DNA from: Comamonadaceae bacterium
Lineage (GTDB): Bacteria; Pseudomonadota; Gammaproteobacteria; Burkholderiales; Burkholderiaceae_C
Assembly (NCBI GenBank): GCA_947450005.1
Contig: CANFTU010000004.1
Coordinates: forward strand, 1 to 36,958
Direction of reading: 5' to 3'
Length of the DNA: 36,958 nt
Shown here: positions 1-36,958 of the stretch, one piece after another
Layout: every line of letters starts with the position of its first letter
Numbering within the stretch: position 1 is the stretch's first letter
Program-made: the position numbers and the translations under genes
Notes under the pieces: model-generated
Databases searched by the model: none
Told to the model about the DNA's origin: nothing
Seen by the model: only the letters and a program-made list of their open reading frames with translations

Positions 1-98
1 CGGACAAATCGGTCATGGTCGGGCTTCAGTTAACGGTATTCAGATGGGCGCAGCGCAGCGCAGGCAACGCAGGGCGCCGCATTGGGGCTTGGCGCTGA

Positions 99-120
99 TT
101 GACGTTAACGTAAACGTCAA
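99..120. promoter_or_regulatory. 22-bp near-perfect palindrome TTGACGTTAACGTAAACGTCAA, resembling MerR-family LiuR operators
   Basis: 20/22 positions are self-complementary; resembles the TTGACGT-TwACGT-type LiuR motif of proteobacteria; lies between a possible minus-strand start codon (cat at 14-16) and coaX. Confidence 0.5.
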
Positions 121-222
121 TCGAGCCCGCACTGTAGCGCATCCCGCCGCGAGGGCGCATGAGACGGCCCCAGCGCGCACCATGCTTGCACTGGTGATAA
201 TGCAAAAAACCACCCGCACCGC

Positions 223-999
223 ATGACTTTTCTCGCCCTAGATATCGGCAACACCCGCTTGAAATGGGCGCATTACGCCGCGGCCACGCCCGGAGCCACG
301 CTGCTGGCGCAAGGCGCGGAGTTTTTGCCCAATATCGACAAACTGGCCGACGGCGCGTGGAGCCAAATCAGCGCGCCCGCGCAGGTGCTGGGCTGCGTGG
401 TCGCCGGGGACGCGGTACGCCGCCGGGTGCGGGACCAGATGGAGATGTGGGACGCATCAGCGCAATGGATCGTCCCCACAGAAGCCGAGGCCGGCATCCG
501 CAACGGCTATGACCACCCCAGCCGCCTGGGCGCGGACCGTTGGGTCGCCATGATCGGGGCCTACCACCGCATGTGCGCAGCCGGCCCCGCGCGCCCGCTG
601 GTGGTGGTTATGGTCGGAACCGCGGTCACCGTGGACGCGCTGGACGCGCAAGGACATTTTTTGGGCGGCCTCATCCTGCCGGGCCACGGCATCATGCTGC
701 GCGCGCTCGAGTCCGGCACCGCCGGCCTGCATGTGCCGACCGGCGAGGTGCGCAGCTTTCCCACCAACACCAGCGACGCGCTGACCAGCGGCGGCACCTT
801 CGCGATTGCAGGGGCGATTGAACGCATGGTCCAGCACACGCAGGCGCGCTGCGGCGCCCAGCCGCTGTGCCTGATGACGGGTGGCGCGGCCTGGAAGATG
901 GCACCCAGCATCACCCACCCCTTTGAACTGGTCGACAACCTGATTTTTGACGGCCTGCTGCGCATCGCCCGCGACAAGTACGCGCCGGCCCCTGTCTGA
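223..999 (+). CDS. coaX: Type III pantothenate kinase
   Basis: N-terminus [16 protein letters not shown] and motifs [33 protein letters not shown]. Confidence 0.95.
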
Positions 1000-1020
1000 T
1001 TCCCCACCCAAGCCGCCGCC

Positions 1021-3090
1021 ATGACCCTTGCCACGGAACCCGCAAGCCACGAAGTCATCGGCGCCTGCCCGCACGACTGCCCCGACACCTGCTCGATGGT
1101 CACCACGGTGCGCGACGGCGTGGCGATCAAAGTCCACGGCAACCCGGCGCACCCGCAAACCGGCGGCGCGCTGTGCGCCAAGGTGGCGCGCTACCCCGAG
1201 CGAACGTACCACCCCGACCGCGTCTTGCAGCCCATGCGCCGCGTCGGCCCCAAGGGCGCAGGCCAGTTTGAACCGGTGAGCTGGGACGTGGCGCTGGACG
1301 ACATCGCCGCACGCCTGGGCGACCTGGCGGCACGCGGCCTGCAGCAGGCCGTGCTGCCCTACAGCTATGCCGGCACCATGGGCTACGTGCAAGGCGAGGC
1401 CATGGCGATGCGCTTTTTCAACCGGCTGGGCGCTTCACAGCTGGAGCGCACGGTCTGCGCCTCTGCGGGCGGACAGGGCCTGGGCTATACCCTGGGTGGC
1501 AAGGTCGGCATGCGGGTGGAGAACTTTGTTGACGCCCGGCTGATTCTGATCTGGGGCAGCAACTCGATTGGCAGCAACCTGCATTTCTGGGCTTATGCGC
1601 AGGAGGCCAAACGGCGCGGTGCGCGGCTGGTGTGCATCGACCCGCGACGCACCGAAACCGCGGATAAGTGCCACGACCACATCGCGCTGCTGCCGGGCAC
1701 CGACGCTGCACTGGCGCTGAGCCTGATGCAGCAGCTCATCACCCACGACTGGCTGGACCACGACTACCTGCGCGAACACACGCTGGGATGGGAAGACTTG
1801 CGCGCGCGCGCCCTGGAGTGGCCGCCCGAACGCGCTGCGGCCGTGTGCGGCATAGAGGCCGCACAGATTACCGTGCTGGCGCGGGCCTATGGCGAGACTG
1901 CCCGAGCCGGGCAGCCGGTGGCGATCCGACTGAATTACGGCATGCAACGCGTGCGCGGCGCGTCCAATGCGGTGCGCGCGGTGTGCTGTCTGCCTGCGCT
2001 GGTCGGCGCGTGGCGGCACGCGGCGGGCGGGCTCTTGCTCACCAGCTCGGGCACGCACAGCAGCAACGACGCGCTGCTGGAGCGTCCCGACCTCAGCCCC
2101 AATGCGCAGGAGCGGCTGATCAATATGAACACCATCGGCGACGACTTGCTGCGCCCGGCCAGCCCGGAGTTCGGCCCGCGCATCGACGCGGTGGTGGTTT
2201 ACAACTGCAACCCGCTGGCGATCGCCCCGGACTCCAGCAAAGTGGCCCAGGGCTTTGCCCGCGAAGACCTCTTCACCGTGGTGCTGGAGCACTTTCAAAC
2301 CGATACCGCCGACTACGCCGATTACCTGTTGCCCGCCACCACGCAGCTGGAACACTGGGACATCCACAGCAGCTACGGCCATACCGATGTGCTGCTCAAT
2401 CGCCCCAGCATCGCGCCGCTGGGACAGGCCAAACCCAATACCGAGATCTTCCGCCTGCTGGCCGCGCGCATGGGCTTTACCGAGCCCTGCTTTAGCGACG
2501 ACGACCTCAGCCTGTGCCGCCAGACCTACGGCGATAGCGTGGACTTCGAAGCCCTGCTGCGCGACGGTTTTGTGCACTTGCCTTGGCCGGATGCGCCGTT
2601 TGCGAATGGCGGCTTCCCTACGCCCTCGGGCAAATGCGAATTCAGCAGCCCGCGCCTGGCCGCCGCCGGCCACGACCCGCTGCCCGACTACCTGCCCAAT
2701 TACGAGCGCCCCGCGCCCGGCAGCCGCCACCCGCTGGCCATGATTTCGCCGCCCGGGCGCAACGCGCTCAATTCCAGCTTTGTGAACCTGGTCTTTTTGC
2801 ACCCCAAGCCCGGCCCGGTGCTGGAAATCCATCCACTGGACGCCGCCGCGCGCGGCATTGCAGACGGCGCGCTGGTGCGTGCTTTCAACGACCGGGGAAG
2901 CTACCTGTGCCGCGCCGAAGTCAGCGAACGGGCCCGCCCCGGCGTGGTGGTGGGGTTGGGTGTCTGGTGGCGCAAGATGGGGCCTGGCGGGACGAATGTG
3001 AACGAGCTGACCAGCCAGGCCCTGACCGACCTGGGCCGTGCGCCCACGTTTTACGACTGCGCGGTGGAAGTCGAACGCGCGGACGCTTAA
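1021..3090 (+). CDS. Molybdopterin-dependent oxidoreductase (formate dehydrogenase/DMSO reductase superfamily)
   Basis: N-terminal CPHDCPDTC...C iron-sulfur motif, WGSNSIGSNLHFW, C-terminal molybdopterin dinucleotide-binding region. Confidence 0.9.
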   Translation: MTLATEPASHEVIGACPHDCPDTCSMVTTVRDGVAIKVHGNPAHPQTGGALCAKVARYPERTYHPDRVLQPMRRVGPKGAGQFEPVSWDVALDDIAARLGDLAARGLQQAVLPYSYAGTMGYVQGEAMAMRFFNRLGASQLERTVCASAGGQGLGYTLGGKVGMRVENFVDARLILIWGSNSIGSNLHFWAYAQEAKRRGARLVCIDPRRTETADKCHDHIALLPGTDAALALSLMQQLITHDWLDHDYLREHTLGWEDLRARALEWPPERAAAVCGIEAAQITVLARAYGETARAGQPVAIRLNYGMQRVRGASNAVRAVCCLPALVGAWRHAAGGLLLTSSGTHSSNDALLERPDLSPNAQERLINMNTIGDDLLRPASPEFGPRIDAVVVYNCNPLAIAPDSSKVAQGFAREDLFTVVLEHFQTDTADYADYLLPATTQLEHWDIHSSYGHTDVLLNRPSIAPLGQAKPNTEIFRLLAARMGFTEPCFSDDDLSLCRQTYGDSVDFEALLRDGFVHLPWPDAPFANGGFPTPSGKCEFSSPRLAAAGHDPLPDYLPNYERPAPGSRHPLAMISPPGRNALNSSFVNLVFLHPKPGPVLEIHPLDAAARGIADGALVRAFNDRGSYLCRAEVSERARPGVVVGLGVWWRKMGPGGTNVNELTSQALTDLGRAPTFYDCAVEVERADA

Positions 3091-3115
3091 GACGCGCCGC
3101 GGCGCCTGCAAGCGC

Positions 3116-3562
3116 TTAAAAGCGCTGCCCGAACTTCAGCACCCGCGTGGCAATCCAGGTCTCCGCCAGAAAACACACGAGCGCGGCAAGAAAGCAAATC
3201 ACCCCGGCCAGAAAGCCGGAAAACGCCAGGCGCAAGCCCTGGTAGTCCAGCGTTTCGCCCAGAAACAGCACGATGATGGTCAGGCCAATGCTGACCGCAC
3301 ACAGCGTCAACAAGGCGATGCTGCCGTTCGCCAGTAACCCCCGGGTGCGCAAATCCACCAACTCGCGTCTGTCCGATGCGTCCTGCTCTATGTCGCGCTC
3401 ATGCTTCAAGCGCGCCTCGATAAAACGGGCCCGGTCAATGATGCGGGCCAACCGGTTCGACACCGCGCCAATCATGCCGGCCACGGCGGTGAGCAGAAAA
3501 ACGGGGGCAATGGAAAGCTGAATGCCGTGGGCAACGGTCTCGGGGTCTAGGAAAGTGGACAT
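3116..3562 (-). CDS. DUF2721-like membrane protein
   Basis: VFLLTAVAGMIGAVSNRLARIIDRAR pattern plus two C-terminal TM segments; start taken at MSTFLDPETVAHGIQLS. Confidence 0.7.
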   Translation of the reverse strand: MSTFLDPETVAHGIQLSIAPVFLLTAVAGMIGAVSNRLARIIDRARFIEARLKHERDIEQDASDRRELVDLRTRGLLANGSIALLTLCAVSIGLTIIVLFLGETLDYQGLRLAFSGFLAGVICFLAALVCFLAETWIATRVLKFGQRF

Positions 3563-3661
3563 GCGGAAGCGGGGGTAGGGAAGCAGGGGGCAGTATGACG
3601 GCTTGAAATGCACACCGGCGGGTTCATGAAGGCCAGCGCAGGGTAAGAGTCACCATAAATA

Positions 3662-3677
3662 CTGTATATATAAACAG
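3662..3677. promoter_or_regulatory. LexA (SOS) box CTGTATATATAAACAG
   Basis: Exact CTGT-N8-ACAG with AT-rich core, about 60 bp upstream of the dnaE2 start codon. Confidence 0.88.
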
Positions 3678-3737
3678 TTAATATCACTCTGACCCAATTA
3701 ACCGCTGTCCGCGTATCGATTCGGCTGCCCCATCCGC

Positions 3738-6700
3738 ATGCAACGCCCGCCCCCACCCGATTACGCCGAACTGCATTGTCTGTCCGTCTTCAGCTTTCAG
3801 CGGGGTGCGTCGCTGCCCGATGAGCTGGTGCAGCGCGCCCATGCGCTGGGCTACCGGGCGATGGCGTTGACGGACGAGTGTTCGGTTGCGGGCATGGTGC
3901 GCGCGCATGAAGCCGCGCGGGCCGCGGACTTGAAGCTGCTGCCGGGCGCGGAGTTTGGCGTGATGCCGTCAGGCGCAGCCCAAGGCGGCGGGACGCCGGA
4001 TGTGCTGTTTCGCTTCGTCGCCTTGGCGCACGACCTGCAAGGCTGGGGCAATTTGTGTGCATTCATCACCAGCGCGCGCCGTGCCGCGCCCAAGGGGCAG
4101 TACGAACTGCGCTGGCGCACGCTCGCACAACAGCGGCATGCGCCGTCCCGCGCAGAGCCACGCATCAGGTCGGTTACCAGAACGGAAGGTTTTGACGCCT
4201 GGCCCGCGCTGGATTGCAACGAAATCATCTTGCTGCTGCCGCCAAGCTTGCCGGTGGAACATGCCTGCGCCATCGCAACAGCTGCACGCATGCGCTACGG
4301 CGCGGCGGTCTGGCTGGGGCTGGCACGCGGCCTGGGCACACAGGACGCACGCAACAGCTTGCGCCTGCAGCAGATTGCGCACTTCACCGGCGTACCGCTG
4401 GTGGCTGTGGGCAGCGTGCAAATGCATCTGCGCTCGCGCAAGCCTTTGCACGACGTGATCAGCGCCGTGCGCTTAGGGCGGCCGCTGGCGCAATGCGGGC
4501 GCGGCTTGCAATCCAACGCTGAGCGGCATTTGCGCAGCCGTGCGCGCCTGGGTGCCTTGTTCGATGCGCAATACCTGGCGAACACCCTGGTGGTGGCGCA
4601 GCGCTGCAATTTCTCGCTGAACAGCCTGCGCTACCACTACCCTTTGGAGGCCGTGTTGCCCGGCCATACCCCGGCGCAAACCCTGCGTCAGTACACCGAG
4701 GAAGGCGCGCAGCGGCGCTATCCGGGCGGCGTTCCGCAAGACGTGCGCGCGCAGGTCGAGCACGAGCTGGCGCTGATTGCCGAGCTGCATTACGAGATGT
4801 ATTTTTTGACGGTGCACGACATCGTGCGCTTCGCCCGCAGCCAGGGCATCTTGTGCCAGGGCCGTGGGTCGGCGGCGAATTCGGCGGTGTGCTACTGCCT
4901 GGGCGTGACGGAGGTGGACCCGGCACGCATGCGCGTATTGTTTGAGCGCTTTATCAGCCGCGAGCGCGCCGAACCGCCGGATATTGACGTGGACTTTGAA
5001 CATCAGCGGCGCGAAGAAGTGATTCAGTACATCTACACCAAATACGGCCGCGAGCGCGCGGCGATCACGGCGGTTGTCACCCGTTACCGCCCGCGCAGTG
5101 CGCTGCGCGATGTGGGGCGCGCACTCGGTATTCCCGAAGCCCTGATTACCGCCTTAGCCAAAGAACACCCCGGGATGTACGGCCGCACCGTGCTGGCCGA
5201 CCGCTTGCAAAGTGCCCTTGAAAGCGCAGCGAAAGTCACAGCTTCTTCGCCGGTCGTCAGCCGGGACGGCAGCGCGCTCAGCGTAGGTAAAGGAGGAGCC
5301 CGCGCAGCGGGCGGGGGACACGGAGCTGAGCGCGCTGCCGTCCCGGCACCACCAACACCGCCCCGCCGCCTGCAGCTTTGGCTCGATCTGGCCACCACTT
5401 TGCAAGGCTTCCCACGCCACCTCAGCCAGCACGTGGGCGGCTTTGTGCTTACGCAAGGGCCGCTCACGCGCGTCGTGCCAGTGGAGAACGCGGCCATGCC
5501 CGAGCGCAGCATCATCCAGTGGGACAAAGACGATCTGGACGCTGTGGGTCTTTTGAAAGTGGACGTACTGGCCCTGGGCATGCTCAGCGCCATCCACCGC
5601 TGTCTGGACTTGATCGGCCAGCGGCGCGGCACACCGCTGCGCCTGCAGGACATCCCCGCCGAAGACCCGGCGACCTACGACATGATTTGTCGCGCTGACA
5701 CCGTGGGCGTCTTCCAGATTGAGAGCCGGGCGCAAATGAGCATGCTGCCGCGCTTGAAGCCGCGCTGCTTTTACGACTTAGTGGTGCAAGTGGCTATCGT
5801 GCGCCCCGGCCCGATCCAAGGCGGCATGGTGCATCCGTATTTACAAGCGCGCGCCAACCCGCAGGCCGTTCAGTACGCCAGTCCGGCTTTGGAAGAAGTA
5901 CTCAAGCGCACGCTGGGTGTGCCGATTTTTCAAGAACAGGTGATGCAAATCGCCATGGCCGCGGCGAACTTCAGCGGCGGCGAAGCCGACAGCCTGCGCC
6001 GCTCCATGGCCGCGTGGAAGCGCAAGGGTGGCGTGCAGCACTTTTACGACCGCTTGGTCGGCGCAATGGTGGCCAATGGTTACACGCAGGAATTTGCCGA
6101 CAACCTGTTTAAGCAAATCGAAGGCTTTGGTGAGTACGGCTTCCCGGAGAGCCACGCCGCCAGTTTTGCGTTGCTGGTTTACGTGAGTTGCTGGCTCAAA
6201 CACCACGAGCCCGCCTGCTTTTTAGCCGCCATGCTCAACAGCCAGCCCCTGGGCTTCTATGCCCCGAGTCAACTGGTGCAAGACGCCCGTCGCCACGGCG
6301 TGACCGTGCTGCCGGTGGACGTGTGCCACAGCGACTGGGATTGCACCTTGGAACCTCCAAAACAATCGGGGTCAGATTCCAATTATTCCGACGCTCAGCA
6401 GCCCCAACCCGCTATCCGACTGGGCTTGTGCATGGTCAGCGGTTTGCAGGCCACGGTGGCGCAGCGCATCCACGCAGCGCGCGCGCTCAAGCACTTTGGC
6501 AGCACCGAAGAACTGGCGCAGCGTTGCGCGCTGGACAGCGGCGACCTCAAGGCCTTGGCCGCTGCCGACGCGCTGCACAGCCTGAGCGGCCACCGCCGCC
6601 AGCAAGTCTGGGATGCTGCGGCGCTGCACCCGGCACCTGCGCTCTTGCAGGGCGTACCGGTACGCGAAGACGCGCTGGCTTTCAATCCCGCACAGGAATC

Positions 6701-7118
6701 GGAAGAAGTGGTGCTGGACTACGCCGCCACGGGCCTGAGCCTGCGCAGCCACCCGGTCGCTTTTTTGCGTCCCGAACTGACCGCCCGCAAGCTGATGAGT
6801 GCGGCGCACATGCGCGACCTGCCGCACGGGCGCTTGGTGCGCACCTGCGGCCTGGTCACGATGCGCCAACAGCCGCAAACCGCCAAAGGCGTGGTGTTTG
6901 TGACGCTGGAAGACGAGACTGGCAGCACCAACGTGATTGTCTGGAAGCGCCTGAAAGATAAACAGCGCCCCGAGCTGCTGCGCGCACGCCTGCTGGCGGT
7001 GTACGGCATCTGGCAGCGCGACAGCGGCAGCGATGTGTGCCATCTGATCGCCAAACGGTTGGTCGACATGACGCCCATACTGGGAACATTGGCGGCGCAG
7101 AGCCGGGACTTCCGCTGA
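3738..7118 (+). CDS. dnaE2: Error-prone DNA polymerase DnaE2 (ImuC)
   Basis: PHP domain start YAELHCLSVFSFQRGASLPDELVQRA, CQGRGSAANSAVCYCLGVTEVDP, PPDIDVDFEHQRREEVIQYIY, FPRHLSQHVGGFVLTQGPLTRVVPVENA. Confidence 0.95.
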   Translation: MQRPPPPDYAELHCLSVFSFQRGASLPDELVQRAHALGYRAMALTDECSVAGMVRAHEAARAADLKLLPGAEFGVMPSGAAQGGGTPDVLFRFVALAHDLQGWGNLCAFITSARRAAPKGQYELRWRTLAQQRHAPSRAEPRIRSVTRTEGFDAWPALDCNEIILLLPPSLPVEHACAIATAARMRYGAAVWLGLARGLGTQDARNSLRLQQIAHFTGVPLVAVGSVQMHLRSRKPLHDVISAVRLGRPLAQCGRGLQSNAERHLRSRARLGALFDAQYLANTLVVAQRCNFSLNSLRYHYPLEAVLPGHTPAQTLRQYTEEGAQRRYPGGVPQDVRAQVEHELALIAELHYEMYFLTVHDIVRFARSQGILCQGRGSAANSAVCYCLGVTEVDPARMRVLFERFISRERAEPPDIDVDFEHQRREEVIQYIYTKYGRERAAITAVVTRYRPRSALRDVGRALGIPEALITALAKEHPGMYGRTVLADRLQSALESAAKVTASSPVVSRDGSALSVGKGGARAAGGGHGAERAAVPAPPTPPRRLQLWLDLATTLQGFPRHLSQHVGGFVLTQGPLTRVVPVENAAMPERSIIQWDKDDLDAVGLLKVDVLALGMLSAIHRCLDLIGQRRGTPLRLQDIPAEDPATYDMICRADTVGVFQIESRAQMSMLPRLKPRCFYDLVVQVAIVRPGPIQGGMVHPYLQARANPQAVQYASPALEEVLKRTLGVPIFQEQVMQIAMAAANFSGGEADSLRRSMAAWKRKGGVQHFYDRLVGAMVANGYTQEFADNLFKQIEGFGEYGFPESHAASFALLVYVSCWLKHHEPACFLAAMLNSQPLGFYAPSQLVQDARRHGVTVLPVDVCHSDWDCTLEPPKQSGSDSNYSDAQQPQPAIRLGLCMVSGLQATVAQRIHAARALKHFGSTEELAQRCALDSGDLKALAAADALHSLSGHRRQQVWDAAALHPAPALLQGVPVREDALAFNPAQESEEVVLDYAATGLSLRSHPVAFLRPELTARKLMSAAHMRDLPHGRLVRTCGLVTMRQQPQTAKGVVFVTLEDETGSTNVIVWKRLKDKQRPELLRARLLAVYGIWQRDSGSDVCHLIAKRLVDMTPILGTLAAQSRDFR
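5260..5347. repeat. Palindromic (MITE/REP-like) insertion inside dnaE2
   Basis: Perfect 23-bp inverted arms (5260-5282 and 5325-5347) around a 42-nt loop containing a second hairpin gcccgc-gca-gcgggc (5298-5312); encodes a Gly/Ala-rich stretch atypical of DnaE2. Confidence 0.75.
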
Positions 7119-7127
7119 TACGCCCGC

Positions 7128-7919
7128 TTACAAAAGCCCCTGCGACGCGCACCCGAGAATCGCCGGAAACGTCGCCACCCAGGCCCAGAAAAATCGGTTC
7201 AGACCAAAAAACCAGAACACCAAAAAGTGAAAGATCGCCGCAGTAGCGCAAAAAAACAGCGCCGGCAGCGGACCGATGAAAGCCAGCGGGAAACAACATT
7301 CCCACAGAATAAAAGCCCAAGCCGCCGCACGCGCCAGCAAAGGCCGCGCTAACGGGTGGCGCGCAGGCAACGGACCATAAATCGCGCCATTTAAAAAAAC
7401 CACCAAAGCCTCGCCGCTGCGCCACTGCGGCTGCAGCAGCTTGACCCAGCCCGACATGAAATACGAGGTCACCGTTTGCAGGCTGACATACCACAGGCCG
7501 GCGCGCCACCCCAGCTCCGGGTTGCCCGCGTGGACCATGCACTGCGCAATCAGCAAGCCGGTGAGCACGATTAGCGTCATGAAGTCACTGCCGCCGTTGA
7601 AAGCACCACGCCAGCGCAGCAAGACCAGCACGTGGCTGACGAACAAAAACAGCACCAGCGCCAAACTGCTGCCCTGCACGACCATAACCACCACGGCCAC
7701 CAGACGCAGCAGCAATTGCGCATGCAAAGCGGGACGGGCGAAAACGTGGTCCAGCGTGGCGCGCACATAGCGGTTAGGCACATCGTGACGCTGCAAGTGC
7801 CAGGGCCACAGGCCGCCGGGCGCAATGGCACGGCCCATGCGCAGGTATTCCAGCGTCTGCAACAAGAGGCTCAGCCCGAACAGGACTTCCAAGCCCCTGG
7901 CGGCTGCGCTCAAAGGCAT
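7128..7919 (-). CDS. Polytopic membrane protein, possibly HTTM-like
   Basis: Multiple hydrophobic segments, GSDFMTLIVLTGLLIAQCMVHAGNPELGWRAGLWYVSLQTVTSYFMSGWVKL; start chosen at MPLSAAARGLEV, overlapping the upstream ORF by 10 nt. Confidence 0.55.
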   Translation of the reverse strand: MPLSAAARGLEVLFGLSLLLQTLEYLRMGRAIAPGGLWPWHLQRHDVPNRYVRATLDHVFARPALHAQLLLRLVAVVVMVVQGSSLALVLFLFVSHVLVLLRWRGAFNGGSDFMTLIVLTGLLIAQCMVHAGNPELGWRAGLWYVSLQTVTSYFMSGWVKLLQPQWRSGEALVVFLNGAIYGPLPARHPLARPLLARAAAWAFILWECCFPLAFIGPLPALFFCATAAIFHFLVFWFFGLNRFFWAWVATFPAILGCASQGLL

Positions 7920-8434
7920 GGCAACACCGGCGAGGTCAGCATGGTCTGTGCGTCCACGGTCGCCTTGGGACCATCGAGCTCCATGCGCAACTCGAACTGG
8001 AAATGGCTGCATCCGGGGAACTGCGCCTGCATGGTGTGGGCGACCAGATTGCAGACCATGCCGTAAGTCACCAGACTGCCCGGGTCACCGCCTTCGGGCA
8101 GCGCGTAGATATCCGCGCCCAGGTGATGCACCAGGTTTTGCTGCGCCAAGCCCAGGTTGGTATCCGGGTTGTGGAACAAATGCCACCAGTGCCGCGTGCG
8201 CCGGGGATAGAGCAGCGTCCAGCTACCCCAGATGCGCCGTCCGTCCGTGCCCTGCGCCACCGTGCGCGCATACAGGCGCGGGGCGTAGCCGACCGCATGG
8301 AAAAACTTCCAGTTGGGGAAAAATGCCCGCAGCAAAAACAGCCACGGCCCGCTGATAACCGGCGTCTTCCAGACCAGCGTGGCCAGCATGAACACAAAGT
8401 ACGCCAGGAACAGCCACTGCGCCATGCCGTCCAT
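7910..8434 (-). CDS. Uncharacterised protein with N-terminal hydrophobic segment
   Basis: Compact gene spacing between bciA-like ORF and HTTM-like ORF; no recognised family. Confidence 0.65.
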   Translation of the reverse strand: MDGMAQWLFLAYFVFMLATLVWKTPVISGPWLFLLRAFFPNWKFFHAVGYAPRLYARTVAQGTDGRRIWGSWTLLYPRRTRHWWHLFHNPDTNLGLAQQNLVHHLGADIYALPEGGDPGSLVTYGMVCNLVAHTMQAQFPGCSHFQFELRMELDGPKATVDAQTMLTSPVLPCL

Positions 8435-8455
8435 ACCGCTGTGTCTCCGCGGCCC

Positions 8456-9472
8456 TTAAAACACCGCGTGGTCGCCGCGCTGGGCTGCGGCTTTGCCGCC
8501 CAGCACCTCGGCGTAATAGCCAAACAAGGTCTGGCTGCCGGTGGACGGTGTGGCCGCCGCATCGTACTGGCCGGTCTGCGGATTGAGCACCAGCATGGAC
8601 TCGGTGGCGTAGTAGCGGCCGATGCGGGCCAGCTCGGCCTTGGCCTTCAGCGCGGGGAATAACCGCCCCAGCGTGGACAGCACGGAGATGATCACGTCCA
8701 GCAAGGCGACCGGCACCTGCGTGAAGCGCGGAGGTTTTCCGGCCAGCGCGAACAAGTGCTCCCCTTGCGCACGCGGGGTGATGGCCGGACCCGGCCCGCC
8801 GATGGGCAGGATGCGGTTATGCCGCTCGGGGGTATGCAGGCACGCGGCGATGTAGTCGCCCAAGTCGTCGTCGCTGATGGGGGTGCAGGCGGTCAACCTG
8901 CCGTCGCCAAACAGCAAAAATGGCTTGCCTTTGCGCACCCGTTCGATCTGACCCGAGAGCGATTTGAAAAACGCGGTGGGCCGCACGATGGAATAGCGCA
9001 TGCCGGAGTCGATCAGCGCCTGCTCGAACGCCAGCTTGGCATGCTGAAAAGCCAGCAGCGGCTTTTGCACGCAGATCGCCGACAGCAGCACAAAGTGCGC
9101 GGCGCCGGCGTGCCGGGCGGCGTGCAGCGCATGCAGCTGCGCTTGGTGGTCGATGGCCCAGGCATCCTGCGGCGCGCCGGTGCGCGAGGCCAGGCAGGAC
9201 ACCACCGCGTCAAAGTGTTCTCCGCACACTGCCTCGCGCAGCAGCGACGCTGCGTCACCCACATCGGCAACCCGCAGCTGCGCCCCGGGCAGCAAACGCT
9301 GACAATCGGCCAGCGATAACGCGCCACCCACGCCCGCACGGGCGCGCACCACACAGACCACCGTGTGACCCAGGCGCTGCAGCGCGCGCACCGTGGCCTG
9401 GCCGATGGTGCCCGTGCCACCGAACACCAGCACGCGCTGCGGCGTGGTGGGTGAAGCGTCTATGCCGGGCAT
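8456..9472 (-). CDS. bciA: Divinyl (proto)chlorophyllide a 8-vinyl-reductase, BciA-like (NmrA/SDR fold)
   Basis: VLVFGGTGTIGQATVRAL, SLSGQIERVRKGKPFLLFGDGRLTACTPISDDDLGDYIAACL, NRILPIGGPGPAITPRAQGE, KAELARIGRYYATESMLVL match BciA; start placed at MPGIDASPTTPQRV. Confidence 0.88.
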   Translation of the reverse strand: MPGIDASPTTPQRVLVFGGTGTIGQATVRALQRLGHTVVCVVRARAGVGGALSLADCQRLLPGAQLRVADVGDAASLLREAVCGEHFDAVVSCLASRTGAPQDAWAIDHQAQLHALHAARHAGAAHFVLLSAICVQKPLLAFQHAKLAFEQALIDSGMRYSIVRPTAFFKSLSGQIERVRKGKPFLLFGDGRLTACTPISDDDLGDYIAACLHTPERHNRILPIGGPGPAITPRAQGEHLFALAGKPPRFTQVPVALLDVIISVLSTLGRLFPALKAKAELARIGRYYATESMLVLNPQTGQYDAAATPSTGSQTLFGYYAEVLGGKAAAQRGDHAVF

Positions 9473-9488
9473 GGGCGTCCAATGCCCC

Positions 9489-9767
9489 TCAGTTCGCCCG
9501 GGCCACCCAGAAGGTCGCGCCCTGTGGGCCGTAGTGTTCGGCATGCGGCGTATTGCGCGCCAGGCGGAAACCCTCCCCGGCTTGGTAGGGGCGGCGGCTG
9601 TCGCCCACAGTCAAGACCAGGCTGCCGCGCGCGACGTGGACGTGCAAGTCAAAGGGGTGGGTATGGCTGTCGAGTTGCAGATCGGGAGCCCACTCGCGTG
9701 TGATGATTTCATCAAAGCCTTCGTCCATGGCTTGGGCGGTAAAGTCTTCCAGATTGACAGGCTGCAT
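9489..9767 (-). CDS. Small cupin-domain protein
   Basis: HTHPFDLHVHVARGSLVLTVGDSRRPYQAGEGFRLARNTPHAEHYGPQGA beta-barrel cupin pattern. Confidence 0.85.
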   Translation of the reverse strand: MQPVNLEDFTAQAMDEGFDEIITREWAPDLQLDSHTHPFDLHVHVARGSLVLTVGDSRRPYQAGEGFRLARNTPHAEHYGPQGATFWVARAN

Positions 9768-9860
9768 GGGGGCTCCAGAACGGGGTCATCTATCCTACCA
9801 AGGCAAATCAGCCGGCCACAGTGTGCTGCAATCGGCCCCTCACTTCAATGGTATCCACGC

Positions 9861-10622
9861 ATGCAGACCAACCATCCTTCGCCCCTTGTCTTGATCACCG
9901 GTGCCAGCCGCGGCATCGGCGCAGCCACCGCCCTTTTGGCAGCCCGCCAGGGCTGGGCTGTGGCCGTGAATTACGCCGGCAACGCCAGCGCCGCGCAGAA
10001 GGTGGTGCAACAGATCCGGGCCGAGGGCGGCAAAGCCGAAATTTTTCAGGCCGATGTCGGCGACCCGGCGCACATCGCGCGGCTTTTTGCGCAGGTGGAC
10101 GCCAGCCTGGGCCGCATCACTGCGCTGGTCAACAACGCCGGCGTGGTCGACATGACCGCCCGGCTGGACGAGATGTCCTGGGAACGCTTGGAACGCATGA
10201 TGCGCATCAACGTGCTGGGCAGTCTGGCCTGCGCCCGCGAAGCGGTGCTGCGCATGAGCACCCGGCACGGCGGCGCAGGCGGCGTCATCGTCAATGTGGG
10301 CAGCGTGGCCGCGCGCCTGGGCTCCCCTGCGCAATATCTGGACTACGCTGCCAGCAAAGGCGCGATTGATACCTTCACTTTGGGCCTGGCCAAGGAAGTG
10401 GCGGGCGAAGGCATACGCGTCAATTGCATACGTCCGGGGATTATTGATACCGACTTGCACGGCAGCGGCGGGCTGCCCAACCGGGCCCGCGACCTGGCGC
10501 CGCAAGTGCCCATGCAACGGCCGGGCACAGCGCACGAGGTGGCACAGTCAATCGCGTGGCTGCTCAGCGACGCCGCGAGTTACGTCACCGGCTCCATCAT
10601 CGATGTAGCGGGCGGCCGCTAA
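9861..10622 (+). CDS. SDR family NAD(P)-dependent oxidoreductase
   Basis: LVLITGASRGIGAATALLA, LVNNAGVVD, YAASKGAIDTFTLGLAKEV, VNCIRPGIIDTDL. Confidence 0.93.
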   Translation: MQTNHPSPLVLITGASRGIGAATALLAARQGWAVAVNYAGNASAAQKVVQQIRAEGGKAEIFQADVGDPAHIARLFAQVDASLGRITALVNNAGVVDMTARLDEMSWERLERMMRINVLGSLACAREAVLRMSTRHGGAGGVIVNVGSVAARLGSPAQYLDYAASKGAIDTFTLGLAKEVAGEGIRVNCIRPGIIDTDLHGSGGLPNRARDLAPQVPMQRPGTAHEVAQSIAWLLSDAASYVTGSIIDVAGGR

Positions 10623-11113
10623 TGCAGGAAAAGACCATGGCCAAGAAATACTACTGGGAAGATTTGCAAGCCGGCCAAGTGCGCGATTTGGGGCACGTGA
10701 CGCCCACGCGCGAAGCCATCCTTGCGTTTGCCACGCAGTTCGACCCACAGCCCTTTCATTTGGACGATGCGGCGGCGCAGGCCTCGGTGTTTGGCGCACT
10801 GTGCGCCAGCGGCTGGCATACCTGTTCGATGGCGATGCGGCTGATGGTGGACAACTTTCTGGTCGACAGCTCCAGCCTGGGCTCGCCTGGCTTGGAAAAC
10901 ATCCAATGGCACAAGCCGGTGTTCCCGGGCGACACGCTGCATCTCACCGTCCGCATCACCGACACCCGCCCCATGCGTTCGCGTCCCTACGTGGGCATGG
11001 TGCGCATCGTATGGGACGTGACCCGCCAAGGCGGCGAAAAAGTCTTGTCCATGGAGGGTTGGGCCATGTTCGGACGGCGCCACCCGGCTGCGCCCGAGGC
11101 AGCAACGGCCTGA
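10622..11113 (+). CDS. MaoC family dehydratase
   Basis: Hotdog fold motif FATQFDPQPFHLDDAAA...GWHTCSMAMRLMVDNF; ATG overlaps the SDR stop (TAATG). Confidence 0.88.
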   Translation: MQEKTMAKKYYWEDLQAGQVRDLGHVTPTREAILAFATQFDPQPFHLDDAAAQASVFGALCASGWHTCSMAMRLMVDNFLVDSSSLGSPGLENIQWHKPVFPGDTLHLTVRITDTRPMRSRPYVGMVRIVWDVTRQGGEKVLSMEGWAMFGRRHPAAPEAATA

Positions 11114-11180
11114 CAGCCCGCCGGTATCATCCCGCGGCGGCGCAAGCCAACGACCGCACATACCAATACAGGAGTACCGC

Positions 11181-12185
11181 ATGCGCCCTACCCACTCTCC
11201 GCGCCGCCGCGCCGTTCTCGCGGCCATGGCAGCCAGCAGCAGCTTGGCACTGCCAGCCTGGGCGCAGAGCAAAGCGCTCTTGCGCATCTCCAGCCCGGCC
11301 GTACCCGACGACTGGCACGCCAGGATGTGGACCGTGTTCAAAGATGCCCTGGACAAAAGCGCGCCGGGTGAATTTGATGTGCAGATCAACCTCAACGCCA
11401 GCCTGTTCAAACAAGGTGCGGAACCGGCGGCGATGGCCCGTGGCAATCTGGAATTGACCACGGTCTCGGCTGCGGATATTGCCAAAATTGTTCCTGAATT
11501 CTCCATCTTCACCGCTGGTTATGTGGTGCGTGACGCGGCGCAGCAGCAGAAAATTTTCAATGGCTCGATCGGCACCGAGATGTTCAAGACCGTCTCGGAA
11601 AAAATGGACATCACCGTCCTGTCGACCTGCTACTACGGCACCCGCCAAGTCAATCTGCGCGAAATGCGCAATGTCAAAACGCCGGGCGACCTGAAGGGCG
11701 TCAAATTGCGCATGCCCGGATCGAAGGACTGGCTGTTCCTTGGCGAAGCGCTGGGTGCGACCGCCACGCCGCTGGCTTTTGGCGAGGTCTATCTGGGCCT
11801 CAAAGCCGGCACCATCGACGGGCAGGACAACCCGCTGCCCACTGTCAAGGCCGCCAAGTTTTATGAGGTGACCAAGCAGATCGTGCTCACCAGCCATTTG
11901 GTTGACGGTTTGTTCATCGCCATATCCAACAAGGCGCTTGCCGCCATGACGGCAGGACAGCGCCAGAAAGTGTTGGCCGCGGCGCAAGCCGCCGCTGCTT
12001 ACAACAACGAGAACCGCGCCAAAGAAGAAGCGCAGCTGGTGGAGTTTTTCAAGAAAGAGGGCCTGCAGGTCACAACGCCCGACCTGGACGCCTTCCATAA
12101 AACCGTACAAGCCGCTTATATGAACGCGGACTATGCCAAAACCTGGCCGCACGGGTTGCTGGATCGCATCAATGCCGTCAAATAG
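11181..12185 (+). CDS. dctP: TRAP transporter substrate-binding protein (DctP family)
   Basis: Signal peptide, KGVKLRMPGSKDWL, GEVYLGLKAGTIDGQDNPLPTVKAAKFYEVTKQI. Confidence 0.92.
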   Translation: MRPTHSPRRRAVLAAMAASSSLALPAWAQSKALLRISSPAVPDDWHARMWTVFKDALDKSAPGEFDVQINLNASLFKQGAEPAAMARGNLELTTVSAADIAKIVPEFSIFTAGYVVRDAAQQQKIFNGSIGTEMFKTVSEKMDITVLSTCYYGTRQVNLREMRNVKTPGDLKGVKLRMPGSKDWLFLGEALGATATPLAFGEVYLGLKAGTIDGQDNPLPTVKAAKFYEVTKQIVLTSHLVDGLFIAISNKALAAMTAGQRQKVLAAAQAAAAYNNENRAKEEAQLVEFFKKEGLQVTTPDLDAFHKTVQAAYMNADYAKTWPHGLLDRINAVK

Positions 12186-12194
12186 CGCGCCCGC

Positions 12195-12674
12195 ATGAGC
12201 GTTTGGATGCAGCGTGCCGCGAACTGGGTGGGTGGCGGCCTGTTCGTGGCCCTGTTTGGCGTTTTCATCGTCCAGATCACAGCGCGCTTTGGCTTGAACA
12301 AACCGCTGGCGTGGACCGACGAGGCGGCGGTCATTCTGTATGTCTGGGTTATTTTGTGGGCCACCGCGACCATGGTTCCGCAGCGCGAGCATGTCGCGTT
12401 TGACTTGATCTGGAACAGCGTGGGCACTGGCGCGCGCCGGGCCATGCAAATCACCGGCAACCTGCTGGTCGGCACGCTGGCTTTGGTAGCCTTGCCTGCG
12501 AGCTGGGACTATGTGCGCTTTATGGCGCGCGAAGGCACGCCCGTGCTGGATGTTCCGCTGTTCTGGGTCTATGTACCTTTTGTGCTCATGTTGTTAGCGT
12601 TGGTGCTGCGCTGTGGCTTTGCGGTGTGGCAGGCGCTGCGCAGACAAGGTCTGGACGCGGAGTTGCGCTTGTGA
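12195..12674 (+). CDS. dctQ: TRAP transporter small permease (DctQ family)
   Basis: Four TM segments, WTDEAAVILYVWVILWATATMVPQREHVAFDLI. Confidence 0.9.
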   Translation: MSVWMQRAANWVGGGLFVALFGVFIVQITARFGLNKPLAWTDEAAVILYVWVILWATATMVPQREHVAFDLIWNSVGTGARRAMQITGNLLVGTLALVALPASWDYVRFMAREGTPVLDVPLFWVYVPFVLMLLALVLRCGFAVWQALRRQGLDAELRL

Positions 12675-13969
12675 GCGTGGCCTTGGGCACCTTATTGGCC
12701 GTGATGCTGGCCGGCTTGTTGTTGCGCATGCCCATTGGCTTTTCCATGCTGGCGGCTGGTGTGGGCTATTTGCTGGTTAAGGGCCAGGATCTGGGCTTGG
12801 TAGCCGAGCAGGTCTGCAATGGGCTTTACAACAACTACGTGCTGCTGGCGGTGCCGCTGTTTGTGTTTGCGGCCAATCTGATGAACGCAGGGACGGTGAG
12901 CGAACGCATTTTTGATTTCTGCCGCATCCTGGTGGGCCGCATGCGCGGGGGGCTTGCGCAGGTGGACATTCTGGTGAGCGTGGTGTTTTCGGGCATGAGC
13001 GGCAGCGCGATTGCCGACGCCGCCGGACCGGGCCTGGTGACCATCCGGCAAATGCTGAAGAAGTCCGAATACACGCCCGGATTCGCCGGTGCGGTCGTGG
13101 TGGCCAGCGCCACGCTGGGACCCATCATCCCGCCCAGTATTCCCATGGTGATTTACGCCTTGGTGTCCGGCGCGTCGGTGGGCGCGCTGTTTCTGGGCGG
13201 GGTTGTGCCGGGCCTTTGCATGGCGCTGCTGATGATGGGCGTGGTGCAGATCATCGCCACCCGGCGCAACATGCCGCGGGAAGACCCGATTCCGCTGCGC
13301 GAATGGCCCGCTATTTTGTACCGCGGTGCGTTACCGCTTTCCATGCCCGTTGTTCTGCTGGGTGGCATTTACAGCGGCGCGTTCACGCCAACCGAGGCTG
13401 CTGCCGTCGCGGCGCTGCATGCACTGGTGCTCGCGGGTGTGGTGTACCGCGCGCTAACGTGGCGTGCTTTAGCTGGCGTGATCTTGGAATCCACGCGCAG
13501 CAGCGCGGTGATCACGCTGATTCTGGCCGGGTCGTTCATCCTGAATTACGCCTTTACCAGCGAAGGCGTACCGCAAACCATGGCGCACTGGGTGGCCGGG
13601 ATGCAACTGACGCAGTTGCAATTTCTGCTGCTGGTCAATGGCTTGTTCCTGGCGCTGGGCTGCTTTCTGGATGTGTCCGTCTTGCTGCTGGTGTTTGTGC
13701 CCATGTTGCTGCCCGCTGCGCGCCTGTTGGGCGTGGACCTGGTGCACTTTGGCGTGCTGGTGGTGCTCAACATGATGATTGGGCTCATCCACCCGCCGTT
13801 TGGCATGCTGCTGTTCGTTACCAAAGCGCTGACCGGCATTCCGATTGGCGACATGATGCGTGAAGGGTGGCCGTTTTTGCTGATGCTGCTGGCGCTGCTG
13901 CTGGCCATCACCGTGTTTCCGCAAATAGTGCTGTGGCTGCCGCACACCATGGGGTATGTGACCGGGTGA
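12671..13969 (+). CDS. dctM: TRAP transporter large permease (DctM family)
   Basis: MPIGFSMLAAGVGYLL, GSAIADAAGPGLVTIRQM, LGPIIPPSIPMVIYA; GTG start overlaps the dctQ TGA (GTGA). Confidence 0.92.
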   Translation: MSVALGTLLAVMLAGLLLRMPIGFSMLAAGVGYLLVKGQDLGLVAEQVCNGLYNNYVLLAVPLFVFAANLMNAGTVSERIFDFCRILVGRMRGGLAQVDILVSVVFSGMSGSAIADAAGPGLVTIRQMLKKSEYTPGFAGAVVVASATLGPIIPPSIPMVIYALVSGASVGALFLGGVVPGLCMALLMMGVVQIIATRRNMPREDPIPLREWPAILYRGALPLSMPVVLLGGIYSGAFTPTEAAAVAALHALVLAGVVYRALTWRALAGVILESTRSSAVITLILAGSFILNYAFTSEGVPQTMAHWVAGMQLTQLQFLLLVNGLFLALGCFLDVSVLLLVFVPMLLPAARLLGVDLVHFGVLVVLNMMIGLIHPPFGMLLFVTKALTGIPIGDMMREGWPFLLMLLALLLAITVFPQIVLWLPHTMGYVTG

Positions 13970-13999
13970 TTCCCACAACGGGCAGGCCGAGGGAGGCGC

Positions 14000-16378
14000 A
14001 TGGATAATCCATCGACTTCGCACCGCCTATTCCCCTTGATACCGATTTCCCCATTCCGCCGCAAACTCAGAATAGCCCTGTGCCTGGCGCAGGTCATGGT
14101 TTTTTTGCCTGCGTCGGTAATTGCACAGTCGGAGGAAGCGGCACCCACCTTGCTACAAGCCGACCGGATCAGCGGGCACAGCGGCGCAGAAACGGTCCTG
14201 GAGGGCGACGCGCTGCTGCAAAAACCGGGTTTGGTCCTCCAAGCCGATCAGCTGGAATATGACCAACTCAGCGACCGGGCCAAGGCAACCGGGAACGTCC
14301 GAATCCAGCGCAAAGGCAGCCGTTATGAAGGCACCGCGGGCGAAGTAACCGTGGATTCCATGGAAGGGTACATGGACAACATGCGCTACGAGTTTGAACA
14401 GAATGGAAGCCACGGTGAAGCCCTTCGGGTCGATTTTGTCGACGAGACCCACAGCACGCTGTTCCAAACGACCTACACCACCTGCCGTCGCGATGCGGTC
14501 GCCGATTGGGCGCCTGCCTGGGTCGTTCGGGCGGGTCAGTTGGATCTGGATAACGACGAAGACATTGGAACCGCCCAAAGTGCATATTTGGAGTTCAAAG
14601 GCGTTCCTATCCTGCCGATTCCGCCGATGGGTTTCCCGCTATCGGAAAAGCGCAAGTCCGGATTTCTGCCACCCACTTTGGGGCTGGACAACACCAATGG
14701 CCTGGAAGTGACAACGCCGTATTACTGGAACATTGCGCCGAATCGGGACGCGACCATTTCGCCTACCCTAATGGCATCTCGCGGTGTGAATGTAACTAGC
14801 GAGTATCGTTATTTGGAGTCAGATTACTTGGGCGTAGTGAAGACGTCAGTACTGCCAAGCGACCAATTGCGAAGCTCGGATCGCTGGGGCTTGGCCCTCA
14901 AGCACCAAGCCAGGCTCGACACGCAGCTCGGTGGCGTCGGCTGGGGGCTTAATGTGAACCGGGTGAGTGACGACAATTATTGGCGGGACTTCGCTTCTCT
15001 GGCATATACCGGTCAAACCATCACGGGCCCGGCAGGTGCAATCGGGGCGGCCCAAGCACTGTCAGCTGCCGGACAGACCGCCGCTGCGTTTGCCGATCCT
15101 GCGGCAGGGGCTTTGCGCTTGCTTCCTTCGCAATTCAATGCCGGCTGGGGCAGCGGCTATTTTTCTTCCGCCGTCATGGTTCAAAAGTGGCAGGTTTTGC
15201 AGGATGCAAACGCCTACATTGTTAAACCGTATGAGCGCCTTCCCCAGATCACGGGACGCTATGCCAGGATCAATGATGGCGGCTGGGACTGGTCCATCGA
15301 CGGTGACTTCACCCGGTTTTCTTCCTATGCAGAGCTGACGGGCCAGCCCAATGCGGATCGCGGTGTTCTGTGGGGTCAAGTCAGTCGGCCCTGGCTCGCA
15401 CCGCAGGGCTACATCACGCCCAAAATGCAACTGCATGCCGTCGCTTACCAATATGACAACCTCACTTACTACGGAAGCAGTGGAGCAGCCAGCAGCGTTC
15501 CGACATTCAGCTTGGACAGCGGGCTGGTTTTCGAAAGAGAGTCCCTGTGGGGCAACCAAACCATCGTCCAAACACTAGAGCCGCGGGCGTTCTATGTCTA
15601 TACGCCTTACCACCAACAATACCAATTACCGAACTACGACACCGGCGCAAACGACTTTAACTTTGCCTCCATCTACATGGAAAACGCATTTTCCGGGCAT
15701 GACAAGGTATCGGATAACAATTTGCTGACGCTGGGCCTGACCAGTCGCTACCTGGACCATGAAACGGGAGGGCAGTTTGCCCGGTTTGGCGTTGCGCAGC
15801 GCGTGCGTTTTGAAGATCAAAACGTAGGGATCAACAGCAGCAGCAGCGCGGCCTTAGCCGGATTCAGCGATTTCCTGGTCGGAGGGGCCATCAATATCAA
15901 CGAACGATGGGTTTTTGACTCCTTGTTGCAGTACAACACGCTGACTAATCAGTCCGTACGCTCCACTGCAGGTGCGCGCTACAGCCCGGGGCCTTACCGG
16001 GTGCTGAATCTGGCCTATCGGCTCACTCGGAACACCAGTGAGCAAATCGACAGCAGTGTGCAGTGGCCGCTCAACAAGGTCTGGCAGGGACAAGGCGAAG
16101 AGGAAGGCCAGGCTACTGGTAGGTACTATGGCCTCGCCCGAGCTAACTACAGCCTATATGACGGCCGAATGGTCGACACATTGCTGGGCCTGGAATACGA
16201 TGCAGGGTGTTGGCTTGGACGTGTGGTCCTGCAACGCTCCCAGTTGGACATCAATTCTGCTGTCCAAAGCGTGTTTTTCCAATTGGAGTTTGTCGGATTC
16301 AGCAAGCTGGGAATAAGCCCGGAAAAAGCACTTGCCAGCAGCATTCCCCGCTACCAGCCTCTGCGTGGAACGCCTTAA
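14000..16378 (+). CDS. lptD: LPS-assembly protein LptD
   Basis: OstA-like N-terminus (LEGDALLQKPGLVLQADQLEYDQLSDRAKATGNVRIQRKGSRYEG), beta-barrel C-terminus, followed by surA and rsmA. Confidence 0.95.
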   Translation: MDNPSTSHRLFPLIPISPFRRKLRIALCLAQVMVFLPASVIAQSEEAAPTLLQADRISGHSGAETVLEGDALLQKPGLVLQADQLEYDQLSDRAKATGNVRIQRKGSRYEGTAGEVTVDSMEGYMDNMRYEFEQNGSHGEALRVDFVDETHSTLFQTTYTTCRRDAVADWAPAWVVRAGQLDLDNDEDIGTAQSAYLEFKGVPILPIPPMGFPLSEKRKSGFLPPTLGLDNTNGLEVTTPYYWNIAPNRDATISPTLMASRGVNVTSEYRYLESDYLGVVKTSVLPSDQLRSSDRWGLALKHQARLDTQLGGVGWGLNVNRVSDDNYWRDFASLAYTGQTITGPAGAIGAAQALSAAGQTAAAFADPAAGALRLLPSQFNAGWGSGYFSSAVMVQKWQVLQDANAYIVKPYERLPQITGRYARINDGGWDWSIDGDFTRFSSYAELTGQPNADRGVLWGQVSRPWLAPQGYITPKMQLHAVAYQYDNLTYYGSSGAASSVPTFSLDSGLVFERESLWGNQTIVQTLEPRAFYVYTPYHQQYQLPNYDTGANDFNFASIYMENAFSGHDKVSDNNLLTLGLTSRYLDHETGGQFARFGVAQRVRFEDQNVGINSSSSAALAGFSDFLVGGAININERWVFDSLLQYNTLTNQSVRSTAGARYSPGPYRVLNLAYRLTRNTSEQIDSSVQWPLNKVWQGQGEEEGQATGRYYGLARANYSLYDGRMVDTLLGLEYDAGCWLGRVVLQRSQLDINSAVQSVFFQLEFVGFSKLGISPEKALASSIPRYQPLRGTP

Positions 16379-16403
16379 ATGTCCATGCCCCTCGGAACTT
16401 TGA

Positions 16404-17717
16404 TTGATTGACATGCGATTGCGCCACTGGATTTTTGCCACACTCATGGGACTTGCTGCGGCAGCGTGGGGACAAAGCAGCAGCGCCGATTTAGCCGTGA
16501 CGGCCGATTTTGTGGTGGCCCTGGTGAATTCGGAGCCCATCACCGACAGCGACCTGCGCATGCAAGCCCGCATCTTGGAGCAACAAATGCGCGAGCAAAG
16601 GCTCCCCGGCGTGAGTCCGGGGGCGGTGCGCGAAGCGGCGTTGGAGCGACTGATCACAGAGCGCATCCAACTGCAATTGGCCGAGCAGATGAACATTCGC
16701 GCAGACGAGGCGGCAGTGGATCAGGCTGAGAAAACGATTGCTGCGCAAAACCAGTTGAGTGTGGCCAGCTTGCGGCAGAACCTGGAGAAGGAGGGGCTTT
16801 CCGCGGCTGTTTTCCGGCGCCAGTTGAGTGAACAAGTCGTGTTGGGCCGTTTACGCGAGCGCGAGGTTGACGCGCGTATCAGGATTTCAGAAGCGGATGT
16901 GGATAGCGCGCTGGCAGCACAAGAGGCCGCGAATGCACAACCCACAAACCAGAATATCCATATCGCGCAGCTACTGATCGCGTTGCCCGAACGCCCCAGC
17001 GCGGCGCAAGTCGCAGCGGCACAGACAAAGGCCCAATCCGCGTTGCAGCGCATCCGCAATGGCGAAGCGTTTGAGGCCTTGGTGTCCGAGCTGTCGGACG
17101 GCGACCGCAAGAACGGGGGGCAACTCGGAATGCGCCGGGCAGACCGTTACCCTGACCTCTTTGTGGCGGCTATTCACGATCTTGCAGTAGGCGGCGTCAG
17201 TGAACCCGTGCGCTCCGGCGCCGGGCTGCACATTCTCAAACTCATCGACCGGCAAACGCTGCGCAAAGCAGCCGCCTATACCCAGACCCATGCCCGCCAT
17301 ATCCTTCTGGTTCCGAACCCTGAGCTCAGCGCCGCACAAGCCCAGGAACGGTTGCAACAACTGCGCGATGCCATCGTTTCCCAAAAGACCAGTTTCGAGG
17401 AAGCTGCACGCAGCAACTCACAGGACGGCAGTGCTGCGCAAGGCGGCGATTTGGGCTGGGCCAGCCCTGGCATGTTCGTTCCAGAATTCGAGCAGGTGAT
17501 GGACCGCCTGCGCGACGGCGAAATCAGTGCGCCCATACTGTCCCGCTTCGGTGTGCACCTGATCCAGGCGTTGGAACGGCGGCGGGTGGAGCTCTCACTT
17601 GAACAGCAGCGCGAACAGCTGCGCAAGCAGCTACGCGCCCAGAAAATCGAGGATCGCTACGCCACCTGGTTGGCGGAGTTGCGGGCCCGCGCATTCATTG
17701 AAATTCGCGAGCCCTAG
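16404..17717 (+). CDS. surA: Periplasmic chaperone / peptidyl-prolyl isomerase SurA
   Basis: SurA N-domain plus two parvulin domains ([13 protein letters not shown]..., [26 protein letters not shown]). Confidence 0.95.
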
Positions 17718-17731
17718 CCCGCAACTGGTTC

Positions 17732-18538
17732 ATGAAGCATATTGCGCGCAAGCGCTTCGGCCAAAATTTTTTGCACGACGCGTCTGCGATTGCAGCCATC
17801 GTGGACGCCATCGCGCCAAAACCCGGGGATGCGGTGGTGGAAATCGGCCCGGGTTTAGGGGCTTTAACCCGGCCCTTGCGCGAGCAACTGGAGCGCATGA
17901 CGGTGGTCGAAATCGACCGGGATCTTGCAGCCCGGCTGCGCAATGATCCGCAGCTGCGGGTTATCGAGTCCGATGTGCTCCGGGTTGATTTCGCCCAACT
18001 TCATGAAGAAATGGGGATATCTGGCGGTCTGAGGATTGTGGGCAACTTGCCCTACAACGTTTCCACACCGATTTTGTTCCATTTGCTCGCGTTCGCACAC
18101 CGTGTGCGAGATCAACACTTCATGCTGCAAAAAGAGGTGGTGGAGCGGATTGTTGCCCCGGCCGGCAGCTCCGAGTTCAGTCGCCTGAGTGTGATGCTGC
18201 AATGGCGCTACGCCATGGAGAACGTGCTCGATGTCGGCCCGGAATGTTTTGATCCGGCGCCCAAAGTGAACAGCGCCGTGGTGCGCATGACGCCGCTCAC
18301 ATCAGTACCCGATGTCAGCCCCAAGCGTTTATCCGAGGTGGTGCAGATCGCCTTCAGCCAGCGCCGCAAACTGATGCGCAACACCCTGGGCCCGTGGCTG
18401 GACCAAGAAGGTTTCAGCGGTACGTTTGACCTGCAAAGACGCGCCCAAGAAGTGGGCGTTGACGAGTACGTGGCGCTGGCGCGTCAGCTCGACACCACCG
18501 TTGACCTCAGGCCGCTGTCAGCCAGTAGTTTGCGTTAA
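17732..18538 (+). CDS. rsmA: 16S rRNA (adenine1518/1519-N6)-dimethyltransferase
   Basis: [47 protein letters not shown]. Confidence 0.97.
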
Positions 18539-18654
18539 AGGGGCTACTCATGCGCAAAGCCATGGGCGAGACGTCCAATAGCTTGTCGGTGGGCATGGGC
18601 TCTGACCCATCTTGCAGCAACTGTGCCCGTGCCGCTTCGCTGTTTGCCTGGTTC

Positions 18655-18689
18655 GCCCGTTCTGCTTGGCTGGTGTGTGCAGAACGGGC
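18655..18689. terminator. Hairpin between convergent rsmA and barstar genes
   Basis: 11-bp perfect stem gcccgttctgc/gcagaacgggc with 13-nt loop; no strong U-tract, so terminator function is uncertain. Confidence 0.45.
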
Positions 18690-19090
18690 TACAGAAAAGA
18701 ATAGAAGCACCTGAACGGTATCTTTCTGTCCCCCCAGTAGTCCGCGGTGTCCCGGAAAATATCGAGCAACTGCTCGCGGCCTTCCTTGTCAAACTTCGCG
18801 TTGGCAGGAACCTGTTCCAGGACGACAACAAAGCCCGTCTGGGGACCTGACTTGTAGACCGTGTCGGTCATGCTGTCATACAGCGAGTCAAAGTTTTTCG
18901 CGCCCGTCGTGGCCAACTTGAATTGCTGAACCAGCAAATCCAGCACGTCCTGCTTGGTCAGGGCACTAGACAATTTTGCGTACAGAAAATGATGGCCCAG
19001 CTGATCTGCCGCGGCCTGCAATTCGGTGACGCTAAAAGCCCGGATCGATTGAACGATGTTGGGCCGTATATTTTTCAAAGGTAAGTCCAT
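18689..19090 (-). CDS. Barstar (barnase inhibitor) family protein
   Basis: GAKNFDSLYDSMTD, GFVVVLEQVPANAKFDKEGREQLLDIFRDTADYWGDRKIPFRCFYSFL. Confidence 0.88.
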   Translation of the reverse strand: MDLPLKNIRPNIVQSIRAFSVTELQAAADQLGHHFLYAKLSSALTKQDVLDLLVQQFKLATTGAKNFDSLYDSMTDTVYKSGPQTGFVVVLEQVPANAKFDKEGREQLLDIFRDTADYWGDRKIPFRCFYSFL

Positions 19091-19478
19091 CCCCAGTCCG
19101 CTTTCTCACAACAAAAGTTATCTATCATCCAGTGAACGGGCCGCTTTGGGCGGTCCAACTCCGTTCACGAAAATCGGAAAATCGTCCACTCTCGCAGCGT
19201 TTTCTAATTCCAAAACAGTCGATTGTCCTTGAAACAGCGCAAATTGGCAAGCTAATCCTCCTCTCTCGCCGCGAAAGCTTCGCTTCGCTTGCAGGCAGCC
19301 CAGAGCGTGGAAAACACGTGCTAAAAACCTGACGGGATTCGGATTTCTTTGCACCGAATCCCCTACGCACATGCATGAAAATATTTATGGCAATATTTTT
19401 TTACGAATATCATCGCCGCCATTAGGTCTTAAGCGCACCGATCGCTTGGGCTAACGTTCACTTCACGAGGAACTTCGT

Positions 19479-20117
19479 ATGGAAACACAGTCTGTGCCTG
19501 AGGCTGCGGGCGTAAAAGATGGCGGCGCACTCACGGCTGGCGACTATGGCTTTTTTGCGCTCATGGTCGTGGTGTTGATCGCCGTAACCTGGGTTGGTGT
19601 CTTGTCGTATGAAGAAGGCATGAACACCGAGCGGTCCAAACGCAACGGCGAAGCATGGGTCGCGTGGCTCACGGACAACAGCGCGAAACGGTTCGAACCG
19701 GACTACGCATTGGCCGCCTGCGCCGGAGGACCGCGCGCGGCAGCCGCACCTGAGGCTACCGAAAAGGTGCCTGTTGGCGAAGGAGAAACCCTTCTCCCTG
19801 CGGCACCAGCGGCCGCCGTAGCAAATGCGTGGGGCGCCTGCCTTGAAGAGATTCTGAAGAGCTCGGATTTGAAAGGACTGGTCAACCCATTCACCGGCAA
19901 AGCACCCGATCTGGTGGAGAAGTGCGACCCGGCAGACCACAACTTGCACGGAAATATCTCGATCGAGAAAAGTGTGGCGACCCCGGTGGGCTCTGCCGTA
20001 CCGTTCACGATTTCGCCGCTGGTGGCAGCGGATGCTATCGACACCAAATTGCAGCTCAAAGTGTCGATTTGCGATAAGGGGGCCTACCCCATCAAAGTTT
20101 CCGAATTCGAATTTTGA
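19479..20117 (+). CDS. Membrane-anchored protein of unknown family (one N-terminal TM; possibly pilin-like extracytoplasmic domain)
   Basis: TM YGFFALMVVVLIAVTWVGVLSY; four Cys in the exported part; NPFTG...C...GNISIEK...LQLKVSIC pattern; stop codon 8 nt from the next gene. Confidence 0.75.
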   Translation: METQSVPEAAGVKDGGALTAGDYGFFALMVVVLIAVTWVGVLSYEEGMNTERSKRNGEAWVAWLTDNSAKRFEPDYALAACAGGPRAAAAPEATEKVPVGEGETLLPAAPAAAVANAWGACLEEILKSSDLKGLVNPFTGKAPDLVEKCDPADHNLHGNISIEKSVATPVGSAVPFTISPLVAADAIDTKLQLKVSICDKGAYPIKVSEFEF

Positions 20118-20125
20118 GGTACCCC

Positions 20126-21766
20126 ATGGAAGAAAAAACCTACGTTTCAATCCATGAACTGGATGCCAAGTCCATCGTCGGTGCGACCGATGTAGAAGCC
20201 GATATACCGCGTGATTTGCCGCTGCGCAAATGGCTATACGCGTGGTTGCTGGATCCCCATATTGAGGGGAATTACCAGCAATTTATCGACAAGTGGGTCA
20301 GTATTTTGATTGTGGTCAATTTGTTCGCGCTGCTGTTCGAACAGGTGCCGGCCATTTTTGAGCCCAATGCCCATTTATTCCACTATTTCGACATTTTCTC
20401 GGTGGTGGTATTCACGCTGGAATACTTTCTGCGCTTTTATGTTGCGCCGGACGATCCCGATTTTGCCGGCAAACGCAGCGCCCGCGCCAGTTACCTGTTC
20501 AGCCCTTTTGCGATCATTGACTTTCTGGCGATTGCACCCTTTTATTTGAAGTTTTTGGGAATTCCGCTGGACTTGCGTTTCCTGCGGTTCCTGCGGCTGC
20601 TGCGGATCTTGAAGCTATTCCGCATCATTGTCCCGGCGTACCATGATTTTGTGAAGGCCAACGAAGGCCGCACCCTGCGCCAGAAAGTGCATGCACTGGT
20701 TTTCCCCGGCAAATTCGGCGGCAAACTGCAAGAGCTTTTTGACGGATTCATCGCCTTATGCGTGCTGCTGTCGGTTTTCGCCGTCATCATGGAGTCGGTG
20801 CAAAGCGTCAGCTACATGCTGAACATCCAGTTTGTCATCCTCGATGCAGTGATGGTTGGAATTTTCACCATGGAATACTTTATGCGCATGTATTCCTGTG
20901 TCGAAGAGCCTGGCTTCAAAGGCGCAGTCGGCGGCCGTATCAAGCAAGGCACGACGGTGTCGACTTTCATCGACTTCTTGGCGATATTGCCCTTCTTCCT
21001 GGAAGGCCTGCTGCACCATGTCCTGGATCTGCGGTTCTTGCGGGTATTCCGCCTGACGCGGCTATTGAAGCTGACACGCGGCAACGACGCGACGATCACC
21101 CTGGTCAAAGTGCTGTCCCGTGAATGGCCCATCATCAGCGCGTCAGCCTTCATCATGATCTTGCTGGTGATCATGACGGCGTCGCTGGGCTTTTTGTTTG
21201 AGCATGAGGCGCAGCCGGACAAATACGAAAACATCCCCACGACCATTTACTGGGCGGTTATCACGCTGGCCTCCATTGGCTATGGTGATATTTACCCGGT
21301 AACACCGATAGGCCGGGCCATGACCGTGGTCATGGCTTTCGCCGGCATCGGTATCTTCGCAATCCCTGCCGCTATTTTGGCCTCAGCCTTCAGCGACGAA
21401 TTGGTCAAAGAGCGCGAGGTTTTGAAGGCGGATCTGTACGACATCATGAAGGACGGAAAAATCAGCACCGACGAACTCGAGTTCATCCGCGCCGAAGCCA
21501 AGCGCCTGCACTTGAGTGTCGAAGAGGTGAGCGCGCTGGTCCGCCAGATTCAGCAAGAGTTGGAGCGGGAATCGAATTTCGCCGACATGCCGATTCACCA
21601 GATTGCCGCCAAACCGGAACTGGCCGTGGAGCACTACAAAACCCTGCTGAGCAATATCCGGCAGTTGGGGATGCTCATGGACCCGGCGGAGTTTGAAAGG
21701 CTTCGTGCGGCCAACAGCCGCCTGAGCCCCGACGAAGTGGAGTTGTGGAAAAAAATCAGAGGCTGA
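20126..21766 (+). CDS. Voltage-gated ion channel-like protein: VSD-VSD-pore with TerB-like C-terminal tail
   Basis: Two S4 segments (LDLRFLRFLRLLRILKLFRI and LDLRFLRVFRLTRLLKLTRG), one pore TIYWAVITLASIGYGDIYPVT; RBS GAGG just upstream of ATG 20126. Confidence 0.9.
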   Translation: MEEKTYVSIHELDAKSIVGATDVEADIPRDLPLRKWLYAWLLDPHIEGNYQQFIDKWVSILIVVNLFALLFEQVPAIFEPNAHLFHYFDIFSVVVFTLEYFLRFYVAPDDPDFAGKRSARASYLFSPFAIIDFLAIAPFYLKFLGIPLDLRFLRFLRLLRILKLFRIIVPAYHDFVKANEGRTLRQKVHALVFPGKFGGKLQELFDGFIALCVLLSVFAVIMESVQSVSYMLNIQFVILDAVMVGIFTMEYFMRMYSCVEEPGFKGAVGGRIKQGTTVSTFIDFLAILPFFLEGLLHHVLDLRFLRVFRLTRLLKLTRGNDATITLVKVLSREWPIISASAFIMILLVIMTASLGFLFEHEAQPDKYENIPTTIYWAVITLASIGYGDIYPVTPIGRAMTVVMAFAGIGIFAIPAAILASAFSDELVKEREVLKADLYDIMKDGKISTDELEFIRAEAKRLHLSVEEVSALVRQIQQELERESNFADMPIHQIAAKPELAVEHYKTLLSNIRQLGMLMDPAEFERLRAANSRLSPDEVELWKKIRG

Positions 21767-21857
21767 GCCAACCGCTCCGGTTTCTTCCACTATCCTTTAG
21801 CGCTTCATATTGCCAGACTGAAATACCTTGCAGCACATGATGCTGCAGGCGAGACCC

Positions 21858-22766
21858 ATGGACATCCATTCCGCGAAAAAAACCTTGATGGAGATCCTTG
21901 ACGGATCCCCGGAGCACAAAAGCAGCCACTATGTGGAACTGCTCATCACCGTGGTCGTCTTGATGAACTGCTCGGCGGTGATCCTGGACTCGGTTCCTGC
22001 GATTCACGCGGAGTACCGTGAATTCTTTCACGAGCTCGAGTTTTGGAGCGTGATGTTTTTCACGGTTGAATACGTTTTGCGGGTCTGGTCGCTGGGCGCC
22101 AAATATGCTGCTGGTGAGGGTGGCGCTTGGAAAGGCCGCCGGCAATACATGTTCAGCGCTTTTGGGCTGGTTGATTTTTTTGCGACCATGCCGCATTACC
22201 TGCACATGTTTTTCCCCACCTTGGACCTGCGGATTCTGCGCGTCTTGCGGTTGCTGCGGATTCTTAAACTCTCTAAATACAACACGGCATTGCAGGACCT
22301 CTTCCACGCCGTTAATTCCGAGCGCCGCGCCTTCGGCTCTGCGGCCTTTTTGCTCTTGATTGCAACCATTGTGTCGGCCTCACTGATGCACTTTGCTGAG
22401 GGCCATGAGCAACCCCAGTTTTTCGGCAGCATCCCGCACTCCATTTACTGGTCCATTGTCACCATCACCTCAGGCTATGGCAACGTGGAGCCGGTGACCA
22501 AGGCGGGTGAAGTCATCGCCTTGCTGACCGGTTTTCTGGGCGTGTGTATGGCGGCCATCATGACCGGTATCGTGGCTTCCGCGTTTTCCAACCAGCTGTC
22601 GCGCAAAAAAGCGGCCTACCAAAGCCAGTTGCGGCAGGTGCTGGCTGACGGCGTTGTCAGCGATGCCGAGCGCGAGTCGCTACGGGTCCTGCAGATGAAA
22701 TACCGGCTGTCCGATGCCCAGGTGCAAGCCGCCATGGACGAAGCCAAAATTGGTATGCCCAAGTAA
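21858..22766 (+). CDS. 6TM voltage-gated channel-like protein with non-canonical filter TSGYGN
   Basis: S4 LDLRILRVLRLLRILKLSK; pore SIYWSIVTITSGYGNVEPVT; C-terminal LADGVVSDAERESLRVLQMKYRLSDAQV; start uncertain (21837/21840/21858). Confidence 0.9.
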   Translation: MDIHSAKKTLMEILDGSPEHKSSHYVELLITVVVLMNCSAVILDSVPAIHAEYREFFHELEFWSVMFFTVEYVLRVWSLGAKYAAGEGGAWKGRRQYMFSAFGLVDFFATMPHYLHMFFPTLDLRILRVLRLLRILKLSKYNTALQDLFHAVNSERRAFGSAAFLLLIATIVSASLMHFAEGHEQPQFFGSIPHSIYWSIVTITSGYGNVEPVTKAGEVIALLTGFLGVCMAAIMTGIVASAFSNQLSRKKAAYQSQLRQVLADGVVSDAERESLRVLQMKYRLSDAQVQAAMDEAKIGMPK

Positions 22767-22772
22767 ATCACC

Positions 22773-23702
22773 ATGACAGCCCTTCAACTCTCGCCGCTGC
22801 AGCGGCTGCAGCGACGCACCTACGAAATTCTGGACGGCGCAGTCGCCGACAGCAAAAGCCAAGCGTGTGAGATTTTCATCGCGGTCTTGGTGGTGGCCAA
22901 CGTGCTGGCCATTATTTTGGAGTCGGTGCATGAGCTGCACGAGGCCTACGAGGTGTATTTCCACTATTTCGACTTGGTCAGCGTCATGGTCTTCAGCGTG
23001 GAGTTTGTGCTGCGGGTCTGGTCCTGCGGCATGAAATACGACCCCGTGCCGGGCAGCGCGTGGCAAGGCCGCAAGGACTACGTCTTCAGTCCTTTCGGAC
23101 TGGTGGACTTTTTCAGTACGGTGCCGTTCTATCTTCAGCTCATCTTGCCCGGCGCCGACCTGCGCGTACTGCGGATGTTCCGGCTCTTGCGGATTTTCAA
23201 GCTGTCGCGCTACAACAGCGCGATGGACGACATGTTCGAAGCCATCCGCTCCGAAAAAGACTCTTTTTCTTCGGCATTTTTTCTGTTGTTCATCAGCTGC
23301 CTGTTGTTCTCCAGCCTGATTTACATCATTGAGGGCCCAGACCAACCGGAAGTGTTCCCGTCCATCCCGGCGGCCATGCACTGGTTTGTGCTGACCATTA
23401 TTTCCGGCTGGGGAAATGTCGACCCCGTGTCTTTGGTCGGCGTGATTTTGGTGGTCGTCACGCAAATTTTGGCCATCGCCTTGGCCGCGATCTTGACCGG
23501 TGTGGTGGCAACCGCCTACACCGCGCAAGTGCAACGGCGTGAGGCCTTGTATGAGATGGAGGTGCGCGAAGTCCTTGCCGACGGCGTTGTCACCGAAGAA
23601 GAGCGACTCAAACTCAAGTCGCTTCAAATGCGCTACGGCATCACAGACGAGCAAGTCGAGGCTATTGCAGCGCAAGTACAGGCGGAAAAAAAGGCAAGCT
23701 AG
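22773..23702 (+). CDS. 6TM voltage-gated channel-like protein with non-canonical filter ISGWGN
   Basis: S4 ADLRVLRMFRLLRIFKLSR; pore AMHWFVLTIISGWGNVDPVS; C-terminal LADGVVTEEERLKLKSLQMRYGITDEQV. Confidence 0.9.
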   Translation: MTALQLSPLQRLQRRTYEILDGAVADSKSQACEIFIAVLVVANVLAIILESVHELHEAYEVYFHYFDLVSVMVFSVEFVLRVWSCGMKYDPVPGSAWQGRKDYVFSPFGLVDFFSTVPFYLQLILPGADLRVLRMFRLLRIFKLSRYNSAMDDMFEAIRSEKDSFSSAFFLLFISCLLFSSLIYIIEGPDQPEVFPSIPAAMHWFVLTIISGWGNVDPVSLVGVILVVVTQILAIALAAILTGVVATAYTAQVQRREALYEMEVREVLADGVVTEEERLKLKSLQMRYGITDEQVEAIAAQVQAEKKAS

Positions 23703-23716
23703 GCCTGCCTTTTTTT
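23686..23716. terminator. Bidirectional intrinsic terminator between convergent channel genes
   Basis: aaaaaaaggca - 9 nt - tgccttttttt; A-tract/T-tract on both sides; overlaps the last codons of the 22773-23702 CDS. Confidence 0.85.
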
Positions 23717-23746
23717 CGCATGCGCCCTGAGGCGCTTACATTGGGC

Positions 23747-24811
23747 TTATGTTTTCAACCGGCCCATCAGGCTGTTGAATTCGTGCTCGCCCAAGGCGCG
23801 CATGTGGGCCGCTTGGTCCGCAGTCACAAGGTTCAACTCCAGCATCGTGCTCACCAGATGGTCGCGCGAGGCGGCCGGCGCAACATGGTGACGAGCCTCT
23901 TCCTCGGATTCGCCAAAGAGCGCGACCATCAAGGTCTTGCCTACGATGTTCATCAATAAGCCGAACAAAACCAAGCCGCAGAACATGGTGGTACCTGCAA
24001 TCACCCGGCCCCAGAAAGTCACCGGGTACATGTCGCCATAACCGGTTGTGGTCAGCGTCACCACAGACCACCACATTGCGGCGGGAATCGAGGTGAAGAA
24101 TCGTTTGTCTTCGCCAATGGTGTTTCCGCTCACAGGGTCCACTGGCAAAAACTTGGCCGCTTCCGGCGGAGCGTCGGCGGGCAGCGGTTCGACTTTGAGC
24201 TTTTCATCGAGCGCGGCCTGGCCTTCTGCAATATGTTCGGGTGAGTACAAAACGCCTTCGGTGTAGTACATCAGCGAGCTGGAAATCATGACCACCGAAA
24301 ACAAGGCAATAAAGTAAATGCGCAAGTTCGTGGAGATCGATGTGCGCTGTGCTTTGTCACCCAAAGCCAGGCTTTGCGCCGCCATCTTGACCATTTTGAG
24401 CACTCGCAGCACCCGCACCACCCGCACCACCCGCAAGGCTTTTCCGCCTTTCAAGGCCGAGAGGTTCAGCAGCATCAAATAACTTGGCAGGATGGATATC
24501 AGGTCCACCAGACCCCAGAAACTGAATATGTAGGCCAAGCGGTTCGCCGCGAAATACACGTTAGCCAAGTAATCCACCGTGAAAAACGCCACCGCGCACA
24601 ACTCGACCACCTGAAAGGCATGCGCATACGTGGTAGCCCATGGCTCCACGGTCTCCAGCGCCAGGGACAAGCAGGAGACAAAAATCCAAAAATTCACCGC
24701 CTGAACCCAGCGGTGAAAGGCTATGGAATGGGGCACGGTGAACATGGCGCGCATCAAGCCGGGTTCGGCTTGGTGGTGGGATGCCAAATGGCCATTGGCT
24801 GAGGTATTCAT
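23747..24811 (-). CDS. 6TM voltage-gated potassium channel-like protein
   Basis: S4 LRVVRVVRVLRVLKMVK; pore AAMWWSVVTLTTTGYGDMYPVT; long S5-pore linker. Confidence 0.92.
   Translation of the reverse strand: MNTSANGHLASHHQAEPGLMRAMFTVPHSIAFHRWVQAVNFWIFVSCLSLALETVEPWATTYAHAFQVVELCAVAFFTVDYLANVYFAANRLAYIFSFWGLVDLISILPSYLMLLNLSALKGGKALRVVRVVRVLRVLKMVKMAAQSLALGDKAQRTSISTNLRIYFIALFSVVMISSSLMYYTEGVLYSPEHIAEGQAALDEKLKVEPLPADAPPEAAKFLPVDPVSGNTIGEDKRFFTSIPAAMWWSVVTLTTTGYGDMYPVTFWGRVIAGTTMFCGLVLFGLLMNIVGKTLMVALFGESEEEARHHVAPAASRDHLVSTMLELNLVTADQAAHMRALGEHEFNSLMGRLKT
24401..24436. repeat. Four tandem 9-bp units in the S4-coding region
   Basis: cactcgcag / cacccgcac / cacccgcac / cacccgcaa; encodes R-V-[VL] triplets on the minus strand. 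Confidence 0.85.
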
Positions 24812-24971
24812 GCGAGTCCTTTCTAGAAATAATGTGTCCAGGACCTGTGCCTTTCTCGTCTGTGCGAGAACGCCGATCCCGTTCCAACGGATGGCGAAAA
24901 TGATATGCGATTCACACGACCCCGCCGAGCGCCCCGCTACGCATGATTCGCGCAGAGGCGAAAACCGGAGA

Positions 24972-25976
24972 TTACTTGGACTGGCTGAGCGCGTTGGTCA
25001 CCAGCCGCGAGGTGATGTCCACGATCTGGATCATGCGGTCATAGGGCATGCGCGTTGGACCAATCACGCCCAGGGTTCCGACCACCCGGCCGTCCACTTC
25101 ATAGGGGGCGCTGACCACGGACAACTCTTCAAAGGGAACCGTCTGGCTCTCCCCGCCAATAAAAATGCGCACGCCCTCGGCCTTGCCGGCTGTATCGAGC
25201 AGCCGCATGATTTGGGCCTTTTGCTCAAACAGGTCAAAGGCGCGGCGTAGTTGACCCATATCGCTGGAAAAATCAGCCACCGAGAGCAAATTACGCTCTC
25301 CGGCGATGACGATTTCATCCTGCGATTCGGCAATCGCCTCGGAGCTGGCGTTAACCGCAGCCTGCATCAGCGCGGCGATCTCGGTTCGCAAGGTCTCGAC
25401 CTCGTGCTTGAGCATCTCGCGCACCTGGTCCATGTCCATGCCCATGTAGTGGCTGTTCAAAAAGTTAGCCGCCTCGGCCAGCTGGGCCTGGGTGTGGTCC
25501 ACGCTGGTAAACAGCACCCGGTTTTGCACATCACCCTCGGGCGTCACGATGATGACCAGCACCCGCTTTTCCGATAAACGCAAAAACTCGATATGCCGGA
25601 ACACCGAGCTGCGCCGCGGCGTCATCACCACGCCTACAAACTGCGACAGGCTGGACAACAGGTTGGCGGCGTTGGAGAGCACTTTTTGCGGCTGATCGGG
25701 CGCCAGCGTTTGCTGACCGAAGCGCTGCGGCTGCACCGTCAGCATGGTGTCGACAAACAAGCGGTAGCCCCGCGCCGTGGGGATGCGTCCGGCCGAGGTG
25801 TGCGGGCTGACGATCAGGCCCAGCTCTTCCAGATCGGCCATGACATTGCGGATCGTGGCGGGCGACAACTCCAGCCCGGTCGACTTCGACAGGGTACGGC
25901 TGCCCACCGGCTGTCCATCAGCGATGTAGCGCTCGACGAGCGCTTTGAGCAGCATCTTGGAGCGGTCGTCAAGCAT
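24972..25976 (-). CDS. hrcA: Heat-inducible transcription repressor HrcA
   Basis: [55 protein letters not shown]...[18 protein letters not shown]. Confidence 0.97.
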
Positions 25977-26004
25977 GAAATCATTTTAGTGATGTAATTT
26001 CAGC

Positions 26005-26910
26005 ATGTCCCCGCATACAAACCCTCCGTTTCGGCGCGCCGCATTGGTTGGCAAATTCCCGAACGCGGGTCTGGCCGCGCAGCGCGAGTCGCGCGCACTG
26101 CTGGCCGACGTGGCCGGATTTTTGGGGGATTGCGGCTGCGAAGTCTTCCTGGAGGAATCCACCGCCCACAACCTCGACCACCCGGACTACCCGGCACTGA
26201 GCGTCGACGCGCTGGGCGCGGCCTGCGATGTGTGCGTGGTGCTCGGCGGTGACGGGACCATGCTGGGCATGGGTCGGCGCATGGCCGAATTCGGCGTGCC
26301 GCTGATTGGCATCAACCAGGGCCGCCTGGGCTTTATCACCGATATCGCGCTGGACCACTTCAAAACCACCCTGGCGCCCATGCTGGCCGGCGACTACGTA
26401 GAGGAGCAGCGCAGCCTGATTCAAGCCCGCGTCATGCGCGAGAAGGTCTGCGTGTTCTCGGCACTGGCCATGAACGACGTGGTGGTGAACCGGGGTGCGA
26501 CCTCCGGCATGGTCGAACTGCGGATCGAGGTCAACGGCCATTTTGTCGCTAAGCAGCGCGCCGACGGCCTGATCATCGCCACGCCCACGGGCTCCACCGC
26601 CTACGCCCTTTCGGCGGGCGGACCCATGATCCACCCGGCGACCCGGGCCTGGGTGCTGGTGCCCATTGCGCCGCACACCCTGTCCAACCGGCCGCTGGTA
26701 CTGGATGACAGCGCCGAGATCGTGATCGAACTGGTGGCCGGGCGCGACGCCAGTGCCAACTTTGATATGCAATCGCTGGCTGCCCTGCTGCATGGTGACC
26801 GCATTGAGGTGAGCCGTTCGCGCCACGCCGTGCGCTTTCTGCACCCGCGCGGCTGGACCTTTTTTGACACCTTGCGCAACAAACTGCACTGGAACGAAGG
26901 GGTGGTCTGA
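26005..26910 (+). CDS. nadK: NAD kinase
   Basis: [47 protein letters not shown]. Confidence 0.97.
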
Positions 26911-26912
26911 CC

Positions 26913-28562
26913 ATGGCTTTGCGACGCATGGTCTTGCGCGACTTCGTCATCGTGCATGAACTCGAGTTGGAGTTGCATGCCGGCTACACCGCGCTCACCG
27001 GCGAGACCGGCGCGGGTAAGTCCATCCTGATTGACGCCTTGCAATTGGTCACCGGCGCGCGCGCCGATGCCGGCCTGATCCGCGAAGGCGCACCGCGCAC
27101 CGAAATCAGCGCGGAGTTTGATAACACCCCGAGCGTGGATTCGTTGTTGGCTGAGCAGGGGTTTGCAGCGGATGACTGCTTGCTGCTGCGACGCAGCGTT
27201 GATCTGGCCGGCAAAAGCCGGGCCTGGGTCAACGGCAGCCCGGCCACGGCGCAGCAGTTGCGCGCGGTGGGCGAGTTGCTGCTGGACATTCACGGCCAGC
27301 ATGCCTGGCAAAGCCTGACCCGCGCTGCGGCCGTGCGTGCGTTACTGGACGCGTACGCGCAAGTCTCCACGGCAGCTTTAGCGCGCCACTGGCACACCTG
27401 GCAAGCGGCCCGCAACGCACAGGCTGAGGCGCTGGCGGCACAAAGCCATTTGCAAGACCAGCGCGACAAGCTCCAGTGGCAAATCAGCGAAGTCGACAAG
27501 CTGCAACCCCAACCCGACGAGTGGGACAGCCTGAACACCGAGCACGGCCGCCTGTCCAACGGCCAGACCCTTTTGGACGCGGCCCAAAGCGCACTCGATG
27601 CCCTGGATGGTGACGATGGCGGCGCACTTGCGCGGCTCAACACCGCCTGCGCCGCCGTGGAACCTCAACAAGGCATTGAGTCACGCTTTGCCGAACCGGT
27701 GCAGATGCTCAACGCGGCCCTGGCGCAAACGGAGGAAACCGTACGCACCCTGCGCGCCTACCTGCGCCATGTGGATCTGGACCCCGCGCGGCTGCAAGAG
27801 CTGGACACCCGCATGGCCTTATGGGTCTCGCTGGCGCGCCGCTACAAACAAACACCGGGGCAACTGGCCGCCACGTGGCAGCAATGGAAGCAACAACTCG
27901 CGCAACTCGAGGCCGCCAGTGACCTCGATGCCTTGCAGGCATCCGTTGATGCGGCAGGCGCGGCCTATGAAACCGAGGCCCGCAAGGTATCCAAGGCGCG
28001 CGCCAAGGCCGCACCGCTGTTGGCCCAGGCGATTACCAGCGCCATGCAGGACCTGGGTATGGGTGGTGGCCAGTTTGTAGTGGCACTGGAGCGTGCCGCC
28101 CAGGCCATGGAAAGCGGCTGGGAAGAGGTGCAGTTTTTGGTCGCCGGTCACGCGGGCAGCACGCCGCGTCCGGTGGGCAAAGTGGCCTCGGGCGGCGAAC
28201 TCTCCCGCATCGCGCTGGCCATTGCGGTGACCACCAGCCAACTCGGCAGCGCACCCACACTGGTGTTCGATGAAGTCGACTCCGGCATCGGCGGCGCGGT
28301 GGCCCACACGGTGGGGCGCTTGATGCAAAAGCTGGGCGCGGACCGCCAGGTGCTGGCGGTGACCCACCTGCCCCAGGTAGCCGCCTGCGCCAACCAGCAT
28401 CTGGTGGTGGCCAAAAACACCGATGGGCAGCACGCGCACAGCACTGTCACACCGGTGGAAGATGATGCGAGAGTCCAGGAAATCGCCCGCATGTTGGGCG
28501 GCGAGAAACAAACCCCCACCACGCTGGCGCATGCGCGGGAAATGCTGCGCGCAGCAAGCTGA
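26913..28562 (+). CDS. recN: DNA repair protein RecN
   Basis: [65 protein letters not shown]. Confidence 0.96.
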
Positions 28563-28570
28563 AAATTGCC

Positions 28571-29458
28571 ATGAACATTGTGATCATCACCGGCATGTCG
28601 GGCTCGGGTAAATCCGTGGCCCTGCACGCATTGGAAGACATCGGCTACTACTGCGTAGACAACCTGCCGCCGGAATTGCTGCCAGACTTTGTGGCGCTGG
28701 AACACAAGCAACAAGCCTCCCACGTGGCCATTGCCACCGATGCGCGCAGCGGGGCTTCCTTGCAGCTGGTGACTGATCAACTGCAAGCGCTGCGAGCCCA
28801 AGGCCACAGCGTGCGGGCCATATTTCTGGATGCGTCGACCACCACGCTGGTGCGCCGCTATTCCGAAACCCGGCGCAAACACCCGCTGTCGCAAACCCGG
28901 CCGGGCGAGAGCAGCTTAGACGGCGAAGAGCTACGCCGTGATCTGGTGCAGTCCATCGAGCTCGAGCGCGAACTGCTGCACAACATCCGCGCCGAATCGC
29001 ACATTGTGGATACCAGCGCGATTCGCTCGGTGCGGCTGCAGGCCTACATCAAAGAGCTCACCCGTACATCCAACACCCAGATGACGCTGGTGTTCGAATC
29101 CTTCGCCTTCAAGCGCGGCGTGCCGGTGGACGCCGACTACGTGTTTGATGTGCGCATGCTGCCCAACCCGCATTACGAGCCCGCCCTGCGCGAGCTCACC
29201 GGGCGCGACGCGCTGGTGGCCGATTTCCTGTCTGCACAAGCCGAGGTGCACGCCATGCAGCAGGGCATCACGCAGTTTCTAGAACAGTGGCTGGAGCCCA
29301 TGGCAAAAGACCAGCGCAGCTACGTGACCGTGGCCATCGGCTGCACCGGCGGACAGCACCGGTCCGTCTTCCTGGTGGAGCAACTCACCGGCGTCTTCAG
29401 CGCGCGCAAAGACGCGCCCTGGGTCACGCTCAAACGCCACCGCGAACTCGACGTGTAA
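28571..29458 (+). CDS. rapZ: RNase adapter protein RapZ (nucleotide-binding)
   Basis: [76 protein letters not shown]. Confidence 0.96.
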
Positions 29459-29483
29459 AGGGCTGCGCCCGTTGCGCCCAGCC

Positions 29484-30554
29484 CTACCCCGCCTCCAGCA
29501 GGCGGCGCACCGGGGCCGGCAGCCCCAGCCCAGGCCACTGCGCCGCCGGCACCCATTGACCCTTGCTTGCGGCATCTCCTTCGGCGCGCGGCGTCTTGGC
29601 AAGGCTGAGCTTCCACGGGTGCAAATGCAAGTCCTTGTGGGTGAGCACATGCACGAATACCGGCAACGGCATGGGCGCAGCAGCGCGACTCCACTTGGCC
29701 GCCGCGGACAGCAGCGCAGCCTCGCTGTCGAACACGGGCAAGCAATACAGGCCGGCCCACACGCCCGGCGTGGGTCGCTTATCCAGCCAGACCGCGCCGC
29801 TGGCGTCCGTCAGCCACAAGAGCCAGATCTGTTGCGCGCTGCGTTTGAGTTTGCGGGTGCGCAGCGGGTAATCCTGCACACGGTCCTGGGCGCGGGCCAC
29901 GCAGATATCGGCCAGCGGGCAGCTGACGCAGCGGGGTTGACGCGGCTGGCATAAGGTCGCTCCCAGGTCCATCACGCCCTGGGTATAGCGTTGCATGGAA
30001 AAGCCCTCCGGCGCGTCGCCATCCTGCTGCGGCAACAGCGCTTGCGCCGCGTCCCATAGCGCGCGGGCCTGCGCGGCCTGGGCCAGGTCACCGCCAAAGC
30101 CCAGCGCGCGGCTGAGCACGCGGCGCACATTGGCATCCAGAATCGCCACCCGTTCACCAAAACACAACGACGCAATCGCCGCTGCGGTAGAGCGCCCGAT
30201 CCCCGGCAATTCAGCGAGTTGCGCTGCGCTGCGCGGAAACGCACCGCCATGGGTCTGCACTACCGCCTGCGCGCAGGCGTGCAGATTGCGGGCGCGGCTG
30301 TAATACCCCAAGCCGCTCCACAAGCCCAGGACCTCGTCCTGCGTTGCAGCAGCCAGCGTGCTGACCAAGGGAAACCGCGCCATGAAACGGTCGAAGTAAG
30401 CCATGACGGTCGACACCTGGGTTTGCTGCAACATGATCTCGGAGACCCAGACGCGGTAGGGGTCGGTGGTGTTTTGCCAGGGCAGGTCGTGGCGACCATG
30501 CAGCGCCTGCCAGTCCGATACCCGCTGCGCAATCGCAAAGGGTTGCGCGGTCAC
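29484..30554 (-). CDS. mutY: A/G-specific adenine glycosylase
   Basis: [50 protein letters not shown], 4Fe-4S cysteines C...[13 protein letters not shown] start overlaps the mutM TGA. Confidence 0.95.
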
Positions 30555-31366
30555 GCCTTTTGGCACCGGGGACAGAAAAACGTGGCGCGCTGGCCTTGGC
30601 GGATGCTGCGAACCGGCGTCGCGCACACCTTGCACGGCTGTGCCGCGCGGCCATAGACCATGGCTTCCAACTGGAAATAGCCGGACTCCCCTTGCGTATT
30701 GGAGAAGTCGCGCAAGGTACTTCCGCCCTTGGCCACGGCGCGGGTCAGCACATCGCGCACCGCGTGGTGCAAGCGCGCCAGCCGCGGCCGACTCAGGCGC
30801 GCAGCGCGGGTCGTGGGGCGGATGCCGGCCTGAAACAGCGCCTCGGATGCATAAATATTGCCCACTCCCACCACCACCTCGCCCGCCAGCAGCACCTGCT
30901 TGACCGGCGCATTGCGCAAGCGCATGGCGGCCGTGAATGCGGCCAGATCAAAGCTCTCGCCCAAGGGCTCCACGCCCAGCTTGCCCAACAACTTATGCGC
31001 AATGGGGCTGTCTTGCGAAGGGGCAAAAACAACCGCGCCAAAGCGGCGCGGGTCATTCAAGCGCAACACGCCGGCGCTGGTGTGCAAATCGAAGTGGTCA
31101 TGTTTTCCCGGCTCGCCGGCGGAGGCGGCAAAGGTCAAACTGCCAGACATACCTAAATGCAGCAGCAACAGGCCCCGATCGAGATCCAGCAACAGGTATT
31201 TGCCCCGGCGGCGGACCGCGTGCACCCGCTGGCCCACCAGATTGGCAGCGTCGCAACCCATGGGCCAGCGCAAGGGTTTGCCCAAGCGAACCGACACAAT
31301 CCGCGCGCCGGCAATCGCGGACGCAAAGCCCAGACGGGTCACTTCAACTTCGGGTAATTCGGGCAT
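30551..31366 (-). CDS. mutM: Formamidopyrimidine-DNA glycosylase
   Basis: [13 protein letters not shown] start, [18 protein letters not shown]-terminal zinc finger CKVC...CPRCQKA. Confidence 0.96.
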
Positions 31367-31407
31367 AGAGGGCGGTCGCAGAGAGTGCCGCAGATTATGA
31401 TGGGGCG

Positions 31408-33180
31408 ATGCGTTCCAAGCCCTCTTTTCTCCGCCCCGTGCGGCCTGTGTTGAAAACCGCAATCTCTGCATCACTGGCCGCACTGATCATGTCCAGCGCC
31501 GGTTGCGCGGCCACACCGGAGGCGACATACCAGGCGAAACCCGGCGAAACCGCGCAGGCTTTTTACCAAGGCGTGCTAGCAGAACTGAGCAGCCTGGCAG
31601 AAGACTATGTGCAGGCCCATGCGCTGATGCTCAACCTAGCGCGCATGACCAACGACCCGCAGGCGTACGAGCGTGCCACCGAGTTCGCCTTGCGCTCACG
31701 CGACGGCGATACCGCGCTGATGACCGCCCGCAGCTGGCTCAAAGCGTTTCCGGGTTCGCACGAGGCGGCCCGCTATGTGATCCAAATTCTGGTGGGCTTG
31801 AACCGGCTGGATGACACCATCGAACCCCTGCGCGCCGATCTGGCGGCCTACCCGCTGACTGAGCGCGGTGCGGCGATTGCCGATGTGCCGCGCTACTTCG
31901 CCAGAGTCACGGACAAAAAACGCGCGGCTGCTGTTGTGCAAACGGCGTTGGCGCCAGAACTGGCGCGCAGCAAGCTCGCAGCCCCGGTCTGGGCAGCGGT
32001 TGGAACCATGCAACTCATGGCCTCGGAGGCTGCTTCGGCCCTCAAATCCGCGCTCAACGGTGCGCGCGCGGAGCCCACGAACCGGCAGATCGCCACGCTC
32101 GCGCTGTACCTGGTGCAGGCGGAAAAATCCCCGGCAGACGACATACTGGACGGTTTCATCCGGGCCTCAGGCCCCGTGGATGCGGGCTTGGCCTATGTGC
32201 GCCGGTTGGTCGAACTGGCGCGGGTCGAAGAGGCCTACGCCCGATCACAAACCCTGACGACCCTGTGGCCCGCATCTGCCGAAGCCTGGCTGGTGCGTGG
32301 CTCCATCGCCTTTCAGAAAAAAGACATGGAAGCCACGCGCAGCGCATTGGCGCGCTGCGCTGACATTCTCGAAAAGACCGATGCCGCAGCCCAGGACGCC
32401 ATGGCCGGCGGGCGGGTCGCCGCGCAAGCCTATTTCCTGCTGGCGGTTCTGGCCGAAAACGAGAAAGATTACGCGATGGCCAATTCCTACTTGGACCGCC
32501 TGACCAGCCAGGAGGACCAGCGCCGCGTGAGCCAGCGTCGGGTACAGATGCTGCTGGCCCAAGGCCAGTTAGAGGCAGCGCAGGAGCTGGTCAACAACAT
32601 GCCCGAAGAGCTTGAAGACGAAGCACGCGCCAAAATCAGCGCGGAAGTCGAGGTGCTTCGCGCGCGCAAAGACGAAGCCGGCGCCTACCGCTTGCTGACC
32701 GATGCCATGGTGCGTTTCCCCAAGGACCCTGAGCTGGCGTATGAGGCGGCCATGTCGGCCGACAAGATCAAAGACCTCGTCGCCATGGAACAGATTCTGC
32801 GCAAACTGCTGGCCCAACACCCCGATCACTACCAGTCCATGAACGCGCTGGGCTATTCGCTGGCCGACCGCAATGTCCAGCTGGTGGAAGCCCGCGCCCT
32901 GATTCAAAAGGCGCTCAGTTTTGCGCCGCAAGACCCGTACATCATCGACAGCATGGGCTGGGTCGAGTTCCGCAGCGGCAATCTGAGCTCCGCCAACACC
33001 TTGTTGCGCACCGCTTTCGAAGCCAAACCGGACGCGGAAATTGCTGCCCACTGGGGCGAGGTCCTGTGGGCTATGGGCCAGCGCGATGCCGCGCAAGCCA
33101 CGTGGGAGCGCGGCCTCCGACTCAATCCGGACAATGAGACCCTGCGCGACACCGTGCGCAGATTGACCCAAAAGCCATGA
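31408..33180 (+). CDS. Tetratricopeptide repeat lipoprotein-like protein
   Basis: Signal/lipobox-like LIMSSAGC, repeated TPR helices, [25 protein letters not shown]; overlaps lolB start (ATGA). Confidence 0.85.
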
Positions 33181-33674
33181 AACGCAGGACCTGCGCCGCA
33201 GCAATCGCCGCGGCCGGGCTACTGGCGGGCTGTGCATGGTTTCGCCCGCAAACCCCCGCCCCGTTTTGGCAGGGTCGTATCGCCATCAAAGACCTGCGTG
33301 ATCCACAGAACAATATGAGCGCCAGCTTCGAGTTGCAAGGCAGCGCCAACGCCGGCACCTTCGGGCTGTTCAATACGCTGGGCCTGACGCTGGCCAGCAT
33401 GCGCTGGAGCGAGGGCTTTGCCGAGCTACAAAGCGGTGGCGAAACCCGAACCTACACGTCCGCGGATGCCATGGCCTACGCCAGCCTGGGGCACAGCATT
33501 CCACTGGCTGCGGTGTTCGGCTGGCTCAATGGCGACAACGCAAGCGTGCCCGGATGGGAGGTGGACCGTTCCCGCTATGCGGAGCGCCGCCTGCGGGCAC
33601 GCAAAACCACCGCACCCGAGGCCGGCGTGGACCCGTCGGGCTTGGAGTTGCTACTGGTCTGGGACGCGCCATGA
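33177..33674 (+). CDS. lolB: Outer membrane lipoprotein LolB
   Basis: Lipobox LLAGCAWF, FWQGRIAIKDLRDPQNNMSASFELQG, located before ispE. Confidence 0.85.
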   Translation: MKRRTCAAAIAAAGLLAGCAWFRPQTPAPFWQGRIAIKDLRDPQNNMSASFELQGSANAGTFGLFNTLGLTLASMRWSEGFAELQSGGETRTYTSADAMAYASLGHSIPLAAVFGWLNGDNASVPGWEVDRSRYAERRLRARKTTAPEAGVDPSGLELLLVWDAP

Positions 33675-34510
33675 AGGCCTTGTACGACGTGCCCGCACCG
33701 GCCAAGGTGAACACCTTTTTGCACATCGTCGGGCGCCGGCCCGATGGCTACCACCTGTTGCAATCGGTGTTTGCCCTGCTGGACTGGTGCGACACCCTGC
33801 ACTTTGAGTTGCGCAGCGGCTCCCATGTCAGCCGCGAAGACTTGCTCGCGCCCCTGCCGGCAGACGATTTGTGCCTGCGCGCCGCCCGCATGCTGCAGGA
33901 AGCCACCGGTTGCACCCAGGGCGCGCACATATCCGTGGCCAAAGTTCTGCCCGCTGAGGCCGGCCTGGGCGGCGGCTCGTCCGATTGCGCCAGCACCTTG
34001 CTGGCCCTGAACCGCCTGTGGAAGCTGGGATTGTCGCGCGCGCAGCTTTCTGCGATCGGGCTGCGGCTGGGTGCGGACGTGCCTTTTTTCTTATTCGGGC
34101 GCAATGCCTGGGTGGAGGGCGTAGGCGAGCAGCTCACGGCCATTGACCTGCCGCCAACCCCGCTGGTGGTGGCCAAACCGGCGGCGGGTGTTTCGACCGC
34201 AGCCCTGTTCACGGACCCGCGGCTGTGCCGCAACACGGGCCTTGCTATACTCGCGGGCTTTCTGGAAGCCGGGTTTGGTTTCGGGCACAACGACTTGCAG
34301 CCGGTGGCGCAAATGCTCTGCCCGCCCATAGAAGATGCTGTTCGATGGTTGGCATCGCAGGGTTTAGAGGCCCGAATGACCGGCTCCGGTAGCGCGGTAT
34401 TCGCACCACTGACAAAAGCCCTGGATATGGGCGCAGTGCCTGAAGGTCTTTTGCTGCATACCTGCAGCACGCTGGCTGAGCATCCGTTGCGGAGCTGGGC
34501 AGAAGGGTGA
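33671..34510 (+). CDS. ispE: 4-diphosphocytidyl-2-C-methyl-D-erythritol kinase
   Basis: YDVPAPAKVNTFLHIVGRRPDGYHLLQSVF, LPAEAGLGGGSSDCASTL, MTGSGSAVFA. Confidence 0.96.
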   Translation: MKALYDVPAPAKVNTFLHIVGRRPDGYHLLQSVFALLDWCDTLHFELRSGSHVSREDLLAPLPADDLCLRAARMLQEATGCTQGAHISVAKVLPAEAGLGGGSSDCASTLLALNRLWKLGLSRAQLSAIGLRLGADVPFFLFGRNAWVEGVGEQLTAIDLPPTPLVVAKPAAGVSTAALFTDPRLCRNTGLAILAGFLEAGFGFGHNDLQPVAQMLCPPIEDAVRWLASQGLEARMTGSGSAVFAPLTKALDMGAVPEGLLLHTCSTLAEHPLRSWAEG

Positions 34511-34553
34511 AATGTTTTTCGGCTGGTTCCGGTTTTCCGGTGCCAGCCCGTGT

Positions 34554-34630
34554 AGGGGAATCGCCAAGTTGGTTAAGGCACTGGATTTTGATTCCAGCAT
34601 GCGAAGGTTCGAATCCTTCTTCCCCTGCCA
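34554..34630 (+). tRNA. tRNA-Gln (anticodon TTG), CCA encoded
   Basis: Acceptor aggggaa/ttcccct, anticodon arm ctgga-ttttgat-tccag, T-arm gaagg-ttcgaat-ccttc, 3' GCCA. Confidence 0.95.
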
Positions 34631-34675
34631 AAGTGTGTTTCGGTCCGTTCATTCCAACAGCTCTCAGGAGCGACT

Positions 34676-35656
34676 ATGCAGGCACCCAGTCATCAATCCG
34701 ATTTCATGATCTTCACCGGAAATGCCAATCCGGACATGGCTGCGGACATTGCAAAGAACCTGGGCATCAGCCTGGGTTCGGCCACGGTGGGACGCTTCTC
34801 GGATGGCGAAGTGACGGTCGAGATCAACCAAAACGTGCGCGCCCGCGACGTCTTTGTGGTCCAAAGCACCTGCGCCCCCACCAACGAAAACCTGATGGAG
34901 CTGCTCATCATGGTGGACGCGCTCAAGCGCGCTTCGGCTGAGCGGATCACCGCCGTCATCCCCTATTTCGGCTACGCGCGCCAGGACCGCCGCCCGCGCT
35001 CCACCCGCGTTCCCATCACGGCCAAGATGGTGGCCAACATGCTGCAAACCGCCGGCGTGTCGCGCATGCTGACCATGGACTTGCATGCCGACCAGATCCA
35101 GGGCTTTTTTGATATCCCCGTAGACAACATTTACGCATCGCCGGTTCTGCTGGGTGATTTGCAGTTGAAAAACTACGACGACCTGATCGTGGTCTCGCCC
35201 GACGTGGGCGGCGTGGTCCGGGCCCGCGCGATCGCCAAGCAACTCGATTGCGACCTGGCCATCATCGACAAGCGCCGCCCGCGCGCCAATGTCAGCGAAG
35301 TGATGCACGTCATCGGTGAGATTGAAGGCCGCAACTGCGTGATCATGGACGACATGATCGACACCGCCGGAACCCTGCTGAAAGCCGCCGAAGTGCTCAA
35401 GCAGCGCGGCGCGAAAAAGGTTTATGCCTATTGCACGCACCCGATTTTTTCGGGCCCTGCCATCGAACGTATAGAGCGCGGCGACGCCCTCGACGAAGTC
35501 GTGGTGACCGACACGATTCCGCTGAGCCGTGAGGCCGCCGTGTGCCCCAAAATCCGCCAACTCTCCGTGGCCCCGCTGATCGCTGAGACGATTTTGCGGA
35601 TCTCCAAAGGCGAGTCGGTGATGAGTTTGTTCTCGGACCAAGACAATTTGTTTTGA
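34676..35656 (+). CDS. prs: Ribose-phosphate pyrophosphokinase
   Basis: [63 protein letters not shown]. Confidence 0.97.
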
Positions 35657-35670
35657 CAGGACAAAAGCCG

Positions 35671-35698
35671 GCCCGGCGCATTTGCACCGGGTCTTTTT
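35671..35698 (+). terminator. Probable Rho-independent terminator after prs
   Basis: gcccggcgcatttgcaccgggt hairpin followed by ctttttc. Confidence 0.6.
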
Positions 35699-35743
35699 CA
35701 ACCGGAGCCGCACTGGTCGCGGTGGGCTCTTACAGGAGTAGTT

Positions 35744-36376
35744 ATGAAATTTGTCGCTTTTGAGCGCAGCAAGCAGGGTACGGGTGCGAGCCGCCGTCTC
35801 CGCATCACAGGGCGCACGCCCGGCATCGTTTACGGCGGAACCGGCGAACCCCTGCCGATCGAGCTCGACCACAACGCCTTGTGGCACGCCATCAAAAAAG
35901 AGGCTTTCCACGCCTCGATCCTGGACATGGAGCTGAACGGCCAAACCAGCAAAGTGCTGCTGCGGGACCTGCAAATGCACCCCTTCAAGCAGTTGATCCT
36001 GCACGCTGACTTTCAGCGCGTGGACGCCAACACCATGCTGCACATGAAAGTGCCACTGCACTTCAGCGGTGAAGATGTTTCGCCTGCCGTCAAGCTCGAC
36101 GCGTGCCTGATCAACCACGTTGCCAATGAGCTGGAAATCGCCTGTCTGCCCGCCAACCTGCCCGAGTTCATCGCGGTGGACCTGAGCGGACTGAAAAAAG
36201 GTACTTCGCTGCACGTCAATGACGTTCCCCTGCCCGCCGGCGTCAAAGCCGTCACCCGCGGTAAAGAGAACCCCGTCATCGTCTCGGTCACGGCACCGGT
36301 GGAAGAGGTCGTGGAAACTGCAGCTGCAGCCCCGGCCAAAGACGCCAAAGGCAAGGCTGCCAAGGCCAAGAAGTAA
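35744..36376 (+). CDS. rplY: 50S ribosomal protein L25/general stress protein Ctc
   Basis: [50 protein letters not shown], Ala/Lys-rich tail; gene order prs-rplY-pth. Confidence 0.96.
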
Positions 36377-36395
36377 GCTGTTTCGGCTTGCATCT

Positions 36396-36422
36396 AAAAA
36401 GCCCGCTCGCGCGGGCTTTTTT
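36396..36422 (+). terminator. Rho-independent terminator after rplY
   Basis: aaaaa-gcccgc-tcgc-gcgggc-tttttt. Confidence 0.88.
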
Positions 36423-36473
36423 GTGCCCGCAGCGCAACGCATCGGGACACAAGGCGGCTCCTAGAATCCCTGC

Positions 36474-36958
36474 ATGATCAAATTGTTCGTCGGCCTGGGC
36501 AACCCGGGCCCGCAATACCGCGACACCCGCCACAACGCGGGGTTCTGGTTTATTGACGCGCTGGCCGCTTCGCTGAAAGTCACGCTGGCGATGGACCGCA
36601 ACTTCCATGGCTACGCGGGCCGCTGCACCGTGGATGGACACTCCGTGTGGCTGCTGCAGCCGCAAACCTTCATGAACCTCTCGGGCAAGTCCGTCGCGGC
36701 GCTGGCGCGCTTTTACAAAATCGCCCCTGAAGAAATACTGGTTGCGCACGACGAGCTGGACATCGCCCCCGGCGAGGCCAAGCTCAAATTCGATGGCAGC
36801 CACGCCGGCCACAACGGACTGCGCGACATCCACGCCCAACTCGGCAGCGCCGCCTACTGGCGCTTGCGCCTGGGCATCGGCCACCCCGGATCTAAAGACG
36901 AAGTGGTCCACTGGGTCTTGCAAATCCCGTCGCTGGACCACAAAATCGGCATCGAGCA
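36474..36958 (+). CDS. pth: Peptidyl-tRNA hydrolase (truncated by the window end)
   Basis: [57 protein letters not shown]. Confidence 0.96.

Follow-up and report, generated by a model that had tools for sequence, protein, structure and literature searches.

Bacterial voltage-gated channels are mostly known as single genes, and their physiological roles remain largely an open question. The present locus places four channel genes side by side with the gene for a membrane protein, which raises the question of whether such an arrangement constitutes a functional unit and, if so, which process it may serve. In the window (the whole analysed stretch of 36,958 nucleotides from a Comamonadaceae bacterium), five consecutive genes occupy positions 19479-24811 with no other gene between them, as the original prediction described. 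Four lie on the + strand: ANC (19479..20117), encoding a 212-aa membrane protein of no known family; VV (20126..21766), encoding a 546-aa channel in which two voltage-sensor domains precede a single pore and a helical C-terminal region; C2 (21858..22766) and C3 (22773..23702), encoding six-helix voltage-gated channel subunits of 302 and 309 aa. The fifth, C4 (23747..24811, - strand), encodes a convergent 354-aa six-helix channel and, as expected, carries a normal filter, the canonical TLTTTGYGD. The Pfam Ion_trans family (PF00520) scores above its curated cut-off in all four channels and covers two stretches in VV. The predicted spacings of 8 nt between ANC and VV (with the VV ATG at 20126, more likely than a start at 20114) and 6 nt between the C2 end at 22766 and the C3 start at 22773 were both confirmed. 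The C2 start is uncertain; it is placed at about 21858, with 21828 or 21837 possible, and varies among orthologues. The strong terminator proposed to end the + strand genes was also recovered as an A7/T7 hairpin at 23686-23716 (-19.9 kcal/mol, z -2.5), probably acting in both directions between C3 and C4; a consensus terminator scan missed it, as its loop exceeds the length that the scan allows.

The arrangement of the first four genes is conserved. Scanning GTDB with a VV alignment returned 80 loci, nearly all in metagenome-assembled genomes (MAGs) of freshwater Comamonadaceae and related Burkholderiales, along with the isolate Limnohabitans sp. 2KL-17, which carries the ANC-VV pair. Among loci with room for the neighboring gene, ANC lies directly 5' of VV in 73/74 by script and in 74/74 by eye, with a modal gap of 8 nt; the sole script exception (L113) reflects an over-extended VV reading frame that overlaps ANC. 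Of 73 loci with room, 45 have C2 after VV and 28 have ANC-VV alone; C3 follows C2 in 42/42, most frequently with a 4-nt overlap. Elsewhere in the window's genus, homologues of C2, C3, and VV keep this order too. Flanking genes vary by lineage, so the unit has been kept while its surroundings changed. No C2-C3 was seen without ANC-VV where the context was complete, which, together with the VV subfamily tree described below, marks ANC-VV as the core and C2-C3 as a dependent addition. Comparison of the window genes with three relatives gave dN/dS values of 0.014-0.13 overall (C2 and C3 0.014-0.05, VV 0.04-0.10, ANC 0.09-0.13), and strong purifying selection thus acts on ANC, VV, C2, and C3. Such low values, together with gene order and filters kept in dozens of genomes, make the cluster more than chance. 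We also note that records titled 'Rickettsia typhi' and 'Methylococcaceae' (L092 and L108) carry ANC-VV, and that these titles may mislabel freshwater bins. A further genome, G013, was not counted as independent evidence; it is probably contaminated, given that its contig matches the window at about 95% identity and its RecN reaches only 64%.

Two alternatives can be weighed directly against these observations. If the genes were unrelated channels that had become neighbors by accident, homologues should be scattered singletons; across the GTDB loci they are not, and the near-invariant ANC-VV and C2-C3 adjacency, the short or overlapping spacings, and the changing surroundings refute accident for ANC-VV-C2-C3, leaving it a probability close to nil as a general account. 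It does describe C4 in most genomes. A C4 orthologue occupies the same convergent place only in L022 and L038, near the window's lineage, and in L076, L077, L083, and L124 from Limnohabitans-like genomes (a label inferred from named relatives). As C4 adjoins the unit in only two lineages, it was rejected as a core member. Accordingly, the proposal of four different channel subunits holds only in part, C4 being an optional neighbor. For ANC-VV-C2-C3, whose order is fixed across loci, there is strong support for the original claim that the genes are a functional unit and not a set of unrelated transporters. The second alternative, a stress or anti-phage defence device, was also part of the original prediction, and a barstar-like gene (PF01337; 18689-19090, - strand) lies upstream of the operon in the window. 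PADLOC gave only PDC-S48 models at 19.6 bits or less, spread over S6 and the C-terminal part, and no defence genes were noticed in the neighborhoods examined; this reading is therefore not supported and we regard it as very improbable.

The VV protein has an unusual architecture. Alignments and an AlphaFold model (pLDDT 73) agree on S1-S4, a second S1-S4, S5-pore helix-S6, and a helical C-terminal region, as the predicted double-sensor layout requires. The majority of the S4 basic residues are invariant alignment columns in both sensors, as are the F..E / D charge-transfer residues, so both sensors look competent. The selectivity filter TLASIGYGD (21263..21289, + strand) is of the canonical [TS]-x-G-Y-G-D type and is kept as TLAS[VI]GYGD in 91/91 sequences, from which VV is inferred to be K+-selective. 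The closest PDB relatives by sequence and fold are the voltage-gated K+ channels KCNQ, Kv4, and Kv2, which share S1-S6, the S4 basic repeats, and the GYGD of VV; unlike them, VV has an extra complete N-terminal voltage sensor and is co-encoded with ANC. A quick-method VV tree contains one subfamily without C2-C3 and another with C2-C3, and within the latter C2-C3 seem to have been lost several times. The window's genome additionally holds a solo two-sensor VV paralogue (L021:5197-6861 (+), G000:C37), about 56% identical to VV and without ANC.

With respect to ANC, four Cys are invariant across 72 sequences and the predicted model (pLDDT 89) shows a small beta domain preceded by a single long helix at the N-terminus. 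Profile and structure searches of Pfam, NCBIfam, PADLOC, and PDB returned no match. The domain is likely periplasmic and disulphide-bonded, while the charge pattern flanking the helix is compatible with more than one topology. ANC is most likely an auxiliary subunit dedicated to this channel. KCNE and DPP6 are single-helix auxiliary subunits of animal Kv channels, and ANC likewise has a single membrane helix and is encoded alongside a channel; the resemblance is one of analogy only, as no relation in sequence or fold was found.

The two six-helix subunits differ from VV at the pore, as the prediction of aberrant filters had anticipated. Aligned with TLASIGYGD of VV, the filters read TITS-GYGN in C2 (22461..22484, + strand) and TIIS-GWGN in C3 (23394..23417, + strand); each is one residue short of the full-length canonical K+ filter and ends in Asn instead of Asp. 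The shortened form is kept in 54/54 C2 and 51/51 C3 sequences pulled by script, with GWGN invariant in C3 and the Tyr position variable in C2; one further partial C2 (L029) has Ser at this position. The nearest outside channel (L037, from another family) reads TLTTLGYGD, so the filters of C2 and C3 are one residue shorter than that of this channel, just as they are shorter than those of KCNQ, Kv4, and Kv2. The paralogues C2 and C3 share 48% identity; C3 also aligns with the second half of VV at 28% identity, and this alignment covers part of the C-terminal region. Their S4 basic repeats and charge-transfer residues are largely invariant, as in the VV sensors. Two bacterial channels offer comparison. 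NaK is a non-selective channel whose filter, TVGDGN, has two sites in place of four and ends in GN like those of C2 and C3 (PMC9822992), and NirBac is presented as a non-selective bacterial channel with an altered K+-channel filter (PMC4607889); neither is voltage-gated, and the alteration in C2 and C3 differs in being a one-residue deletion. By this resemblance to non-selective relatives, together with the missing residue and the replacement of Asp by Asn, C2 and C3 are predicted to be less K+-selective. The inseparability of the two genes and their frequent overlap suggest that the products form a heteromer, and because VV, C2, and C3 share part of the C-terminal helical region, which would allow mixed assembly, it is possible that C2 and C3 also join VV in a heteromeric channel.

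In some Limnohabitans-like genomes the unit is extended. Besides ANC-VV-C2-C3, islands in L124 (G245) and L122 (the complete genome G141) encode a second two-sensor channel and a DUF4337 protein and include a small ORF; the G245 island (L124:6174-15019 (-)) also holds C4 on the opposite strand and a BacNav-type channel with the filter TLESWAD. This TLESW-type filter is absent from VV, C2, C3, and C4 and was found only in the extra L124 channel. Additional channels of this kind, along with the adjacency of channels of differing predicted selectivity, would suit an electrical-signalling module independent of flagella, in which K+ and less selective channels make voltage pulses between or within cells. 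The 28 loci in which ANC-VV stands alone argue against this reading and it leaves the flagellar contexts described below unexplained; we consider it distinctly unlikely.

Gene neighborhoods point, indirectly, to a more specific process. With gene identities assigned by Pfam, ANC-VV was found directly after motB in nine loci from several divergent lineages (L031-L033, L035, L036, L102, L106, L111, and L116, of which L031 and L111 are the same contig), and most of these show flhF-flhG-fliA-fliS-motA on the contig. In three loci of the other VV subfamily (L065, L067, and L071), ANC-VV shares an operon with fliI, fliJ, a carbonic-anhydrase-domain protein, and a small protein family, f176. In the window's genome (G000) and in G015, a divergent ANC comes after an flhA-flhF-flhG-fliA-fliS-motA-motB operon, and in G000 the next gene encodes a degenerate single-sensor channel that retains the VV C-terminal tail. 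A single-sensor VV homologue is also the last gene of an flhA-flhF-flhG-fliA-x-fliS operon in G574, from another family. Thus, a subset of loci belongs to flagellar operons, in at least three settings, and most C2-C3 carriers have the operon away from flagellar genes. As a separate observation, the filter of the degenerate one-sensor channel after motA-motB in the window's genome (L118:11047-12880 (+), G000:C12) reads ATGYGADL.

The distribution of VV also follows that of a particular motor protein. Two MotB types exist in the genus, the B type being 56-70% identical to the L033 MotB (82-100% among its nearest kin) and all other MotB only about 30-39% identical to it. Full-length VV, defined by E below 1e-270 and coverage of both sensors, was found in 5 of 301 family genomes, representing 4 genera; all 5 have B-type MotB, which itself occurs in 10/301 genomes of 5 genera. 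If shared ancestry, which inflates the co-occurrence, is ignored, such nesting would arise by chance with a probability of about 1e-8 counted by genome or 3e-7 counted by genus. VV and B-type MotB coincide again among close relatives, where the exceptions are incomplete or contaminated genomes; some of the genomes used overall are MAGs of this kind. On RecN trees, whose backbone is weakly supported, genomes with the combined state fall at four separate positions inside the genus, and the state is also present in three other genera. Several B-type genomes (G098, G148, G153, and G302) are without VV, and the motor therefore does not need VV. Beyond the family, a near-full-length VV was found only in G545, a genome that belongs to the same family as G574; the genes ahead of this VV encode a C-like channel and a weak ANC (27 bits). 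None was found in a sample of 349 genomes from the phylum. The segment AMMAFFLLMW, which we take to be typical of proton-driven motors, is present in B-type MotB as in the A type; on this basis, membrane potential would mainly drive the B-type motor at neutral pH. G007 (C171 and C78) and G012 (C139 and C154), MAGs with 5-6% contamination, each hold both MotB types, a pattern resembling the acquisition of a second flagellar system that carried ANC-VV within it.

We therefore hypothesize, at a tentative probability of about 0.45, that ANC-VV, with or without C2-C3, forms a complex acting as a voltage-gated cation channel, through which membrane potential is set or sensed on behalf of the B-type flagellar motor. 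Each VV subunit would contribute two sensors to a voltage-gated K+ channel and ANC would be its single-helix auxiliary subunit, while C2-C3 would be a paired optional addition whose products probably co-assemble, perhaps also with VV. Given the K+ filter and voltage sensors, VV would be expected to pass K+ outward upon depolarization, restoring the electrical component of the proton motive force, and C2-C3 could provide an opposing or graded cation conductance. The two sensors per subunit may give the channel an atypical gating charge or an additional point of control, and the complex may be located at the motor and thereby affect swimming. A precedent for channel influence on motility exists in Bacillus, where the voltage-gated Nav channels NaChBac, NavBp, and NsvBa affect swimming and are tied to flagellar motility (PMC4225499). 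Those channels are of the BacNav type and no partner gene is described there, whereas VV has a K+ filter and its link to flagella is genomic. It is also conceivable, yet unlikely, that the genes form an electrical module dedicated to swimming, in which VV repolarizes, C2-C3 depolarize, and ANC acts as a periplasmic sensor or motor link; the cell would then generate or shape voltage changes controlling one flagellum type. The Na+-type channel and the second two-sensor channel of the Limnohabitans-like islands would fit such a module.

The main competitor is a general regulator of membrane potential or of K+ and osmotic balance in freshwater Burkholderiales with no specific flagellar role, for which flagellar sites are landing places of a mobile gene pair and the co-occurrence reflects shared ecology and ancestry. 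Control sequences bear on this reading. In the window, a conserved element, TTTACGAATATCAT (19400..19413, + strand), lies about 80 nt before ANC. The form TTT[A/G]CGAATATCAT recurs unchanged in 35 entries, among which a few contigs are represented twice, with 13/13 positions kept about 80 nt 5' of ANC; the upstream DNA of these entries is otherwise dissimilar. The element normally occurs once per genome, at the ANC-VV operon, and no second copy with 0-1 mismatch was found in the window's genome. This suggests a dedicated promoter or operator, which is likely also its role in the window. It is absent from ANC-VV pairs within flagellar operons, as expected if a flagellar promoter transcribes those pairs. 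A shared regulon was considered and rejected; the element is essentially unique to this operon, and the other near-matches examined lie in a coding region or beside unrelated genes. No enrichment of FliA-type promoters was found upstream of ANC. A stand-alone operon with its own element and no FliA signal favors the general regulator, as do the C2-C3 loci, most of which adjoin unrelated genes such as urea and purine-catabolism clusters, and the B-type genomes that are missing VV. Against it stand the insertions beside flagellar genes in several distinct settings, the divergent copy in the motA-motB operon of the window's own genome, and the restriction of full-length VV to B-type genomes in the family sample. 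A general role is thus possible, yet we judge it less probable than a role at the B-type motor.

The channels clearly belong to a known superfamily and have a known fold, and what is new is the architecture, the partner, and the context. In the open-access literature we found nothing on flagellar K+ channels, two-sensor bacterial channels, or this cluster in Limnohabitans or Rhodoferax, and no description of the one-residue-short filter class, of ANC, or of the operon's flagellar association. A multi-gene operon with two-sensor subunits, a filter class represented by more than 50 sequences, and a partner of unmatched fold provides material for studies of gating and selectivity. If the flagellar link is true, the purpose of bacterial voltage-gated channels becomes testable in culturable freshwater bacteria such as Limnohabitans sp. 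2KL-17.

Finally, two further genes recur in these neighborhoods. The window's genome and its relatives encode a carbonic-anhydrase-domain protein (PF00194) in a fliG-fliH-fliI or fliI-fliJ operon (L119:11984-13453 (+) and L065:5314-6657 (+)), an association for which no report was found in the open-access literature; this protein might supply protons or buffering near the motor. The f176 family, whose tested members have no Pfam match, recurs beside motB, the carbonic-anhydrase gene, and ANC-VV, at L033:2685-3215 (+), L119:13450-13992 (+), L065:6700-7224 (+), L125:8657-9232 (-), and L134:10096-10590 (-).

Follow-up and report, generated by a model that had tools for sequence, protein, structure and literature searches.

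A conserved one-residue-short selectivity filter in two paralogous bacterial voltage-gated channel subunits

Two adjacent genes of a Comamonadaceae bacterium, here called C and D, encode voltage-gated channel subunits whose selectivity filters are one residue shorter than those of their canonical relatives. Few protein signatures are as conserved as the TxGYG filter, and a changed number of ion sites within it has been studied mostly by mutation. Here, a natural deletion has been fixed and preserved in both daughters of a gene duplication, beside a complete filter. The genes are small and bacterial and are found in Limnohabitans isolates, which makes them directly testable. We analyzed the whole stretch of 36,958 nucleotides that carries them (the window) together with homologous loci from related genomes.

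Results

C and D lie at the end of a same-strand module of four genes, A to D, and are followed by the convergent gene E. The features are as follows.

19479..20117, + strand: A, 212-aa single-pass membrane protein with a predicted periplasmic domain
20126..21766, + strand: B, voltage-gated channel subunit with two voltage-sensor domains, one pore and the filter ASIGYGD
21858..22766, + strand: C, 302 aa, six-helix voltage-gated channel subunit with the filter TITSGYGN
22449..22484, + strand: end of the pore helix and filter of C, W-SIVTITS-GYGN, seven residues from Trp to Gly
22773..23702, + strand: D, 309 aa, six-helix voltage-gated channel subunit with the filter TIISGWGN
23382..23417, + strand: end of the pore helix and filter of D, W-FVLTIIS-GWGN, seven residues from Trp to Gly
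23747..24811, − strand: E, separate Kv-like channel with the canonical filter TTTGYGD

Both filters were found in open frames at the positions originally predicted, with TITSGYGN of C at 22461-22484 (its Trp at 22449-22451) and TIISGWGN of D at 23394-23417 (its Trp at 23382-23384). B (W-AVITLASI-GYGD) and E (W-SVVTLTTT-GYGD) have eight residues at this place. E adjoins the module in some lineages only (10 loci) and lies outside its core.

C and D score 101.5 and 93.0 bits against Ion_trans (curated cut-off 25), and their S4 helices carry a basic residue at every third position (RILRVLRLLRILKLSK in C, RVLRMFRLLRIFKLSR in D), as do both sensors of B, which has two Ion_trans stretches and two S4 arginine ladders. 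Their best PDB sequence matches are Kv1.2, Kv1.3, Kv4 and KCNQ, and Foldseek searches with AlphaFold models of C and D returned Kv/KCNQ folds; these models, built on alignments of 17 and 16 rows, have a mean pLDDT of ~60, mostly <50 in the filter, too low to inform on its geometry. With Kv/KCNQ channels and their bacterial kin (PF00520 Ion_trans, VIC superfamily), C and D have in common the Ion_trans domain, the S4 arginine ladder and a pore loop with W...T and G-aromatic-G. They differ from them by the filter that is one residue short, by Asn in place of Asp, by Trp in place of Tyr in D, and by an invariant T-G in S6 (IMTGIVAS, ILTGVVAT), where B reads AIPAAILAS. Neither subunit has (i) TxGYG at the canonical distance from the pore-helix Trp, as in K+ channels, (ii) a filter of TVGDG or TIGET type at canonical length, as in NaK and CNG channels, or (iii) a TLESW-type filter, as in bacterial Nav channels. 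The latter (NaChBac type) are likewise six-helix bacterial voltage-gated channels, whereas C and D lack TLESW and are of K+-channel descent.

The C-terminal tails of C (22608-22763) and D (23538-23699) show a weak likeness to TerB that stays under the cut-off (E 0.02 and 0.002), and the tail of B aligns with both, with a DG...E motif in common; such a tail may serve in assembly or in metal binding. A has Cys at four invariant positions (C81, C121, C149 and C198), yielded no match to a known family and is a possible accessory subunit of the channel. In promoter and terminator scans, the signal was no richer than in shuffled sequence.

To follow the filter beyond the window, GTDB species genomes were searched with C. 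The resulting 80 loci, the best 80 of 106 matches, come mostly from metagenome-assembled genomes (MAGs) of freshwater Burkholderiales (Comamonadaceae, Limnohabitans, Rhodoferax and Oxalobacteraceae), a few of them with odd organism labels and probably misnamed, and include two isolate genomes, Limnohabitans JirII-31 and Jir61; since similarity to C was the selection criterion, the sample is biased to close kin. Within these best 80 of 106 matches, the seven-residue spacing is present wherever the pore was readable, in C (80/80) as in D (70/70), and three more D homologues end at a contig edge ahead of the pore. The spacing is eight in every readable canonical comparator (67 B homologues and 27 class-level relatives); two further class-level relatives, in which the pattern did not parse, were canonical when inspected. 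The filter of B is canonical in all 78 homologues read from the best 80 of 106 matches. The one-residue shortening proposed from a single genome is thus confirmed across the sampled loci.

The codons of C and D vary synonymously while the filter residues remain constant, and dN/dS at unsaturated distances amounts to 0.027-0.046 for C and 0.014-0.033 for D. Purifying selection on both genes is strong. The window's genome is a fragmented draft of 246 contigs, which could speak for a sequencing, assembly or frameshift artefact or for a decaying gene. Assembly error and gene decay are, however, excluded by the synonymous variation together with the low dN/dS, which also agree with the earlier reading that no frameshift is present, and the filter has identical length in isolates and MAGs; an artefact is refuted and retains practically no probability.

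The exchange of Tyr for Trp noted in the second filter proved invariant in D (70/70), and the same position varies in C (Y70, F4, W2, S2 and N2), both counted in the best 80 of 106 matches. The fixed Trp of D and the variable aromatic of C suggest that the two filters are non-interchangeable and occupy different positions or serve different roles. S/A changes in the filters of C and D were compared for correlation and were too few in number.

A strict DNA pattern of the short filter matched 1 of 399 order genomes and 3 of 301 family genomes, twice in each matching genome and in all cases in C and D only, and a reversed-pattern control gave zero matches in the order and family genomes. These counts are lower bounds because AGY serines and rare variants of the filter escape the strict pattern. 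With a looser pattern, the short filter was detected in the window's genome only among 399 phylum genomes; the sole match beyond it, in G1118, falls in a non-channel ORF and was set aside as chance. Three other genomes of the window's genus are without the short filter according to the DNA pattern, and plasmids and phages contain no homologue at ≥60% identity.

We located the missing residue by alignment. Both phmmer comparison with Kv structures and profile-profile alignments with B set the gap between Ser and Gly, so that the lost residue is best aligned with Val/Ile76 (KcsA numbering) and Ser with Thr75. Since B has Ser75 and the relative L090 has TSVGYGD, TS-V-GYG to TS-GYG would be the shortest path. 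Here the original prediction has to be revised: it had placed Ser at the V/I filter position, whereas the profile alignments favor Ser at Thr75 with Val/Ile76 lost. We also looked across the pore-loop distances for a local compensating insertion, the finding that could have undermined the prediction, and found none nearby. The IP motif and Trp are 6 apart in all rows, and the Gly residues of filter and S6 are 11 apart in 71/71 D, 65/81 C, 66/67 B and 21/27 relatives and 10 apart in most remaining rows, which leaves the distance from Trp to Gly (7 versus 8) as the only consistent spacing difference.

These alignments bear on the reading that K+ selectivity is kept, with SGYGN lining a near-normal filter by means of a pore helix one residue shorter or a stretched strand. 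GYG is present in most C homologues, and Asn in place of Asp also occurs in hERG, a K+ channel with the filter GFGN. However, the pore loop has no compensating residue, the gap falls inside the filter in profile alignments, and Trp invariably replaces Tyr in D; we regard retained K+ selectivity as distinctly unlikely.

In a tree of 95 rows from which the filter columns were left out, C (100/99) and D (100/99) each form a clade and are joined as sisters (98/99), with the canonical relatives outside. The short filter therefore defines a clade, as expected for the inherited deletion common to both subunits that had been proposed. The class-level relatives are ~30-40% identical and all have canonical filters; the nearest, L089, has the S6 signature GVC..ALLTGIVANAF in common with C and D and the filter TTVGYGD. 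Because C and D are sister clades and readable canonical kin keep eight residues, the sequences place one ancestral deletion between the divergence from these canonical relatives and the duplication that gave C and D. On a sensor-only tree, descent of the first voltage sensor of B from the C/D lineage was weakly supported (80), and we do not claim it.

Among the best 80 of 106 matches, the order A-B-C-D on one strand with close spacing is found in 61/80 loci, in all of which A adjoins B directly upstream; many of the other loci are interrupted at contig ends or rearranged. The flanks of the module vary, with surA-ksgA/barstar/hrcA at the window and other contexts elsewhere. In 16 genomes picked via C, D is present in 15 and a B-type double sensor in 14, the absences falling in draft genomes, and full-length B occurs, among 151 family genomes, in exactly the two that have C and D. 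In Oxalobacteraceae, the module is dispersed and each of B, C and D keeps its own filter type; in G1055 and G1057, B and D are divergent neighbors, and C is found ~6-7 kb away on their contig. Both the gene order and the joint occurrence of the genes speak for a functional link of C and D, and of B with them, and the unit under selection looks like A-B-C-D. The pairing of C with D originally suggested is thereby upheld as a functional link and given up as the whole unit, B being an equally constant partner.

Discussion

Tentatively, and at somewhat below even probability, we propose a heteromeric voltage-gated cation channel of altered selectivity, composed of B, C and D. One filter residue, best aligned with the Val/Ile of the K+ filter, was lost once before the gene duplicated into the paralogues C and D. 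B, C and D would co-assemble, perhaps with the single-pass A as an accessory subunit, and one or two short strands (S-GYGN, S-GWGN) would stand beside complete ones (SIGYGD), so that the ion-binding stack would lose its fourfold symmetry. The short strands would remove carbonyls of the S2/S3 sites, by which K+ selectivity may be weakened or other cations such as Na+ may pass. Loss of Val76 would take away one carbonyl layer in a homotetramer and create an asymmetric filter in a heteromer with B; we infer the stoichiometry and the conduction of the B/C/D channel. That this channel is an obligate heteromer of three pore-subunit types, one double-sensor with a complete filter and two with deleted filters, asymmetric and with a selectivity novel among K+-channel-derived channels, appears rather unlikely. 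Counting against a B/C/D heteromer, operon neighbors can act separately, and a few species have Ser or Asn in place of the filter Tyr, which C alone tolerates.

If the subunits do co-assemble, they would provide (i) a bacterial model for the workings of asymmetric filters and (ii) a prokaryotic heteromeric voltage-gated channel with division of labor. The double-sensor B represents a second unusual architecture. A limited search of the open-licence literature retrieved neither a report of the short filter nor a description of a double-sensor single-pore bacterial channel.

C and D might instead form channels without B, either as a C/D heteromer or as two homotetramers, with a three-site, non-selective filter; B would then be a separate K+ channel and the operon would merely group channels of one physiological response. 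Each of C and D has a complete voltage sensor and pore, and the two are mutually closest kin and directly adjacent. A paralogue of B with two voltage sensors and a single pore, on contig C37 of the same genome (L154 7074-8858), has no C/D neighbors, and because this stand-alone paralogue exists, B-type channels need not contain C or D. Yet B is nearly constant with C and D, even in broken-up operons, and we consider channels without B, and an operon of this merely grouping kind, unlikely.

The heteromer that we tentatively favor finds a parallel in the eukaryotic KvS subunits (Kv5, Kv6, Kv8 and Kv9), which are functional only in heteromers with Kv2 and thus pair a canonical subunit with dedicated partners. 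A similar division of labor is possible for B, C and D, and the co-occurrence of C and D with B is consistent with subunits that depend on a heteromer in this way. In contrast to the putative B/C/D assembly, KvS subunits are eukaryotic, are not encoded in an operon and have filters of normal length. This precedent also bears on a modulatory or silent role of C and D, in which they would join B, tune gating through their voltage sensors and block or lower conduction. Altered filters, an intact S4 and a constant canonical partner would fit such a role. However, C and D are constrained in pore helix and filter beyond the apparent need of a non-conducting pore, and normal filter length in KvS speaks against the analogy; we consider silent subunits quite improbable.

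Altered or lost K+ selectivity is plausible from structure-function work on filters. In K+ channels, the TVGYG carbonyls form four sites, and the three-site variants of Derebe et al. 2011 are reportedly non-selective. NaK and CNG/HCN channels have altered K+-type filters with fewer ion sites, and NaK ends in Asn as C and D do; these channels keep the canonical spacing and lose sites via substitution, whereas C and D lose a residue. The NaK filter TVGDGN is described as having two of the four sites only and as non-selective, and restoring TVGYGD as giving a four-site, K+-selective filter (PMC9822992, PMC8689586).

Several neighborhoods contain further transport genes. In the Oxalobacteraceae loci L083, L084 and L085, C lies near genes for a TrkA-domain protein, a DUF1538 protein, a Na+/H+ exchanger and a CitMHS protein, hinting at a role in Na+/K+ balance, and in L138 and L139 of the same family a second D-type subunit, also with a short GWGN filter, is encoded elsewhere in the genome. 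A bacterial Nav channel is located near the module in several relatives. In L042, L048, L058, L061, L063 and L064, D is followed by an ion-channel island that encodes a protein with DUF4337, a Kv channel of E type on the opposite strand, a bacterial Nav channel with the TLESW filter and another channel with two voltage sensors. In L065 (7900-9291) and in relatives of this gene in other loci, D is followed by a gene that combines a cyclic-nucleotide-binding domain with a ZIP-like permease.
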